This document shows positions 1 to 64,000 of a DNA stretch of 64,000 nucleotides, one piece after another. The stretch comes from Halorubrum halophilum (GTDB lineage Archaea; Halobacteriota; Halobacteria; Halobacteriales; Haloferacaceae): assembly GCF_000739595.1 (NCBI RefSeq), contig NZ_BBJP01000036.1, positions 1 to 64,000 of the forward strand, in the 5' to 3' direction. Position 1 is the first letter of the stretch; every line of letters begins with the position of its first letter. Both the position numbers and the translations under genes were made by a program. The notes under the pieces were generated by a model that saw only the letters and a program-made list of their open reading frames with translations, was not told where the DNA came from and searched no databases.

Positions 1-82
1 AACTACCTAATTCAAGGAGAGAGTCCCGCCGTTTACGGCGGGCGTGAATCCGACACTACATTTCACAAACCACATTCGATGC

Positions 83-220
83 TTACTCCGGGGTATCTTC
101 CCTGACTTTCTTCTCGCCTTCGAGGAGCAACCCCTTCCACGTCAACCCACGGTGCTTCTTCAGTTCCTTCAACCGCTCGTACTGTTCGTCGTCATCGAAC
201 TCGATGCGAACTTCGACCAT
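83..220 (-). CDS. Small tnpB-associated protein, possible ribbon-helix-helix type
   Basis: A 45-residue reading frame begins with ATG at 220 and runs away from tnpB. It starts MVEVRIEFDDDEQYERL and continues KELKKHRGLTWKGLLLEGEK, ending DTPE. A short N-terminal beta-like strand followed by two charged helices fits a ribbon-helix-helix DNA-binding fold, but no structure-based check was possible. Small frames of this kind are, as I recall, often found divergent from tnpB in haloarchaeal IS1341-type elements. It may repress the element. Function is inferred only from size, composition and position. Confidence 0.5.
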   Translation of the reverse strand: MVEVRIEFDDDEQYERLKELKKHRGLTWKGLLLEGEKKVREDTPE

Positions 221-273
221 GTAGTAACACACAAACTACATCTTTATGTGTATTCCGATGAAATCAGTAGTTG

Positions 274-1554
274 ATGAAGCGAGCCAACACGTTCGAGGTG
301 ATTCCGCAGTCCGACGAGGACGAGGAGTTGCTTCGACGCCTGTTGGACGCTTCTGCCGCTCTCTGGAACGAAATTAACTACGAACGCCGCGAGAACTATG
401 CCGATCCCGACGCCGACGTGTGGGACATCAGCGAGTATCGCGGTCGCTATAGCGGAACACTCGGCGCATCCACGGTTCAGCAAATCGAACGGAAGAACCG
501 CGAAGCGTGGAAGTCGTTCTTCGCGCTCAAGGAAAAGGGCGAAGCCAACGGCAAACCCGGATTTTGGGGAAACGCAGACGAAGGCCGGGAACTCCGCACG
601 TACATCCGCAACACGTCGTACTCGGTCGAGTGGGGCGAATATTCCCGCCTCGAAATCCTCGTCGGCAAAGACCTGAAAGACGAGTACGGGCTTGGACACC
701 GTGAACGCCTCCGACTCGAAGTTCGAGGCGACCCCAGCTGGCAGGAGTACGAGAAGCAGGGTCGGTTGGAGTTGTTCTACGACGAGCAAGCACAATCGTT
801 CAGGGCCTTTCAGCCAGTCACAATTAGCGAAAATCATTCTCGACTGGCACAACCACTGGCTTCGGAAGAAGCCGCTCTGGACATCGGTGCGAACAACCTC
901 GTCGCCTGCACAACCACGACCGGCCAGCAACTTCTGTACGAAGGACGTGATCTGTTCGATAGATTCCGTGAAACAACGCGAGAGATCGCTCGGCTCCAAT
1001 CGCTCTTGGAGGAAGGTCGATACAGTAGTCACCGCATCCGACGCCTGTACGACCAACGAACCAAGCGACGTGACCACGCCCAAGACGCGCTTGCCCGTGA
1101 CCTCATCGAACGCCTGTACGACGAAGGCGTTTCAACAGTGTACGTCGGGGCATTAACTGACGTACTCGACACACACTGGTCAGTTGAGACGAACGCCAAG
1201 ACGCACAACTTCTGGGCGTTTAGAGCGTTCGTGAAGCGACTGGCGTGTACCGCCGAAGAATACGGCATATCGGTGGAGGTACGGTCTGAAGCGTGGACGA
1301 GTCAGGAGTGTCCGAACTGCGGTTCGACGGAGGACACGACGCGCCACCGTGACACGCTGACGTGTCCGTGTGGATTCGAAGGCCACGCCGACCTCACAGC
1401 GTCAGAGACGTTCCTTCGACGGCAGACGACGGTAACACGGTCGATGGCACGGCCTGTATGCCTCAAGTGGGACGACCACGACTGGTCAGAGTCACCACGC
1501 TCAGCTCTCAACGAGGAGCATACGAACCCGCAAGTTGCCTCCGTGGGTCGGTAA
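274..1554 (+). CDS. tnpB: TnpB, RNA-guided nuclease-family protein with altered RuvC-II motif
   Basis: The protein has 426 residues from ATG 274; a TTG just before it at 271 is a less likely start. RuvC-I is LDIGANN with D203, the zinc finger is C346-x2-C349 with C364-x-C366, and RuvC-III is GHAD with D373. The RuvC-II strand, which usually reads like VVVEDL, is here VYVGAL at 289-294, so the catalytic glutamate position holds glycine and the following acidic residue is alanine. As I recall, many haloarchaeal relatives also lack the glutamate but keep the aspartate. Active TnpB is an omega-RNA-guided DNA nuclease that maintains the element; this copy may be catalytically impaired. The 3' end of the gene would overlap the omega RNA. 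Confidence 0.9.
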
Positions 1555-1569
1555 GCGATACCCCCAGCG

Positions 1570-1605
1570 TGAGGAAACCTCGCCGTTCACGGCGAGGAGG
1601 ATGTC
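1570..1605 (+). ncRNA. Predicted 3' end of omega RNA scaffold / element right end
   Basis: An 8-bp stem (1578-1585 with 1590-1597, loop TTCA) lies 23 bases after the tnpB stop and is followed by GAGGATGTCA-like sequence before permease coding sequence resumes. In characterised TnpB systems the omega RNA overlaps the tnpB 3' end, ends at the element's right end, and takes its guide from flanking DNA. By that rule the guide would come from the permease sequence starting near 1606. The upstream limit of the RNA cannot be set from sequence alone. Confidence 0.45.
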
Positions 1606-2582
1606 ATTGGGGGCTGTTCGGCTTCGCCATCGTCTTCGTGTTCGTCGTGATGGCCCTCTGGGCGCCGGCGGTGAGCCCGGTCGAGGCGCAGCACAACATC
1701 TACGAGCCGAACGCCCACGAGTTCGAGTACCTCTCCGAGGACGGGGAGGTCACCTCGACCACACACGTCTTCGCGAACCTTCAGAGCCGCTCCGACGGCC
1801 AGACCACGATCGGACCGATGAGCTACGACGACTACGACAGGTGGGCGCCCTTGGGAACGACGAACAGAGGGCAAGACATGATGACACACCTCTCGCACGG
1901 CGCCCGAACGTCGCTCGCCATCGCGACAACGGCGATCGGGCTCGGAGCGCTCATCGCGGTCGTCCTCTCGCTCCTGTCGTCGTACTACAAGGGGATCACC
2001 GACATCGCGACGGTGATGGCCAGCGACACCATCCAGGCCGTCCCGGCGCTGCTCCTCATCATGCTCGTCTCAGTCGTCTTCCAAGAGGCGAACCATCCGA
2101 TCGCGCAACCGCTCGACGGCGGACTCCTGTTGGCGCTGATCTTCGCGTTGGCCTACTGGCCGGGGATGTGGCGCTCGATACGTGGCCCCTCGCTGCAGGT
2201 GTCTGAACAGGAGTGGGTCGACGCCGCGAAGAGCTACGGCCAGACGCCCTTCCAGACGATGCGAAAACACATGGCACCCTATATCGCCGGCTACATCCTG
2301 ATCTACGGATCGCTGCTGATCGGCGGCGTGATCATCTCGACCGCCGCGCTGACGTTCCTCGGGCTCGGAATCAATCCGCCGACCCCCGAGTGGGGACGGC
2401 TCATCGACGGCGGGCAGTCGTACGTCTCCACGTCCTCGTGGCACGTCGCGACCATTCCCGGGATCGCGATCGTCTTGGTCGTCATCGCGTTCAACGCGCT
2501 CGGTGACGCGATCCGCGACGCGATCGATCCGGAGGCCGACGTGGACGAGAGCGAGGCCGCCGCCACCGGGGGTGGTGCGTGA
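1606..2582 (+). pseudogene. ABC transporter permease (DppC/OppC-like), 5' end removed by tnpB element
   Basis: The retained part begins inside the first membrane segment (WGLFGFAIVFVFVVMALWAP) and continues through a typical DppC-type core to the stop at 2582. The EAA loop that contacts the ATPases is present as EWVDAAKSYGQTPFQTMRKH. About five further hydrophobic segments follow, as expected for this family. The frame stays open back into the 3' end of tnpB, but that upstream sequence belongs to the element, so the native N-terminus is lost or lies left of the window. A fused, shortened protein might still be made. It overlaps the next ATPase gene by one base (TGATG), so it belonged to one operon for dipeptide, oligopeptide or nickel import. 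Confidence 0.75.
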
Positions 2583-3943
2583 TGGCCGCCGACGAGCGGT
2601 CCGCGGCCGCGGCCGCGGCGACCGAGGAGAGCCGGAACGACGATCCGCTCATCGACGTTCGGAACCTCCAGACCGCCTTCTTCACCGACAAGGAGACGAT
2701 CCGCGCCGTCGACGGGATCGACTTCCAGATCGACTCCGGCCAGACGGTCGGCATCGTCGGCGAGAGCGGGAGCGGAAAGAGCGTCACGGCCCGCTCGCTG
2801 ATGGGGCTGATCGAGTCGCCCGGGCGCGTGCTCCGCGGGAGCAGCGTCCGCTACCGCGACCTCGACGCGGTCCGCGAGTTCGCCGGGACGTTCCCGAAGC
2901 GGACGGTCGCGGTCGAGGAGCTCGACGCCCGGTACGACCCCGCCGAGGTGTTCGGAGAGACCGACGCCACGCCGGGTGAGTTCGGCTACGCCGACCCCGC
3001 CGACGTGCCGGTGGTCGACGTGGCCGCGGCCGGCTACACCGACGAGGTCGGGATCACGGACGGCGACGAGTGCGTCTTCGTCCTCGACGGCGACGCCGGC
3101 TCGCCGGAGTCGATCCGCGACGGGTTCGTCGAGATCACTCGCCTCTCCGGCGAGGCCCAGCGCAAGATGCGCGGCGGCCGGATCGCGATGGTGTTTCAGG
3201 ACCCGCTGACCAGCCTCAACCCCGTCTACACGGTCGGCAACCAGATCGAGGAGGCGCTGGAGCTTCATCAGGGGCTCTCCGGGAGAGCGGCGACGCAGGA
3301 GGCCGCGGAGCTGCTCGAAGCGGTCGGGATCCCGGACGCCCGCCGCCGGGTCAACGAGTACCCGCACCAGTTCTCCGGCGGGATGCGCCAGCGCGCCGTC
3401 ATCGCGATGGCGCTGGCGTGCGAGCCCGACATGCTGATCTGCGACGAGCCGACCACCGCGCTCGACGTGACGATCCAGGCACAGATCTTGGACCTGATCG
3501 CGGAGATTCAGGAGTCGCGGGACGTGGCGGTGATGTTCATCACCCACGACATGGGCGTGATCGCCGACGTCTCCGACCGGGTCAACGTGATGTACGCCGG
3601 CGAAATCGTCGAGTCCGCCGACGTGGAGCCGCTGTTCGCGGACCCGAAACACCCGTACACCAACGGGCTCCTCGACTCGATCCCCGGCGGACAGGTCGGC
3701 GACAAGCTGTCGACGATCGACGGCAGCGTCCCGACGCCGAACGAGCCGGCGACGTACTGCCGGTTCGCGCCCCGGTGCCCGAAGGCGTTCGACGAGTGCG
3801 AGGCGGTCCACCCCGTTCCGACCCCGGTCGACGAGGAGAGCGAGGACCACACGGCCGCGTGCCTGCTGTACCCCGACGACGTTCCGACCGAGGAGGCCGT
3901 CGCGCGTCACCGGGGGCGAGACCGACGAGGTGATCGAGAATGA
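2582..3943 (+). CDS. Peptide/nickel ABC transporter ATPase, DppD/OppD type
   Basis: This 453-residue ATPase has Walker A GESGSGKS (60-67), a Q-loop VFQDP near 205, signature FSGGMRQR near 264-271, Walker B MLICDEP near 283-289 and the H-loop FITHD near 320. The C-terminus has the oligopeptide-transporter cysteine pattern (YCRFAPRCP, then C and AACLLY). Between Walker A and the Q-loop is an acidic insertion of about 100 residues (roughly 88-190) absent from bacterial OppD, making the protein about 110 residues longer than usual. It would power import through the permease encoded just upstream. The ATG at 2582 overlaps the permease stop. Confidence 0.92.
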
Positions 3944-5304
3944 GCCAGCACACAGCTCCGACGACGCCGGACGACGAGGGGAACACCGCGCCCGACACGA
4001 TGGTACAGGTGCGGGATCTGAAGACGTACTACGAGGGCGGCGGCCTGTTCGACGACCGCCCGGTCAAGGCGGTCGACGGCGTCAGCTTCGACATCCGGCG
4101 GGGCGAGACGCTCGGGCTCGTCGGCGAGTCCGGGTGCGGGAAGACCACCCTCGGCCGGACGCTCATCCGGCTCGAGGAGGCGACGGACGGCGAGGTCCTC
4201 TTCGACGGCACCGACATCACGGCGCTGCGCGGCGACCAGCTCTACGAGTGGCGTCAGAACGCCCAGATGGTGTTTCAGGACCCCGACTCCAGCCTGAACG
4301 ACCGGATGACGATCGGCGAGATCATCCGCGAGCCGCTCGACGTTCACGACTGGAAGACGCCCGCCGATCGCCGGAAGCGCGTCAAGTCCCTGCTCGACGA
4401 GGTGGGGCTCTCGCCCGAGCACTACTACCGGTACCCGCACCAGTTCTCGGGCGGACAGCGCCAGCGGATCGGCATCGCCCGGACGCTCGCGTTGAACCCC
4501 GAGTTCATCGTGCTCGACGAGCCGGTGAGCGCGCTCGACGTCTCGGTGCAGGCGGAGATCATCAACCTCCTCGAAGAGCTTCAGGAGGAGTTCGACCTCA
4601 CGTACCTGTTCATCGCCCACGACCTCTCGGTCGTCCGGCACATCTGCGACCGGGTCGCGGTGATGTACCTCGGCAACATCATGGAGATCGGGCCGACCGA
4701 GGAGCTGTTCACCGATCCGGCGAACCCGTACACCCACGCGCTCCTCTCGGCGATTCCCAAGCCGGACCCCACCGCGAGCCGCGACCGGATCACGCTCCAC
4801 GGGACGCCGCCGAACCCGCGGTACCCGCCGACGGGCTGTCCGTTCAGCACGCGGTGCCCGGCACGCATCCGCCCCGACGAGCACGAGAACCTCGACGACG
4901 AGGTCTGGGACGGGATCAACGGACTCCGCGAGATCATCCGCGAGCGCATGCGCGCCGACCGCTCGATCCGGGAGCGGGTCCGCGAGCGGTTCGGCCTGGA
5001 GACCCGCTTCGCCACGATCGACGAGACGTACGACGAGCTGTTCGGCGACCTCTCGGTGCCGGCCCGGGTCGAGCGCGTCCTCGCCGAGGTCACCGACGCC
5101 GCGGGCGACCACGAGGAACGGGAGGCGCTCGACCGGCTCAACGCCGAGTTCGGGAGCGCCTGTGACGGCGTCGACCCGGACGGCGGCGACGATCCCGTCG
5201 AGCCCGCGTACTACGAGGTGAGCGACAGCGGCCGCCTGAGCTACTGTCACCGCCACGCCGACGAGCACCGGGAGACGGCCGCCGTGATCGACGACCGCAG
5301 CTAG
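3940..5304 (+). CDS. Peptide/nickel ABC transporter ATPase, DppF/OppF type
   Basis: This 454-residue partner ATPase shows Walker A GESGCGKT (62-69), VFQDP near 110, signature FSGGQRQR near 168, [11 protein letters not shown] near 187 and IAHDLSV near 226. The C-terminal oligo_HPY-type region begins [12 protein letters not shown] but is interrupted by about 110 acidic and arginine-rich residues before the last cysteine (LSYCHRH near the end). Usual OppF proteins are about 330 residues. The start ATG overlaps the DppD-type stop by four bases (ATGA), so the two ATPases are translationally coupled. Confidence 0.92.
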
Positions 5305-5306
5305 CC

Positions 5307-5711
5307 ATGGATGTTTCTCGGCGGCTCTCGAGACGCGCCCGTGCGTGGGCCGACGCGCTCGCGTACGCGCTCGCGGTGGCCGGCGCCGTGACGCTCGGCG
5401 CGCTGGCGCTCGCGCTCGCCACCGGCGGAGGGTTCGTCCGGGGGAAGATCCTGACGTTCGTCGCCGGCTGGCTCCTCGTCGGCTACGCCACGGTGCGGCT
5501 GTGGCCCACCTCCGTCGACGACCTCGAGGGCCCCTCGGTGAGCGCGCGGGGGACGCGCCTCGAAGGGCTCGTTCGCGGGATCCCGCCGCTCCGGTGGCTC
5601 CGGCTCCCGGCGCCGCCGGAGCGGGTTCGCGTCGCCGGGAAGGTGTTCCTCGCGGGCGTCGTGACCCTTGCGGGATCGCTTTTGATGGAGACGGCGTTCG
5701 GCGTCGCCTGA
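5307..5711 (+). CDS. Small haloarchaeal membrane protein, unknown function
   Basis: The 134-residue product starts two bases after the dppF-like stop. It has two adjacent hydrophobic segments (about 17-36 and 42-62) and one near the C-terminus (about 108-130), with an arginine-rich loop between them (RTRLEGLVRGIPPLRWLRL). I recognise no catalytic motif. Proximity suggests co-transcription with the ABC genes, but conserved haloarchaeal proteins of this kind also occur alone, so a role in transport is not implied. Confidence 0.7.
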   Translation: MDVSRRLSRRARAWADALAYALAVAGAVTLGALALALATGGGFVRGKILTFVAGWLLVGYATVRLWPTSVDDLEGPSVSARGTRLEGLVRGIPPLRWLRLPAPPERVRVAGKVFLAGVVTLAGSLLMETAFGVA

Positions 5712-5759
5712 ACGGCTCGAAAAGAGTTATCTTCCTCCCGTGACCAGTCACACACAGTA

Positions 5760-6326
5760 ATGGACCCCGAGGAGGACGCCCTCGTCCGTCAGCGCCAGCG
5801 GTTCGGGGAGGAGCACATCACCGCGTGGGAGCAGACGCTCGAAGAGACCGATCTGCTCGCCGAGGACCGCCGCGAGGACGGCTGGGAGGCGACCGTCGTC
5901 ATGGTCCCCCACACCGACACGGTCAGCAAGGATATGAAGGACCACGATCGGTTCGGGCTGATACACGTGGTCCCGAACAACTACGCCGACGCGTTCGTCG
6001 ACGCCTACGACGAGGAGGCGTACACCGAGTACCTCGTGTACGGGGACGCCATCGACGGGGTAATGTACGTCGCCATCGAGCTCATCGACCCGGACGGGAA
6101 GCGGTCGATCTTCGTCCCGTGTAAGTACGACATGACGATGTCCGAGGGGATGACGCAGTCCGCCCTCGACGAGGGCGCGCTGTACAGTCACTTCAAGACG
6201 ATCTCCGGGGAGATTCTCGGCCGCTTCCGGTACGAGGAGTTCCAACCCCTCGTCGCCCCCCCGAACAAGGACAACGTCACGAGCACCACCGGCATCGACG
6301 ACGTGACCGACGACGGCGACGCCTGA
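5760..6326 (+). CDS. Conserved haloarchaeal cytosolic protein, unknown function
   Basis: This 188-residue acidic protein begins with ATG 5760, after a short promoter-length gap from the previous gene. It has no signal peptide or membrane segment. The middle (VVPNNYADAFVDAYDEE, TEYLVYGDAIDGVMYVAIEL) and the later PCKYDMTMSEGM segment look like a compact alpha/beta fold. A single conserved cysteine is seen. It resembles a family I know only as a haloarchaeal conserved hypothetical. No function can be proposed from the sequence. Confidence 0.75.
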   Translation: MDPEEDALVRQRQRFGEEHITAWEQTLEETDLLAEDRREDGWEATVVMVPHTDTVSKDMKDHDRFGLIHVVPNNYADAFVDAYDEEAYTEYLVYGDAIDGVMYVAIELIDPDGKRSIFVPCKYDMTMSEGMTQSALDEGALYSHFKTISGEILGRFRYEEFQPLVAPPNKDNVTSTTGIDDVTDDGDA

Positions 6327-6380
6327 CGCGACCGAAGACCGGCGCGACGGCGCTCGCCTATCTCGCTCTTCGCGCCCGTC

Positions 6381-8024
6381 TCACTCCTCTCGGTCGTCGG
6401 TCTCCTCGATGTCTCGCACGGTCCCGACCCCCTTGCTCGACCCCTCCCTGAAGACGAACCGCTGACCCTCCTCGATCAGGTATGGACGGAACTTGAACCG
6501 GACCGTCGTCCGCCCGGTGTCGCCGGGGAGGAGCCGCCCGCCCTCGGGCGAGAAGACGGCCGCCTCGGAGACCGTCTCGACGTGGACGACCGGCTCGTAC
6601 CCGTCCTGTATCCGCGTCGGGTGGTTCAACACCATCACCTCGGCCTCGAACTCGCGGACTGGTTGGGGGTCGCTCCCGCGGGGCACCAAGGCCATTCCGC
6701 GCTCGATCTCCGACTCGTCGACGCCCTTCAACGCGATGCCGACGATCCGGCCCGCGGTCGCCTTGTCGACCCGGTGGTAGTGCATCTCGATCGACCTGAC
6801 TTCGACCTCGCGGAAGGAGCCGTCGGCCATCGGCCCCAAGAGGAGCTCGTCGCCGGCCTCCACGGTGCCGGAGTTGACCGTGCCGGACGCCACCGCGCCG
6901 ACGCCGGTCACCTTGTAGCTCCGGTCGACGTACAGCCGAAACTCCGCGCGCTCCGGCGTCGCCCGCTTCGGGAGCGTCTCGAACAGCCGGTCGAGGGTTT
7001 CGATTCCCTCCTTCGTCACCGCGCTGGTTCGGAGCAGGGGGACGACCCCGTCGCCCACCTCCGCGACCGCCGTGTCGATGCCGTGGCGGTCGACGAGGAG
7101 CGGGGTCTGACCGACGTCTCGGAGCATCGACTCCACCTCGCGCTCGACCTCGGCGAGCCGCTCGCCGCTCACGGCGTCCGCCTTCGTGATCGCGACGACC
7201 GTCGGCAGCTCGGTCGCGAGCAGGATCCCGAGGTGCTCGCGTGTCGTCTTCGTCGGCCCGTCGTCGGCGGCGACGACGAGGAGCCCGTAGTCGAGCTTCT
7301 GGCCGACCAGCCCGCGGATCGTCGTCCGGAGCCACGGCTCGTGGCCGACGGTGTCGACGAACGAGACCAAGCGATCGGCCTCCTCGACGATCCGCGCGCG
7401 GTCGGACTTGCGGTGCGGGTTGTCCATCCGAACCGGTTCGTCGCCGTCGTCCTCGAAGCCGTAGACGGCGTACGAGAGATCCGCGGAGAGCCCCCGCTCG
7501 ACCTCGTGAGGCTGGACGTCGAGGAAGCCGCGCGTGCCGCCCTGTCCGTCGTCGGCTCGACCGGTGACGAGGGTACCGACGAGCGTCGACTTCCCGTGGT
7601 CGACGTGGCCGGCCGTGCCGATCACGAGGTGGTCGTCGTCCGTCTCGAACATCCCGCCGTCGCGGAGAGTGGCGAGGCCGACGAGCCCCTCCGAACTGCC
7701 GTTTCCGGCGGTCCCGGCGCTCCACGTCTCCACGTCGGCGATGTGGGCGTCCGCCTCGTCGGCCAGAAGCGAGAGCACGTCCATCGTCTCGGAGAAGGCG
7801 TCGGGCGAGATTCCGGCCAGGCCGCCGTCGTCGGTGACACCGAGGACGTAGGTGGCCTCGCCGTCGCCGGAGAGCACGCGGTGGCGGAGCTGGGCCACGA
7901 GCGACTCCATCCGCCCCTCCGCTAAGTGGACCTCGCGTGTCAGCCGCTCCTTGAACTCGATTTCGCCGCTGTCCCGTTCGCCGCGCTCGATGGCCCGCCG
8001 GAGGGCGGACCGGTCAGCGCTCAT
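6381..8024 (-). CDS. GTPBP1-like translational GTPase
   Basis: The start at 8024 (MSADRSALRR) gives 547 residues; the longer frame to 8165 adds arginine-rich sequence and is not favoured. After a region of about 140 residues, the GTPase domain has G1 GTAGHVDHGKST near 145-156, G3 DTVGHE, and G4 ITKAD. Beta-barrel domains follow, with elements such as VASGTVNSGTVEAGDELLLGP. The family is related to EF-Tu and to eukaryotic GTPBP1/2, which act in translation and exosome-linked mRNA decay. The archaeal substrate is unknown. The gene is monocistronic and faces the next gene divergently. Confidence 0.88.
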   Translation of the reverse strand: MSADRSALRRAIERGERDSGEIEFKERLTREVHLAEGRMESLVAQLRHRVLSGDGEATYVLGVTDDGGLAGISPDAFSETMDVLSLLADEADAHIADVETWSAGTAGNGSSEGLVGLATLRDGGMFETDDDHLVIGTAGHVDHGKSTLVGTLVTGRADDGQGGTRGFLDVQPHEVERGLSADLSYAVYGFEDDGDEPVRMDNPHRKSDRARIVEEADRLVSFVDTVGHEPWLRTTIRGLVGQKLDYGLLVVAADDGPTKTTREHLGILLATELPTVVAITKADAVSGERLAEVEREVESMLRDVGQTPLLVDRHGIDTAVAEVGDGVVPLLRTSAVTKEGIETLDRLFETLPKRATPERAEFRLYVDRSYKVTGVGAVASGTVNSGTVEAGDELLLGPMADGSFREVEVRSIEMHYHRVDKATAGRIVGIALKGVDESEIERGMALVPRGSDPQPVREFEAEVMVLNHPTRIQDGYEPVVHVETVSEAAVFSPEGGRLLPGDTGRTTVRFKFRPYLIEEGQRFVFREGSSKGVGTVRDIEETDDREE

Positions 8025-8196
8025 ACCCGCTCGTAGGCGACAGCCGGGCTTAACGGTTTTCGTGCGATAAGTCCCCACGTCACGTGATCGGTACCGAGCG
8101 ATGGGGAGCGGGCGGGAGCGATCCGGACCGCTCCCGCTCGTCCCGCCCGCGGACCCGCGACGCACCTTTTAAGCGATCACCGGAAGGAACGGGTGT

Positions 8197-9045
8197 ATGG
8201 ACACATCGGTCCCCAGCGTCGCCGAACGGCGCGTTCACGTCGCGCCGCTCGGCCACGAGCGCGACCGGATCGTCGAGCCCCTCCGCCGCCACGGCGCGGA
8301 CGTGGTGTACCTGCTCGCGGACGTCCCCGGCCGCGAGGCCCCTCGCGGCGCCGTCGACTTCGAGACGGCCGGGGCCGAAGACCCGGCGGACACCCGGGTC
8401 GACCTCGACCGACTCACCGACTACCAGCGCGACGCGTGGGCCGCGGCCGCCGAGTTCGCGTCGGTCCGCGCGCTCCCCGTCGAACTCGCCGACGTGTACG
8501 ACGTGCTCGGCGTGACGACGACGGTCGCGGCCCGCCACGGCGCCGGCGAGGACAACGGCGACCGCCTGTTCGCCAACGTCTCGACCGGCCCGCGGATCGC
8601 GGCGGTCGGCGTCGCGATGGCGTGTATGATCGTTGGCGCCCGCCCCTACAGCGTCGAACCCGAGCGCCACCGTCACGACGTGCGCGAGGAGCCGCTCACC
8701 GAGGGCGTCGAGCGCACCGTCGACCTCCCCTTATACCCGATGGACGCGCCGACGGCCGATCAGGTCGCGGTGCTCGGCCGGCTCCGCGAGCGCGACGACG
8801 ACAACGTGACAACCGACAAGTGGAACCTGATCGAGTGGGCCCGCGAGCGCGACCTCTCGTTCCTCCGCGAGGCGGGCGCGAGTCGGACGGCGAAGTACCG
8901 CGCGCTGGAGACGCACGTGCTCTCGCCGCTCCGCGACCGCGGCTACGTCGAGTTGGAGGACGTGGGGCGTTCCGACACCGTCCGACTCACGGAAACCGGC
9001 CGCCGGGTCTTCTTCGCGTTCCAGCACAAGCTCGGCGAGGAGTGA
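8197..9045 (+). CDS. HFX_2341/DUF6293-type regulator: CARF-like N-domain plus winged helix
   Basis: The 282-residue protein starts at ATG 8197, about 30 bases after a TTTTAAG promoter-like box near 8166. The N-terminal half is a Rossmann-like alpha/beta domain (RVHVAPLGHERDRIVEPL, then FANVSTGPRIAAVGVAMAC), where the NVSTG turn sits where CARF domains bind cyclic nucleotides. The C-terminal 90 residues look like a winged helix ending DVGRSDTVRLTETGRRVFF. This layout recalls Csa3-type CRISPR regulators, but no CRISPR array or cas gene is in the window. A ligand-responsive transcription factor is the most likely role. Confidence 0.75.
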   Translation: MDTSVPSVAERRVHVAPLGHERDRIVEPLRRHGADVVYLLADVPGREAPRGAVDFETAGAEDPADTRVDLDRLTDYQRDAWAAAAEFASVRALPVELADVYDVLGVTTTVAARHGAGEDNGDRLFANVSTGPRIAAVGVAMACMIVGARPYSVEPERHRHDVREEPLTEGVERTVDLPLYPMDAPTADQVAVLGRLRERDDDNVTTDKWNLIEWARERDLSFLREAGASRTAKYRALETHVLSPLRDRGYVELEDVGRSDTVRLTETGRRVFFAFQHKLGEE

Positions 9046-9473
9046 GCGCGGTACGCGCGACGCGGTTCGTCGGGGCTGATCGGATTGTTCGGCCTATCCG
9101 GACTATACACGGCTAACGTAGAAACGGCAAACACCCCTCGATTCGAGTGCGTGACGCCCGCCGGGCGGTCGCGGTGCCCTCCCTGCCCTCCACCCTCTGC
9201 CCTCCCTCTCGCCCACCGGCCGTCGCCGGTCTCCCCCCGGCGGCGGTCCCCGCTGACGCCGCCGCGACCGCCCCGCGGACCGTCACGAAACGGCGGCTTC
9301 GCCGTCGTTCCCGTTTCTGAACGATCGATAGCTCCCGCTGGCGTTCACGATCGCGGTCACGCGCTCGACGCATATCGCTCGCGGCACAGAAGGCGACGAT
9401 CGCTCCGATCGCGTCCACGGTCACGTCCGTCTGCCGGTTCACTCCCGGGCGGCGTCCCTCTCGGTCTCTCGAC
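9046..9473. other. Intergenic region, no convincing gene
   Basis: The 428 bases between the DUF6293-type gene and the convergent TFB gene hold several open frames on both strands. Their translations are low in hydrophobic core residues and rich in Arg, Pro and Ser, as expected from frame shadows in GC-rich DNA. I see no hairpin terminator, tRNA or repeat. It probably contains only the 3' ends of the two converging transcripts. Confidence 0.5.
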
Positions 9474-10502
9474 TCACTCCTCGGTCAGATCGACGTACGT
9501 GCGGCGGACGGTCACGGGCGTCACGTCGGCGGCGTCGGCGGCCTCCTGCTGGGTGCACTCCGCGTCCAGCTCGCGGGCCGCGGCGTACAGGCAGGCGGCG
9601 GCGACGCCGACCGGGTTGCGGCCGTTCGCGATCCCCTCCTCGACGGCGCGCTCGGCTAGCTCGCCGGCGCGGTGCTCCACGCCGGCGTCGCAGTCGAGGT
9701 CGCTCGCGAACCGCGGCAGGTACTCGGCGGGGCCGGTCGGCGCGATCGGCAGGCCGAGCTCGCGGTTCATCGCGTCGAAGGCGGCTCGGTGTTCGGCCTC
9801 GGTCGCCTTCGCCTCGGCGCAGATCTCGCCGACGGTGCGGGCCACGTCGGCGGTGCGGCAGGCGACGTACACGCACGCGGCCGCGAATCCCTCCAGCGAG
9901 CGCCCCCGGAGCAGGCTCTCGTCCTGCGCGGAGTCGAACAGCGCGCAGGCGGCGTCACGGACGCTGTCGGGCAGCCCGAAGACGCCGGTGAGCCGTCGGA
10001 TTTCGGTGTACGCGTACACCTTGTTGCGGTCGCGCTTCGTCGAGATCCGCGCGCGGTTGTGCTGGGTCCGCATCCTGGCGAGCCGCCGGCGCTTGCGGCC
10101 CTTGACCTTCGTCGAGCGGCCGATCTCCGTCGAGAGCCCGCGGTCGTGCCGCGAGCGCGTCAACGGGGCGCCGGTGCGCTTGGGGTTCGTGTCGTCGTCG
10201 TCGAACGACCGCCACTCGGGACCGTGGTCGATCCGGTCGGCCTCGACGACGAGCCCGCAGTCGGTACAGACGCGCTCCGCGGCGTCGACGCGCGTCCGAC
10301 CGCCGCACTCCGGACAGGTCTCGTGGGCGGCGGCCTCGTCGGTGGCCGCGGTCTCGGTGGTAGCCGCGGTCTCACCGGCGTCGACGGTCGCGGCGCGGTC
10401 CGCGGTCGTAGCGCAGTCAGTACCGGCGGCGCGGTCCGCGGTCGCGGCGTCGTCGGTTTCGGCGCGGGGCGAACGGGTCCGGGTCGAGCGTGCCTCACTC
10501 AT
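9474..10502 (-). CDS. tfb: Transcription initiation factor TFB
   Basis: The 342-residue protein starts at ATG 10502 (a GTG sits one codon upstream). It has a 65-residue Ala/Thr/Asp-rich leader, then the zinc ribbon CPECGG...CTDCGLV, the B-finger/linker and two cyclin-like repeats. The second repeat carries the helix-turn-helix VTPVTVRRTYVDLTEE that reads the BRE beside the TATA box. TFB recruits RNA polymerase to TBP-bound promoters. Haloarchaea have many TFB paralogues with partly specialised promoters; the unusual repetitive leader marks this as one of them. Confidence 0.93.
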   Translation of the reverse strand: MSEARSTRTRSPRAETDDAATADRAAGTDCATTADRAATVDAGETAATTETAATDEAAAHETCPECGGRTRVDAAERVCTDCGLVVEADRIDHGPEWRSFDDDDTNPKRTGAPLTRSRHDRGLSTEIGRSTKVKGRKRRRLARMRTQHNRARISTKRDRNKVYAYTEIRRLTGVFGLPDSVRDAACALFDSAQDESLLRGRSLEGFAAACVYVACRTADVARTVGEICAEAKATEAEHRAAFDAMNRELGLPIAPTGPAEYLPRFASDLDCDAGVEHRAGELAERAVEEGIANGRNPVGVAAACLYAAARELDAECTQQEAADAADVTPVTVRRTYVDLTEE

Positions 10503-10665
10503 CACACGTCGAACTCGGGCCCGATACCTTACTTAAACCCGGGAGAAATCGGGGCCGATCGGCGGGATCGGCGCGCTCGAACCGACCGATAACCGATCGG
10601 TGCTCTCCGGCTTTACCACGCCGCAGTACGGTGGTTTTAACCTACCGAGCCCACCATCGGTTCGC

Positions 10666-11223
10666 ATGACGCTGTCGGAGATCGCGGACGGCCTCGAAGT
10701 GACCGCGAGCCAGCGCGACCGGGGTGTCGCCGTCGCGGACGACACGGAGACCCCGCTCGTCGATCGACTCGCGGAGCACGCGGACGACCTCCCGTGCACG
10801 CCGGAGGCGACGGCGACGCTCGTCGACGCCTACACCGCCGGGCGGAGCGTCGGCGACGCCGCCCGCGAGGCCGGCGTGACGCCGATGACGGGCGCGAAGG
10901 CCCTCCACCGCTGCGGCGTCGAGGGCGTCTGTCCGCTCGCGACGACCCGCCGCGACGTGGTCCGCGACTGGTTAGACGGCCGGATCGCGCGCAGCGAGGC
11001 GGTCGCGCTCGCCGGCGGCGACGAGGCGGACTTCGCGCTGGCGACGTACGTCGAGACGCACGATTCGCCCTCCGCGATCGCCGAGGCGGTCGACGCCCAC
11101 GTCGCCGGTTCAGCCCCGCTCGGCGGCGGCGATTCCGCCGGATCCGCCGGCTCGGCCGGTTCCACCGGCGGCGACGACGATGCACTCGGCGGTGCGCTCG
11201 GGTCGCCCGACGGGCTTCGCTGA
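10666..11223 (+). CDS. Haloarchaeal helix-turn-helix-like protein, unknown function
   Basis: Starting at ATG 10666 (MTLSEIADGLEVTASQRD) the product has 185 residues. A longer frame exists, but a TTTTAACC box at 10635 lies about 30 bases upstream and favours this start. The centre (TLVDAYTAGRSVGDAAREAG, then TPMTGAKALHRCG) looks like a helix-turn-helix. The C-terminus ends in a Gly/Ser-rich tail. It is divergent from tfb, so a regulatory role is plausible but unproven. Confidence 0.65.
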   Translation: MTLSEIADGLEVTASQRDRGVAVADDTETPLVDRLAEHADDLPCTPEATATLVDAYTAGRSVGDAAREAGVTPMTGAKALHRCGVEGVCPLATTRRDVVRDWLDGRIARSEAVALAGGDEADFALATYVETHDSPSAIAEAVDAHVAGSAPLGGGDSAGSAGSAGSTGGDDDALGGALGSPDGLR

Positions 11224-11272
11224 GCGGCTCGCCCTCTTCGGCTCGCTTTTCTTCGCTCTTCCTCGCTTTCGC

Positions 11273-12085
11273 TCAGGGCGTCAACCGATCGACCAGACCC
11301 GGCTCCTCGAACTCGACCTCGACCGTCGTGTCGAAGGCGTCCTCGAACGCCGCCGCGACGGCGCTCGCATATGGCCCGTCCCCCGTCACCGCCGTCGGCG
11401 CGCCGGCGACTGCGGGATCGGTCGAGGGGAGACGAACGCTCGCGCCGTCCTCGGTGTCGCCTCCGGCGGCACCTTTCCCGCTGCCGCTCCGCGCCACCGC
11501 GATCGACCGGTCCAGTCCGGCACCCACGTCGGCGACGCGGCCGCGGAGCCGCTGGAGGGCGTCGCGTCCGTGCGTCGTCGCCGGGAACACCGCCGCCGTC
11601 CGGTCGGCGGTCGTGACTCCCGCGACCGCCTCGTTCGAGCCGACCGGCGCGGCGTCGACGATCACGGCGTCGTAGCTCGTCGCGGCCTCGTCGATCCGGC
11701 GTTCGAGCTTCCGGGCCGCCTCCGCGGTCTTCGCCCGCGCGACGCGCTCGAAGGGCGCGCGAGCGGGGAGCGCGTCGGCGCGGCCGGGGAGGTCCGGAGC
11801 GTCGCCGCCGTCGCCGGAGCCGGCGCTCCCCGTGTGTCCGTCTCCCACAGCGATCGGGTACGTCGCCGCCGACAGCGACGCGCCGGTCTCGTCGGTCACG
11901 AGTGTCGTGAGGTCGGTTCCGATCCGGCCCGACACGTACTCGGAGAGCCCCTGCGTCGTGAACGCGGCGTCGACGACGGCCACGTCGCGACCGTCGCGCG
12001 CGCCGAGCGCCGCCAGTTCGACCGCGGTTCGCGTCGTCCCCGCGCCGCCGGTCGCCCCGACGAGCGCGAGCGTCGTCGCCTGCAT
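11273..12085 (-). CDS. MinD/ParA-like protein with degenerate P-loop
   Basis: The 270-residue product has the overall SIMIBI order: an N-terminal VGATGGAGTTRTAVELA loop, VAVVDAAFTTQGLSEYV, then VIVDAAPVGSNEA and a C-terminal helix. The deviant Walker A of MinD/ParA normally has two lysines (KGGxGKT); here both are absent, with threonine in place of the second. ATP hydrolysis is therefore doubtful. A Ser/Gly-rich stretch interrupts the fold near residues 85-100. It could be a non-hydrolysing partner of an active MinD paralogue. It is transcribed towards the DNA-binding gene at 10666. Confidence 0.7.
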   Translation of the reverse strand: MQATTLALVGATGGAGTTRTAVELAALGARDGRDVAVVDAAFTTQGLSEYVSGRIGTDLTTLVTDETGASLSAATYPIAVGDGHTGSAGSGDGGDAPDLPGRADALPARAPFERVARAKTAEAARKLERRIDEAATSYDAVIVDAAPVGSNEAVAGVTTADRTAAVFPATTHGRDALQRLRGRVADVGAGLDRSIAVARSGSGKGAAGGDTEDGASVRLPSTDPAVAGAPTAVTGDGPYASAVAAAFEDAFDTTVEVEFEEPGLVDRLTP

Positions 12086-12182
12086 GCGCTCGGCTACTCG
12101 GGGTTTCGCTGTTAACCCTGTCGCACGCCGGTCGCCGAGCGGCGACCGGTCAGTCCGTCGCGGCCGGCTCGCCCCCCGACCG

Positions 12183-12602
12183 CTACTCGGCGATCGCTTC
12201 GGCGACGGCGTCCACCTCGTCGTCGGAGAGGTCGGGCCGGTCGCCGCCGACCGCGTGGAGGGGCGCGCCGCCGTCGCCCTCGAACCGTGGGATGATGTGG
12301 ACGTGGACGTGCGGGACCTCTTGGCCGGCCGCCTCGCCGTCGTTGATCCCGACGTTGGCGCCGTCGGCGCCGACGACCGACTGGACGCGCGGCGTGAGCT
12401 CCGTCACGGCCGCGAAGAGGTCGCTCGCGAGTTCGTCGTTGAGGTCCCCAACGTGTTGGGCGTGCGCCTTCGGGATCACGAGGGTATGGCCGCGCGCGAG
12501 CGGGTTAGCGTCGAGGAACGCCAGCACGCTATCGGTCTCGTGGACGGTCCGGGCCGGGATGTCGCCGTCGACGATCGAACAGAAGATGCAGTCTGCGGAC
12601 AT
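12183..12602 (-). CDS. HIT-family nucleotide hydrolase/transferase
   Basis: The 139-residue protein starts at MSADCIFC (12602); upstream in-frame codons add no family sequence. It has the N-terminal CIFCSIVDGDIPAR region and the catalytic triad HVHVHII with the nucleophilic histidine in the middle. Archaeal HIT proteins of this size hydrolyse AMP-linked phosphoramidates or dinucleoside polyphosphates; the substrate cannot be assigned here. It lies 44 bases downstream of the DoxX-like gene and probably shares its transcript. Confidence 0.9.
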   Translation of the reverse strand: MSADCIFCSIVDGDIPARTVHETDSVLAFLDANPLARGHTLVIPKAHAQHVGDLNDELASDLFAAVTELTPRVQSVVGADGANVGINDGEAAGQEVPHVHVHIIPRFEGDGGAPLHAVGGDRPDLSDDEVDAVAEAIAE

Positions 12603-12646
12603 ACGCGAGGTGTCGTCGCGGCGACTCATCAAGGTTTCCCGGGGCG

Positions 12647-13165
12647 TTACTCCTCACCCTCGTTCCCGTCTCCGTCCTCGTCCCCGCGGACGGTCCCGCC
12701 GACGACGAGCGCGGCTCCGATGATCACGAGGTTCTTCACGATGTACTGCCCCTCGACGGTCAGCTCGTGGGGGAACGTGGCGAACACGACCTCCGGGAGC
12801 AACACGACCGGGAGGAATGTCCCCGGCATCTGAAGGAACAGGAGCAGAATCCCGACCCGGATCAGCGGCCGGTACAGCAGGCACAGTCCGATGAGGACCT
12901 CCCAGACGCCCAGAATCGGGACGAACACCTCCGCCGGCACCACGTACACCGTCGCGGCGACGAGCTCCGCCGCCGGGCTCCCGCCGATCACCTTCAGCCC
13001 GCCGAACCAGACGAAGACAACCCCGAGCGCGACCCGGAGCGCCGGGATTCCGAACCGGTCCATCCGCCGCGTGATCTCGCGGTCGACGCGGTCGAACCGC
13101 TCTCGGGCCGCACTGAGCCCGTCCGAGTCCGTCGAGTCGCCGTCGGCGGTCTGTGGTGTCGACAT
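12647..13165 (-). CDS. DoxX-like membrane protein
   Basis: The 172-residue protein has a soluble N-terminal 40 residues and four hydrophobic segments (near 43-62, 68-90, 95-115, 138-158), with the motif RVALGVVFVWFGGLKVIGG typical of DoxX/SURF4-like families. Family members relate to quinone oxidoreductase subunits or to membrane redox stress, but biochemical roles are poorly known. The tail is acidic. It is a separate paralogue from the DoxX protein at 19877. Confidence 0.8.
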   Translation of the reverse strand: MSTPQTADGDSTDSDGLSAARERFDRVDREITRRMDRFGIPALRVALGVVFVWFGGLKVIGGSPAAELVAATVYVVPAEVFVPILGVWEVLIGLCLLYRPLIRVGILLLFLQMPGTFLPVVLLPEVVFATFPHELTVEGQYIVKNLVIIGAALVVGGTVRGDEDGDGNEGEE

Positions 13166-13315
13166 GATCGCTCGTGGCTCCTTCGGGCCAGAGACGCAAA
13201 AACCCTCGATGGGGGCGCTGATACCGCGAAATTATGAGATTCGTTCGTGACTGATTCTCGACCCGGACCGTTCGCGGCCGTCACCTCGTCGGAGCGCCGG
13301 GCCGCAGTGCAGGTG

Positions 13316-14248
13316 TCACGCCTCGGCGTCGGGGAACGGCACCTCGATCAGGTCGCCGTCGTCGGGGAGGAGACACTCGCCGTCGAACGCCTCCCGGGCG
13401 TCCCGCAGGATCGGCGAGGCGTCCGCGGCGTACCGCGAGGAGACGTGCACCAGCGCGAGCCGTTTCGCATCGGCGCGGTCGGCGACCGAGCCGGCCTCCC
13501 GGCCGGTCGAGTGGGCGGTGTCGCGGGCGCGGTCTTCCATGTCGTCGGCGAAGGTGGCGTCGTGGACGAGCAGGTCGGCGTCTTCCGCGGTCTCGACCGT
13601 TTTCTCCCGCGGGCGGGTGTCGGCGGTGTAGACGAACTTCCGACCGGGTCGCGGCGGCCCGACCACCTGATCGGGCTCGACGGTCGACCCGTCCTCGGCC
13701 TCGACCGGTTCGCCCTCGTGGAGCCGCCCGAACTTCGGGCCGACCGGGACGCCGAGCTCCTCCGCCTTCGGGCGGTCGAACCGCCCGGGGCGGTCGTCCT
13801 CTTCCAGCACGTACCCCTGCGAGACGGTCCGGTGGACCGTCTCGAACGCACGGACCTCGTAGCCGTCGGCGTCGAGCGCGACCGCGCCGGGTGCGACCTC
13901 GTCGATCCGGATCTCGAACGCGGGGTCGTGGCCGACCGCGTGTACGAGATCGTGGAGGTCGTCAGCGGTCCCCGGCGGGCAGTGGATCGTCAGCGGGTCC
14001 GCTCGGTCGTTGAAGCCGAGCGTCTGGACCAGTCCGGGGATCCCGAGGACGTGGTCGCCGTGGAGGTGCGAGACGAATAGGTGGTCGATCCCGAACCCGG
14101 TGCCGAACCGCATCATGCCGCGCTGCGTGCCCTCGCCGCAGTCGAACAGCAGGCGGTCGCCCTCGCGGTTGACGAACAGTGCGCTCGGCGCGCGCTCGGT
14201 GGTCGGGACGGCGCCGCCCGTCCCGAGGAAGGTGACGCGAAGGGACAT
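13316..14248 (-). CDS. rnz: Ribonuclease Z (tRNA 3' endonuclease)
   Basis: From MSLRVTFLGTGGAVPT at 14248 the product has 310 residues, the usual length of the short form. The zinc-binding motif HLHGDH is at 61-66, and further metal ligands are in the HDATF and HVSSRY regions. RNase Z removes the 3' trailer of pre-tRNAs. The Asp and Arg tRNA genes here are followed at once by stable hairpins, so their trailers would be substrates. The upstream extension to 14305 is not conserved in kind and is left out. Confidence 0.95.
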   Translation of the reverse strand: MSLRVTFLGTGGAVPTTERAPSALFVNREGDRLLFDCGEGTQRGMMRFGTGFGIDHLFVSHLHGDHVLGIPGLVQTLGFNDRADPLTIHCPPGTADDLHDLVHAVGHDPAFEIRIDEVAPGAVALDADGYEVRAFETVHRTVSQGYVLEEDDRPGRFDRPKAEELGVPVGPKFGRLHEGEPVEAEDGSTVEPDQVVGPPRPGRKFVYTADTRPREKTVETAEDADLLVHDATFADDMEDRARDTAHSTGREAGSVADRADAKRLALVHVSSRYAADASPILRDAREAFDGECLLPDDGDLIEVPFPDAEA

Positions 14249-14327
14249 ACACGAGTGTCGGAGCGGCGTTTGTAAACCGGTATCGATGACGCCGCCGGTC
14301 GCCACGGCTCGCCAGCGACACCGACAT

Positions 14328-14654
14328 GTGTCCGCCGGCCCGAACTGGACCGTGCACGACTCGATCGCCGCGCTGGTCGAACAGGAGGGGTGGCGCGCCG
14401 AGGGCGACGCGGCGCGCGTCCACTACGACGGCGGGGGCGACCGGTTCGCGGTGGAGTTCTACGCGGACGCCGAGCGCGTCCTCTACTGGACGGTTCCGGC
14501 CGCCGGTTCCGACGCGGCCGCCGAACCGGACGCGAGCGCCGCCACGGCCGCCCCCGTTCCCCGCGAGCGGATCCCGGACCCGCTCCGGCGACGCATCCGC
14601 GAGGACCTCGACGCCGCTGGCGCCGACCCGGATCTGGAGCGCCGCGACGTCTGA
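14328..14654 (+). CDS. Small haloarchaeal conserved protein
   Basis: The preferred GTG start at 14328 gives 108 residues; ATG 14286 would add 14 arginine-rich residues close to the divergent rnz promoter. The core EGWRAEGDAARVHYDGGGDRF, followed by AVEFYADAERVLYWTVP, alternates polar and hydrophobic residues as in a small antiparallel beta sheet. A helical C-terminus follows (IPDPLRRRIREDLDAAG). I recognise it as a recurrent haloarchaeal hypothetical without known function. Confidence 0.65.
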   Translation: MSAGPNWTVHDSIAALVEQEGWRAEGDAARVHYDGGGDRFAVEFYADAERVLYWTVPAAGSDAAAEPDASAATAAPVPRERIPDPLRRRIREDLDAAGADPDLERRDV

Positions 14655-14762
14655 TCGCGTGTCCCCCGATCCCCCGTTCTAGCGCCCGTTACCGGTGATT
14701 TCCGCCGGTGTATCCCGGTTCGAAGGAAACCCATTTGCCGCCCGATACGATAGGATGCAGTA

Positions 14763-16709
14763 ATGAGTAGCGCCGAGTGGGAGGACGACGACCCCTTCGA
14801 GGAACAGCGGGACAAGATCGAGAACCCGATGAAACGGCTGTTCCTCGCGTACGGTCGCGACTACCTCCCCCAGGTCTCTGTCGGCATCCTCGCCAGCGTC
14901 TTCGCGCGGCTGCTCGACCTCCTCCCGCCGCTGATGCTCGGGATCGCTATCGACGCCGTGTTCTACGAGGACGCCCTGTTCAGCGAGCAGATCCCGCTCG
15001 TCGTCCTCCCGGACGCGTGGCTCCCGACGGGACAGGAGGCGCAGTTCTGGTTCACCATCGCCGTCATCGGTGGCGCGTTCGGCATCGGCGCCGGGTTCCA
15101 CTGGATCCGCAACTGGGGGTTCAATGCCTTCGCGCAGCACATCCAGCACGACGTTCGGACCGACACCTACGACAAGATGCAGCGGCTCAACATGGAGTTC
15201 TTCTCCGACAAGCAGACCGGCGAGATGATGTCTATCCTCTCGAACGACGTGAACCGGCTCGAACGGTTCTTAAACGATGGGATGAACTCCCTGTTCCGGC
15301 TGTCCGTGATGGTCGTCGGCATCGGCGCGCTCCTCTTTTGGATCAACTGGCAGCTCGCCCTCGTCGCGCTCCTCCCGGTCCCGATCATCGGCGGGTTCAC
15401 CTACCTCTTCATCAAGACGATCCAGCCGAAGTACGCCGAGGTGCGCTCGTCGGTCGGGAAGATGAACTCCCGGCTCGAGAACAACCTCGGCGGCATTCAG
15501 GTGATCAAGTCGTCGAACACCGAGCCGTACGAGTCCGACCGCGTCGACGACGTGTCGATGGACTACTTCGACGCCAACTGGGACGCGATCACGACCCGCA
15601 TCAAGTTCTTCCCCGCGCTCCGCGTGCTCGCCGGCATCGGCTTCGTGATCACGTTCGTCATCGGCGGGCTCTGGGTGTTTCAGGACACCCCGCCGGGGCC
15701 GTTCACCGGCGACCTCTCGGTCGGGATGTTCGTCGTCTTCATCCTCTACACCCAGCGGTTCATCTGGCCGATGGCGCAGTTCGGGCAAATCATCAACATG
15801 TACCAACGCGCCCGCGCCTCCTCCGCGCGGATCTTCGGGCTGATGGACGAACCGTCGCGGCTCGCCGAGGACCCGGACGCCGAGGACCTGACCATCGGTG
15901 ACGGCGACGTGGTCTACGACGACGTGAGCTTCGGCTACGACGAGGAGACCATTGTCTCCGACGTCGACTTCGCGGTCGAGGGCGGCGAGACGCTCGCCCT
16001 CGTCGGTCCGACCGGTGCTGGGAAGTCCACCGTCCTCAAACTCCTGCTCCGGATGTACGACGTCGACGAGGGTTCGATCCGGATCGACGGGCAGGACGTG
16101 CGCGACGTGACGCTGAAGTCGCTCCGCCGGTCGATCGGCTACGTCGGGCAGTCGTCGTACCTGTTCTACGGGACCGTCCGCGAGAACATCACCTACGGTA
16201 CCTTCGAGGCGACGGACGAGGAGGTCCGCGAGGCCGCACGGGCCGCCGAGGCCCACGAGTTCATCGAGAACCTTCCGGACGGCTACGACACGATGGTCGG
16301 CGAGCGCGGCGTGAAGCTCTCGGGGGGCCAGCGCCAGCGCGTCACCATCGCGCGGGCGGTGCTGAAAGACCCGGACCTCCTCATTCTCGACGAGGCGACC
16401 TCGGACGTGGACACCGAGACGGAGATGCTGATCCAGCGCTCGCTCGACCGGCTCACGGCCGACCGCACCACCTTTGCGATCGCGCACCGGCTCTCGACGA
16501 TCAAGGACGCCGACACGATCCTCGTGTTGGAGGGCGGCGAGGTCGTCGAGCGCGGCAGTCACGCCGCGCTGCTCGACAACGGCGGGCTGTACGCGCACCT
16601 CTGGGGCGTGCAGGCCGGCGAGATCGACGAGCTCCCGCAGGAGTTCATCGACCGCGCGCAGGAGCGCACCGCGCGCATGATCGAGGACGCCGAAAGCGAC
16701 GACGACTGA
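14763..16709 (+). CDS. ABC exporter, fused transmembrane and ATPase domains (MsbA-like)
   Basis: The 648-residue half-transporter has an N-terminal transmembrane domain (about 25-330, six segments) followed by the ATPase: Walker A VGPTGAGKST near 413-422, Q-loop GYVGQSS near 460, signature LSGGQRQR near 519-526, Walker B LLILDEATSD near 539-548, and the H-loop IAHRLST. A homodimer would export lipids, drugs or peptides. Residues 66-90 form an extended loop on the outside (FYEDALFSEQIPLVVLPDAW). The gene stands alone, so the substrate is open. The start is the ATG preceded by a 50-base gap with an ACGATAGG-type promoter. Confidence 0.92.
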   Translation: MSSAEWEDDDPFEEQRDKIENPMKRLFLAYGRDYLPQVSVGILASVFARLLDLLPPLMLGIAIDAVFYEDALFSEQIPLVVLPDAWLPTGQEAQFWFTIAVIGGAFGIGAGFHWIRNWGFNAFAQHIQHDVRTDTYDKMQRLNMEFFSDKQTGEMMSILSNDVNRLERFLNDGMNSLFRLSVMVVGIGALLFWINWQLALVALLPVPIIGGFTYLFIKTIQPKYAEVRSSVGKMNSRLENNLGGIQVIKSSNTEPYESDRVDDVSMDYFDANWDAITTRIKFFPALRVLAGIGFVITFVIGGLWVFQDTPPGPFTGDLSVGMFVVFILYTQRFIWPMAQFGQIINMYQRARASSARIFGLMDEPSRLAEDPDAEDLTIGDGDVVYDDVSFGYDEETIVSDVDFAVEGGETLALVGPTGAGKSTVLKLLLRMYDVDEGSIRIDGQDVRDVTLKSLRRSIGYVGQSSYLFYGTVRENITYGTFEATDEEVREAARAAEAHEFIENLPDGYDTMVGERGVKLSGGQRQRVTIARAVLKDPDLLILDEATSDVDTETEMLIQRSLDRLTADRTTFAIAHRLSTIKDADTILVLEGGEVVERGSHAALLDNGGLYAHLWGVQAGEIDELPQEFIDRAQERTARMIEDAESDDD

Positions 16710-16754
16710 GGCGCCGATGGCGACGACAACTGAGGAGGTATCAAGCGCGGTGGG

Positions 16755-17102
16755 CTACTCCGACAGCCGGCTCCAGTCGCCCGCTCGGTCGATCTCCGGC
16801 GCGTCGCGGTCGTCGCTCTTCCCCTCCACCGGCTCGCCGTGATACCCGATCACCGCGTCGTCGTCGAGTCCGCCGAGGATCGCGTCCCGGACCTCCCACG
16901 GCTCGGCGAACGTGGTCGTCTCACACTCCTGCAGCGCCGACTCCAGCCGCCGCCCGCCCGCCGCGGTCTCCAGCTCGAACCCCCCGTACTGCTCGATCAG
17001 TTCGCCGGTCGACACCGGATACTGATGCTCGCGGAGCGCCCGCTTCAACGGCCCGAACGTGACCCCATACGCCCGGGCTTGGTTCTCGTTGTCAGTGCCC
17101 AT
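16755..17102 (-). CDS. DUF5789-like haloarchaeal protein
   Basis: Starting at MGTDNENQARAYGVTFGPL (17102) the product has 115 residues. The core VTFGPLKRALREHQYPVSTG, ELIEQYGGFELE and the AILGGLDDDAVIGY segment match the pattern of DUF5789, a small haloarchaeal helical family. The family has no known function, although the helix arrangement recalls DUF2795-type DNA-binding proteins. It is convergent with the ABC exporter and divergent from the creatininase-family gene. Confidence 0.75.
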   Translation of the reverse strand: MGTDNENQARAYGVTFGPLKRALREHQYPVSTGELIEQYGGFELETAAGGRRLESALQECETTTFAEPWEVRDAILGGLDDDAVIGYHGEPVEGKSDDRDAPEIDRAGDWSRLSE

Positions 17103-17253
17103 GGATGGGCTCTCGTCGCCCGTCGGATTAATTCCCCCGCTCGGTCGGAACGCGTTCCGTCGCGCCGGCGCGCTCGGACCGAGCGCGTTCGACCCGCCTC
17201 CCGGCCCGACCGCGGACCGTCGCTTATACGACGCGTCCCGCCGACGACCCGGT

Positions 17254-18018
17254 ATGCGACTCGCGGACGCAACCTGGACCGACGTGCGAGACGCCGACGT
17301 CGACGTCGCGTTCGTCCCCGTCGGTAGCACCGAACAGCACGGCCCCCACGCGCCGCTCGGGACCGACACGCTTGACGCGGTCGCGGTCGCGGAGGCGGGC
17401 GCGGCGGCGTACGAGGCGGCGGGCGAACCGTCCGCCGACGCCGACGCCGCGGGCGAAGCCGCCGTCGCCCCGCCGATCCCCGTCGGCGTCGCCGAGGAGC
17501 ACCGCGCGTTCGACGGGACGATGTGGGTCTCGCCGGACACCTTCCGCGCGTACGTCCGCGAGGCGGCCGAGTCGCTGCCGGCCCACGGGATCGATCGGAT
17601 CATCTTCGCCAACGGCCACGGCGGCAACGTGGCGGCGCTCGCGGAGGTCGCCCGCCAGTTCTCGCGCGACGACGCCCACGACGGCTACGCGGTCGCGTTC
17701 ACGTGGTTCGAGGCGGTCGGCGAGCACGCCGGCGACATGGGCCACGCCGGCCCGCTGGAGACGGCGCTGCTACGCGCGACGAACCCGGCGCTCGTCCGCG
17801 AGGACCGGATCGGGGCTGCCCGCGAGGGCGCCGCGGACCGGTGGGGCGAGTGGGTCTCCGGGGTGAACCTCGCGCACGACTCCGACGAGTTCACCGACAA
17901 CGGCGTCGTGGGCGACCCGAGCGCGGGCGACGCCGAGCGCGGCGAGGAGCTCTTAGACCTCGCGAGCGACGCGCTCGCGGAGCTGGCGGCGGCGGTCGTC
18001 GAGCGGGAGTCTGTTTAA
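17254..18018 (+). CDS. Creatininase-family amidohydrolase
   Basis: The 254-residue protein begins MRLADATWTDV at 17254, about 28 bases after a CTTATACG promoter-like box. The metal-binding motifs of the creatininase/ArfB/MftE fold are seen: GSTEQHGPHAPLGTDT, EEHRAFDGTMW, NGHGGN and EHAGDMGHAG. Members hydrolyse creatinine, formamidopyrimidines or mycofactocin precursors. In archaea the ArfB-type role, deformylation in riboflavin/F420 synthesis, is one possibility, but no pathway gene lies next to it. Confidence 0.88.
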   Translation: MRLADATWTDVRDADVDVAFVPVGSTEQHGPHAPLGTDTLDAVAVAEAGAAAYEAAGEPSADADAAGEAAVAPPIPVGVAEEHRAFDGTMWVSPDTFRAYVREAAESLPAHGIDRIIFANGHGGNVAALAEVARQFSRDDAHDGYAVAFTWFEAVGEHAGDMGHAGPLETALLRATNPALVREDRIGAAREGAADRWGEWVSGVNLAHDSDEFTDNGVVGDPSAGDAERGEELLDLASDALAELAAAVVERESV

Positions 18019-18045
18019 AAGGGACAGGGGCGACGTCGAGCGCGG

Positions 18046-18489
18046 CTACTCCTCGTCTTCTTCGCTCTCGTCCGCTTCGTCCGCCTCGCTTTTGTCCGCC
18101 TCCGCCGCGTCCTGCAGGGCGCCGCGGATCGCGGGGACGGTGCCGGTGAGCGAGCCGACCTCCTCGGCGGCGGCCTCGATGTCGCCGACGAGCGACTCCA
18201 GCTCCTCGATCTCCGCTTTTAAATCGTCGGCGTCCTCGAAGGCGTCGGCGCGCTCGCCGAGCACGTACGCCTTCTTCGCCGAGCGGACGCTCTCGACCGC
18301 GTCCCCCACGTCGAGGGCGGACTTCAGTCCGTTGAGCGCGCCGAGCACGTTGTCCGCGTCCGTCTCCCACACCGCGTCGGCGTCGGGAAGCTCCGCGCGC
18401 GCGGCCTGCAGGTGCTCGCGGACCTCGGCACGGGTCTCCTCGGCGGCCTCGCCGAACAGGTCGTCGTCGTCGAACGTGGACTGGGCCAT
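18046..18489 (-). CDS. DUF5790 family protein
   Basis: The 147-residue protein starts MAQSTFDDDDLFGEAAEE, the recognisable opening of DUF5790. It is almost entirely helical, with heptad-like segments from about 60 to 120 (KAYVLGERADAFEDADDLKA), and ends in an Asp/Glu/Ala/Ser tail. A structural or chaperone-like coiled coil is likely. No enzymatic motif is seen. Confidence 0.8.
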   Translation of the reverse strand: MAQSTFDDDDLFGEAAEETRAEVREHLQAARAELPDADAVWETDADNVLGALNGLKSALDVGDAVESVRSAKKAYVLGERADAFEDADDLKAEIEELESLVGDIEAAAEEVGSLTGTVPAIRGALQDAAEADKSEADEADESEEDEE

Positions 18490-18627
18490 ACCCGAGTCGT
18501 CGTGCCGGCGCCTTTTAAAAACGCGCCCGAAAGCGGAAGTGAAACCCGAGCCGACGCGGCGTCTGCGGTCCGGTTCGGTGACCCCGGACGTTCAGTTCCG
18601 CTCTGGAAGAGACCGGACCGCAGTCGA

Positions 18628-18789
18628 TCACAGCCGACCGACGAGTTCCAACGTGAACAACCCGACCAGCAGGCCGAGCACGCCGGCCAGCAGCGCCAGC
18701 GTCCGGAGCCACCGCCCCACGCGCTCGGCGCTCGGCGTCGCGGTCAGCAGCGCGGGTCGCCCGGAGGTGTTCGTTTTGGCGTCGGTCAC
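18628..18789 (-). CDS. 53-residue single-span membrane protein
   Basis: GTG at 18789 opens a frame of 53 codons: MTDAKTNTSGRPALLTATPS, AERVGRWLRTLALLAG, then VLGLLVGLFTLELVGRL. The last 25 residues form one clear transmembrane helix after an amphipathic RVGRWLRTL stretch. The hydrophobic run with a clean stop and codon usage like its neighbours support a real gene. Function is unknown. The 24-bp tandem repeats lie 84 bases upstream of its start. Confidence 0.55.
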   Translation of the reverse strand: MTDAKTNTSGRPALLTATPSAERVGRWLRTLALLAGVLGLLVGLFTLELVGRL

Positions 18790-18872
18790 GGGTACGGGAT
18801 CGGCGGCGCGTCACGTAAAACCGACTATGAGGTCCGTATAGGCGCTCGTACGGCGCTGTACGGCTATATAGT

Positions 18873-18944
18873 ACTGTGAGATCGCTGCCGGCTCACACTG
18901 TGAGATCGCTGCCGGCTCACACTGTGAGATCGCTGCCGGCTCAC
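18873..18944. repeat. Three perfect 24-bp tandem repeats, each with an inverted repeat
   Basis: The unit ACTGTGAGATCGCTGCCGGC plus TCAC occurs three times without a mismatch (18873-18896, 18897-18920, 18921-18944). Each unit contains GTGAG and CTCAC as arms around an 11-base centre, so it could bind a dimeric regulator or form a small hairpin. It lies between the aldo/keto reductase stop and the start of the 53-residue membrane protein, upstream of the latter, next to a CTATATAG box at 18863. There are no spacers, so it is not a CRISPR. Confidence 0.9.
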
Positions 18945-18963
18945 ACGCCGTTCCGCGGCGGGT

Positions 18964-19770
18964 TCACGCGTGATTCCACGGCGCCTCCTCGAAGTCGACG
19001 ATCCGCTCGCCGCGGTCGAGCGCGTCGATCCGCGCGATCTCGTCGGCGGTCAGGTCGATCTCGCGGGCCGCCCAGTTGTCCTCGACGTGATCGAAGTCGG
19101 CGGCCTTCGGGATCGGGGCGACGCGCTCCTTCGAGAGCAGCCACGCGAGGCTCACCTGCGCCGGGGTCGCGTCGTGGTTCGTAGCGATCTCCTTTAAGAC
19201 GTCCACGTCGGCGACGCGGTTGCGCGCGATCGGCGAGTAGGCGACGAGCCAGTGGTCGTGTTCGGCGGCGCGCTCGCGCAGCGCCTCCTGTTGGAGCAGC
19301 GGGTGACACTCCACCTGATGCGCGAACACGTCGTGATCCAGCCGCTCGACGGCCTCGTCGAGCTGGTCGGGTCGGAAGTTCGAGAGTCCGATTCGGTCGA
19401 CTACTCCTTCGTCGACGAGGTCGTCGAGCGCGGGTAGCGTCTGCTCGGGGTCGTAGGTGTTAATCGGCCAGTGGACGTACAGCAGGTCGATCGAGTCGAC
19501 GCCGAGCCGGTCGCGGCTCACCCGTGCGGTCGCGGTCGCGTCGTCGTACGAGAGGTTGTCCGTCGAGAGCTTCGTCGCGACGAACAGGTCGTCGCGGTCG
19601 GCGTCGGTCCGGTCGATCCCCGCCGATACCGACGCCTCGTTGTCGTACCCCTGCGCGGTGTCGATATGCCGGTACCCCGTCTCGATCGCGTGGGCGACGC
19701 CGGTGACGCACTCCTCGCCGTCCGCCAGCTTGTACGTCCCGTACCCGAGCCTGTCGAAGGCGTTCGCCAT
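18964..19770 (-). CDS. Aldo/keto reductase
   Basis: The 268-residue protein from MANAFDRLGYGTYKL (19770) has the classical TIM-barrel features: RHIDTAQGYDNE, the catalytic lysine in LFVATKLS, VHWPI, and GLSNFRPDQLDEAVE. The C-terminus has PIPKA and the NADPH-binding LTADEIARIDAL pattern. It would reduce carbonyls with NADPH; the substrate is unknown. An upstream in-frame ATG at 19800 adds ten residues and is less likely. Confidence 0.9.
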   Translation of the reverse strand: MANAFDRLGYGTYKLADGEECVTGVAHAIETGYRHIDTAQGYDNEASVSAGIDRTDADRDDLFVATKLSTDNLSYDDATATARVSRDRLGVDSIDLLYVHWPINTYDPEQTLPALDDLVDEGVVDRIGLSNFRPDQLDEAVERLDHDVFAHQVECHPLLQQEALRERAAEHDHWLVAYSPIARNRVADVDVLKEIATNHDATPAQVSLAWLLSKERVAPIPKAADFDHVEDNWAAREIDLTADEIARIDALDRGERIVDFEEAPWNHA

Positions 19771-19876
19771 GTCTTCCCACGCGGGCGGCGGCGCCCTCAA
19801 CGTACCGGTCCCGAGCGGCTCGCACCCCCCGAGAATCCTGTGTCATTTTTAAACCCTCCCGTGGACTCAGAGACGT

Positions 19877-20431
19877 ATGTCAACGAAAGAAGTCGCGCTG
19901 CGAAGCACGATCGGTGGCGTTTCGGTGGAAGGGAAGCTTCACACGCTCAGCGTCTGGTTCATCCTCGCGCTGCGGCTGATGATCGGGCTCGCGTTCTTCC
20001 AGAGCGGCCTCGACAAGGTTCTCAGCGGCGAGTTTAGCGCCGCGGGATACCTCCAGAACGCGCCCGCGGCAAACGGTAGCCCGGCCGCTGGTCTGTTCGC
20101 CGCGATGGGCGAGAACGCGATGTTCGTCGACTTCGTGAACGTCGCGGTGCCGTGGGGCGAGGTCCTCATCGGGCTCGGCGTTATCGTCGGACTCCTCACG
20201 CGGCTCGCCGCCTTCTGGGGCGCGTTCATGATGCTCCTCTTCTACCTCGGAAACTGGGACATCTCGCACGGCTACATCAACGGCGACTTCGCGTACATGC
20301 TCGTCTTCCTCTCGGTCGCCGCCTTCGGCGCCGGCCGGATCCTCGGACTCGACTCGATCGTCGAAGGGTACGAGGTCGGCGGGCAGCCCCTCGTCGAGCG
20401 GTACCCGTGGACGCGATACCTCCTTGGGTGA
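19877..20431 (+). CDS. DoxX/DoxD-like membrane protein
   Basis: The 184-residue protein has four hydrophobic segments (about 25-43, 82-104, 107-125, 133-152) and the family motif LRLMIGLAFFQSGLDKVLSG. The extra periplasmic loop SAAGYLQNAPAANGSP resembles the DoxD subunit of thiosulfate:quinone oxidoreductase, though a DoxA partner is absent. The start ATG follows a TTTTAAAC promoter box by about 26 bases. It precedes htrII by 112 bases, with its own end region between. Confidence 0.82.
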   Translation: MSTKEVALRSTIGGVSVEGKLHTLSVWFILALRLMIGLAFFQSGLDKVLSGEFSAAGYLQNAPAANGSPAAGLFAAMGENAMFVDFVNVAVPWGEVLIGLGVIVGLLTRLAAFWGAFMMLLFYLGNWDISHGYINGDFAYMLVFLSVAAFGAGRILGLDSIVEGYEVGGQPLVERYPWTRYLLG

Positions 20432-20505
20432 GATGCCCTCCGCTTCCACGCTAACGACGGTCTCAGCGGACGAACTCCGTTATCATCACTAATATTCGGG
20501 TGGCA

Positions 20506-20513
20506 GTTATTAT
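20506..20513 (+). promoter_or_regulatory. Predicted TATA box of htrII-sopII
   Basis: The A+T-rich TTATTATG lies 37 bases before the htrII ATG, within an AT-rich stretch starting TTATCATCACTAATATT. Spacing would give a transcript starting about 10 bases before the ATG. No second promoter is seen before sopII, so the pair should be one mRNA. Confidence 0.4.
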
Positions 20514-20543
20514 GCCGGTACGGTCCCTGCCAACCAATACACT

Positions 20544-22190
20544 ATGCAAGAGGGATCGTCCTCCGGCATCCGGTCCAGTTACGGCGCGAAGCTCGCGTTG
20601 TCACTGATCGGGGTCATGGGGGTCTCAGTTTCATACGGGGTCATCGTCTACCTCCGCGCGGAGGAGGCCGGGGCCGCGGGCGCAGCGGTGCGCTCCGGGC
20701 TCGTCGGGATGACGCTGTTGACGGTGATCGGGCTCGCGCTCATCGGCGTCACCGTCGGATCGAACACGATCATCTCCCTGCGACAGCTCACTGATAAGGC
20801 CGAGCGGATGGCCGAGGGGGATCTCGACGTGCGGCTGGAGACGGGACGAACCGACGAGATCGGGCGGCTGTTTCAGGCGTTCGACGCCATGCGGTCGTCG
20901 CTCCGGTCCGAGATCGACGACGCCGAGGAGGCCCGCGAGGAGGCGGAGCGGGCGCGACGCGAGGCGACGGAACGCGCCGAGACGGTCGAGCGCAAGGCAA
21001 CCGAGTACGAGTCGGCGATGCGCGCGCTCGCGGACGGAGACCTGACCCAGCGCGTCGATCCCGAGGGCGACAACGACGCGATGGCACGGGTCGGCGCCGC
21101 GTTCAACGAGATGGCCGACGAGCTGGAGGGGACGGTCGCCTCTGTCGCGACCGTCGCCGAGGACACCGCCGACGTGGCCGGTACCGTCGACGACCGCACG
21201 GAGGACCTGCGGGCGACGACCGGGACCGTGAGCGACGCGGTCGAGGAGATCGCCGAGGGCGCTCGCACCCAGCGCGACGACCTACAGGGGGCGACTGACG
21301 AGGCCGAGAACCTCGCGTCCTCGGCCGAGGAGGTCGCGTCCACCGTCACGGACGTGGCGGAGACCGCCGAACACGCCGCCGCGGTCGGCGAGGAGGGCCG
21401 CGAGGCCGCCGAGGAGGCGCTCGCGGAGATGGACGCGGTCGAGGAGACGACCGCGGAGACGACCGCGGAGGTCGAGGCGCTCGCCGAGGAGGTCGAGGAG
21501 ATCGGCGAGGTCGTCGACACAATCTCGGAGATCGCCGAGCAGACGAACCTGCTCGCGCTGAACGCCTCCATCGAGGCGGCCCGCTCCGGCGCCGACGGTG
21601 CCGGTTTCGCGGTCGTCGCCGAGGAGGTGAAGGCGCTGGCCGAGGAGACGCAGAAATCGGCGAGCGAGATCGAAGCCCGGATCCACTCCGTGCAGGAGCG
21701 CGCGGAGACGGGCGCCGACGCGATGGCGCGCACCGAACAGCGGATCTCCGCCGGCGTCGAGACGGTCGAGACCTCGATCGACGCCCTCGAACGCCTCGCG
21801 GAGGCCTCCGAGCGGACCGACACGAGCATGACCGAGATCACCCGAGCGACCGAGACGCAGGCCGACTCCGTCGACGCGGTGGTCGGGCACGTCGAGGACG
21901 TCTCCGCGATCAGCGCACAGACCGCGAGCGCGGCCGGCGACGTGACCGGCGCGGTCGACGAACAGGAACGGACGCTCGGCGCGGTCGAGACCGCGGCCGG
22001 GTCGCTCTCGGACCGCGCGCTCGCGCTGCGCGACGCGGTCGACGACTTCGAGTTCGCGGCCGACGACGGCCTCGGCGCCGCGTCCGGCGCCGCGGGCGAC
22101 GGGGACGGCGGCAACGCTACCACCGCGGTCTCCGACGGGGGGACCGACGACGGCTCCTTCGACTTCCCGGACGGGGAGGGGGTGAACTGA
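20544..22190 (+). CDS. htrII: Sensory rhodopsin II transducer HtrII
   Basis: The 548-residue protein has only two membrane helices at the N-terminus (about 15-37 and 51-75) with a short external loop, then two HAMP-like segments ([13 protein letters not shown] and [13 protein letters not shown]), long coiled coils, and the chemotaxis signalling tip [15 protein letters not shown] near 330-345. The lack of a large extracellular domain matches the Natronomonas-type HtrII rather than ordinary chemoreceptors. It pairs with the rhodopsin encoded just after it and would steer CheA. Glu/Gln-rich helices would be methylation sites. Confidence 0.9.
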
Positions 22191-22191
22191 G

Positions 22192-22953
22192 ATGCTCGTC
22201 GACACCGCCGTCTGGGCGTGGATCGGCGTGCTCGCGATGGGCGCCGGCACGATCCCCCCGCTGTGGGCGTGGGTCTCTCGGTCGTCGGAGACCGGCGAGT
22301 CGCACGCCGTCTACTACGCGACGCTCGCCGGGGTCACCGGCATCGCGGCGGTCGCGTACCTCCTGATGGCGCTCGGGTTCGGCAGCGTCTCGCTGTCGGC
22401 CGGAGAGCTCGATATCGCTCGGTACGTCGACTGGCTCCTGACGACGCCGCTCCTCCTCCTCTACCTCGGGCTGCTCGCCCGGCCGTCCCGGCGCGTGCTC
22501 GCCGGGCTGATCGGGGTCGACGTGGTGATCATCGCCGGCGGCATCACCGCCGCCGCCACCAGCGGGACGGTCTCGTGGGTCGCCTTCGGCGTCGCCGGGG
22601 TCGCGTACCTCGGGCTCGTCTACGGCCTGCTCGTCTCGCTCCCGCGGTCGGCCTCGGCGGAGGGGGATCGGGTCCGGGCCGTCTTCGGCACGCTCCGGAA
22701 CATCACGGTGGTGCTGTGGACGCTGTACCCGGTCGTGTGGCTGCTCGCGCCCACCGGCTTCGGCCTGCTGACGCCGGCGACGGAGATGCTCGTGTTCGTC
22801 TACCTCGACGTCGTCTCGAAGGTGGGCTTCGTCGTCGTCGCGGTCGCGGGCGCCGACGCGCTCGACCGCCTCGGCGACCGAGACGAATTCGTCTCCCCGA
22901 ACGCCGCGGATCCGAGCGCTGAAGAGCACACGACCGTCCTCGGCGACGACTGA
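22192..22953 (+). CDS. sopII: Sensory rhodopsin II (phoborhodopsin)
   Basis: The 253-residue seven-helix protein has the Schiff-base lysine K210 in LDVVSKVGF, the counterion D80 in RYVDWLLTTP with R77, and the second carboxylate D206. The bacteriorhodopsin proton-donor aspartate position is not acidic, in line with a sensor rather than a pump. Position 209, beside the retinal lysine, is Ser where the Natronomonas protein has Thr204, important for signalling. It begins one base after the htrII stop, so the receptor and transducer are made together for blue-light avoidance. Confidence 0.93.
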   Translation: MLVDTAVWAWIGVLAMGAGTIPPLWAWVSRSSETGESHAVYYATLAGVTGIAAVAYLLMALGFGSVSLSAGELDIARYVDWLLTTPLLLLYLGLLARPSRRVLAGLIGVDVVIIAGGITAAATSGTVSWVAFGVAGVAYLGLVYGLLVSLPRSASAEGDRVRAVFGTLRNITVVLWTLYPVVWLLAPTGFGLLTPATEMLVFVYLDVVSKVGFVVVAVAGADALDRLGDRDEFVSPNAADPSAEEHTTVLGDD

Positions 22954-22972
22954 GCCGCGCTCCCTTTTCGGC

Positions 22973-24031
22973 CTACTCGCCGTCCGCGACGAGGTCCTCG
23001 TACCGCGCGCCGGTCTGTTTCAGCGTCTCCGTCGAGTAGAGCCGCTCGTGAGTGAACGGGAGGTACTCCGCCGCCAGCTCGTCGATCTTCGCGTCGACGG
23101 CCTCGGCCTCGCGGCCGTGGATCATGGTGAACAGGTTGTACTCCCAGTCTTGGTCCCTCCGGCGCGGCCGGTGGTAACACAGCGTGACGTACGGGAGGCT
23201 CCCGACCGCCTCGCCGCGCTCGTCGAGCTCGTCGTCGGGCACGTCCCAGACGACCATACAGTTGTTCGTGAACCCGGTGACGACGTGGTTGACGACGCAG
23301 CCGATCCGCTTGATACAGCCGTCCGCGAGCAGGCGCTCGACCGCCGCGAGGGTGTCGTCGAGGGGGGCGTCGATCTCGCTCGCCACGTCGGCGTAGGGGG
23401 TCGAAGTCAGGGGAAAGCCGTCTTGGATCGCCAAGAGGAGGTCGCCTTCGAGGGGCGTGAGATCGCCGCGGGCGTTCTCGGAGATACGGGTGGCGGAGAC
23501 CGCTGTCTCTTCGAGCGATTCTCGCGCGAACCGATCCCCGTTCACCACCGGGAACTCTAGGTCGATGTAGTAGTCCGTGAGCATCGGAAGCGCCAGCACC
23601 TCACAGCCGGTTCGCTCCTCGATCTCTTCGAGGATCGCGTCGCGCGTCTCCCGAGAGCCCGCGGTGACGACGAACCACTGGTTCCACTCGTGGTCGCGCC
23701 GGTAGTTGTGGTTCACCTGCCGGTAGCCGTTGATCACCTCGGCGACCTCGTCGAACCGCTCGTCGGGCGCACGCACCGCCGCGAGCGTCGAGGAGCCGAT
23801 CACCGGTGGATTGAGAACCGCCCCGAATCGCCGGAACACGCCGCGCTCTCGGAGGTCGCGGACGCGGTCGAGAATCTCGTCACCCTCGATGTCGACGCCC
23901 GTCTCGGCCGCGATCTCGCGGGCGACCCGCTCGAAGGGGCGTGGCTCGACGGGGAAGCCGCTCTGGTACTCGTCGATGAGGGCCGCGTCGACCGCGTCGA
24001 GATCGGCCCGCCAGTCGGCGTCCAGACTCAT
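22973..24031 (-). CDS. Fused AhbA/AhbB-like siroheme decarboxylase (two Lrp-type halves)
   Basis: The 352-residue protein holds two copies of an AsnC/Lrp-like unit, each an HTH (FERVAREIAAETGVD; YADVASEIDAPLDD) and a RAM-like domain. Conserved pieces such as NHNYRRDHEWNQWFVV and LCYHRPRRRDQDWEYN match the heme-binding parts of AhbA/AhbB. In the alternative heme pathway, AhbA and AhbB decarboxylate siroheme to didecarboxysiroheme. Here they are one chain. Annotation as a transcription regulator would be the common mistake. No other ahb or nir gene is adjacent. Confidence 0.85.
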   Translation of the reverse strand: MSLDADWRADLDAVDAALIDEYQSGFPVEPRPFERVAREIAAETGVDIEGDEILDRVRDLRERGVFRRFGAVLNPPVIGSSTLAAVRAPDERFDEVAEVINGYRQVNHNYRRDHEWNQWFVVTAGSRETRDAILEEIEERTGCEVLALPMLTDYYIDLEFPVVNGDRFARESLEETAVSATRISENARGDLTPLEGDLLLAIQDGFPLTSTPYADVASEIDAPLDDTLAAVERLLADGCIKRIGCVVNHVVTGFTNNCMVVWDVPDDELDERGEAVGSLPYVTLCYHRPRRRDQDWEYNLFTMIHGREAEAVDAKIDELAAEYLPFTHERLYSTETLKQTGARYEDLVADGE

Positions 24032-24149
24032 TACCCGGATAAGGGGTCGCGCGTACCTACGGGTTTCGGAGACAGTTCAGTGGGATCGGGGGATCCGGAC
24101 CGTTCGGTCGTCAGCGGGGATGGCGAACCGGTCGTCGTCGACGGCGGCG

Positions 24150-24308
24150 TCAGTCGTCAGCGGGGGTCTCGCCGGGCGTCGGCGCGAACGCCCGGGCGCT
24201 CTCCTCGAGCTGCGCCGTCGAGCAGCCGCCGACGGTCGCGGCCTGTTCGAGCGTCAGTGTGCGGGCGCGATACAGCGTGAGTGCGGTGGCGACGGATTTG
24301 GATGTCAT
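24150..24308 (-). CDS. 52-residue HTH-like haloarchaeal small protein
   Basis: ATG 24308 opens a frame MTSKSVATALTLYRARTLTL, EQAATVGGCSTAQLEESARA, ending PGETPADD. The pattern of a helix, a TLEQAATVGGCS turn and a second helix looks like the helix-turn-helix of small UPF0175-like haloarchaeal proteins, which may be antitoxin-like or regulatory. No toxin gene lies beside it. It was found by reading the minus strand directly and is shorter than most gene finders accept. Confidence 0.55.
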   Translation of the reverse strand: MTSKSVATALTLYRARTLTLEQAATVGGCSTAQLEESARAFAPTPGETPADD

Positions 24309-24622
24309 CGGGAACAACTGTTCACTAGGTGGACGAACATATAACTCTAACGCCTTTTGTGGGAGAGTACAGAGTATATTGTTGGTATAGCTGACTGTAT
24401 TTAGTAAAAACTGATTTAGAACTAGACAGACGTATTTTCATAATATGTGATCGAGTACCATGGGATCGGTGTAAATCGGCCCGCTCGCGGCGTTCGTCGC
24501 TTGCGCGCACCTCGAGCCGGGCGGCGACTCGGCCCCGTCTCTCCGGGCGCATCGGACCGGTCCCTTCCCAGCGGTCGGGAGTCGAGCGGGGGACTTTTCG
24601 TTCGAGGTCACGAACGAGGCGT
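24309..24622. other. Intergenic region with a low-GC patch
   Basis: The 314 bases hold no convincing gene. From about 24335 to 24455 the sequence is much richer in A and T than the surrounding DNA (runs such as TTTAGTAAAAACTGATTTAG), while the rest is GC-rich. It includes the divergent promoters of the small HTH-like gene and the TrpD paralogue. The AT patch may be upstream control sequence or a trace of foreign DNA. Confidence 0.5.
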
Positions 24623-25723
24623 ATGGCTCAGGCGACTCAGGAGTTCGGCGACTGGCCCCTCAAGCGGCTGATGACCGAGGTCTGCGGCTCCGGCCACAAG
24701 TCGGCCGACGACCTCACGCGCGCGCAGGCGACCGAGGCGTTCGAGCGAGTTCTCGCGGACGAGCCCGACCCGACGACGCTCGGGGCGTTCTGGCTCGCGA
24801 ACCGCTGGAAGCGGAACACGCCCGAGGAGTTGGGCGCGTACGTCGACGTGATGTGCGACCGCGTCGAGTACGCCGAGCCCGACGCCGACCCCGTCGACTG
24901 CGGCGCCAACTACGACGGGAAGGGGCGGACCGCGATCCTCGGCGTCGCGGCGGGCGTCGTCGCGGCCGCCGCGGGCACCCCCGTCGTGGTCCACTCCGGC
25001 GACCGCGTGCCGACTCAGAAGCAGGACGCGTACAAGCACGTCCTCGACGAACTCGGCGTTCACACCGAGCTGACGCCCTCCGACTCGGCCGACATGGTCG
25101 ACGAGACCGGCTTCGGCTTCTACTACCAGCCCGCCTTCAACCCCGCCATCGACGACCTGTTCGACCGGCGCGACATGATGGGGGTCCGGACGTTCGTCAA
25201 CACGATCGAGACGCTCGCGAACCCCGCCGGGGCGTCGGTCCACCTCGGCTCCTTCTACCACCTCGCGTTCGCGAAGAAGGTGGTCGACACGTTCGTCGAA
25301 AGCGAGTTCCACGACCTCGACCGCGTCCTGATGTTCCAGGGGATGGAGGGGTACGACGACGTGCGGCCCGGCTACACCACGGTCGCCGAGTGGGACGCGG
25401 CTGGGGGAGAGGAAGGAGGAGACGCCGGCAGCGAGGGCGCCTCCTTCGACGACTTCGAGATCGAGACCGCGGAGTACGGGATGGACCTCGAAGAGGCGGA
25501 CCTCGCGGTCGACGACGTCGCGGCCGAGTCCGCCGAGATCACCGAGGACGTGCTGACCGGCGAGCGCAACGGCCCCTTCGCCGACGCGGTCGCGGTCAAC
25601 GCCGCGCTCCGCATCTACGCCCGCGAGGACGCCGACTCGATCGAGGAGGGCCTCGACGCGGCCCGCGAGGTCATCGACGACGGCTCCGCGCACGAGGTCC
25701 TCGAAGCGCTCCGCGAGTTCTGA
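24623..25723 (+). CDS. Anthranilate phosphoribosyltransferase-like protein (TrpD paralogue)
   Basis: The 366-residue protein shares the nucleoside phosphorylase class II layout: a helical N-domain (PLKRLMTEVCGSGHKSADDL), then CGANYDGKGRTAILGVAAGVVA and the HSGDRVPTQKQDAYKHVLDEL region. The phosphoribosyl-diphosphate motif GTGGD of true TrpD is replaced by GANYDGKGRT, so tryptophan synthesis is unlikely. An acidic insert occurs near 258-290. The related YbiB family binds nucleic acid. No trp genes are near. Confidence 0.8.
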   Translation: MAQATQEFGDWPLKRLMTEVCGSGHKSADDLTRAQATEAFERVLADEPDPTTLGAFWLANRWKRNTPEELGAYVDVMCDRVEYAEPDADPVDCGANYDGKGRTAILGVAAGVVAAAAGTPVVVHSGDRVPTQKQDAYKHVLDELGVHTELTPSDSADMVDETGFGFYYQPAFNPAIDDLFDRRDMMGVRTFVNTIETLANPAGASVHLGSFYHLAFAKKVVDTFVESEFHDLDRVLMFQGMEGYDDVRPGYTTVAEWDAAGGEEGGDAGSEGASFDDFEIETAEYGMDLEEADLAVDDVAAESAEITEDVLTGERNGPFADAVAVNAALRIYAREDADSIEEGLDAAREVIDDGSAHEVLEALREF

Positions 25724-25912
25724 CCTCTCGTCTCTCGCCGTTTTTCCGTCCCCGTCGATCCCGATCGATCGTTTTCTGTGACTACTACCTCCCTTTCACC
25801 GCCCAGATCGACCGATCTGGGTCGAATTTGGGAGAGAATTCGGAAAGCCGTCTTGAGTGTGTAGCACCAAGTGAAGGTGTACCGAACATGATCCACGATA
25901 CCGCTCCCCACT

Positions 25913-26062
25913 ATGCCCACGTGTGAACACTGCGAGGCGCACGTCTCCGAACGATTCGCCCGGGTGTTCTCGGACCCTCGCGGTCGGATACACGCGTGTC
26001 CGAACTGCTCGGCGAACGCCGGGATCGCGGAGGTCGCGAAGGAACGCGCGCAGAACGCCTGA
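25913..26062 (+). CDS. 49-residue zinc-finger protein (DUF7563-like)
   Basis: The frame MPTCEHCEAHVSERFARVFS, then DPRGRIHACPNCSANAG, ends IAEVAKERAQNA. Two CxxC pairs (C4-x2-C7 and C29-x2-C32) would bind one zinc. The fold type is common in small haloarchaeal zinc fingers whose loss affects growth or motility. Targets are unknown. The gene lies in a 400-base gap between the TrpD paralogue and nadE and was found by direct reading. Confidence 0.75.
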   Translation: MPTCEHCEAHVSERFARVFSDPRGRIHACPNCSANAGIAEVAKERAQNA

Positions 26063-26122
26063 ATCCCGCTGACGGGTCCCTTTTCGGCCCTTTCCGGCGA
26101 ATCACCTTTGGCCACCCCCAGC

Positions 26123-26956
26123 CTAGCGCTCGGGCGCGGGCGGCATCGAACGCTTGTGGGCGCTGCGCTCGGAGAGTTCGACCACGCGGTCGACGGCCGC
26201 CTCGGGCACGTCGAGCTCGCGGACCGTCGCCGCCCGCGAGAGCCCGCCGTCGACGTGGACCGCGAGGATCGCGTCGACGGTGTCGTAGTCGAGTCCCATC
26301 TCGTCGGCGTCGGTCTGGCCCTCCCACATGCCGGCGGTCGGCTCCTGCATCACCAGATCGCGGGGGACGCCGACGTGCGCGGCCAGCTGGCGCACCTGCT
26401 GTTTGTACAGGTTCCCGATCGGGTTGCAGTCGACCGCCTGATCGCCGTACTTCGTGAAGTAGCCCGTCATCGCCTCCGCGCGGTTCCCGGTCCCCAGCAC
26501 GACCCGGTTCTCGGCGTTGGCGACGAAGTAGTTCAGCACCGCGCGGGTCCGGACGTAGACGTTGCCCGCGGCGGTGCGGTCGTCGGCGGCCTCGGGGAAG
26601 GCGTCGAAGACGGACTCCGCGATCGGCTGTATCTCGACCACGTCGTACTCGATCCCGAGGTCGTGGGCGACGCGCTCGGCGTCGCTCATCACGTCGGGGT
26701 CGTTCACCTTCGCGGGCATCGTGATCCCGTGCAGTCCGTCCTCGCCGAGCGCCTCGACGGCGAGGTGAGCGGTCAGCGTCGAGTCGATCCCGCCGGAGAG
26801 CCCGAGCACGGCGCCCTCAGCGCCCGCGTCGTCGACGAGATCCGCGATGAAGGAGACGATGCGCTCGCGGGCCTTCTCCAGCTCCGCGTCCGAGAGGCGG
26901 AGGTCGAGCGGGGGGTCGTCCGACAGCAACACCGACTGGTCCGAGGTCCGGCTCAT
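26123..26956 (-). CDS. nadE: NAD+ synthase, ammonia-dependent
   Basis: The 277-residue protein has the pyrophosphatase P-loop LGLSGGIDST near 49-58, GITMPAKVNDPDVMSDA, and the ATP/deamido-NAD contact region VVLGTGNRAEAMTGYFTKYGDQ. There is no glutaminase domain, so it uses free ammonia. It converts nicotinate adenine dinucleotide to NAD+, the last step of NAD synthesis. The length matches short archaeal NadE proteins. Confidence 0.95.
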   Translation of the reverse strand: MSRTSDQSVLLSDDPPLDLRLSDAELEKARERIVSFIADLVDDAGAEGAVLGLSGGIDSTLTAHLAVEALGEDGLHGITMPAKVNDPDVMSDAERVAHDLGIEYDVVEIQPIAESVFDAFPEAADDRTAAGNVYVRTRAVLNYFVANAENRVVLGTGNRAEAMTGYFTKYGDQAVDCNPIGNLYKQQVRQLAAHVGVPRDLVMQEPTAGMWEGQTDADEMGLDYDTVDAILAVHVDGGLSRAATVRELDVPEAAVDRVVELSERSAHKRSMPPAPER

Positions 26957-27048
26957 GGGCGGAGTCTGGGACCGAGACGACTAATACCTCCCCGTCGTCG
27001 CGCGGAACTGGACGTGCGTCGGGTTCTACGGGAGCCCCTCGCTTCGGC

Positions 27049-27666
27049 CTACAGGAGTCCCTCTTCTCTCGCCAACAGCAACCCCTCCAGCGTCGCGTCG
27101 TTCGTCGGCGGCTCCCGAGCGACCGCCAGCGCCTCGTCGATCGGGACCGTCCGCGGGACGAGGAACTCGTTGCTGTCGTGGTCGACGTCGACCGGCTCTA
27201 ACCCCTCCGCGAACACGTAGCCTCGGGTGTGGCGCAACACGCCCGTCGAACACCACACCTCCTGCAGCAGCGAGGTCGAGGACGGCGCGAACCCGGTCTC
27301 CTCGGCGAGTTCGCGCGCGGCGGCGGCGGTGTACGACTCGCCGGACTCGACGATCCCCGCGGGGAGCTCTAACTGAGTGTTCCGCACGGTCGGGCGGTAC
27401 TGCTCCACGAACAGCACGCGGTCGTCGGCGACCGCGATCACGACCGTCGCGGGCGACAGCTCCGCCCAGTAGTACTTCTTCTCCGTCCCGTCGGGCTGCT
27501 CGACGCGGTCGTACCCGCCGACGAACCACCCCTCGTCGTACTCGACGACGACCTCCCGGACCGGCCACTCCGGCTCGCCGGGCAGCGAGTGGTTCCGTCC
27601 GTCGTCGAACGCGGGCAGGTCGCCGAGGTCGCCGCAGTCGCCGCAGTCGTCGAGGTCGTCGCTCAC
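27049..27666 (-). CDS. Nudix hydrolase (ADP-ribose pyrophosphatase-like)
   Basis: From GTG 27666 the product has 205 residues. The Nudix box is GIVESGESYTAAAARELAEETGF, given here as its consensus positions G, RE and EE. The flanking VLFVEQYRPTVRNTQLELPA matches ADP-ribose and similar sugar-nucleotide pyrophosphatases. The first 20 residues repeat DCGDCGDLGDL, an odd acidic cysteine-containing leader that could bind metal. The start GTG overlaps the upstream gene's TGA (GTGA), so the two are coupled. Confidence 0.85.
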   Translation of the reverse strand: MSDDLDDCGDCGDLGDLPAFDDGRNHSLPGEPEWPVREVVVEYDEGWFVGGYDRVEQPDGTEKKYYWAELSPATVVIAVADDRVLFVEQYRPTVRNTQLELPAGIVESGESYTAAAARELAEETGFAPSSTSLLQEVWCSTGVLRHTRGYVFAEGLEPVDVDHDSNEFLVPRTVPIDEALAVAREPPTNDATLEGLLLAREEGLL

Positions 27667-28046
27667 GGCTGGATCACCTCCACGTGGTAGACCCGCCCGT
27701 CGCGGCGGACGCGGACTCCGTCGTCGGTCGCGGCCTCCGGCACCTGTCGGGTGAGCGCGTCCACCTCGTCGAACGGGGTGTGGGTGAACCACTCCTTCAC
27801 CCCGTACGAGTCCGCGAGGTACGGGTCGGACCGCCCGTCGTCGCTCGCGAGCGCGCCCGTGAGGAACGGGTACCGCCGGTCGGTGACGTTGTTCACGTCG
27901 GCCGCGGTCTCGTTCGTCTCGATCGGCTCGGCGGTGAGGTAGTAGGGGTCGCCGCTCCCGAGGTAGCTCGGGAGCGCCCCCAACGCGAGCAGGGCGACGG
28001 CGACCAAGGCGATGGCGACGAGGAGGTTCCGGGTGACCCGGCGCAT
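27663..28046 (-). CDS. Membrane-anchored haloarchaeal protein, unknown function
   Basis: The 127-residue protein starts MRRVTRNLLVAIALVAVALL (28046): a basic N-terminus and one membrane helix, then a soluble domain of about 95 residues outside the cell. That domain includes YYLTAEPIETNETAADVNNV with N-glycosylation sequons and a C-terminal RVYHVEVIQP strand. It is translated just before the Nudix gene with a four-base overlap. I recognise no known fold. Confidence 0.7.
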   Translation of the reverse strand: MRRVTRNLLVAIALVAVALLALGALPSYLGSGDPYYLTAEPIETNETAADVNNVTDRRYPFLTGALASDDGRSDPYLADSYGVKEWFTHTPFDEVDALTRQVPEAATDDGVRVRRDGRVYHVEVIQP

Positions 28047-28158
28047 GGTCGGGGTTGGCGCTGGCGGGGAATACCGGTTTCGACACCGGTGGGTCCATCT
28101 CGGCAGTTCTCCCTTACACCGCCGACGCGTTTTACTCGCTCGCCGCCCTCCGTCGCCC

Positions 28159-29115
28159 ATGGAGTTCCGGTTCGAGCTGGCGCTGTGTGCCGCGCTCGAA
28201 GCCCCGGACCGCGTCGTCTCCCGCCAGCTCGGGGCCGGGATCGAGAACCCCGGCGGGCGGATCGTCGACGTCTGCGTGCTTACGCCCGGCCCGGGGTTCG
28301 ACCGCCGCGCGGCGATCGCCCCCGACCGGATCCCGGACCCCGCGATCGAGGCGACGGTGGGGCCGGGGGAGGCGGTCTCCCTCGGGGAGGCGTTCGACCT
28401 CCCGCCGGATCGCGCCGAGGCGGTCGCCGAGCGCGCGGCCGCGATCGGCTACCTCGAGCGCGAGCGCCGCGACGGGCGCCCGGTGGTGCGCGCGACCGCC
28501 CGCTACCCCGACGACTGGGTCGACTCGCTGACCGCGATCGAGAACAAGCCGGACCTCGGCACGCCCGGCGATCTGGCGGCGCAACTGCGGTACGACGTCG
28601 CGCTCGGGCTGTTCGACGAGGTCGTGCTCGCGACCGCCTCCTACGTCACCCGCGCGCACCTCAACCGGATCCCTGAGTCGGTCGGGGTCTGGCGGTTCGA
28701 CCCCGACACCGGCGAGCGCGATGTCGTCCGGGAGCCGACGCCCCTCGATCCCGACGCGCCCGGCGTCGAGATCCGCGAGGAGCGCGGGCTCCGGACTGAC
28801 GTGGCGCTCGTCGGCCCCGCGGCGAAGGCGCGGAAGCGCCGCCGGATCGCCGAGCGCGCCTACGGGAAGGGGTGGCGCCCGGACCTCCCGGCCTGCGCGC
28901 ACGCGACGACGACGGCCGACGGTCGCCCGTACTGCGACCGGTTCGACCGGGTGGTCGATCCCGGACGCGACTGCGGCGTCACCTGCGACTCGCACGACCC
29001 CGCGGATCCGCCCGAAACTGACCGGGACCGCCTCCGCGACGAGCGGACCGCGTGGGTGGCCGACCCCGCGGGCGGCGGCCCGCGTCGGCAATCGGGACTC
29101 TCGCGATTTCTGTGA
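28159..29115 (+). CDS. DUF5787 family protein, possible PD-(D/E)xK nuclease fold
   Basis: The 318-residue protein starts MEFRFELALCAALEAPDRVV at 28159, matching DUF5787. In the middle, DWVDSLTAIENKPDLG is followed by DLAAQLRYDVALGLFDEVVL and ATASYVT. A D...ExK pattern followed by a Q-L-R helix is what PD-(D/E)xK nucleases show, so a nuclease-like fold is my inference. The C-terminal 80 residues hold five cysteines (ACAH, YCDR, DCGVTC), possibly a zinc site. No partner gene suggests a pathway. Confidence 0.75.
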   Translation: MEFRFELALCAALEAPDRVVSRQLGAGIENPGGRIVDVCVLTPGPGFDRRAAIAPDRIPDPAIEATVGPGEAVSLGEAFDLPPDRAEAVAERAAAIGYLERERRDGRPVVRATARYPDDWVDSLTAIENKPDLGTPGDLAAQLRYDVALGLFDEVVLATASYVTRAHLNRIPESVGVWRFDPDTGERDVVREPTPLDPDAPGVEIREERGLRTDVALVGPAAKARKRRRIAERAYGKGWRPDLPACAHATTTADGRPYCDRFDRVVDPGRDCGVTCDSHDPADPPETDRDRLRDERTAWVADPAGGGPRRQSGLSRFL

Positions 29116-29193
29116 GCGCCGGCGCGGGTCCTCTGAGCCCCGTCGCCGCTCCGCGTGGCAACGCTTTATACGCCGACGGCGGAACGTATTGGT

Positions 29194-29601
29194 ATGGACG
29201 ACATCGACGACGTGTTCGTGGCACGCCTGATGACGAGCGAGCTTCACACCGTAACGCCCGACACCCTGGTCGAGGACGCGGCGGCCGTCCTCCTCGACAA
29301 CGACATCAGCTCGGCGCTGGTCGTCGACGACGACGGTGCCTTGGTCGGTATTCTCACGACGACCGACTTCGTCGACATCGTCGCGAAGAGCCTGCCGAAG
29401 GCCGAGACCACCGTCGAGCGGTATATGACCCGAGACCCGATCACGGCCGGCGCACAGGACTCCGTCTCGGCGGTGGCCGCGACGATGGTCGAACACGGGT
29501 TCCACCACGTCCCCGTCGTCGACGGCGACGAGCCGATCGGGATCATCACCACCTCCGACTTCGCCGCCTACGTCTCCTCGCCGGAGACGGTGTCGCCGTA
29601 G
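29194..29601 (+). CDS. CBS-domain pair protein
   Basis: The 135-residue protein is two CBS domains and little else: ARLMTSELHTVTPDTLVEDA ending VGILTTTDFVDIV, and RYMTRDPITAGAQDSVSAVA ending IGIITTSDFAAYV. Such pairs bind adenine nucleotides or S-adenosyl ligands and regulate partner proteins. The start ATG 29194 lies about 28 bases after a TTTATACG promoter box at 29164, so the mRNA is probably leaderless. No partner is fused or adjacent. Confidence 0.92.
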   Translation: MDDIDDVFVARLMTSELHTVTPDTLVEDAAAVLLDNDISSALVVDDDGALVGILTTTDFVDIVAKSLPKAETTVERYMTRDPITAGAQDSVSAVAATMVEHGFHHVPVVDGDEPIGIITTSDFAAYVSSPETVSP

Positions 29602-29703
29602 CCCGGTCCGCCGTTTCGGAGCCGTAGTCGTCCCGCGTCCCCGACCCCGACAAGTGCCGCCCCTTTCTGTGGGGTATTACCCGCGAATCGCGTATCGCGG
29701 TCC

Positions 29704-31080
29704 ATGTCGGAGCACCTGCATCTCAACCTCTTCACCATGGCCTCGGTCGAACACGTCTCGCCCGGGTCGTGGACGTATCCCGGCGACCGGTCGCCGGAGT
29801 ACACCGACCGCGAGTACTGGACCGAGGTCGCGCGCACCGCCGAGCGCGGCGGCTTCGACGCGGTCTTCTTCGCCGACGTGCGCGGGATCTACGACGTGTA
29901 CGGCGACGACCGCGAGACGGCCGTCGAGAAGGCGGTCCAGACCCCCGCGAGCGACCCGCAGCTGATCGTTCCCGCGATGGCCGAGGTCACCGACGACCTC
30001 GGCTTCGCCGTGACGCGCTCGACGACCTACACTCACCCCTATCAGCTCGCGCGGGAGTTCTCCACGCTCGACCACCTCACCGACGGGCGGGTCGCGCTCA
30101 ACGTCGTCACCTCGTACCTCCAGTCGGCCGCCGAGAACCTCGGACTCGACGAGCGGATGGACAAGGAGACGCGCTACGACCGCGCGGACGAGTTCCTCGA
30201 CGTCTGTTACCAGCTCTGGGAGGAGTCGTGGGACAAGGACGCGGTTGAGGTCGACCGCGAGGCGGGCCGGTACACCGACCCGGAGAAGGTCTCGGCGATC
30301 GACCACGAGGGCGAGCACTTCTCGGTGCCCGGTCCCCACGGCTGCGAGCCCTCGCCGCAGCGCACGCCCGTGATCTATCAGGCGGGCTCGTCGGACCGCG
30401 GGCGGGAGTTCGCGGCCGCGAACGCGGAGGCGGTGTTCGCCAGCCAGCCCACCGAGGAGGGCGTCCGCGAGTACATGACGGACGTGAAGTCGCGCGCGGC
30501 TGACCACGGGCGCGACCCCGAGAGCCTCCGATTCTTCATCGGCGTCGTGCCGATCGTCGGGGAGACGGAGGCGGCCGCCGAGGCGAAACACGAGGTGTAC
30601 AAAGAGCACGTCGACGTCGAGGCGACGCTCGCGCTGCTCTCCGGGTTCCTCGACATGGACCTGTCGGAGCTCGACCCCGACCAGAAGGTCGAGCACATCG
30701 AGACCGACGCGATTCAGGGAACCATGAACGCGTTCACGAAGGCCCAGCCGGACCGCGAGTGGACGGTTCGCGAGGTCGCCGAGTTCTGCGGGCTCGGCAC
30801 TACCTCACCGAAGATTGTCGGCACCCCCGAACAGATCGCCGACGAGCTAGCGTACTGGCACGAGGACGTCGGCGTCCACGGCTTCAACGTCAAGGAGGTC
30901 GTCCGACCCGACTCGCTGACCGACTTCGTCGACCTCGTCGTCCCCGAACTGCGCGAGCGCGGGCTCGTCCCGGATCCGAACGACGCGGGCGGGGTGCCGC
31001 GCGGCGACGGCACTCTCCGCGAGCGGCTCCTCGGGACGGACCAGTCCCGGCTCCGCGACGACCACCCGGCGAGGCGGTGA
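29704..31080 (+). CDS. Luciferase-like monooxygenase (NtaA/SnaA/DszA type)
   Basis: The 458-residue TIM-barrel protein has the family features HLNLFTMASVEHVSPGSW, DAVFFADVRGIYDVYG, GRVALNVVTSYLQSAAENLG and TPVIYQAGSSDRG. Relatives are FMNH2-dependent monooxygenases that attack nitrilotriacetate, dibenzothiophene sulfone or similar compounds; some haloarchaeal members are called F420-dependent. No flavin reductase is adjacent. The last 12 codons and stop are repeated just downstream (see the repeat at 31048), hinting at a recent tandem duplication at the gene end. Confidence 0.88.
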   Translation: MSEHLHLNLFTMASVEHVSPGSWTYPGDRSPEYTDREYWTEVARTAERGGFDAVFFADVRGIYDVYGDDRETAVEKAVQTPASDPQLIVPAMAEVTDDLGFAVTRSTTYTHPYQLAREFSTLDHLTDGRVALNVVTSYLQSAAENLGLDERMDKETRYDRADEFLDVCYQLWEESWDKDAVEVDREAGRYTDPEKVSAIDHEGEHFSVPGPHGCEPSPQRTPVIYQAGSSDRGREFAAANAEAVFASQPTEEGVREYMTDVKSRAADHGRDPESLRFFIGVVPIVGETEAAAEAKHEVYKEHVDVEATLALLSGFLDMDLSELDPDQKVEHIETDAIQGTMNAFTKAQPDREWTVREVAEFCGLGTTSPKIVGTPEQIADELAYWHEDVGVHGFNVKEVVRPDSLTDFVDLVVPELRERGLVPDPNDAGGVPRGDGTLRERLLGTDQSRLRDDHPARR

Positions 31081-31119
31081 CCACTCGGCTCCGCGATGAC
31101 CACCCGACGAAGCGGTGAC
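31048..31119 (+). repeat. Imperfect 34-bp direct repeat spanning the monooxygenase stop codon
   Basis: Copy one (31048-31081) and copy two (31086-31119) match at 31 of 34 positions and are separated by four bases. Copy one holds the final codons (SRLRDDHPARR) and the TGA of the luciferase-like gene; copy two is outside it. This is the signature of a small slippage duplication, possibly extending or shortening the original C-terminus. Confidence 0.8.
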
Positions 31120-31189
31120 TGCGTGTGTTTCCGCCCGATGTTGTGAACCGCCCGGCGATCGCTAATACGTCAGCTCTGCCGCCCCCGGC

Positions 31190-31312
31190 ACGTTTAAGTG
31201 GATTCCACCGATCGATTCAGGTGACGCTTCGCTTGGAGGGCCGAAGCGTCAGCGGGGACCTATTGAACGACACGCGCGTGCCACCTTTTCCCGGCACGCG
31301 CGTGCCGTTCGT
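31190..31312 (+). ncRNA. Candidate small RNA with two hairpins
   Basis: A CACGTTTAAGTGG box near 31190 could be a promoter, placing a transcript start near 31220. Exactly there begins a 9-bp stem (31223-31231 with 31242-31250, loop 10 bases), followed by an 18-position stem with one mismatch (31265-31282 with 31293-31310, loop 10 bases). The second arms contain GGCACGCGCGTGCC. No frame of gene-like composition covers the region. Either a small RNA or the leader of the tautomerase gene at 31401 would fit. Confidence 0.4.
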
Positions 31313-31400
31313 TCCTTTCACCGCCTGAGAGCGACCGATCTCTCTCGACGCGCGCTCGTCTCGCCGACACGCCCAAGAGCCTCGGCGTTGACCGTCCCGT

Positions 31401-31775
31401 ATGCCGCTTTTACAGTTCTCGACGACGCTGTCGCTCTCACCGGCCGAGCGCGAGGCGTTCGCGGCGTTCGTCACCAACCGGTACGTCGAGGAGATGGAGA
31501 CGACCGCCGGGCACGTCGCGGTGACGGTCTCGGAGCTCGATCCCTCGGCGATGGCCTTGGGTCGCGCCGTCGACGGGCCCCTGCTGTTCCTCGACGCCGA
31601 GATCCGCGAGGGACGCCCGTTCGAGTACAAGCGCGCGTTCGCGCTCGCCGTGATGGAGCACGCGGTCGCGGAGTTCGGCGTTCCGGAGCCGAACGCGAAG
31701 GTCGTGTTCACCGAACACGCGGGCGAGGACATGATGGGGATCGACCGCGTGGGCGGCGACTGGGCGGGGAAGTGA
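31401..31775 (+). CDS. Tautomerase-superfamily protein
   Basis: The 124-residue protein begins MPLLQFSTTLSLSPAEREAF: the second residue is proline, which becomes the catalytic N-terminal Pro1 after removal of Met in 4-oxalocrotonate tautomerase and MIF-like enzymes. The length equals two beta-alpha-beta units. The C-terminal half contains FALAVMEHAVAEFGVPEPNA and KVVFTEHAGEDMMG. Substrate is unknown. Confidence 0.75.
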   Translation: MPLLQFSTTLSLSPAEREAFAAFVTNRYVEEMETTAGHVAVTVSELDPSAMALGRAVDGPLLFLDAEIREGRPFEYKRAFALAVMEHAVAEFGVPEPNAKVVFTEHAGEDMMGIDRVGGDWAGK

Positions 31776-31833
31776 CCGGGTCGGAATCGCAGGTCCCGGC
31801 AGCGATCGACGCGATCGCTGCCGCCGCTCTCCC

Positions 31834-32307
31834 CTAGAGCCGTTCGCCCTGATACGACCCCTCGTAGGTCCCCTCGTGGTCGGCGGTCGCGAGCACGAGC
31901 TGGGCGATCCGCGCGCCGGGCTCGATCGCGATCGCGTGGCCCACGTCGAGACGCCCCTCGCCGACGCCCTCGTAGCCCGCGTCCCAGACCGCGGTGTCGA
32001 GGGTACAGGAGTTCCGCAGCAGCGTCGACCGCGGGAGCACGAACCCGATCCGCTCGTCGGGGATCCGCACCGGCTCGCCGTACCGGACCACGTACGTGCC
32101 CGCCTCCAACCGGTATACCCCGTCCTCCGGCTCCAGCTCCTCGCGCTCGCCCACCCGCTTGCCGTCGCGGCGGATCTCGCCCGGCTCCGTCTGCTCGAAG
32201 ACGGCATCGACCGTGAGGTCGACTCCGTTCGGCTGTCGCTGATCGTCGTCGAGGTCGGCGTCGCCGGCTTCGAGTGCCGCCGCGACCGACGCTCCCGAAT
32301 CGAACAT
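31834..32307 (-). CDS. dCTP deaminase/dUTPase-family protein
   Basis: The 157-residue trimer-type protein shows PNGVDLTVDAVFEQ, the substrate loop LPRSTLLRNSCTLDTAVWDA, GYEGVGEGRLDV, ARIAQLVL and the C-terminal YQGERL. These are motifs of the DCD-DUT superfamily. At 157 residues it is shorter than Dcd of about 190-200 residues, so a dUTP pyrophosphatase role, keeping uracil out of DNA, seems more likely than deamination. The start is ATG 32307. Confidence 0.85.
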   Translation of the reverse strand: MFDSGASVAAALEAGDADLDDDQRQPNGVDLTVDAVFEQTEPGEIRRDGKRVGEREELEPEDGVYRLEAGTYVVRYGEPVRIPDERIGFVLPRSTLLRNSCTLDTAVWDAGYEGVGEGRLDVGHAIAIEPGARIAQLVLATADHEGTYEGSYQGERL

Positions 32308-32537
32308 ACCCCACCGGATTCGCGGGCGAGACTAAACGGTGTCGCCCGCGATCGCGGCGTCGATCTCTCGATCGTGGTATTCACTAAGACGCCCGATTTC
32401 GGCGAGTATTGGCCTTTATCGGCCTTATACACTCGTTACGCCTATTCCTCACACGGGGAATGGTATCACGCTAACTATCCATCAATACTCGCCGGATCTT
32501 CCGATCTAACACGGTCGATCTTGCAGAAAACTCGCGG

Positions 32538-32548
32538 GTTTTATATCC
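32538..32548 (+). promoter_or_regulatory. Predicted TATA box of the aconitase gene
   Basis: GTTTTATATCC lies 25-35 bases before the aconitase ATG at 32573, preceded by a purine-rich AAAACTCGCGG that could serve as BRE. The spacing predicts a transcript with almost no leader, common in haloarchaea. The 250 bases before it are AT-richer than the neighbourhood and hold no gene. Confidence 0.6.
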
Positions 32549-32572
32549 ACGGGCGGGCCATCTTCGCGTGAT

Positions 32573-34561
32573 ATGGGACAGACGATTACGGAGAAAATTC
32601 TCGATGACCATCTCGTCGAGGGCGAGCTGACGCCCGGCGAGGAGATCGGTATCGAGATCGATCAGGTGCTGACGCAGGACACGACGGGGACGATGGTGTG
32701 GCTCCAGTTCGAGGCGCTCGATCTGGACGAGGTCCAGACAGAACTGGCCGCGCAGTACTGCGACCACCAGACGTACCAGTTCGACTTCAAGAACACCGAC
32801 GACCACCGCTTCCTCCGCTCCGCGGCCGGCACGTACGGCGCGTACTTCTCCCGGCCCGGCAACGGGATCTGCCACCAGGTCCACAAGGAGAACTTCGCGG
32901 CGCCCGGCAAGACGCTGCTCGGCTCCGACTCGCACACGCCGACCCCCGGCGGACTCGGCGAGCTCGCGATCGGCGCCGGCGGCCTCGACATCGCCGTCGC
33001 GATGGGCGGCGGCCCCTACTACGTCGAGATGCCGGAAGTCGTCAACGTCCACCTCGACGGCGAGCTTCCCGAGTGGGCGACCGCTAAGGACGTGGCGCTC
33101 CACCTGCTCGGCGAGCTGACCGTCAAGGGCGGCGTGGGCAAGATCTTCGAGTACACCGGCCCCGGCGCCGAGAAGCTCTCGATCCCCGAGCGGACCACGA
33201 TCACGAACCTCGGCACCGAGCTCGGCGCCACCTCCTCGATCTTCGCGACCGACGAGAAGACGAAGGACTGGCTCGCGCGCCAGGACCGCGAGGAGGAGTA
33301 CGTCGACCTCCAGCCCGACGACGACGCGGAGTACGCGGAGACCATCGAAGTCGACCTCGGCGAGCTCGAGCCGCTCGTGGCCGCGCCGTCGATGCCCGAC
33401 AACGTCGCCCCCGTCAGCGAGTTCGAGGGCACCGACGTCGAGCAGGTCATCGTCGGCTCCTGTACCAACGGCGCCTACGAGGACATCCTCCCCAGCGCGA
33501 AGATGCTGGAGGGCCGCGAGGTCTCCAAGGGCACCGAGATGATCGTCGCGCCCGGCTCGAAGCAGGCTTCCGAGATGCTGGCCCGCGAGGGCTGGACCGC
33601 GGAGATGATGGCGGCCGGTGTCAACTTCTCCGAGGCGACCTGCGGCGCGTGTATCGGTATCGGTCACGTGCCCGCCTCCGACTCCGTCTCGCTGCGCACC
33701 TTCAACCGCAACTTCGAGGGTCGCTCCGGCATCGAGGACGACTCCGTCTTCCTCTGCTCGCCCGAGGTCGCCACCGCGGCGGCCATCACCGGCGAGATCG
33801 TCGACCCCCGTGACCTCGCCGACGACCTCGGCGACCTCGAGGCCCCCGGCCTCGAGATGGGGACGAAGTACGGTCCCGGCATGGGCGAGTCCGACTCCGA
33901 CATCATCTCGCCCGACGAGGCGATCGACGACGGCCTCGTCAAGGGCCCGAACATCGGCGACGTGCCGCTCAAAGACGGGATCGACGTGGACGGCGGCGAG
34001 GCCCTCCTCAAGATGGAGGACAACATCACCACCGACCACATCATTCCGGCGACGGCGGACATCCTGAAGTTCCGCTCGAACATCGAGAAGCTCTCCGAGT
34101 TCACGCTCTCGCGCGTCGACGAAACGTTCTCGCAGCGCGCCCTCGACGCCGACGGCGGCGTCCTCGTGGCCGGCGAGAACTACGGCCAGGGCTCCTCGCG
34201 TGAGCACGCCGCCCTCTGTCCGATGTACCTCGGTATCGAGGCGGTCTTCGCGCAGAGCTTCGCCCGCATCCACAAGGCAAACCTGTTCAACTTCGGTATC
34301 GTCCCGCTGGCGATCGACGCGGAGACGTACGAGCAGATCGACCAGGGCGACGACCTCGAAATCGTCGACGACGTGCCCGCGGGCGTCTCCTCCGGTCAGG
34401 AGGAGTTCACCGTGAGCGTCAACGACGGCGAGTGGGAGTTCACCTCCGACCTCGACGCCTCCGAGCGCGAGCGTGACATCCTCTCGGCCGGCGGCAAGCT
34501 CTCGTGGGTCAAACAGCAGCACGCCGACGACGGCTCCGGCGCGGCGCCGGCCGACGACTGA
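32573..34561 (+). CDS. acn: Aconitate hydratase
   Basis: The 662-residue enzyme has the three [4Fe-4S] ligands in GSCTNG and ATCGACIGIGH, the substrate loop GSDSHTPTPGGLG, and the C-terminal swivel domain with GENYGQGSSREHAAL and SFARIHKANLFNFG. It interconverts citrate and isocitrate in the TCA cycle. The length and the early CDHQTYQFD region match the compact archaeal aconitase group rather than the bacterial AcnA of about 890 residues. It converges with rpsG; repeat element A lies between them. Confidence 0.95.
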   Translation: MGQTITEKILDDHLVEGELTPGEEIGIEIDQVLTQDTTGTMVWLQFEALDLDEVQTELAAQYCDHQTYQFDFKNTDDHRFLRSAAGTYGAYFSRPGNGICHQVHKENFAAPGKTLLGSDSHTPTPGGLGELAIGAGGLDIAVAMGGGPYYVEMPEVVNVHLDGELPEWATAKDVALHLLGELTVKGGVGKIFEYTGPGAEKLSIPERTTITNLGTELGATSSIFATDEKTKDWLARQDREEEYVDLQPDDDAEYAETIEVDLGELEPLVAAPSMPDNVAPVSEFEGTDVEQVIVGSCTNGAYEDILPSAKMLEGREVSKGTEMIVAPGSKQASEMLAREGWTAEMMAAGVNFSEATCGACIGIGHVPASDSVSLRTFNRNFEGRSGIEDDSVFLCSPEVATAAAITGEIVDPRDLADDLGDLEAPGLEMGTKYGPGMGESDSDIISPDEAIDDGLVKGPNIGDVPLKDGIDVDGGEALLKMEDNITTDHIIPATADILKFRSNIEKLSEFTLSRVDETFSQRALDADGGVLVAGENYGQGSSREHAALCPMYLGIEAVFAQSFARIHKANLFNFGIVPLAIDAETYEQIDQGDDLEIVDDVPAGVSSGQEEFTVSVNDGEWEFTSDLDASERERDILSAGGKLSWVKQQHADDGSGAAPADD

Positions 34562-34680
34562 GCGCGCTGTCACGCGATCGACGCGAGACGCAGCGGTCCG
34601 TTTTCCCGCATTTTTCGACGTGTCCGTCCTTTTAGCGGTGGCTGTGTGGATCGGTGGAGTGCCGTCGATGTCGATGTGAA
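34562..34680. other. Gap between aconitase and repeat element A
   Basis: The 119 bases contain only T-rich stretches (CCGCATTTTTCGACG and TCCTTTTAGCGG) that could end the aconitase transcript. I see no gene or repeat. Confidence 0.4.
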
Positions 34681-35123
34681 CGATAGCGGGAGTGAGTGTT
34701 GCAGATCGTCGGTGGCAGGAGCGTACTTAAAAAGGCATAGCGACTGCGACGATCGCTTATAAACCAACGAGGCGGTGGCGCGCCCCGGTGAGCGGCCCTA
34801 TGGGCCGCTCACCGACGGTGCGAGGGAGTCGGCGCGGCGCTTATAAGCGCCGCGCCGACGAGGCTGGGGAGGCGTGAGGCTGTGCGGTCGGGTGGGACTC
34901 AAAGGGGCAGCCGGTGAGGCGGGCGCAGGCGACGCAAGCACCGCAAGGAGCGAGTGGAACGAGCGATTGAGGAGCGCAGCGAGCGTGGGCCCGCCTCGGC
35001 GGCTGGGGCTTTGGAAGTCTTCACCGCAGTGTCGCTAACCACTTATAAACAGCCGACAGCAACACCACTCGATCACTTATAAACAACCACTCAACCAACT
35101 CGCTATACCCACTCCCGTAATCG
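34681..35123 (+). mobile_element. MITE-like structured repeat element, copy A
   Basis: The 443-bp element is bounded by CGATAGCGGGAGTG (34681-34694) and CACTCCCGTAATCG (35110-35123), which pair at 12 of 14 positions. Inside are hairpins: 34787-34798 with 34802-34813; a perfect 32-base palindrome 34828-34859; and a long stem 34909-34927 with 34986-35004. CTTATAAA boxes lie at both ends. Copy B (60563-61062, inverted) and the shorter copy C (54022-54217) share ends and conserved blocks. No protein of credible composition is encoded. The stems differ between copies yet stay complementary, which suggests selection for RNA or DNA structure. Confidence 0.8.
34828..34859. repeat. Perfect 32-base palindrome inside element A
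   Basis: Both 16-base halves pair without mismatch around TTATAA, giving a very stable hairpin or cruciform. The matching site in copy B (60833-60867) has a different stem sequence (11 bp, GTCGGGGGTCC arms) with a 13-base loop, flanked by the same GAGGGA and GAGGCTGGGGAGG blocks. The palindrome centre in copy A also makes a symmetric CTTATAAG TATA-like box. Confidence 0.9.
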
Positions 35124-35240
35124 CTCGCCGCCCCCGCTCGATCCACGCACCTCAACGCCGGACAGCGCCACCGCTCCGTGGGTCGGGTCGAAACGGAAAA
35201 CCGCGAAACGCGTCCCGTCGGTCCGAAGTCGGAACCGGCG
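35124..35240. other. Gap between element A and rpsG
   Basis: The 117 bases hold no gene. In many haloarchaea rpsG is followed by the elongation factor 2 gene; here the operon is followed by this gap and element A instead. Confidence 0.4.
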
Positions 35241-35894
35241 TTAGCGGGCCGCGGCGGCGACGCGCTCGCGCTCCTCCTTCTGCGAGATGGAGTAGGAGCG
35301 CTCGGGGTCGTAGTCCGCTGCCGTGATGAGCTCGTTGGCGAGCGCCTCGGCGGCGGAGGTCGTCGACTTGTACGTCGCGCTGGCGACACCGTCGGAGATG
35401 AACAGCAGCGCCTGATCGACGCGGCGCTGGGGCGCGACGTCGACCGCCTTCGGGACGGAGATCCCGCCGTACTTCAGGCGGACGGTCTCCTCGCGGGGCG
35501 CGGCGTTCTCGACGGCCGTCACGAGGATCTGGACCGGGTTCTCCTCGGTCCGCTCGTGGATGATGTCGAAGGCGTCGCGGACGATCCGCGTCGCCTGCTG
35601 CTTCTTGCCCGTGTTCTCGTCGGTCTGCATCAGGCGGTTGATCATCCGCTCGACCAGCGAGATCTCGGACTTCTTGAACTGCTTGGACGCGTGGCGACCC
35701 ATGGTGTGCGCGATGGGCGTCACGGTCATGTAGCGCTTCGTCGAGGGGTCCTCGTAGGCGATCTCGGTGACGTCCCAGACGCCGAATAGCTTGGCGTTCT
35801 CGTTGGCGGCCTCGCTGGACGCGGGAGCGTCAGGCTCCGGCTCGTCGGCGGCGACGTCCGCGTCGGACTCCGCCTCGGTCTCCTCACCGCTCAT
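35241..35894 (-). CDS. rpsG: 30S ribosomal protein uS7
   Basis: The 217-residue protein has an acidic N-terminal extension of about 40 residues ([19 protein letters not shown]-like) usual for haloarchaeal uS7, then [40 protein letters not shown], and the C-terminal [15 protein letters not shown]. It nucleates assembly of the 30S head by binding 16S rRNA. Its ATG overlaps the rpsL stop by four bases (ATGA). Confidence 0.97.
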
Positions 35895-36319
35895 CTGACG
35901 GGCTTCTCCGCGTTTCCGCGAACCAGTTCGATCATGGAGACGCCGTTGACCTTCTCGACCTTGTAGTTGACACCGGAGAGGTCGCCCATCGCGCGACCCT
36001 TCGCCCCACCAATCCCGGCGATCGTGACCTCGTCGTGCTCGTCGATGAACGAGATAGCGCCGTCACCGGGACAGAACGCGGTGACCTGCTTCCCGTTCTT
36101 GATGAGCTGAACGCGGACGCACTTTCGGATCGCCGAGTTCGGCTGCTTTGCCTCGATCCCGACCTTCTCCAGGACGATCCCGCGAGCCTGCGGGGCGCCC
36201 TCGAGGGGGTCGGACTTCTTCTTGAGCCCGCGCTCTCGCCGAGCGTACTCGGAGTCGGACCAGCGGCGCTTCTGCCGGTCCTGTTTGAGCTTACGGGCCG
36301 CGTATTTGCCGTTCGCCAT
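35891..36319 (-). CDS. rpsL: 30S ribosomal protein uS12
   Basis: The 142-residue protein contains the near-universal decoding-centre segments [21 protein letters not shown]-type (here with K and N at the usual places) and [19 protein letters not shown]. It starts [20 protein letters not shown]. It forms part of the A-site of the 30S subunit. A TACTTAAG box 10-20 bases upstream (near 36340) may give the S12-S7 pair its own promoter, separate from the rpo genes. Confidence 0.97.
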
Positions 36320-36542
36320 CGTACGTCTACTTCCGAACGGAGCTACTTAAGCGTCGTCTTTCGACGTGGAGAAACGCCCTCAGATCGCTCGAACGGTACC
36401 TCTCGTCCGTTCTGAGAGTGTTTTGCGGAGCAAGCGGACCGAAAACGACGCCCGCTCGCCACCGCTGAGACGGTAAGCCCGCGAGAGCGCCCGTCGTTTC
36501 GTCTGGAAATGCACCGGGGACGCGTCCGGGGGTCAGGGTCGG

Positions 36543-37355
36543 TCAGGCGCTCGTGTCCTCGCGCGCCTCCTCTGCCCACTCCGGTTCCGAGACCGTCGCG
36601 CCGAGGTCCCGGTAGTCGATGTCGACGTCGACGGTCGCCTCCTGCCCGGCGTGTTCGCCCGCCCACGACTGTTCGAGCCGCGGCACCACACCGGACTCGT
36701 ACACGTGGACGGTCGCCGACGCCGTCTCGACCGTCTCTGGAACGTCCCGGTCGCCCTCGAAGGCGTCAGCGGCGAACCGCGCCGTCGGCTCGCCGCGCAC
36801 CTCTCCCCCGCCGTCGCTCGTCGGGTTCCACAGGTTCAACCCCTCGTACTCCGTCTCGCCGCTCGCGGTCTCGCCCTCGACGCGAATCCCCGTCACGACC
36901 TCGGAGCGCATCGTCCGTTCGAGGTCCTCGGCCGATCGATCGACCGGCTGGCGGCCGTACTGCGTTTCGTCGCCGATCTGCTGGCGGATCAGCGCCTCGC
37001 CGTCAGCGACGTACAGCTCCGACACGTCGGTCTCCTCGGTCTCCGTCAGCTCCTGTCGCACGTACTGGCGCCCGGTTTCGAGGTCGTACGCGGCCTCGTA
37101 CTCTTGGGAGGGAAGCCACCGGCTCGGCTCCGAGTCGCCGTCGTGAGTCGTCTCCGCCGTTGAGAACAGCGTGGCACCCCCGGCGTCGACGATCGCTCCG
37201 ACGTGACGCTCCGAGAGGGTCGCCACGTCCAGACCGTCCTCGTCCCGCCAGTCGGCGTCGGGAAACGGGCGGTCCGAACCGCTGCCGTCCGAACAGCCGG
37301 CGAGACCGACGGCGACTCCGGTTCCGACCCCAGCGAGGAAGCGTCTCCGGTTCAT
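36543..37355 (-). CDS. Tat-exported lipoprotein, unknown function
   Basis: The 270-residue protein starts MNRRRFLAGVGTGVAVGLAG followed by a lipobox cysteine at 21: a Tat signal peptide for a lipid-anchored haloarchaeal surface protein. The mature part has GLDVATLSERHVGAIVDAGG and mostly beta-like sequence with regular LETGRQYVRQELTETEE repeats, similar in style to haloarchaeal DUF7537-type lipoproteins that recall LolA/LppX. It sits between nusA and rpsL in what is usually an unbroken transcription-translation cluster, so it appears inserted. Confidence 0.8.
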   Translation of the reverse strand: MNRRRFLAGVGTGVAVGLAGCSDGSGSDRPFPDADWRDEDGLDVATLSERHVGAIVDAGGATLFSTAETTHDGDSEPSRWLPSQEYEAAYDLETGRQYVRQELTETEETDVSELYVADGEALIRQQIGDETQYGRQPVDRSAEDLERTMRSEVVTGIRVEGETASGETEYEGLNLWNPTSDGGGEVRGEPTARFAADAFEGDRDVPETVETASATVHVYESGVVPRLEQSWAGEHAGQEATVDVDIDYRDLGATVSEPEWAEEAREDTSA

Positions 37356-37400
37356 GCCGCGACAAACGAGCGCATCGACAAAAGGCGTGGGGTTCCGTTC

Positions 37401-37820
37401 TCAGGTCAGTTGGATGTCGTCGATGTCGTAATGGCGCTTCGCCAGCGTCCGCGCCGTCTCGATGTTGGCGCCCTCCGCGCCGATGGCGACGCCGCGGTCC
37501 GGCTCCGGGACCTCGACGTACGCCACGCGGTCGTTCTGCTCCGAGATCGTCACAGCGTTGACCGCCGCGGGCGAGAGCGCGCTCGCGACGAACGCCTCCG
37601 CCGTGTCCGCGTCCTCGACCAAGTCGACGGACTTGTCGAGCCGGCGCTCCGCCTCCTCGACGGTCTCGCCGGCCTGTCCGATCGCGGCGGCCATCTCGCC
37701 GGCCGGCACCACGAACACGAGCCGGTCGCCCTCCACGAGGCAGTCCTTCGGCGCGACCCCGGTCAGCTCGTCGAAGCGACCGATGTAGCGCCGCGCCTCG
37801 TCGGAGAGCTCGACGTACAT
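37401..37820 (-). CDS. nusA: NusA-like transcription factor (KH domains)
   Basis: The 139-residue archaeal NusA is just two KH domains, without the bacterial N-terminal and S1 parts: VFVVPAGEMAAAIGQAGETV and VEVPEPDRGVAIGAEGANIE carry the RNA-binding GxxG-type loops. It is encoded directly after rpoA2, overlapping by one base (TGATG arrangement), as in most archaea, and probably acts on RNA polymerase elongation or rRNA transcription. Confidence 0.95.
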   Translation of the reverse strand: MYVELSDEARRYIGRFDELTGVAPKDCLVEGDRLVFVVPAGEMAAAIGQAGETVEEAERRLDKSVDLVEDADTAEAFVASALSPAAVNAVTISEQNDRVAYVEVPEPDRGVAIGAEGANIETARTLAKRHYDIDDIQLT

Positions 37821-39034
37821 CAGTCGTCGCCCACGACGCGCGACCCCATCCGGAGGTCGACGTCGCCGGTGCCGAGCGAGATCGGCTTGCCGGCGATGAC
37901 GTTCTCGATGACGCCGTCGAGCTCGTCGTACTCGCCGTGGACCGCGGCGTCGAGCAGGTGGTTGACCGTCACCTCGAACGCCGCGCGCGCGAGCACGGAG
38001 TCCTTCGAGCCCGAGATGCCGTGGCGACCGATCGACTCGATCTCGCCGTTGTTCGTCATGATGTCGGCCACGAGCATGAGGTGCCGGACGTTCACGTCGT
38101 CGAGCCCCTGCTCTTCGAGCGTGTTCTTCGTCTCGTCGATGATCGTCTCGCGGGCCGCCTCGACTCCGAGGTTGCGGTAGATCTCGTGGATGTTGTTACA
38201 CGTCGTGCGCGAGGCGTCGACGCCCTCGATGTCGAGGGTGTCGCCGAATGCCGACCCCTCGGTGTAGAGGACGAACTCCTCCTCGCCGCTGATCTCCTCT
38301 TTCCGGATGACGACGCGTTCGATCTCCTCGATCCCCTTGAACACGATCTCGCGGAGCCGCTCGACAAGCTGGAGCAGCTCGCGGTAGCTCGGCTCGTTCG
38401 GTCCGAACTCCACGACGGTCCCCGACTGGCGGGTGTCGACGCCGAGCGAGTCCTCGATCGTCTCAGCGATGATCGCGGCGACCTCGGACGGGTCCGAGTG
38501 GGTCGGCCACCGCTCGAGGAGGGTGTCGTCGTTCAGGTCGATCCGGACCAGCATGTCCGCGACGTTCGTCGACACGTCGCCGAGCGCGAGGATGCGCGTC
38601 GCCTCGATGGACCAGACGACCTCGTGGGCCTTCTCGCGGTCCGTGGCGTACTCGCCCTCGAGGTGGACGGTCATCATCGGCGTGTCCGGGGTCTTCCGGG
38701 CGTCTACCAGCTCGATGAGCCGGGGCAGCCCCTGCGTGACGTCGATCTCTGCGACGCCGGCGTAGTGGAACGTGTTCATCGTCATCTGCGTCCCGGGCTC
38801 GCCGATCGACTGCGCGGAGACGGTGCCGACCGGATCCAACGGGTCGACCCGCGTCTCGATGTACCGGTTCTCGACGCCGGTCGCGATGTCGGTGGCCTGT
38901 TCGACGGTGACCTCGCCGGTCTCCTCGGCCTTCCGATCGATCGCCTCGTACACCTCGTCTTTGAGGCGACCGGGAAGCTCCGTGGCCTCCACGACCGCCT
39001 CGATGTCGTCGGTGACGCCGTCGTACTCAGTCAT
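37820..39034 (-). CDS. rpoA2: DNA-directed RNA polymerase subunit A'' (Rpo1C)
   Basis: The 404-residue protein is the C-terminal third of the split largest subunit. Key segments are the jaw and trigger-loop part [24 protein letters not shown]-type (here starting [20 protein letters not shown]) and [20 protein letters not shown], then [20 protein letters not shown]-type cleft sequence. No intein interrupts it. It overlaps rpoA1 by eight bases. Confidence 0.97.
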
Positions 39035-41954
39035 CCGACTCCACCCCCGAGGCCTTGTTCAGGCCCGGTCCGGAGTGCTCCGAGAGGTTCGTCGGCGGCG
39101 TGCGCTCGCCGAGGAACCGCTCCTTCTCGTCGTCGGAGTCGAACTCCGAGTCGACGACGCGGTCGACGATGTCGTCGACGTCGATGCCGTCGCCCTCGCC
39201 GGACGAGACCTTCACCGGCGAGGTTCCGTCCTCGCCGAACTCGAACTGGACGATTCGGCCCGAGGTGTCTCGGACCGAGCCGTCGTACTGCGCCTCCAGC
39301 TCGGAGAGCGCGTTGATGAGCCGGCGCTGGAGGTAGCCGGACTTGGAGGTCCGGACCGCCGTGTCGACCAGCCCCTCGCGGCCGCCCATCGCGTGGAAGA
39401 AGAACTCCTCGGGCGTGAGCCCGCCGCGGTAGGAGTTCTCCACGAAGCCGTGCGCCTCCGCGGACAGGTCGTTCTCCTTGTAGTGAGAGAGTGTCCGGTC
39501 CTCGTAACCGCGGTTGATCCGCTCGCCGCGGACCGCCTGCTGGCCGACGGAGCCGGCCATCTGCGTGAGGTTCAGCATCGATCCACGCGCGCCGGAGCGG
39601 GCCATCACGACCGCCGGGTTGTCGTCGCCGAAGTGCTGGTCGGCGATCTCACCGGCCGAGTCGCGGGCCTTCCCGAGCGTCTGCATGATCTTCATCTCTA
39701 GCGTCTCGTCGACGCCGCGGCCCGGCAGCGACTCCAGCTCGCCGGCCTCGTACGTCGAGATCAGCTCTTGGACGCGGTCGTAGGCGCTCTGGATCGCGTC
39801 GTCGACCTGCTCTTCGGCCTCCGGCGGGATCGACTCGTCGTCGATCCCGATCGAGAATCCGAAGTGCATGATCGCGCGCATCGCCAGCGACGCGATCTCG
39901 TTGATGAACACGCGCGAGCGCGTCTCGCCGTACTCCTTGGTGAGGGTGTCGACAACCTCGCCGCCGAACGCGCCGACGGCGTCCTCGTCGATCGTCCCCT
40001 CGACCAGCTGGCCGTTCTCGATGAGCACGCTGTCGCCCGTCGAGGAGGTGAAGTCCAGCGAGAGGTCGTCGGGGAGCAGCTCCGAGAACAGCGTCCGACC
40101 GGTCCAGTACTCGCGTCCCTCGTCGTCGACGCCGTCCGCCTCCGGCAGCTCGTCGACGCGGGTCGCGCGCAGCAGGTCCAGCGCCTGCGTCTCGGTGAAC
40201 TCGGGGTTCGAGTGCGTGAGCAGGTACGTCCCCGAGATGTGGTCCTGGATGGCCCCGATGATGTTCCCGCCGAAGCGGGGACTCAGGATCTGTTCCTGGA
40301 CGCGCATGAGGACGCGCGCCTCGGCGCGGGCCTCCTCGTTCTGCAGCGCGTGCATATTCATCTCGTCGCCGTCGAAGTCGGCGTTGTACGGCGGACAGAC
40401 GACGGTGTTGAGCCGGAACGTCTTGTACGGCATCACCACGACCTCGTGGGCCATGATGGACATCCGGTGCAGCGAGGGCTGCCGGTTGAAGATCACAATG
40501 TCGCCGTCGACGAGGTGGCGGTTGACCTCCCAGTCGGCCTCGACCTTCTCGGCGAGCTCCTCGCAGTTCTTTTCGGTCACCTTCAGCCGGCGACCGTCAG
40601 GTCGGCGGACGTAGTTGGCGCCGGGGTGCGCCTCCGGGCCGTTCCGGACGTACTGGCGCGCTTCCTCGACGTTGCGCTCGGTGACGTTGAGCGTCTGGGT
40701 CATCTCCATGGCGACCCGGTCCGGGACGCCGACCTCGTTCAGCGACAGCGTCGGGTCCGGCGAGATGACGGTCCGGGCGGAGAAGTTGACGCGCTTCCCG
40801 GAGAGCGAGCCGCGGAAGCGGCCCTCCTTGCCCTTCAGCCGCTGGCTGAGGGTCTTGAGGGGACGGCCGGAGCGGTGTCGCGCCGGTGGCGTCCCGCTGA
40901 TCTCGTTGTCGACGAACGTGGTGACGTGGTACTGTAACAGCTCCCAGAGGTCCTCGATGATCAGCTGCGGGGCGCCCGCCTCGCGGTTCTCCATGAACCG
41001 CTGGTTGATCCGGATGATGTCGACCAGCTTGTGCGTGAGGTCGTCCTCGGAGCGCTGGCCGTTGTCGAGCGTGATCGAGGGGCGTGTGGTCACCGGCGGA
41101 ACCGGCAGGACCGTCAGGATCATCCACTCCGGTCGGGAGTGCTCGGAGTCGATCCCGAGCACCTCCAGGTCCTCGTCCGGAATGTCCTCGAACCAGTCGC
41201 GGATGTCCGAGGGCATCAACTTGTTCATGTCTTCCTCGGTGAGGTCGACCGAGAGCGCCTTCTCGATGGCGCGGCGGTCCTCCTTGCGCGGGCGGAACTC
41301 GCCGGCCATGATCTCGTTGACCCGATCCAGGGCGATGTCGGTCTTCTCGGCGAGTTCCTGCGGCGAAGTGCCCGGGTCGTCCTCCTCCTCGTCGGGCTGC
41401 ATCGCGGCCGCGATGCGCTCGGAGTAGTCGCCCGAGAGCACGTCTTGGACCTCGTAGTAGGTGGTCGGCTTCTCGTGTTTGATGTCCGCCTGCGGCTCGC
41501 CACAGAACGGGCACGTCGACGCCTTCCGGGCCTGCCGAACGGCCGCCTTCAGGACGTCGTGTTCGTCGTCGCCGAGCTCTTGGGCCCGCTCGTAGCGGTC
41601 GCGGAACTCGTCGCGCTGCGCCTCGTCTAAGGCGAGTTTCCCGCACTCGCGGCACGTCGAGCGGAGCAGCCGTCGGATGAGCTTCGTGAAGCCCACGTGG
41701 ATGACGGGGGCCGCGAGTTCGATGTGACCGAAGTGGCCGTTACAGGAGCCGGAGTGAGACCCGCAGGTCCGACACTCCAGGCCGGGGTCGATGACGCCCA
41801 GCCGCGGGTCCATCAGCCCCATGTCGATCGGGTAGCCGTCGTCGTCGTACGTGTCGGCCGTGATCACCTTCGTCGCCGACATGTCCCGGTACGTCTCCGG
41901 GTCCATGAGGCCGAAGTCGATGCCGCCGAGCACTTTCGGTGTTTGCATTGACAT
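39027..41954 (-). CDS. rpoA1: DNA-directed RNA polymerase subunit A' (Rpo1N)
   Basis: The 975-residue subunit has N-terminal zinc sites ([29 protein letters not shown]) and the catalytic Mg2+ loop [12 protein letters not shown], whose three aspartates hold the active-site metal. The lid, rudder and bridge-helix parts follow in normal order, including [20 protein letters not shown]. There is no intein. It begins immediately after the rpoB1 stop (TAAATG), so translation is coupled. Confidence 0.98.
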
Positions 41955-43784
41955 TTAAATTGCGTCCTCCAGTTCGAGCTTCGGTCGGATGCCGAGCGCG
42001 ATCATCTCGTCGAGCAGCAGCTTGAACGCGTAGCTGACCTCCAGCTCGTGGATGTCGTCCTCGTCGCCCGTGACCGGGTCGTACACGCGGCGCTGCTCGC
42101 GGTCCTCGACGGCGACGAGCCCGGTCTCCGCGGAGACGTGCACCGTCTCGGCGTCCGAGGACTCCAAGAGCCGTTCGTTGAGCACCATCGACGCGCCGTG
42201 GCCGATGATCGTGTCGCGCTCCATCTCCCCGACGCGCAGGCCGCCCTCGCGGGCGCGCCCCTCGGTCGGCTGGCGCGTGAGCACCTGGACCGGCCCGCGC
42301 GAGCGGGCGTGGAGCTTGTTCGACACCATGTGGTACAGCTTGTGGTAGAAGATCGTCCCGACGAAGATCTCCGCCTCGATCTTCTCGCCGGTGACGCCGG
42401 AGTACATGACCTCCTTGCCGGAGGACTTGAACCCGTGTTCCTCCAGTCCGCCGCGGAGCTCCTCCTCGTCTTCGCCCTGGAACGGCGTGCCGTCGACCCG
42501 CGAGCCGCGCAGCGAGCCGACCTTCCCGCCGAGCATCTCCAGCACGTGGCCGACCGTCATCCGCGACGGCAGCGCGTGCGGATTCATCACAAGGTCGGGG
42601 ACGACCCCCTCCTCGGTGAACGGCATGTCCTCCTGTGGCGCGAGGTGGCCCACGACGCCCTTCTGGCCGTGTCGGGACGCGAACTTGTCGCCCAGCTCGG
42701 GGACGCGCTGGTCGCGCACCTTCACCTTCGAGAGCTTGGAGCCGTCCTCGCCCTCCATCAGGGTCACCGTGTCGACCACGCCCGACTCGCCCGAGCGCAT
42801 CGTCACGCTCGTCTCCCGGCGCTTCTGCGGGGAGAGTCCGCCCATGTCGTCGGGCTCCTCGAGGAAGCGCGGCGGACTGGTCTTGCCGAGCAGCACCGAG
42901 GACTCGTCGACCTTCGTCTCGGGGTTGACGAGGCCGTCCTCGTCGAGGTGCGTGTACGCGTCCTCACCGCGGGCGCCGCGCACGTCCTGTTCGGGGATCT
43001 CGAAGCGGTCCTCTTGACCGCCAGGGTACCGACGCTCCTCGCCCTCGTAGGTCCGGAAGAAGTGCGAGCGGGTGAGCGCGCGGTCGACGGAGCCCTGGTT
43101 CATCACCAGCGCGTCCTCGATGTTGAAGCCCTCGTAGGACATCACGGCGACGACGAAGTTCTGCGCCGCCGGCCGCTTGTCGAAGCTGATCTGGTCGGAC
43201 GTCTGCGTCTTCACCATCGCCAGCTGCGGGTAGTGCAGCAGGTGCTGACGCGTGTCCGGTCGGATGCGGTAGTTGGCGGAGGGGAGTCCGAGCGACTGCT
43301 TCATCATCCCCGCGCCCATCGTGATCCGGGGGCTCGCGTTGTGCTCGGGATACGGGATCATCCCCGCGCCGATACCGAACACGAGCTGCGGGTCGATCTC
43401 GAGGTGCGTGTGGTCCTCGGTCACGTCCTCCTCGTCGACGGCGACGAGGATGTCTTCCTCCTCTTCGGCGTCGATGAACTCGACGTAGCCGCGCTCGATG
43501 AGGTCATCGAACTCGACCTCGCCGCGTTCGAGGGCCTCGACCTCCTCGTCGCCCAGCAGGGGCTCGCCGTTCTCGACGACGATCAGCGGGCGGCGGGCGC
43601 GCCCCGCGTCCGCGTTGACGATCACTTCTTGGGTCCGGTCCTTGACCGAGACGTTCACCATATCCGAGACGTCGCCGCGTCGGCGGGCCTCGCGGATCTG
43701 TTCGGCGAGGGCCTCGGGGTCCGGATGGGTCCCGACGAGGCTCCCGTTGACGTACACCTTCGCTTCGCGTTCTGCCTGAGCCAT
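41955..43784 (-). CDS. rpoB1: DNA-directed RNA polymerase subunit B' (Rpo2C)
   Basis: From [20 protein letters not shown] (43784) the product has 609 residues, the C-terminal half of the second-largest subunit. It includes [20 protein letters not shown], the [13 protein letters not shown] hybrid-binding segment and the clamp region [20 protein letters not shown]. An in-frame extension to 43841 has no family sequence. The B subunit is split into B'' and B', as usual in Halobacteria and methanogens. Confidence 0.97.
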
Positions 43785-43785
43785 A

Positions 43786-45351
43786 TTAGTCGTCCGCCGT
43801 CTGTCGTTCGACGCCCTCGATGCCGGGGATCCCCTCGACACCCATCGACGCCAGTTCTCGTTTCAGCCCCTGTTCGTCCTCGACGGTCTGTGAGAGCTCC
43901 ATCGACTGCGCGAAGTTCTTCACGAGTCCGCAGTTCGGCCCCTCCGGCGTCTCGGAGGGGCAGATGCGACCCCACTGGGTCGCGTGGAGGTCTCGCGCCT
44001 TGAAGTGCGGCTGCGAGCGCGACAGCGGCGAGCGCAGGCGCCGGAGGTGCGAGAGCACGCCCATGTAGTCCGTCCGGTCGACGAGCTGGGAGACGCCGGA
44101 GCGGCCGCCCACCCAGTTCCCCGTCGCGATCGGGTGTTCGAGCCGCTCGGTCAGCACGTCGGAGCGGACGACCGTGTTGACGGTGAGATCGCGGTTCCGC
44201 ATGTTCGCGCGCTCAAGCTGGTACTTCACGTCGCGCGCCAGCTTGTTCAGCGCGGTCCGGAACAGGTCGCGCATCAGGTCGCCGGAGACCTTCAGGCGCT
44301 TGTTCGCGTAGTGGTCCTTGTCGTCGGCCTCGCGGCGGTCCAGGGCGAGCTCGAAGCACGCCTCGGCCATCCGACAGAGGTAGTACGCCTTGTTGATCCG
44401 CACGTCCTCCTCCTCGACGCCCTCCTCGTGGAGGTGCGGGAGGAGGTAGCGGTCGATGACGTAGTTCGCCCGCTTGAGCTGGTAGTTCTTCCCCTGGCCG
44501 GAGGCGACGCGCTCGCCGAGGGTCTCGATGGCCCCCTCGGTCGTCTGAACGTCGGCCTCCTCCAAGTTCTCCAGCATGAACTTCACGATCTCGGGGTCGT
44601 CCGAGACGCGGTGGACGATCTCCTCGTCGGATTCGAGTCCGAGGGCGCGGACCAGCGTCACGAAGTCGATCGAGCCCGAGACGGAGGGGAACGACACTTC
44701 GAGCAGCCCCTCGCGGTTGCGCTCACAGAGGACCAGCGCGCGGTAGCCGCGGCGCTGGGAGAACGTCTTCGCGACCTGGATCTCGTCCCCGTACTTCGAG
44801 TCGTACTCCGCGAGGATCTTGTTCGGCGCCAGGTCCTCCGAGGTCATCAGCACGCGCTCGGAGCCGTTGACGATGAAGTAGCCGCCGGGGTCGACGGGGT
44901 CCTCGCCGATGTCGATGAGCTCCTCGTCGGAGAAGCCCGCCATGTTACACTTGTTCGATCCGACCATGATCGGCATCCGGCCGACCTTGGTCTCCGTCGT
45001 GTCGACGACCTGTTCGGGCTCGTCCTCGCCGCCGCGAACGATGGACATCTCCATGAACACGGGCGCCGAGTAGGTGATGTTCCGGAGCCGGGCCTCCTGC
45101 GGGTACAGCAGTTCCTCGGAGCCGTCGGCCTCTCGGACGCGCGGGGTGACCATTCGCACGTCGCCGAGCTCGACGTAGACGGGCTCCTGGCCCTCCTTGT
45201 CGCCGATATCGGTCTCGATCGTCTCCTTCTCGTCGACGACCTCCTGCATGCCGCGGTCCAGGAAGTTATTGAACGATCGGAAGTGATGTTCGGCGAGCCG
45301 TTCGTCCGAGAAATACTCACGTGACACCACGCGTCGGTCTTGCCTGTTCAT
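43786..45351 (-). CDS. rpoB2: DNA-directed RNA polymerase subunit B'' (Rpo2N)
   Basis: The 521-residue N-terminal half of the split B subunit carries the protrusion and lobe domains and ends in the fork-loop region [20 protein letters not shown], followed by the split point. [20 protein letters not shown] is also characteristic. Its ATG overlaps the rpoH stop by four bases. One base separates its stop from the rpoB1 start. Confidence 0.97.
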
Positions 45352-45575
45352 GAGACGACTAATCGGTACACGACCGCCGTCTCGGTCGTGCGGGAGTTTC
45401 GAACGATCTTCACCACGTCGCCGACCTCGGCCTCGTCGGGGAGCGCGGGATCAGTGCGTTTGATCTTCGGTAGGTTCGTCCGTTTCACGTCGTACTCCGC
45501 CAGAACCTCGTCGACCTCTTCGGGTTCGAGGAGGACGTGGTCCGGGACGAGTTCGTGTTGGCTTACGTCTACCAT
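45348..45575 (-). CDS. rpoH: DNA-directed RNA polymerase subunit H (Rpo5)
   Basis: The 75-residue protein ([20 protein letters not shown], then [20 protein letters not shown]) is the archaeal counterpart of the C-terminal assembly domain of eukaryotic Rpb5. It contacts the jaw of the polymerase and downstream DNA. It is the first gene of the rpo operon; a CATATAGC box near 45622 on this strand could be the promoter, giving a leader of about 20 bases. Confidence 0.97.
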
Positions 45576-45914
45576 GGGTGGTGGTTATTGAGAGAAGCTA
45601 TCACGAGATACTACAGATCGCTATATGTGCCAGCCTCATAAGGCTTGTTAAGCGGCTTCGCCACGCACGGCTCACGACGACGGGGCGTGCGATACTCTCA
45701 CTCATGTGGGTATCACACAAAAGGGTACCGCCGCGATCGGCGGCGGGGACGACCGCGCGGCCGATCGCGCGCGTCCAAAATTCCGGTGTCGAGTCGCCTT
45801 CGTCGGGATCAGGGTTTCTCCCCGACGACGCCAGCTCTCCCTGTTACCGGTCACCACCGTCGCCGGGGATGACAAGCCTTATTTGCCAGACAGGGGTACG
45901 AATGACTGCGACAA
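45576..45914. other. Intergenic region between rpoH and tRNA-Asp
   Basis: The 339 bases hold the presumed rpoH promoter (minus strand) and, near 45886, a CTTATTTGC box about 25 bases before the first tRNA-Asp that may be its promoter. Open frames on the plus strand look like composition artefacts. No repeat or hairpin stood out. Confidence 0.5.
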
Positions 45915-45987
45915 GCCCGGATGGTGTAGTGGCCCATCATACGACCCTGTCACGGTCGTGACGCGGGTTCAAATCCCGCTCCGGGCG
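45915..45987 (+). tRNA. tRNA-Asp(GTC), first copy
   Basis: The 73-base gene folds normally: acceptor GCCCGGA pairs with TCCGGGC, a D-arm follows, the anticodon GTC is at 45949-45951 in loop CTGTCAC, and the T-arm is GCGGGTTCAAATCCCGC. The discriminator is G. It is identical to the second copy 29 bases downstream. No intron is present and CCA is not encoded. Confidence 0.96.
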
Positions 45988-46016
45988 TCCCCACGCTTCG
46001 GGGTCTGTCGCTGTTT

Positions 46017-46089
46017 GCCCGGATGGTGTAGTGGCCCATCATACGACCCTGTCACGGTCGTGACGCGGGTTCAAATCCCGCTCCGGGCG
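46017..46089 (+). tRNA. tRNA-Asp(GTC), second copy
   Basis: The sequence equals the first copy over all 73 bases. It is followed directly by a 9-bp hairpin (46094-46102 with 46129-46137) and then by a partial duplicate of its own 3' end. Tandem identical tRNA genes suggest recent duplication or gene conversion. Confidence 0.96.
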
Positions 46090-46340
46090 TTCTGTCGACT
46101 CCAACCGGCGAGCGTAGCGAGCCGTACCGGAGTCGACGAACTCTCGCTAAGGATTTGAACCCTATCAGTCGCGCGCAGCGACCGACGGGAGCGAGCACGT
46201 CTGATTCCGGTTCAAATCCCGCTCCGGGCGTTCCTGTCGACGCCGACTACAAGCGAGGAGCGGTAGCGACGAGCGAGTCCGGCGTCGAAGAACCCCTCGA
46301 CAGTCGACTCCACAAGACGACCGATCGCGGGCTTCCGCCG
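46090..46340 (+). repeat. tRNA-Asp tail repeats and hairpins
   Basis: After the tRNA comes hairpin 1 (GTCGACTCC/GGAGTCGAC) around the core GGCGAGCGTAGCGAGCCGT (46107-46125). Next is hairpin 2, whose 5' arm GGATTTGAACC (46151-46161) is the reverse complement of the T-arm and whose 3' arm GGTTCAAATCC (46209-46219) is the T-arm itself, continuing into the acceptor end CGCTCCGGGCGTT. Then a third stem (TCGACGCCG with CGGCGTCGA, 46237-46288) follows. The same order and the same core occur behind tRNA-Arg with sequences matched to that tRNA. Confidence 0.8.
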
Positions 46341-47345
46341 CTATAAGTCGAGCAGCTCCCGTAGCTCCGCAACCAGCGCCTCTGTCTTCTCGTCAGGATC
46401 GTCGTCGTCCGTGACGGGCGTGCGTCCGTCGAACGTCTCGTGGACCATCGAGACGCCTTCGGCCAGCGTGTCGAGGCCGTAGCCGCCTTCGAGGACGAAG
46501 GCGGTCGCGGCCCCGATATCGTCGGTGACCGACCGGATCTGATCGGTCATCATCGCGTATCCCTCCGAGGAGACGCGCATCCGCGAGATGGGGTCGTGCC
46601 GGTGGGCGTCGAACCCGGCCGAGACGATCACGAGGTCGGGGTCGAACCGTTCGAGCGCCGGGGCGACCGCCTCGTCGATGGCGTACCGGTAATCGGCGTC
46701 GCCCGCGCCGGCCGCGAGCGGGAGGTTCACCGTCGTCTCCTCGCCCTCGTCGCGGCCGGTCTCGTCGAGCGCGCCGGTGTCCGGGTAGAGCCCTTCCTCG
46801 TGGATCGACGCGTAGAACACGTCGCCGCGCTCGTAGAACACGTCTTGCGTCCCGTTCCCGTGATGTACGTCCCAGTCGAAGATCGCGACTCGATCGGCGG
46901 CGCCCTCGTCGAGAACGGTTTGGGCCGCGACGGCGGCGTTGTTGAAGAAGCAGAATCCCATGGCGTCGTCGGGCACCGCGTGGTGGCCCGGCGGGCGTCC
47001 GAGCGCGAAGGGGGTGTCCCGCCCGTCGTCGCCGTCGAGCGCTGACCGGGCCGCCCACTGAGAGAGGCCGGCCGAAGTGAGCGCGGCGTCCCACGTTCCC
47101 TCGCTCGCGACGGTGTCGGGATCCCAGTTCCCGCCGCCGTCGTCGACGAACGCCTCCAGCTCGTCGACGTACTCTGCGTCGTGCACCGCGACGACCTCCT
47201 CGCGCGTCGCGGGGTCCGCCTCCGCGTACTCGACGCCGTGCCGCTTCGCCAGCCCGCGCCGGATCGCGCGCAGCCGGTCCGGATTTTCCGGATGCCGTTC
47301 GCCGGTGTCGTGTTCCAGACACCGCTCGCTGTAGCCGAAGCGCAT
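46341..47345 (-). CDS. Histone deacetylase-family protein (AcuC/class II HDAC-like)
   Basis: The 334-residue protein has the arginase-like HDAC core: RPPGHHAVPDDAMGFCFFNN with the catalytic His pair, FDWDVHHGNGTQDVFY with metal ligands, SAGFDAHRHDPISRM, and a C-terminal LEGGYGLDTLAEGV with the active-site tyrosine. It would remove acyl groups from lysines, or from small amines. It begins directly after the histone gene stop, so histone and deacetylase are on one transcript. Confidence 0.9.
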   Translation of the reverse strand: MRFGYSERCLEHDTGERHPENPDRLRAIRRGLAKRHGVEYAEADPATREEVVAVHDAEYVDELEAFVDDGGGNWDPDTVASEGTWDAALTSAGLSQWAARSALDGDDGRDTPFALGRPPGHHAVPDDAMGFCFFNNAAVAAQTVLDEGAADRVAIFDWDVHHGNGTQDVFYERGDVFYASIHEEGLYPDTGALDETGRDEGEETTVNLPLAAGAGDADYRYAIDEAVAPALERFDPDLVIVSAGFDAHRHDPISRMRVSSEGYAMMTDQIRSVTDDIGAATAFVLEGGYGLDTLAEGVSMVHETFDGRTPVTDDDDPDEKTEALVAELRELLDL

Positions 47346-47777
47346 CTACTCGAACAACGCGAAGTACGTCTCGATGTCCTCGGCCTGTACGGTCCGTCTG
47401 TCGGCGTGCCGCGCGAGCGTCGCGGCCGCGCTCGCGACGTTGTCGGCGTAGTCCTCCAGGATGTCGGCCAGCGCGATCCGCGCGTCGACGCCCACTCGGT
47501 ATCGGTCGTCGATCCGGAGCCGCGCGATGCGGTCGATAGGAGCGACGGGAAGGGTGAGATTCTCGCGGGCGATCACTTGTTCGACGCCGAAATCGGACGC
47601 CATCAGCGTCTTCCGTCCGTCCTCGGTTGCCCGTTCGGCCGCGTCGATCGCCAGCTCCGCGCCGTGCGCTTGGATCCGGCGAGCCAACTCCTCGGCGGCG
47701 TCCGCGCTCACCCGGAGGTCACCGGCGTTCCGCCGGATGATCCCGTCGACCGGCGCGAACGGCAACTCGACACTCAT
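47346..47777 (-). CDS. hstA: Archaeal histone, fused doublet (two histone folds)
   Basis: The 143-residue protein from MSVELPFAPVDGIIRRNAGD (47777) contains two histone folds in one chain: residues 1-70 (LPFAPVDGIIRRNAG...TEDGRKTLMASDF) and 72-143 (LPVAPIDRIARLRI...HADRRTVQAEDIETYF). Each has the RT/DR-type pairs and A-x-D-I end of HMf-like folds. This doublet form is typical of haloarchaea and would fold as an internal pseudo-dimer. It lies downstream of the RPA gene and upstream of a deacetylase gene. Confidence 0.95.
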   Translation of the reverse strand: MSVELPFAPVDGIIRRNAGDLRVSADAAEELARRIQAHGAELAIDAAERATEDGRKTLMASDFGVEQVIARENLTLPVAPIDRIARLRIDDRYRVGVDARIALADILEDYADNVASAAATLARHADRRTVQAEDIETYFALFE

Positions 47778-47934
47778 ACACACAGTCGCGTCCGTGCACC
47801 GTAAAACGTTTCCGTTACCCGCTCTCCGCGGCCGAGCGACTGCGTCGCCGCTACTCGAAGCTTCGCTGTGACGCGCCGCGTCTCACTGCGTTACGCGATG
47901 TCTCGCCCCTGTGTCCAAGATGCGCTCGTAGCGG

Positions 47935-49419
47935 CTAGAACACGTCGGTGGCGTCGATCGTTCCGTCGTGCTCCGTCCCGCGCACGGTGACCTCCTCGCC
48001 GAGCCGGAGGCTCGCGTCGGTCTCGACGCTCTTCGTCTGCTGGCCGTCGTCCAACACGACGGGGTCACCGGTCTGAACGACCGTTCCGGTGAACTCGACG
48101 TCCTCGGTCGCCGAGGTCGTCGCGGCCGCGGCGCCGCCGTCTCCGCCTCTCCCGTCGTCTCCAGCGGCCTCGCCCGCGACGGCCTCGGCGGCCGCCTTCT
48201 GTCCGTCCTCGGCGAATGCACCGAGCCCGGTGTCCGCTGCGCCGCGGTCGTCGCTTTCGGAGGCGTCGGATCCACCGGATCCGCGGGCGCCGGCCCCGCC
48301 GGCGGCGTCGCTCCCCTCGTCGAGGACGGTGACCGTCGAGCGCCAGTTCGCGGAGGCCTCGAGGTCGTCCTGCCAGCCGTCCTGGATCTCCACGTCGGTG
48401 AAGACGACGCGGTCGGCCAGCTCGATCTCGCGGTCGGCCTTGTCGCCCCACAGCGCGACGCGGATCTCGCCGGTGTCGTCCTTGATCCGGACGTTCCGCA
48501 CTTGCCCTTCCGAGCCGTCGTCGCGGTCGAACGTGCGCTTCGGATCGGTCTCGATGACGCCGCCGCCGATGTCGACGGTCTCGTCGATCTCTAGCTCCGC
48601 GATATCCGTCGTCTCCGGGACGTACTCCACGTCTTCGTCGACGCGCTCGATGGTACCGCGGTCGCCGACGTGGAGCTCCAGGTCGCCGTCGCGCTCGCGG
48701 ACGTAGCCGTCGCCGACCTCGACGACTTCGCCGGCGTCGAACTCCTCGGCGAGGTCGGCCTTGCCGTCCCACAGCGTGACGCGCACGCGACCTGTCTCGT
48801 CTCCGACCGTGAGGTTGGCCACCCGCCCCTCTGAGCCGTCGTCGCGGTCGAACGTGCGGATCGAGTCCGTGTCGAGCACCTGCCCGACGAGGTCCACGTC
48901 CGACGCGCCGAGCGAGAGGTCCTCGACGCGGTAGGTGTCGAGCACCTGCACGTCGACCTCGGCGTCCTCGTCCGGCTCGACCTTGTCCGCGCTCACTTCG
49001 AGCCCGCTGTACCCCTCCTTCGGGCGGCCCATGACGCGGAGCACCTGTCCGACCTCCAGCTGCTCTTCGGCCGCGGCGGCCATCTCGTCCCACAGCGCGA
49101 CCCGAACGGAGCCGGACGCGTCCGCCACGTCGACGTTGCAGACGCGGCCCTCCTCGGCGTCCTCGTCGTCGCGCTCGAACGTGCGGATATCGCCGATGGA
49201 GGTGACCTTCCCGAGGAACTTCACGTCGTTCATGCCGGGCTCGATGTCGGCGATCGTGTCGGCCTCCTCGTCGCGCAGCTCGTGGGCGATGAGCATCGCG
49301 GCCGTCTCCTCGTCGGCGAGCCCGCCCATCTGCTCGACCTTGTCCTCGACGGCCGCCTCGAACTCCTCGAACTCGACGTCGGTGTCGAGATCCTCGTAGA
49401 CGTCCTCTATCACTCCCAT
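47935..49419 (-). CDS. Replication protein A-like ssDNA-binding protein (several OB folds)
   Basis: From MGVIEDVYEDLDTDVEFEEF (49419) the protein has 494 residues. Three similar OB folds start near 70, 175 and 285, each with a TFxRDD..EGxVxN...G.VRVALW block, and a fourth more divergent OB-like segment ends the protein (VEFTGTVVQTGDPVVLDDGQ). A Gly/Ala/Ser/Asp linker of about 75 residues separates the third and fourth. No zinc finger is seen. It would coat single-stranded DNA in replication and repair. The histone gene follows after 157 bases. Confidence 0.9.
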   Translation of the reverse strand: MGVIEDVYEDLDTDVEFEEFEAAVEDKVEQMGGLADEETAAMLIAHELRDEEADTIADIEPGMNDVKFLGKVTSIGDIRTFERDDEDAEEGRVCNVDVADASGSVRVALWDEMAAAAEEQLEVGQVLRVMGRPKEGYSGLEVSADKVEPDEDAEVDVQVLDTYRVEDLSLGASDVDLVGQVLDTDSIRTFDRDDGSEGRVANLTVGDETGRVRVTLWDGKADLAEEFDAGEVVEVGDGYVRERDGDLELHVGDRGTIERVDEDVEYVPETTDIAELEIDETVDIGGGVIETDPKRTFDRDDGSEGQVRNVRIKDDTGEIRVALWGDKADREIELADRVVFTDVEIQDGWQDDLEASANWRSTVTVLDEGSDAAGGAGARGSGGSDASESDDRGAADTGLGAFAEDGQKAAAEAVAGEAAGDDGRGGDGGAAAATTSATEDVEFTGTVVQTGDPVVLDDGQQTKSVETDASLRLGEEVTVRGTEHDGTIDATDVF

Positions 49420-49725
49420 ACGCGTACCACCTCGGTTGTCGAGTCCGCGGATAAGCGTTGTCCTTGCGGGGGTCTCGCGGTCGATTCTGCGCGCTCGTTC
49501 CGCGGGCGCCGCGGCGTCGCCGTCGCGGATCGGGGCGTCGTCATACCCGTCCATCCGTCCCGTCGGTACAAAAGGTGTGTAATCCGAACTCGCCCCGTCT
49601 CGCCTCGCTACGCGTCACGTGGCCGATCGGTCGACGGTATGACGCGACCGCGGCGTGTGTAACCGTTCGCCACGCGTCTCGTGGACCGTAACCGTCTTAA
49701 GTACCAGCGCGGTACGTTCATTTGA

Positions 49726-49798
49726 GTCCTGGTAGGGTAGTGGACTATCCTCTTGGCTTGCGGAGCCAGGGACCGGAGTTCAAATCTCCGTCAGGACG
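49726..49798 (+). tRNA. tRNA-Arg(GCG)
   Basis: The gene is 73 bases. Acceptor GTCCTGG pairs with TCAGGAC, the anticodon stem is TTGGC/GCCAG with loop TTGCGGA giving anticodon GCG (49760-49762), and the T-arm is CGGAGTTCAAATCTCCG. The discriminator is G. It is preceded by a CTTAAG box about 30 bases upstream and followed at once by a 13-bp hairpin. Confidence 0.92.
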
Positions 49799-50159
49799 TT
49801 TTCGGACACACCAAACGGCGAGCATCGCGAGCCGTGCGTGTGTCCGAAAACTCCGCGGAGATTTGAGCAGGAAAGTCGCAGCCCGGGAAGCGAACGAACT
49901 GAGCGACCCGGACCGTCTTTCCGAGTTCAAATCTCCGTCAGGACGTTCACTTTGCGGCTGTCTCACTTCGTTCGACAGCCGCTGCGTTCACGTCCTGACG
50001 TGCCCCGCGCTCGCTTGTTCGCGGCTTCGCCGCTCACTTTCGAGGGCTCCCTTCGGTCGCCCTCGCCTCGCTCGCGCGGGACTCCGTCAGGACGTTTTCG
50101 GACACCTAAACGGCGAGCATCGCGAGCCGTGTCCGCGCCGACGATCGCAAACGCCGCGC
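49799..50159 (+). repeat. tRNA-Arg tail repeats and hairpins
   Basis: Directly after the tRNA is a 13-bp stem (49799-49811 with 49838-49850) around GGCGAGCATCGCGAGCCGT (49817-49835). Hairpin 2 follows, with 5' arm GGAGATTTGA (49857-49866), the reverse complement of the tRNA T-arm, and 3' arm TCAAATCTCC (49927-49936) that runs into the full tRNA 3' end CGTCAGGACGTT (to 49947). A third tail copy, CTCCGTCAGGACGTTTTCGG at 50082-50101, is again followed by the core (50112-50130). No protein gene is present. It ends at the antiporter stop. Confidence 0.8.
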
Positions 50160-52013
50160 TCAGTCGTGCGGGTGGAACCGTTCCATCGCGCGCTTGACCG
50201 CGTCCGTATCGCCGATGAAGGTGATGTGGTCGCCGTACTCCAGCACGCTGTCCGCCGACGGCACGTGGTTTTCGCCGTCCCGGCTGACGACGGCCACGAA
50301 GGTGCCGTCGGGGATCTCCGCGTTGAGGTCGCGGATCGTCTTCCCGGCGAGGTTCTCCGCGGTCACCTCGACCTCCTGCACGTCGTGGCTGTCGCCCAGT
50401 TCGTTCATCCAGTGGGTGATCGCCGGGCGCTCGATCTCGTCGTCGATGGCGACGGCGGTGGCCGTCGGCGAGTCGATCGCCTCCACGCCGATGCTCTCGA
50501 AGGCGTCGACGTTGTCGGGTTGGTTCACTCGGGAAAACGCCGACTCGACGCCGAACTTCGTGATCGCGAGCTGGCACGCGAGGAGGTTGATGTCGTCGTC
50601 GCCGGTCACCGTGATCACCCGCTTCGCGTCCCCGATGCCCGCGCCCCGCAGCGTCTCCGTGTCGCTGCCGTCGCCCTCGTACACGGTGAACCCCTCCGAG
50701 CGCGCCCGCTCGACTACCTCGTCGTCGCTCTCGACGATGACGACGTACTCACCCCGCCGCTCCAGTCGTGTGGCGAGCGCCCGGCCGACCCGACCGCCGC
50801 CGATAATTATCGTGCGCATTGGTGACACTCCGAGGACGTCGCCGATCTGCCGCGCCAGCCCGGCCTCGATCGCGACCGTCGCGAAGATGACGGCGAACAC
50901 CGTTCCGACCAGCAGCTCGCCCGCCGCCACGTTTCCGGCCAGCTCCAGTTCGATCGCGAACAGCGTGGCCACGCTCGCCGGGATGATCCCGCGCGGGCCC
51001 ACGCTCGCGAGGAACAACCGCTCCGGCCACGTGAACCGCTCGACGCCGGCGGTGGCGATGATCGCGCTGAGCGGCCGGAGCACGAGCATGATCACCAGCA
51101 CGAGCCCGACGGCGCCGACGCCGAGCGCCGCGATCGCCTGAACGTCGATCAGCGCCGCCAGCGAGATGAACACGAACGAGAGGACGACGAGCGTCGTGTT
51201 CTCCGCGAACCGCTCGATCTCCTCTCTGTGGTCGATGTCGAGGTTGCCGAGGAGGATCCCGCTCGTTGCCGCCGCCGCGATCCCCGCCTCCGCGGCGACG
51301 GCCTCTGCGGCCGCGAACGCGCCGACCGCCGCCGCCAGCACGAGGAACTGAGACGCCTGCACGTCGCGCTCCGGGACGAACTCGCTGTCCAGGAGGTAGT
51401 AGATGATCACCGTCGCAAGCACCCCGGCGCCCACGCCGACGCCGAGCCGCTGGAGGAACGAGAGCAGGGTCGCGGGGACCCCGAGGTCGTCGAGCAGCAG
51501 CGTCTCGAATATCACCACGGCGACGATCGCGGCCGTCACGTCGTTCACGATCCCCTCGGTCTCTAACGCGGTCGCGACGTGGTCCCTGACGCGGACGACG
51601 TTGAGTATCGGCGTGATCACGGTCGGACCCGTCGCGACGAGCAGCGCGCCGATCAGCAGCGCGATCTCCCAGTCGGCCCCCTCGAAGAACCGGACCGCGG
51701 CCGCCGTCCCGAGGAACATCACGAGGGCGCTGACCGTTACCAGCCGGAGCGACACCGTCGACGCGCTCCGGATCCGCTCGATCTGCAGGGCGAACGCCCC
51801 CTCGAAGACGATGATCGCGACGCTGAGCCCGACGATGATCTCGAGCCCGTCTCCGAACGTATCTAACGTGACGAGCCCCAACACCTCCGGGCCCAACACG
51901 ACGCCGATCAGGAGATAGAAGATGACGCTCGGCACCTTCAGACGGTGCGCGACCAGTTGGACGACGAGTCCCGACACGAGGATCGCCGCGATGACCGGCA
52001 ACAGGCTGGACAC
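50160..52013 (-). CDS. CPA2-type cation:proton antiporter with TrkA-N and TrkA-C domains
   Basis: The preferred GTG start (52013) gives 617 residues; a longer frame to 52085 adds polar sequence, and a TATA-like TAATTTATA box at 52098-52106 would place transcription start near 52078, inside that extension. Residues 1-390 form 11-13 membrane helices of the KefB/NapA type. Then come the Rossmann domain IIGGGRVGRALATRLERRG near 400 and a TrkA-C domain ending FIGDTDAVKRAMERF. NAD(H) and a second ligand would gate K+ or Na+ exchange with protons. Confidence 0.88.
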   Translation of the reverse strand: MSSLLPVIAAILVSGLVVQLVAHRLKVPSVIFYLLIGVVLGPEVLGLVTLDTFGDGLEIIVGLSVAIIVFEGAFALQIERIRSASTVSLRLVTVSALVMFLGTAAAVRFFEGADWEIALLIGALLVATGPTVITPILNVVRVRDHVATALETEGIVNDVTAAIVAVVIFETLLLDDLGVPATLLSFLQRLGVGVGAGVLATVIIYYLLDSEFVPERDVQASQFLVLAAAVGAFAAAEAVAAEAGIAAAATSGILLGNLDIDHREEIERFAENTTLVVLSFVFISLAALIDVQAIAALGVGAVGLVLVIMLVLRPLSAIIATAGVERFTWPERLFLASVGPRGIIPASVATLFAIELELAGNVAAGELLVGTVFAVIFATVAIEAGLARQIGDVLGVSPMRTIIIGGGRVGRALATRLERRGEYVVIVESDDEVVERARSEGFTVYEGDGSDTETLRGAGIGDAKRVITVTGDDDINLLACQLAITKFGVESAFSRVNQPDNVDAFESIGVEAIDSPTATAVAIDDEIERPAITHWMNELGDSHDVQEVEVTAENLAGKTIRDLNAEIPDGTFVAVVSRDGENHVPSADSVLEYGDHITFIGDTDAVKRAMERFHPHD

Positions 52014-52399
52014 GTCTACGGGTCGTACGGCTGCCGCCCTCCTTAGTGTACTGGTAGCTGACGCCGGCTCCGGCCTCCGCACCACCCTCTGGGAGATAAT
52101 TTATAATTATATTTTCGCAAGAACGAATCACGCCATTGATCCGCACACACGAGCAACTATTAACTCGGTTCCTCCTGTCAATGAGAATACGATCGAGCGG
52201 ACTCCCCCGCCGGGTCCCCCAACCATGACCGTTCGCGACACCATCCCGACGCTCGCCCCCCTCTGGAGCGTCGGGAAGCGGGGTCGCGGAACGGTCGTCG
52301 CTCGCTCCGACGCCGTCGCCGCGTAACCCCGACGCGGGGGCGGTCGGCTTCGCCCGTCGGAGCGAGCGCCGCCTTCTCTCCCCACCTCTTCCGACAGTT
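52014..52399. other. Intergenic region with AT-rich promoter segment
   Basis: The stretch from 52095 to 52185 is AT-rich and holds the antiporter promoter on the minus strand. A 33-codon plus-strand frame (52225-52326, MTVRDTIPTLAPLWSVGKRG) is possible but I cannot support it. The remainder is GC-rich without recognisable elements. Confidence 0.45.
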
Positions 52400-52458
52400 G
52401 GACCCGGTAGCTCAAGCGGCAGAGCCTCGGGTGAGGAATCGACTCCCTCCCGGGTCCG
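52400..52458 (+). ncRNA. tRNA-like sequence lacking an anticodon arm, abutting a start codon
   Basis: Acceptor GGACCCG (52400-52406) pairs perfectly with CGGGTCC (52451-52457), followed by a discriminator-like G. A canonical D-arm GCTC AAGCGGCA GAGC comes next. Only about 25 bases remain before the 3' acceptor strand, enough for one small hairpin (GAGG with CCTC), so there is no room for both anticodon and T arms. The sequence ends one base before ATG 52460. It may be a decayed tRNA or a structured leader of the next gene. Confidence 0.45.
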
Positions 52459-52459
52459 T

Positions 52460-52726
52460 ATGGCAGTCCAACCCTGCCACCGCGCGATCGATGTCGTGCT
52501 CCGGCTGTCAGTCCCCCGCGACGCCGCGGGCGACCTCCACGCCGGGGTCCGCGACAAGCTCGCCGGCCGCGACGGCGTCGACGTCGAACGCGTCGACGTC
52601 GTCGCACTCCGGCCGCGCCTCAACGACCTCACGGTCGAGGTCCACGCCTCGCTCCGGCTCGCGCCGGACGCCGAGGCCGACGACCTCACCGAGATCGTCG
52701 GGGTCCACGAGGCGCGTCCCCGGTAG
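52460..52726 (+). CDS. Small conserved-looking protein, unknown function
   Basis: The 88-residue product starts MAVQPCHRAIDVVLRLSVPR and has alternating beta/alpha sequence (GVDVERVDVVALRPRLNDLT, VEVHASLRLAPDAEADDLTE). Codon use and acidic composition fit its neighbours. The ATG follows the tRNA-like sequence by one base, so its mRNA leader would be that structure. No family is recognised. Confidence 0.6.
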   Translation: MAVQPCHRAIDVVLRLSVPRDAAGDLHAGVRDKLAGRDGVDVERVDVVALRPRLNDLTVEVHASLRLAPDAEADDLTEIVGVHEARPR

Positions 52727-52822
52727 CGGACGCCGAGCGATCCGGTCCACGCGGTCCCCGACCGACGCACCGACTCCGACCGCGGCGCGAGGACTCGCGC
52801 CACCCACCCCAACAACACGACG

Positions 52823-53113
52823 ATGTCACGAGACTCCCCCTCCAGACGCACGAGACGCCCCGACCTCCACGCCGGTCCGGCACCCGCCGACCGCGCGCCC
52901 TCGTGGCGCGCGACGGCGGCGCTCGCCGCGCTGCCGGTCCTGACTCTCGCCGTCGCCGCGTTCCCGACCGCGGCCGCGTTCGTCGCGGCCTCCCTCGTCG
53001 GCGCGGTCGCCGGCGTCGCCCTCCAGCGCCGGTATCCGGACGCGCTCGATCGCGTCGTCGACCGCGCGCGACCGACGCCCGATGACGACCCGACCGGCGC
53101 GGCCGACGGCTGA
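52823..53113 (+). CDS. Small membrane protein, unknown function
   Basis: The 96-residue frame has a basic N-terminus (MSRDSPSRRTRRPDLHAGPA) and one long or two short hydrophobic helices (TAALAALPVLTLAVAAFPTA, then FVAASLVGAVAGVAL), ending in an acidic tail. Composition of the hydrophobic part supports a genuine gene, but GC-rich DNA can mimic this, so the call is moderate. Confidence 0.5.
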   Translation: MSRDSPSRRTRRPDLHAGPAPADRAPSWRATAALAALPVLTLAVAAFPTAAAFVAASLVGAVAGVALQRRYPDALDRVVDRARPTPDDDPTGAADG

Positions 53114-53297
53114 TCGCGCCGAACCATCGACTCCCCGCTGACGTTTCGGTCTCCCACCTCGCCTCCTGCTGACGCGTGCCCTCTCCCCTCTCTGCTCCCG
53201 CTGCTGTTCGGCCTTCCCTCTCCGCCCTTCGTTTCGGTTCCGGCTGTCACCTCGGTCGTCCTCATCGCTTATCCGTCGGAGTCCCCGAAGGATCGGT

Positions 53298-53981
53298 ATG
53301 ACCGATCGCGAGCCCGGATCCGGAGCCGGCGAGGGCGCCGAGGGGACCGCCGACGCCGACGCTGCGCCTTCCGTTCCCGCCGCGCTCCGCGCCGGCGCCG
53401 CCCTCTTCAACGAGGGGCACGTCCTCGCGGCGCACGACCCGTGGGAGGCGGCGTGGCTCCCGCTCGTCGAGGGCCCCGACGAGCGCCTGCTCCACGGACT
53501 GATCGCGACTGCGGCGGCGACCCATCACGCCGCCGATCGCAACTGGTCCGGTGCGGTCGGCTGCGCCGGCAACGCGGTCGAGTACCTCGACGGCGTCGGG
53601 TCGGCGCGACGGGGGATCGACCTCGCCCCCGTCCGCGACTGGTGTCGCCGGCTTGCGACCGACCCCGAGGCGATCGAACGCGCGACTCCGCCGACGCTCC
53701 GGATCGACGGGACGGCACCGCGGTTCGGCGACCTCGACCTGCCGGCCGCGCTGCTCGCGGCGTCGGCGCTGGCCGGCGCGGTCGCTCCCGGCGACGAGGA
53801 GACGTTCGAGACCGCGGCGTCGCTCGCGCGCGAGGAGCGCGGCACCGGCCGAACGACGTTCGCGGAGCTGCTGTTCGCGTTCCTCCGCACGCCAGACGCC
53901 CGCCCGCAGGTGGCCGCTCGGCTCGCGGACCACGTGGAACTGGCGGAGCGGAAGCGGCGCGACGTCGACGACCTGTTTTAG
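53298..53981 (+). CDS. DUF309 family protein
   Basis: The 227-residue protein contains the DUF309 signature LFNEGHVLAAHDPWEAAWLP, then EGPDERLLHGLIATAAATHH and AGNAVEYLDGVG. DUF309 is a helical family of bacteria and archaea with unknown biochemistry. The first 30 residues are an acidic Ala-rich lead. The start is ATG 53298, about 25 bases after a CGCTTATCC box. Confidence 0.85.
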   Translation: MTDREPGSGAGEGAEGTADADAAPSVPAALRAGAALFNEGHVLAAHDPWEAAWLPLVEGPDERLLHGLIATAAATHHAADRNWSGAVGCAGNAVEYLDGVGSARRGIDLAPVRDWCRRLATDPEAIERATPPTLRIDGTAPRFGDLDLPAALLAASALAGAVAPGDEETFETAASLAREERGTGRTTFAELLFAFLRTPDARPQVAARLADHVELAERKRRDVDDLF

Positions 53982-54021
53982 ATAGCTGCCCGGTCGCGGT
54001 CGCTACGGGATCGAGGGCGGT

Positions 54022-54217
54022 TGATGGCGGGAGTGGATGTTGCAGTTTGTCGGTGCCGATTCAGTATTAAAATGCCCGCGAACGGTGGCGACGATCGTTT
54101 ATAAATGCCGATGTGGCGGCGCGCGCCTTCGAGCGCCTCTCAGGCGCGGCTTGGGCTTTGGAGACCTTCACCGCGACGGCAACGATTTATAAATATCCCA
54201 CGCCGGTTCCGCTATCC
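54022..54217 (+). mobile_element. MITE-like repeat element, internally deleted copy C
   Basis: About 196 bp, same orientation as copy A. The left end TGATGGCGGGAGTG is followed by GATGTTGCAG...GTCGGTG, a TATTAAAA box and CGACGATCGTTTATAAA, matching copy A block by block. The right part GGCTTGGGCTTTGGAGA, CTTCACCGC and GATTTATAAAT matches the 3' part of A, ending near CCGCTATCC. The central 250 bases, with the long stem and the CTCAAAGGGGCAGCC block, are missing and replaced by a small hairpin (GCGCC...GGCGC). It lies upstream of the gene at 54278. Confidence 0.75.
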
Positions 54218-54247
54218 GCGGACCGAGCATCCACGTATCGCCAACGG

Positions 54248-54256
54248 ACCTATATC
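54248..54256 (+). promoter_or_regulatory. Predicted TATA box for the gene at 54278
   Basis: ACCTATATCC ends about 22 bases before ATG 54278, the spacing of a leaderless haloarchaeal transcript. It lies just outside copy C, so the element did not remove this promoter, though TTTATAAAT boxes inside the element could add transcription. Confidence 0.5.
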
Positions 54257-54277
54257 CGACGCGCCGGTACGCCCTCC

Positions 54278-54580
54278 ATGGACGACCGACTCGAACGCGT
54301 CATCCGCCAGCAGCTCCGCAAGGCGGGCAAGCAGTTCGAGGAGGCCAAGCGGGCGTACTCCGAGGCGAAGGACGACCCCGCGGGCGACGCCGCCGGGGCG
54401 AAGCGGTACGACCTCCCGACCGACGACGAGGGGCGCGCCCGGATCGTCTGTCGCCGACACGCGGAGCGCCGGGCCGTCCCCGTCGACGGCGAGGGCCGAC
54501 CGTCGTGTTTCGAGGGCGGCCACCCCGACTGCGAGGGGTGCGCGGAGGACGTGCGGGAGGGGTTCGTCGAGACTTGGTGA
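54278..54580 (+). CDS. Haloarchaeal zinc-binding-like small protein (DUF7091-like)
   Basis: The 100-residue protein starts MDDRLERVIRQQLRKAGKQF: a basic coiled N-terminus followed by RYDLPTDDEGRARIVCRRHA. The second half has C-x-x-x-H and FEGGHPDCEGCAEDVREGFV, giving Cys and His residues that may hold zinc. It resembles a conserved haloarchaeal family I remember as DUF7091; function is unknown. Confidence 0.75.
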   Translation: MDDRLERVIRQQLRKAGKQFEEAKRAYSEAKDDPAGDAAGAKRYDLPTDDEGRARIVCRRHAERRAVPVDGEGRPSCFEGGHPDCEGCAEDVREGFVETW

Positions 54581-54695
54581 GGGTGAGCGGCGAGGCAGAT
54601 CGGTGAGCGTCGAGGCAGACCGGTGAGCGGCGAGAAGCGCGGAGTCGCGGGAACCCACCCAAAGGCGTTTCTCTCCCGGGGGCTTCAGGCGACCC

Positions 54696-55910
54696 ATGAA
54701 ACGGACGACGGTCGCCGTGGCGCTCCTCGTCGCGGTCGGCGTGGGGCTCGCGGCCTCCGGCTTCTTCGCCGGGGCGGGCGACGAGGCCCCGCCGCCGACC
54801 GTCGAGGAGCCGGCGCCCTCGGGAGTGGACGAGGCGTCGCTCATCGCGGTCGCCGGCGACTACCGGCTCTGGCCGTACACGAGCCGGAGCACCTCGGCCG
54901 AGGGGCGGACGCTCGCGATCAACGTCCTCTTTCACGCCGACGCGGCGACGACGCGGCGGGCGATCGAGGGGCAGACAGAGACCGGCTGGGAGGAGACAGA
55001 GGAGGCGGAGGCGGCGGCGACCGCCGACGCCGAGCGGGTGGAAGCGCTCGTTGAGCGCGACTGGGCGGACGCGCACAGCTCCGACCGCTACAGCTACGTG
55101 GAGGGCCCGGACGGCGGCGTCTGGCTGGGGGAGACGTTCGAGCTCCACGACGGCGCGTACCTCGGCGTGCGCGACCACCTCCGGGCGTACGAGTCGCCCG
55201 ACGGCGCCTACACCGCGGTGCAGGCCCACGAGGAGTACTACGACTGGTTCCGGCTCCGCCACACGGTGCCGGGCATCGACGACCCGTCGGTCCGGCTCGA
55301 AGACGAGTTCATCCACGGCGCGGTCGACGCTGAGGTCAGCCGCGAGTACCGCGGCATCGAGGGCGGGTGGAGCGACGGCTGGGTCTCGGTGGTCGAGCTG
55401 GCGGCGCTGGCGACGCTGTCCGGCGCGCTACTCCGGCGACGAACCCGAGCCGCGGCGGTCGAGTTCGCTCGCCGCGGTCGGCGAGAGGCGGTTCGACACG
55501 CGGACGCCGCGGTGCTCGGCGCCGCGCTCGCGGCCGTCATCGTCGGTGTCCGGGTGGCCGGAGTCGCGCTGGAGGCCGCGTACCCCGGAGTCGGACCGAA
55601 GCTCATCGCCGCCCCGCTGTACCTCGTCATCGCGGTCGGAATCCCGGCACTCGTCGTCGCGCGGGCGCCCGAGTCGGACCCGAGCGCGGCGCTTCTTGGG
55701 GTCGTCGTCGGGCTGGGCGCGGGGTTCGTGATCGACTTCGCCGCGCTCGGCGTGGCGGTGCCGCCCGACCTCCTCGTCCACCGGGTCGCCCTGCTCGCCG
55801 CGCTCGGCGTCGTCGCGATGGGGCGCGCCGCCGCTGACCGCCCGGTGCTCGCCGCGGGGCTGGCGGCGTGGGCGGTCGGGCTGGCACTCCCGCTCGCAGA
55901 CGTGATCTGA
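54696..55910 (+). CDS. Membrane protein with exported N-terminal domain, unknown function
   Basis: The 404-residue protein has a signal-like helix (MKRTTVAVALLVAVGVGLAA), an outside domain of about 200 residues rich in Trp, Tyr and Glu (GDYRLWPYTSRSTSAEGRTL, RYSYVEGPDGGVWLGETFEL), then five or six membrane helices from about 230 on, some arginine-flanked (ALLRRRTRAAAVEFARRGRR). I recognise no family. The following gene starts about 110 bases later and could be part of the same group. Confidence 0.7.
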   Translation: MKRTTVAVALLVAVGVGLAASGFFAGAGDEAPPPTVEEPAPSGVDEASLIAVAGDYRLWPYTSRSTSAEGRTLAINVLFHADAATTRRAIEGQTETGWEETEEAEAAATADAERVEALVERDWADAHSSDRYSYVEGPDGGVWLGETFELHDGAYLGVRDHLRAYESPDGAYTAVQAHEEYYDWFRLRHTVPGIDDPSVRLEDEFIHGAVDAEVSREYRGIEGGWSDGWVSVVELAALATLSGALLRRRTRAAAVEFARRGRREAVRHADAAVLGAALAAVIVGVRVAGVALEAAYPGVGPKLIAAPLYLVIAVGIPALVVARAPESDPSAALLGVVVGLGAGFVIDFAALGVAVPPDLLVHRVALLAALGVVAMGRAAADRPVLAAGLAAWAVGLALPLADVI

Positions 55911-56017
55911 GAGGCTCTCGCGGTCGATTCGCCCGGATCGACGGGCGTATCGGGGGTTCGATCCGACGACGACACCACAGAAGAGATATACGCGGGGGGC
56001 GAAACAGCGACGAACAC

Positions 56018-58030
56018 ATGACGCGGCAGGCCAGCCGGCGCGGGGTGCTCGCGGGCGGGTTCGCGGCCCTGAGCGCCGGCTGTCTCGGTCGCACGCGGAA
56101 CATCGCCGGACGCGACCGGTCCTCGCAGTTGACCCTAGAGATCAACGCCCCGCCCGCCGACAGAGATCCCAACGCGATCCGGATCGCGAGACACCTCGCC
56201 GAGAACCTGGACGCGGTGGGCATCGACGCCCGGATCAACACACTCGGGCTCACCGACCTCCGGCGGAAGGTGCTCATCAACCACAACTTCGACGTGTACG
56301 TCGGGCAGTTCCGGGAAGCGGAACCGTTCGACCCGGACGCGATGTACGGGTTCACCCACTCGCAGTTCGTCGCGGAGTCGGGGTGGCAGAACCCGTTCGG
56401 GTTCACCGACATCAACGGCACCGACGAGCTGCTCGCGAGCCAGCGCCGGATGGACGGCGACGAGCGACGCGAGGCGGTGGCGGACCTCCAGCGGACCCTC
56501 GGCGAACTGCAGCCGTTCACGGTCGTCGCGTTTCCAGACCCACTCACGGCGGTCCGCGAGGACCGCTTCGAGAACTGGACGAACCGGCAACCGCTGTCGG
56601 TCGGGGGGTTGCTCGGGTTGGAGCGCGTCGACGGAGGGGGCGCCGGCGGGGGCGAGACCGAAGGCGGGAACGGGACGGACGGCGACGGCGCCAACCGGAC
56701 CGCCGACGGCAACGAGACCGCCGACGGCAACGAGACCGCCGACGGCAACGAGACCGCCGACAACGAGACCGGGGACGGGCTGATCGACGACACCCCGCTC
56801 GCCGACGACGACGGTGCGAGCGACGCCGCGACCCTCCGGCTCGTGACGACCGACGAGCGCATCACGCAGAACTGGAACCCGATCGCCGCCGAGTACCGGC
56901 ACTACGGCACCTTCACCTCCCTGCTGTACGACCGGCTCGCGCTGGTCGACGACGGGGAGGTGATCCCGTGGCTCGCGGCCGACTGGGGGCGCGTCGGCGA
57001 TTCGGGGATCGAGATCTCGCTTCGGGAGGCTGACTGGCACGACGGGGAACCGGTGACGGCCGACGACGTCGCGTTCACGTACGAGTTCCTCCGCGATACC
57101 GCGATGGGAACGACCGAGTCGCCGGTGCCGACGCCGACGTTCCGCGGTCGGGTGTCCGCCGTCGACGAGGCGACCGCCGTCGACGAGGCGACGGTCAGGC
57201 TAACGCTCGACGGGGTTACCGATGCGGTCGGCGTGCGCGCGCTCCAAGTCCCGATCCTCCCGAAGCACGTCTGGGAGGAACGGACCGGCGTGGCGACGAT
57301 CGGCGGCTTCGAGTTCGACGCGGAGACGACGGAGGCCGTGGTGACGAACAACGAGAACCCGATCGGGAGCGGCCCGGTACGGTTCGTCGAGGCCTCCCCG
57401 GAGGAGTCGGTCGCCTTCGAGCGCAACCCGGACCACTTCCTGACTCGTGCGGCCGACGGCTCGACCGGCGGGACAGACGGCGACGACTCGACCGACGACG
57501 AGGCGGACCCGCTCGCGGGGATCCCCGAGCGGTTCCGCGGGAAGCCGGCGTTCGACCGGCTGGAGATCGAGGTGATGGGGTCGGACATCGCAGCGGTACA
57601 GGCGGTCGGCGACGGGTTCGCGGACGCGACCGTCTCGAACCTCGGTCCGGACTCCATCCCCCGAATCGGACGCGAGGCCGACGCGCGGCTCGTCACGGGC
57701 CAGTCCGGCGGGTTCTACCACGTCGGTTACAACACCCGACGAGCGCCGCTGTCGAACCCCCGGTTCCGCGGAGTGCTCGCGTCGCTGATCGACAAGCGGA
57801 CTCTCGTCGACACCGCGTTCAACGGGTACGCCGAAGCCGCCGTCTCGCCGCTCGCCGCCACCCCCGAGTGGGTACCGTCGGACCTCCGGTGGGAGGACCG
57901 CGAGACCGACCCCGTCCACCCGTTCGTCAGTGAGTCCGGATCGCTCGACGCCGAGACCGCCCGCGACCGGCTCCGCGAGGCCGGGTACCGGTTCGATGAG
58001 GAGGGGCGGCTGCTCGCGCCGGACACATGA
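56018..58030 (+). CDS. ABC substrate-binding lipoprotein (SBP family 5), circularly permuted
   Basis: The 670-residue protein has a Tat signal and lipobox (RRGVLAGGFAALSAGC, Cys22). Residues 37-205 (LTLEINAPPADRDPNAIRIA, LDAVGIDARINTLG, NFDVYVGQF) look like the C-terminal part of an OppA-type protein. Residues from 271 (LRLVTTDERITQNWNPIAAE) are its N-terminal and middle part and end with ARDRLREAGYRFDEEGRLLA, exactly where the normal family would continue into the segment found at the N-terminus. The linker near 228-250 holds NET sequon repeats. It would deliver peptides or similar to an ABC importer; none is adjacent. Confidence 0.85.
   Translation: MTRQASRRGVLAGGFAALSAGCLGRTRNIAGRDRSSQLTLEINAPPADRDPNAIRIARHLAENLDAVGIDARINTLGLTDLRRKVLINHNFDVYVGQFREAEPFDPDAMYGFTHSQFVAESGWQNPFGFTDINGTDELLASQRRMDGDERREAVADLQRTLGELQPFTVVAFPDPLTAVREDRFENWTNRQPLSVGGLLGLERVDGGGAGGGETEGGNGTDGDGANRTADGNETADGNETADGNETADNETGDGLIDDTPLADDDGASDAATLRLVTTDERITQNWNPIAAEYRHYGTFTSLLYDRLALVDDGEVIPWLAADWGRVGDSGIEISLREADWHDGEPVTADDVAFTYEFLRDTAMGTTESPVPTPTFRGRVSAVDEATAVDEATVRLTLDGVTDAVGVRALQVPILPKHVWEERTGVATIGGFEFDAETTEAVVTNNENPIGSGPVRFVEASPEESVAFERNPDHFLTRAADGSTGGTDGDDSTDDEADPLAGIPERFRGKPAFDRLEIEVMGSDIAAVQAVGDGFADATVSNLGPDSIPRIGREADARLVTGQSGGFYHVGYNTRRAPLSNPRFRGVLASLIDKRTLVDTAFNGYAEAAVSPLAATPEWVPSDLRWEDRETDPVHPFVSESGSLDAETARDRLREAGYRFDEEGRLLAPDT
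56701..56769 (+). repeat. Tandem 18-bp coding repeat giving NET sequons
   Basis: CGCCGACGGCAACGAGAC occurs three times in a row (56701-56754), followed by a 15-base shortened copy. Each codes for (T)ADGNE and places Asn-Glu-Thr, an N-glycosylation sequon, in the linker between the two swapped parts of the substrate-binding protein. Repeat number is likely to vary between strains. Confidence 0.9.
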
Positions 58031-58863
58031 GCCCGCTCCTGTCGGTCGTGGGGTCGCTCGCGCTGTGGGTGGGCTCCGCCCTGCTCGTCGCGAGCGTCGC
58101 CATCGTCGGTCCGCGGCGGCTGTACGCGCTCTGGAACGACCTGCGCGACCGGCTGTGGGAGATCCGGAAGCCCCTCGCCGCGCTGGTGGTCGTGTTGATA
58201 GCGAGCGCGATCGGTCGGAGCTCCCTCCAGACGGTCTCGGAGCTGTTCGGGCTTCCACTGACGTGGGCAATCTACGCGTTGGAGGGCAACTTCGTCGCGT
58301 GGGTGCAGGCGACGTTCGGCTCCCCGCGGCTGACGATGTACTTCTCGGCGGTGTACGTGTACGGGTACGTGTTCCTGCTCGCGTTCCCGTTCCTCGCGTA
58401 CCTGGCCCTCCCGCGGACGACGACCGTGAAGCGGCTCATCGTCGCGTACGCGCTCAACTACGCGATCGGCCTCGTGCTCTACACGATCGTCCTCGCGCAT
58501 GGCCCGCGCAACGTCATGCCCGAGATGGTGACCTCGCTGCTTTTCACCCACAACCCGGAGTTCATGGCGCTGACGGGCGAGGTGAACGAGCCGACGAACG
58601 TCTTCCCCTCGCTGCACACGTCGCTGTCGGTGACCATCGGGACGTTCGCGGTCCTGACCCGGCGGGAGTACCCGCTGTGGACGCCGATCGCCGCGTGGCT
58701 CGCGACGAGCGTGGTGATCGCGACGATGTACCTCGGGATCCACTGGCTCACCGACGTGATCGGCGGGACCGCGCTGGCGCTCGGCGCGGTGTACCTGTCG
58801 TATCGGATCGTCGACGAGGACGGGGGGAGAGAGGGAGAAAACGGCGTCGACAGCGAGGAGTGA
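58027..58863 (+). CDS. PAP2/phosphatidic acid phosphatase-like membrane protein
   Basis: The 278-residue protein has about seven hydrophobic segments and the later two PAP2 motifs: NVFPSLHTSLSV with the catalytic histidine and YLGIHWLTDVIGG with the second. The first motif (KxxxxxxRP) is not obvious, as in the IPC-synthase/AUR1-like branch. It may hydrolyse or transfer lipid phosphates. The start overlaps the substrate-binding protein stop (ATGA). Confidence 0.85.
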   Translation: MSPLLSVVGSLALWVGSALLVASVAIVGPRRLYALWNDLRDRLWEIRKPLAALVVVLIASAIGRSSLQTVSELFGLPLTWAIYALEGNFVAWVQATFGSPRLTMYFSAVYVYGYVFLLAFPFLAYLALPRTTTVKRLIVAYALNYAIGLVLYTIVLAHGPRNVMPEMVTSLLFTHNPEFMALTGEVNEPTNVFPSLHTSLSVTIGTFAVLTRREYPLWTPIAAWLATSVVIATMYLGIHWLTDVIGGTALALGAVYLSYRIVDEDGGREGENGVDSEE

Positions 58864-58890
58864 ACGGGTCTCGGTCGAAAGCGGCGGTAG

Positions 58891-59556
58891 CTACCCCTCG
58901 ACGAGCCGTTCGAGCTGCTCCGGCGGAACCGCGCCGCGCGCGGCGTGGCCGTCGTACGCGAAGGTCGGGACCCCGGTGACCCCGCGCTCCCGCGCCGCGG
59001 TGAACAGGTCGGTGACGCGGTCGCGGAGGTCCTCGTCTTCGAGCGCCTCCTCGACGATTTCGGGATCGAGGCCGTCCACGCTCTCGGCGATGTCGACGAG
59101 CACCTCTCTGTCCCCGATGTCGCGGCCGTCCTGCCACAGCGCCGCGAATATCGCCTCGTCGAACGCGAGCCACGAGTCGGGCGCGGTCTCTCGGACGTGC
59201 ACCGAAACGATCTGCGCCGGGAGCGAGTCCACGTCGCTCCGAAGTTCCTGCGCCATCTCGGCGTCGTACTTCTCCTGTAACCGCCGGACGTTCTCGCGGG
59301 CCTGCTCGTAGTACTCCTCGTCTTTCCCGTTGTCCACGGAGTCGTCGATCTCGCCGTCCGGACCGCGCTGGCCCGCCCGGAGGTCGAAGGGGTGCCAGTC
59401 GATCGCGAGCGGCTCCTCGCGCGTCTCCTGATACTGTGCGAGCGACTGCCGGCCCAGGTAGCAGAACGGGCAGACGTAGTCGGAGTAGACCGTGATCGAC
59501 TCGGTCGCGTCGGGGGTCGGCTCGTCCGCGGCGTCCGCGGCGTCGGTGTTCGACAT
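58891..59556 (-). CDS. DsbA/FrnE-family thiol oxidoreductase
   Basis: From MSNTDAADAADEPTPDATES (59556) the product has 221 residues. The thioredoxin-fold active site is YVCPFC with C29 and C32, followed by helical insertion QARENVRRLQEKYDAEMAQE and the cis-proline loop GVTGVPTFAYDG. No signal peptide is present, so it acts in the cytoplasm, like FrnE proteins. It is divergent from thiD. Confidence 0.92.
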   Translation of the reverse strand: MSNTDAADAADEPTPDATESITVYSDYVCPFCYLGRQSLAQYQETREEPLAIDWHPFDLRAGQRGPDGEIDDSVDNGKDEEYYEQARENVRRLQEKYDAEMAQELRSDVDSLPAQIVSVHVRETAPDSWLAFDEAIFAALWQDGRDIGDREVLVDIAESVDGLDPEIVEEALEDEDLRDRVTDLFTAARERGVTGVPTFAYDGHAARGAVPPEQLERLVEG

Positions 59557-59641
59557 ACCTCCGATTCGGCCGCGAGGGGCAAAGGCCGTTCGGCGGCGGC
59601 GATCGCCACGGTTTAGGATAACTTGGTAGTACAACCCGTAT

Positions 59642-60469
59642 ATGACAACCGCACGCGACCCCGTCTCGCCGCCCGTCGCGCTCTCGATCGCCGGCAGCGA
59701 CAGCGGCGGCGGGGCGGGCATACAGGCCGACCTGAAGGCGATGACCGCGCACGGCGTCTTCGGCACCTCGGTCGTGACGGCGACGACGGCCCAGAACACC
59801 CGCGGCGTCCGCGACGTGCACGCCGTGCCGCCGGCGCACGTCGCGAGCCAGTGCGACGCCGTCTTCGACGACTTCGACGTGGGCGCGGTCAAGACCGGAA
59901 TGCTCGCCACGGCCGAGACGGTCGAGACGGTGACCGGACTGGTCGCGACCGACTCGGCCCCGGTCGTGGTGGATCCGGTGATGGTCGCGGCGACCGGCGA
60001 CCGCCTGCTGTCGCCCGACGCGGAGGAGGCGTACGAGGGGCTGATCGAGGCGGCGGCGCTCGTCACCCCAAACGCCGACGAGGCCGAAGTATTGGTCGAC
60101 GGGCCGGTCGACACGCCGGCCGACGCCGAGCGCGCGGGACGGGAGTTGGTCGCCATGGGCGCCGACGCCGCGCTCGTGAAGGGCGGTCACATCGGCGACG
60201 GCGAGCTTGTGACCGACACGCTCGTGATCGGGGAGGGGGAGGGAGAGGCGACCGCGCTCCGGCTCGAGAACCCCCGTATCGCGACCGACGCGACACACGG
60301 CTCCGGCTGCGTGCTGTCGAGCGCGATCGCGGCGCGGCTGGCGAGAGGGGAGCCGCTCCGGGATGCCGCCGGCACCGCGGTCGAGGAGATGACTGAGGCG
60401 GTCCGGCGCGGCTACGACGTGGGCGAAGGTCCGGGTGCGGTCAACCCGACGGTGCTGGGCGAGAACTGA
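59642..60469 (+). CDS. thiD: Hydroxymethylpyrimidine/phosphomethylpyrimidine kinase
   Basis: The 275-residue kinase shows SIAGSDSGGGAGIQADLKAM near the N-terminus, VVDPVMVAATGDRLL, TPNADEAEVL and the anion hole DATHGSGCVLSSAIAA. It phosphorylates HMP to HMP-PP for thiamine synthesis. It is the short form without the C-terminal ThiN domain. A GTATATG box overlaps the start region (59637-59644), with AT-rich TTTAGGATAACTT upstream; I see no TPP riboswitch. Confidence 0.94.
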   Translation: MTTARDPVSPPVALSIAGSDSGGGAGIQADLKAMTAHGVFGTSVVTATTAQNTRGVRDVHAVPPAHVASQCDAVFDDFDVGAVKTGMLATAETVETVTGLVATDSAPVVVDPVMVAATGDRLLSPDAEEAYEGLIEAAALVTPNADEAEVLVDGPVDTPADAERAGRELVAMGADAALVKGGHIGDGELVTDTLVIGEGEGEATALRLENPRIATDATHGSGCVLSSAIAARLARGEPLRDAAGTAVEEMTEAVRRGYDVGEGPGAVNPTVLGEN

Positions 60470-60562
60470 GCGGTCGGCTCCCGATCGACCGGCACCGTCG
60501 AATCTGTTTCTTCGGAGAGACTCGCGTCGGAAACAGCCGGTCGGTGAAGCGTACGTTTTGAC
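60470..60562. other. Gap between thiD and element B
   Basis: The 93 bases have T-rich stretches (CTGTTTCTTCGG and ACGTTTTGAC) that could end the thiD transcript, and nothing else recognised. Confidence 0.4.
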
Positions 60563-61062
60563 CGATAGCGGGAGTGTGTGTATCAGTGCGGTTGATCGGT
60601 CGTTTATAAGTGATCGAGTGGTGTTGCTGTCGGCTGTTTATAACTGCCAGACGGCTGTGTGGTGAACACTTCCAAAGCCCCAGCCGCTGCGGACGGCGCA
60701 CGCTCGCTGCGCTCCTCAGTCGTTCGCTCCGCTCACTCCTTGCGGTGCTTACGTCGCCTGCGCCGTCCGCAGCGGCTGCCCCTTTGAGACCCACCCGACC
60801 GCAACCGCACAGCCTCACGCCTCCCCAGCCTCGTCGGGGGTCCGGAGCGAAGCGAAGGACCCCCGACTCCCTCGCACCGTCGGTTCGCGGCCCTGCGGGC
60901 CGCTCACCGGGGCGCAGGGCGAGAGCGAAGCTCTCGCTTGAAGCCGGCGCGAAGCGCCGGCGACGCCACCGCACCGTATTTATAAGTAGTCGTCGCCGTC
61001 GCTCTCGGCTGTTTAAATACGCTATCGCCGCCATCGATTTGCAATATCGACTCCCGCTATCG
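60563..61062 (-). mobile_element. MITE-like structured repeat element, copy B
   Basis: The 500-bp copy is inverted relative to A and C. Its ends are CGATAGCGGGAGTG (60563-60576) and GACTCCCGCTATCG (61049-61062), complementary at 13 of 14 positions. The long central stem is a perfect 19 bp (60682-60700 with 60759-60777); the stem matching copy A's palindrome is 60833-60843 with 60857-60867. Additional hairpins near 60920-60960 (GCGAGAGC...GCTCTCGC and GCCGGCG...CGCCGGC) are absent from A. The CTCAAAGGGGCAGCC-type block and terminal TTATAAA boxes are conserved. It lies between thiD and the ZIP gene. Confidence 0.8.
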
Positions 61063-61137
61063 ATCACCCTCAGTCTGTACCGGGCGATCGAGGGTAAAAA
61101 GCGATCACCGACAGAGGATTTCGACAGCGCCGATCAC

Positions 61138-61935
61138 TTATAAATACGCGAGCGGCACCATCAACAGGACGCCGAGCGCGATTCCGCCGGTGAGCACGGG
61201 CTTGCCGCCGCGGGGCAGATCCGCTCCGGTTTCGAGCGCCTCGGGAATGAACTCGGAGACGACGAGGTAGATCATCGCGCCCGCCGCGAAGCCGAAGCCG
61301 TACGGGAGGAACTCGCGGGCGTAGCGGACGAACGCGAACGCGATCACGGCCCCCACCGGCTGCGGCAGACTGGAGAACACCGACCACCACACCATCTTCC
61401 ACTTCGAGACGCCCATCGACCGCAGCGGGATGGAGATGGCGGTCCCCTCCGGGACGTTGTGGATCGAGATCGCGAGCGTCATGAACACCGCCAAAAGCGG
61501 AACCGTGAACCCGAGCAGCTGAGTCCCGCCCTCCAGTCCGAGGTCGGCGAAGGAGACGCCGACCGCGATCCCCTCCGGGAAGCTGTGGACCGTCAGCACG
61601 CCGAGGATCAGGACGAGCTTCTTGAAGTCGGCCTCCTCGTACTCCTGCGGGTCGATCTCGGCGTCCATCAGCACCTCGTGGGCGAGGACGACGAGGACCA
61701 CGCCCGCGAGCATGCCGATCCCGATCTCCGCGGGCGTCCCCTCCGCGAGCCCCTCGTCGACGAGCCCGAACAGCGACGCCGCGAGCATGATCCCGGAGGC
61801 GAACCCCCACAGCGCCACGTTGCCGCGGTCGCTGATCGAATCGAAGAAGAAGAAGGGGAGCGCGCCGATCCCGGTCGCCAGCGCCGTGATCAGCCCCGCG
61901 ACGAAGACGAACGCGAACGCGTCGAGCGCGACCAT
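61138..61935 (-). CDS. ZIP-family divalent metal transporter
   Basis: From MVALDAFAFVFVAGLITALA (61935) the product has 265 residues with about eight hydrophobic segments. The two metal-site helices are HSFPEGIAVGVSF and SIHNVPEGTAISIP, with the His/Glu ligands of ZIP proteins. It would import zinc, iron or manganese. The loop VLMDAEIDPQEYEEADFKK replaces the usual His-rich loop. ATG 61962 is an alternative start adding nine polar residues. Confidence 0.9.
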   Translation of the reverse strand: MVALDAFAFVFVAGLITALATGIGALPFFFFDSISDRGNVALWGFASGIMLAASLFGLVDEGLAEGTPAEIGIGMLAGVVLVVLAHEVLMDAEIDPQEYEEADFKKLVLILGVLTVHSFPEGIAVGVSFADLGLEGGTQLLGFTVPLLAVFMTLAISIHNVPEGTAISIPLRSMGVSKWKMVWWSVFSSLPQPVGAVIAFAFVRYAREFLPYGFGFAAGAMIYLVVSEFIPEALETGADLPRGGKPVLTGGIALGVLLMVPLAYL

Positions 61936-61980
61936 ACGGTCGGCAGTTCGCTCGGTCGCCACTTAACGATCGTGGAGGAG

Positions 61981-62076
61981 TCACGCAAGTCCGCGGACGA
62001 TCCCGAAAATCAGGGCGAACAGAAGCAGCGCGGCCGACAGCAGCAACACCGCCAGCTTCGTCCCGATCGCACGCAC
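61981..62076 (-). CDS. 31-residue single-helix membrane protein (tentative)
   Basis: GTG 62076 opens MRAIGTKLAVLLLSAALLLF ending ALIFGIVRGLA and TGA. Nearly the whole product is one transmembrane helix with basic ends. Very short frames arise by chance, but the clear hydrophobicity in a non-coding gap and the compact intergenic spacing make a small membrane protein plausible. No family is known to me with certainty. Confidence 0.35.
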   Translation of the reverse strand: MRAIGTKLAVLLLSAALLLFALIFGIVRGLA

Positions 62077-62147
62077 GTTACGACAGGGAAAGGACGCGTA
62101 GACCGGACAGCCTTGCCGTCTCCAAGGGTTGACGGGAGAACCCATCG

Positions 62148-62948
62148 CTACGGAACCCCCGATCCCGGTTGCGGCTCGGTTCCGCCGGAGTGAGCGACGG
62201 CGGGAGACTCTGCGTCGGAGTTCTCACTGGACGCGTCGTCGTCCGAGTTATCGCCCTCGTCCGTGCCGGTCCGTGTGCCGTCACCGTCAACATCGGGATC
62301 CGCGGGAGAAGTCTCGGATCCCTCCGGTTCGTCGTCGGGATCCGCAGGGGGAGTCCCGGATTCTTCTGGCTCCTCGTCGGGAGCCGCGGGAGAAGTCTCT
62401 GATCCCTCCGGTTCCTCGTCGGGAGCCGCGGGAGGAGTCTCTGATCCCTCCGGTTCCCCGTCGGGGCCCGTGGAGGGGGTCTCAGATTCCTCTGGTTCCT
62501 CGTCAGGATCCGCGGGAGGAGTCTCGGATTCCTCCGGCTCCTCGTCGAGATAGCCGTCAGATTCCGGCGCCTCCGGTGGATTGTCGCCGGATCTCGGGGG
62601 CTCATCTGACGATTCGTCGTCGGTCCCGTTCATTGGGACCGGTGGCACTTTCGGAGGGGCGGGTGAGTCGTCATCTCCCAGTTCCGCTCCACCATCGGTC
62701 AGATTCGTGGGATCCGGACTGTCTCCGGACGGTTGCTTGACCGGTGACGGTTCCTCGGGGACGCCAAGCTCCGGATCGAAGACGGTCTGGGACTCCTGCT
62801 CAGACGTGAACTCCGACGCGGCCGTGGCCGTCACGGAGACGTTCTCGGTCGCAGTGAACAGCGCGACCGTGTAACCGCCACCGAACGCGGCGCTCCAGAC
62901 GAGCATCGCGGCGACGGCGAACGTACCCACCCGTCCAATCCGGGTCAT
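62148..62948 (-). CDS. Exported protein with SipW-type signal and 14-residue acidic repeats
   Basis: The 266-residue protein starts MTRIGRVGTFAVAAMLVWSA, AFGGGYTVALFTATENVSVT: a signal helix followed by the ALFTATE pattern seen in SipW-dependent TasA/CalY-type proteins. Residues 135-218 are six tandem 14-residue repeats of the type DEEPEGSETPPADP, and the rest is acidic, Pro/Ser-rich and disordered. It overlaps the signal peptidase gene stop by four bases, so the peptidase is probably its dedicated processor. A surface or filament-associated role is likely. Confidence 0.75.
   Translation of the reverse strand: MTRIGRVGTFAVAAMLVWSAAFGGGYTVALFTATENVSVTATAASEFTSEQESQTVFDPELGVPEEPSPVKQPSGDSPDPTNLTDGGAELGDDDSPAPPKVPPVPMNGTDDESSDEPPRSGDNPPEAPESDGYLDEEPEESETPPADPDEEPEESETPSTGPDGEPEGSETPPAAPDEEPEGSETSPAAPDEEPEESGTPPADPDDEPEGSETSPADPDVDGDGTRTGTDEGDNSDDDASSENSDAESPAVAHSGGTEPQPGSGVP
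62295..62546. repeat. Six 42-bp coding repeats (14-residue units)
   Basis: Six head-to-tail units encode DxEPExSxTxxAxP-type sequence in the exported protein. Units differ by a few substitutions such as PPADP, PSTGP and SPAAP, so the array has diverged somewhat. Such arrays change copy number easily. Confidence 0.9.
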
Positions 62949-63937
62949 CGGTCCTCCGATCCAGAACCGTCGGTGGCGATCGACTTCTCGTCGCTCGCGA
63001 CGTCGACCGGGTCTAAGACAGCGTTGTCCGTGCGGTCGTTCGGGGACCGTCCATCGCCCTGAGCGGACGCGTCGCGGTCGAGTACGCCGGTACCGGAGAG
63101 CCACACTCCGACGGCACCGACGAGCAGTGCGCTCGTCGCGATCGCGACGGAAACGGCGAGCGCCGTCCGGATCTGAAACGCGACGTAGACGCTGTAGGGC
63201 GTGAACGCGGCCAGCACTGCACCGGCGCCGGTAACGGTGTCAAGGGACAGTTCGGTTCCGTCCCCTTGCGCTGGCTCGTGGCCCCCCGCGGCCGACATCG
63301 CCGGACCCTCGGTCGGAGCGGACTCAGCCCCGTCCGCGGCGGCAGACACCTCGGGATCGTCGAACACGAACTCGTCCGTCGGTGTGGTACCGTCGTCGGA
63401 CGCGCCAGCCGCGCCGACCGTCCCGGCGCCGTCGCGGTCGCGGACGAAGACCCACAGCTCGGACAGCACGAGCAGCCCGAAGGGAACGACGACGAGCGCG
63501 GCGAAGCCAAGCGGCGAGCCGGCGAACTGGATCACGTACCCGATATAGGGAATGGTAACAGCCACCACGCCAATGACGTTCGTCCCGGCGACCAGCGAGG
63601 CGTCCGGCCCCTCGTTCGCGTCCCCTTTCGTCTCGAAGGCGGGACCGCCGTCGGTCGCGACGACGTCGATAACGCGGTGGGTCACCGGGACTTCGTTGTT
63701 GCCGCGGACGAACGTGATCACGTCGCCCTCGGCGATCGCGGTCGGGTCGCGCTCGTCGACGATGACGACATCGCCCGGCGCGATGGCCGGCGTCATGCTC
63801 GCGGTGAGCACGACAAAGCCGTGTTCCGCGCCGACAACGCCGGGGATCGCGTACACCACGAACGGCGCAACGACCGCGATCAACAGGAGTAGTCCAAGCA
63901 CGTTCGCCGTCGTTTTGAGTGATACTGGTAGGTTCAT
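62945..63937 (-). CDS. Signal peptidase I, SipW/Sec11-like
   Basis: The 330-residue protein has an N-terminal membrane helix, the catalytic serine in VVLTASMTPAIAPGDVVIVD, and the HRVIDVV box where archaeal and ER-type peptidases have histidine instead of lysine. GDANEGPD completes the active site. A second helix (PLGFAALVVVPFGLLVLSEL) and a long acidic tail with a final pair of hydrophobic helices follow. The tail of about 160 residues is unusual. The gene overlaps those on both sides by a few bases, forming a secretion operon. Confidence 0.9.
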   Translation of the reverse strand: MNLPVSLKTTANVLGLLLLIAVVAPFVVYAIPGVVGAEHGFVVLTASMTPAIAPGDVVIVDERDPTAIAEGDVITFVRGNNEVPVTHRVIDVVATDGGPAFETKGDANEGPDASLVAGTNVIGVVAVTIPYIGYVIQFAGSPLGFAALVVVPFGLLVLSELWVFVRDRDGAGTVGAAGASDDGTTPTDEFVFDDPEVSAAADGAESAPTEGPAMSAAGGHEPAQGDGTELSLDTVTGAGAVLAAFTPYSVYVAFQIRTALAVSVAIATSALLVGAVGVWLSGTGVLDRDASAQGDGRSPNDRTDNAVLDPVDVASDEKSIATDGSGSEDR

Positions 63938-64000
63938 CAGATGTCCTCCGGGACGCAGAGCGGGCCGTCTCGCGTGGTGGTACCGGCGACGACCTCGTAG
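63937..64000 (-). CDS. 3' end of an upstream gene in the secretion operon (partial)
   Basis: The last 20 codons read YEVVAGTTTRDGPLCVPEDI, ending in TGA that overlaps the signal peptidase ATG by one base. The rest lies beyond the window edge. The tight overlap places it in the same operon; by context it may be another SipW-dependent exported protein, but the fragment is too short to identify. Confidence 0.6.
   Translation of the reverse strand, partial: YEVVAGTTTRDGPLCVPEDI

Follow-up and report, generated by a model that had tools for sequence, protein, structure and literature searches.

A probable circular permutation in a family-5 substrate-binding lipoprotein of Halorubrum halophilum, with permuted relatives across the Halobacteriales

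To our knowledge, natural circular permutation in binding proteins is known mainly from one structure, that of Tp0684, which belongs to another class than the proteins considered here. Tp0684 (TpMglB-2) of Treponema pallidum is a naturally permuted, lipid-anchored, bilobed ligand-binding protein with normal function, and its authors proposed a 'cluster Bc' (PMC4990184). Saposin/swaposin and the DNA methyltransferases are the textbook gene-level permutations explained by tandem duplication and loss (PMC3320104); their folds are unrelated to those of family-5 substrate-binding proteins (SBPs). Within family 5, the SBPs of the OppA/DppA/AppA/NikA type (PF00496; AppA 1xoc, DppA 1dpp, Lmo0135 5isu) are homologous to the protein described here over both of its parts and provide its closest solved structures, but they have the normal order, and the PDB matches listed included no permuted solved structure of family 5. 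We found no permuted family-5 SBP in the open-access literature, and neither NCBI annotation nor NCBIfam gives any hint of permutation.

The protein is encoded in a stretch of 64,000 nucleotides from H. halophilum (contig NZ_BBJP01000036.1, positions 1 to 64,000), hereafter the window. Very probably, a cluster-C (family-5) SBP has here undergone a true circular permutation at the level of the gene, so that its segments are swapped, a linker joins the old ends and the new ends fall in the loop that follows the AGY helix/hairpin (Table 1). The product begins with MTRQASRRGVLAGG...SAGC, comprising a Tat motif and a lipobox, and ends with REAGYRFDEEGRLLAPDT, just past the AGY helix/hairpin. The haloarchaeal Tat lipoprotein pattern, SRR ... 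SAGC, occupies residues 6-22 and is conserved in alignment A1, where the signal is kept N-terminal in nearly all examined relatives; the protein is predicted to be exported and processed as a Tat lipoprotein. Like Tp0684, it combines natural permutation with a lipid anchor and conservation in a family, and its predicted fold may be compared with the bilobed fold of Tp0684. The two cases differ in that Tp0684 is a Type I/cluster B sugar-binding protein in which about 100 residues are moved, whereas the haloarchaeal case lies in family 5/cluster C, involves about 170 moved residues (about 60-85 in other clades) and probably had several independent origins. Both the profile and the structural relatives of the window protein are those of family 5/cluster C, which places it outside cluster Bc.

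Table 1. Coordinates of the permuted SBP gene, its parts, its neighbors and a tandem-duplicated relative (window positions unless a contig is given)
Feature	Position	Strand	Basis or remark
SBP_bac_5 lipoprotein, 670 aa, very probably circularly permuted	56018..58030	+	Pfam pieces, rotation, doubling, AlphaFold2
Residues 1-22, twin-arginine signal (SRR) with lipobox SAGC	56018..56083	+	Sequence, alignment A1
Residues 35-206, counterpart of the C-terminal segment in family-5 SBPs of normal order	56120..56635	+	Pfam profile 295-364; own HMM 357-496; pLDDT about 85-97
Residues 207-270, acidic low-complexity linker bridging the two old termini, predicted disordered	56636..56827	+	6 N-X-S/T sequons
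Residues 271-670, counterpart of the N-terminal part	56828..58027	+	Pfam profile 1-279; own HMM 3-359
PAP2_3/PAP2 membrane phosphatase-family protein	58027..58863	+	Start codon overlaps SBP stop codon (ATGA)
Membrane protein with conserved extracytoplasmic domain (RLWPYTSR ... QAHxEYWDWFRLRHTV)	54696..55910	+	No confident Pfam family
Tandem-duplicated fused SBP (L085 / L266)	G171:C1 about 2361000-2366500		

The initial annotation had proposed that the chain opens with the segment that normally ends an OppA-type protein and that it stops where a normal chain would run into that segment. Both points hold when the protein is divided. The whole chain matches SBP_bac_5 (PF00496) in two stretches with 159.2 bits, compared with a cut-off of 32.4. 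Residues 35-206 match profile positions 295-364 (18.9 bits, E 9e-4) and the remainder of the protein matches positions 1-279 (143.9 bits), so that the split-profile search suggested in that annotation gives the C-part before the N-part, in the order predicted. Rotated back, the chain matches positions 1-363 in one stretch with 170.8 bits, above the score of the native whole protein, which in turn exceeds that of the N-part alone. The profile is thus nearly all covered in a swapped rather than canonical order, and on the homology of both parts we would file the protein as a permuted, non-canonical member of PF00496. Both segments derive from one parent family, stand in swapped order and have their old ends joined, as is required of a circularly permuted protein.

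Searches with a profile of our own give the same picture. This HMM was built from 29 seeds, mostly unpermuted haloarchaeal family-5 SBPs, although four of them later proved to be tail-permuted. Scanning all rotations of the window protein, we obtained the best single-domain score (172 bits, compared with 134 bits in native order) for a start at residue 211, inside the linker. When sequences were doubled, proteins of the window family (P0001 type) gained 12-57 bits and unpermuted controls gained 0 or less; two supposed unpermuted controls at +6/+7 bits, L066 and L071, were later found to be permuted at another site. In PDB sequence searches, the two halves align in swapped order to AppA and Lmo0135, both unpermuted, and the break maps to the stretch from about position 345 to about position 366 of the AppA chain.

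A rival account takes residues 35-206 for an added domain of unrelated origin that precedes a truncated, degenerate SBP. It would agree with a best native Pfam stretch spanning just profile positions 1-279, and with an N-terminal piece that alone falls under the Pfam gathering score (18.9 versus 32.4 bits). We give this account almost no credence, given that against the C-part of the haloarchaeal HMM this piece reaches 26.2 bits, compared with 7.5 for the highest-scoring of 1573 reported shuffles, and that the score of the whole chain rises in rotated order. In addition, the equivalent piece of a bacterial relative, L176 from Halomonas socia, gives 60 or more bits, and permuted/unpermuted pairs from related clades align over both pieces with 59-68% identity. 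An assembly artefact is ruled out by the presence of the same order in many independent genomes.

The predicted structure agrees with a permuted SBP. An AlphaFold2 model computed with 32 relatives has a mean pLDDT of 81.7 and a pTM of 0.80, with pLDDT < 50 only in the signal (1-34) and the linker (207-268). The initial annotation had named an unrelated fold for residues 37-205 as the result that would overturn it; instead, these residues lie within one fold at a pLDDT of about 85-97. Foldseek places family-5 SBPs at the top of its PDB matches (NikZ 4oet, AccA, AppA 1xoc, and sialic-acid- and chitin-binding SBPs; E down to 1e-14). Its sequential alignment covers only about 410 columns, with a TM by target of about 0.5, which is as expected if the remaining part is out of order, and which is no proof of the whole arrangement. 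The predicted structure of L176 (pTM 0.80) has an element order closely similar to that of the window model. Taken from the model, the window protein would fold as a normal two-lobe flytrap that presumably binds its ligand at the outer face of the membrane.

The permutation of the window protein is neither an oddity nor recent. Relatives are found by tblastn throughout the family and the order Halobacteriales, and at the level of the class about 189/292 Halobacteria genomes, counted by hand, have a match at E 2e-38 or better. Every orthologue extracted agrees with the window protein in its segment order and in breaking after the AGY helix/hairpin; named members of the clade include those of Halorubrum saccharovorum, H. 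kocurii, Natrinema, Halovivax, Halomarina, Halovenus and Halostella. The linker is not a conserved feature because its length in relatives ranges from 3 to 77 aa. The initial annotation had described it as a glycosylation-sequon linker, and the sequons are indeed present (6 N-X-S/T within residues 206-270), but a special role for them is unsupported given this variation in length.

The window protein is one of several permuted SBPs in its own genome. Among the six PF00496 proteins of the host, 4/6 are permuted and two (L001 and L002) have the normal order. The C-part comes first in the window protein and in L006/L086, and in L086 the break lies earlier, before the AGY helix. In L003 (contig 97) and L004 (contig 77), the final 60-85 residues of a normal chain now stand at the N-terminus, and these are two independent tail permutations. 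L086 (contig 81) is a solitary gene flanked by dnaK/dnaJ-like and by lysine-biosynthesis (dap-like) genes; no permease was found close to it. Across 15 Halorubrum genomes, a tally made by hand with one broken gene excluded gives 34 normal, 37 C-first and 8 tail-first proteins; 45/79 intact family-5 SBPs are therefore permuted, with three kinds of breakpoint. The view in the initial annotation that permuted proteins of this class are rarely described is borne out by the literature but not by the genomes, where they are not rare. A reading of that single gene could not reveal the conservation across the order, the three further permuted SBPs, broken at other sites, in this one genome or the repeated origin.

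Permuted SBPs also occur in bacteria, where their spread is known from genome contigs and plasmids. Those of Ketogulonicigenium vulgare (WP_013385786.1), Roseomonas (WP_207415789.1) and Halomonas socia (L176) resemble the window protein in having the C-part first and the break after AGY, and differ from it in lying in Dpp-type operons and lacking a long linker. They are annotated merely as 'ABC transporter substrate-binding protein', with no mention of permutation. A Cytobacillus match was shown on closer analysis to be unpermuted. In another class of the phylum, a 789-aa frame (L233, G390:C1:1818500-1822500) has PF00496 matches to positions 149-353 before 28-133, and its sequence suggests that it may be yet another permuted protein, broken at a different site.

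ABC import evidently tolerates permutation because permuted SBPs of several clades directly precede Dpp permease genes. This is the case for the haloarchaeal L003, L004, L090, L092, L095, L180, L236 and L270 (Halalkalicoccus) and for the proteobacterial L175-L177, L268 and L271. On this gene order, the SBP in permuted clades other than that of the window would appear to be the binding component of a Dpp/Opp-type ABC importer.

Closely related pairs bear on how the permutations arose. Permuted L086 and normal L100 are 68% and 66% identical across the two swapped blocks, and permuted L004 and unpermuted L121 are 67% and 59% identical. In L086, the old C-terminal end passes almost directly into the old N-terminal end. 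L085 is a single frame of 1582 codons in which one Tat signal is followed by two complete SBPs that share 70% identity, and a tandem in-frame intermediate of this kind is what the permutation-by-duplication model predicts (PMC3320104). It supports that model only indirectly because it belongs to another lineage and is not the parent of the permuted genes. Comparison of these sequences fits an origin by duplication. An SBP gene would have been duplicated in tandem and in frame, the front of the first copy then lost behind the signal peptide and the back of the second copy lost as well, and the same process of duplication and loss would have been repeated within family 5.

The other accepted model is fission and fusion (PMC3320104), by which two separate half-genes would have been joined in the new order without a tandem-duplicated intermediate, and segment matches alone cannot separate it from duplication. 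We regard it as unlikely: the almost direct junction of L086, seen against L100, is what one would expect from head-to-tail duplication, L085 is an existing tandem double SBP in one frame with copies 70% identical, and apart from apparent broken genes we met no pair of split half-genes. With permuted proteins closely paired to unpermuted ones, breakpoints held in common and a tandem-duplicated gene all available, the origin of circular permutations and their effects on binding and docking can be tested directly within one genus.

We asked how often permutation has occurred using trees built on rotated sequences, so that all proteins are aligned in one register, and AU tests on a 36-row tree. 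On this tree the permuted state requires eight changes, seven of which are forced by well-supported branches, and bootstraps give 8-9. Placing every C-first protein in a single clade is rejected (delta lnL 442, p 2e-5), as is one origin of the tail-first proteins (p 7e-6) and one origin of the breakpoint-B proteins (p 1e-36). Grouping the window clade with the ABC-linked clade, with which it shares its breakpoint, is only weakly rejected (AU p 0.036), so that the two may quite possibly go back to a single origin; uniting L236/L091 with L237/L075 is likewise rejected only weakly (p 0.025). Because the members of these two groupings are separated only weakly, we count conservatively at least five events, in the window/ABC clade, the L086 clade, the L236/L237 group, the L003 clade and the L004 clade. 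Gains are favored over losses because the permuted proteins are nested beside unpermuted sisters and the normal order prevails in the family at large; change counts alone cannot separate the two.

One ancient permutation behind all permuted family-5 SBPs, with the nested unpermuted forms as reversions or tree errors, could draw on the breakpoint common to the ABC-linked and window clades and on the weak rejection of their joint grouping. It is very improbable in view of the three rejected groupings, the differing breakpoints and the minimum of seven well-supported changes. We think it probable that the haloarchaeal family-5 SBPs are a hot spot in which permutation has arisen independently five times or more, mostly with function kept, at three recurrent breakpoints, of which one is shared with Proteobacteria; the route would be duplication and loss, with a tandem intermediate surviving. 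If so, relocating the lipid anchor on the flytrap may be selectively useful. Permuted family-5 SBPs appear to be previously undescribed; among ligand-binding proteins, Tp0684 already provides a case of natural permutation, and it is the recurrence that is unusual, with a very common family of transporter components showing permutation several times over. The rearrangement is hidden by profile annotation, in which the proteins carry generic SBP labels and the domain models end at the breakpoint.

The gene neighborhood of the window clade differs from that of several other permuted clades, which are encoded with DppB/C permeases and ATPases as is typical of Dpp/Opp systems. No DppB/C homologue adjoins the SBP gene in any of the 43 window-clade loci compared, and the DppC/DppD genes of the window itself lie over 50 kb from the permuted gene. 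Ligand binding by this clade is something we infer from the fold and its conservation. The partner of the window protein could be a permease encoded elsewhere or, equally tentatively, a process involving envelope lipids or glycoconjugates. In the 21 loci compared in detail of content, a PAP2-family gene is present in 11/21, the upstream membrane protein in 9/21, arylsulfotransferase-like genes in 8/21 and PMT_2-like genes in 5/21. These neighbors, the overlap of the SBP stop with the PAP2 start and the missing DppB/C homologues would all suit a window clade that has left transport and, together with the PAP2 enzyme and the neighboring membrane protein, acts in an envelope pathway as its ligand sensor or chaperone. 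We hold this role to be possible, at somewhat less than an even chance, in that a permease encoded elsewhere may serve orphan SBPs and the neighborhood is not universal.

The upstream membrane protein carries invariant WPxT, R-H-R-Y and D-W-x-R-x-R-H motifs and is perhaps a partner of the PAP2 enzyme; Pfam and NCBIfam searches with it gave nothing usable. At the other end of the window, near the contig edge, a TnpB-like (IS200/IS605-type) transposon gene (271-1554) directly precedes the DppC gene (about 1560-2582), which is followed by two DppD/F-type ATPase genes (2579-5304). From motifs and tblastn, this region (1362-5304) would be an ABC peptide operon interrupted by the contig end or by the TnpB-like element. 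Tandem pairs of permuted SBP genes occur in Natrialbaceae and relatives (L052, L055, L159, L161-L164, L166 and L172), and at least once (L055) a PAP2 gene lies between the paired genes.
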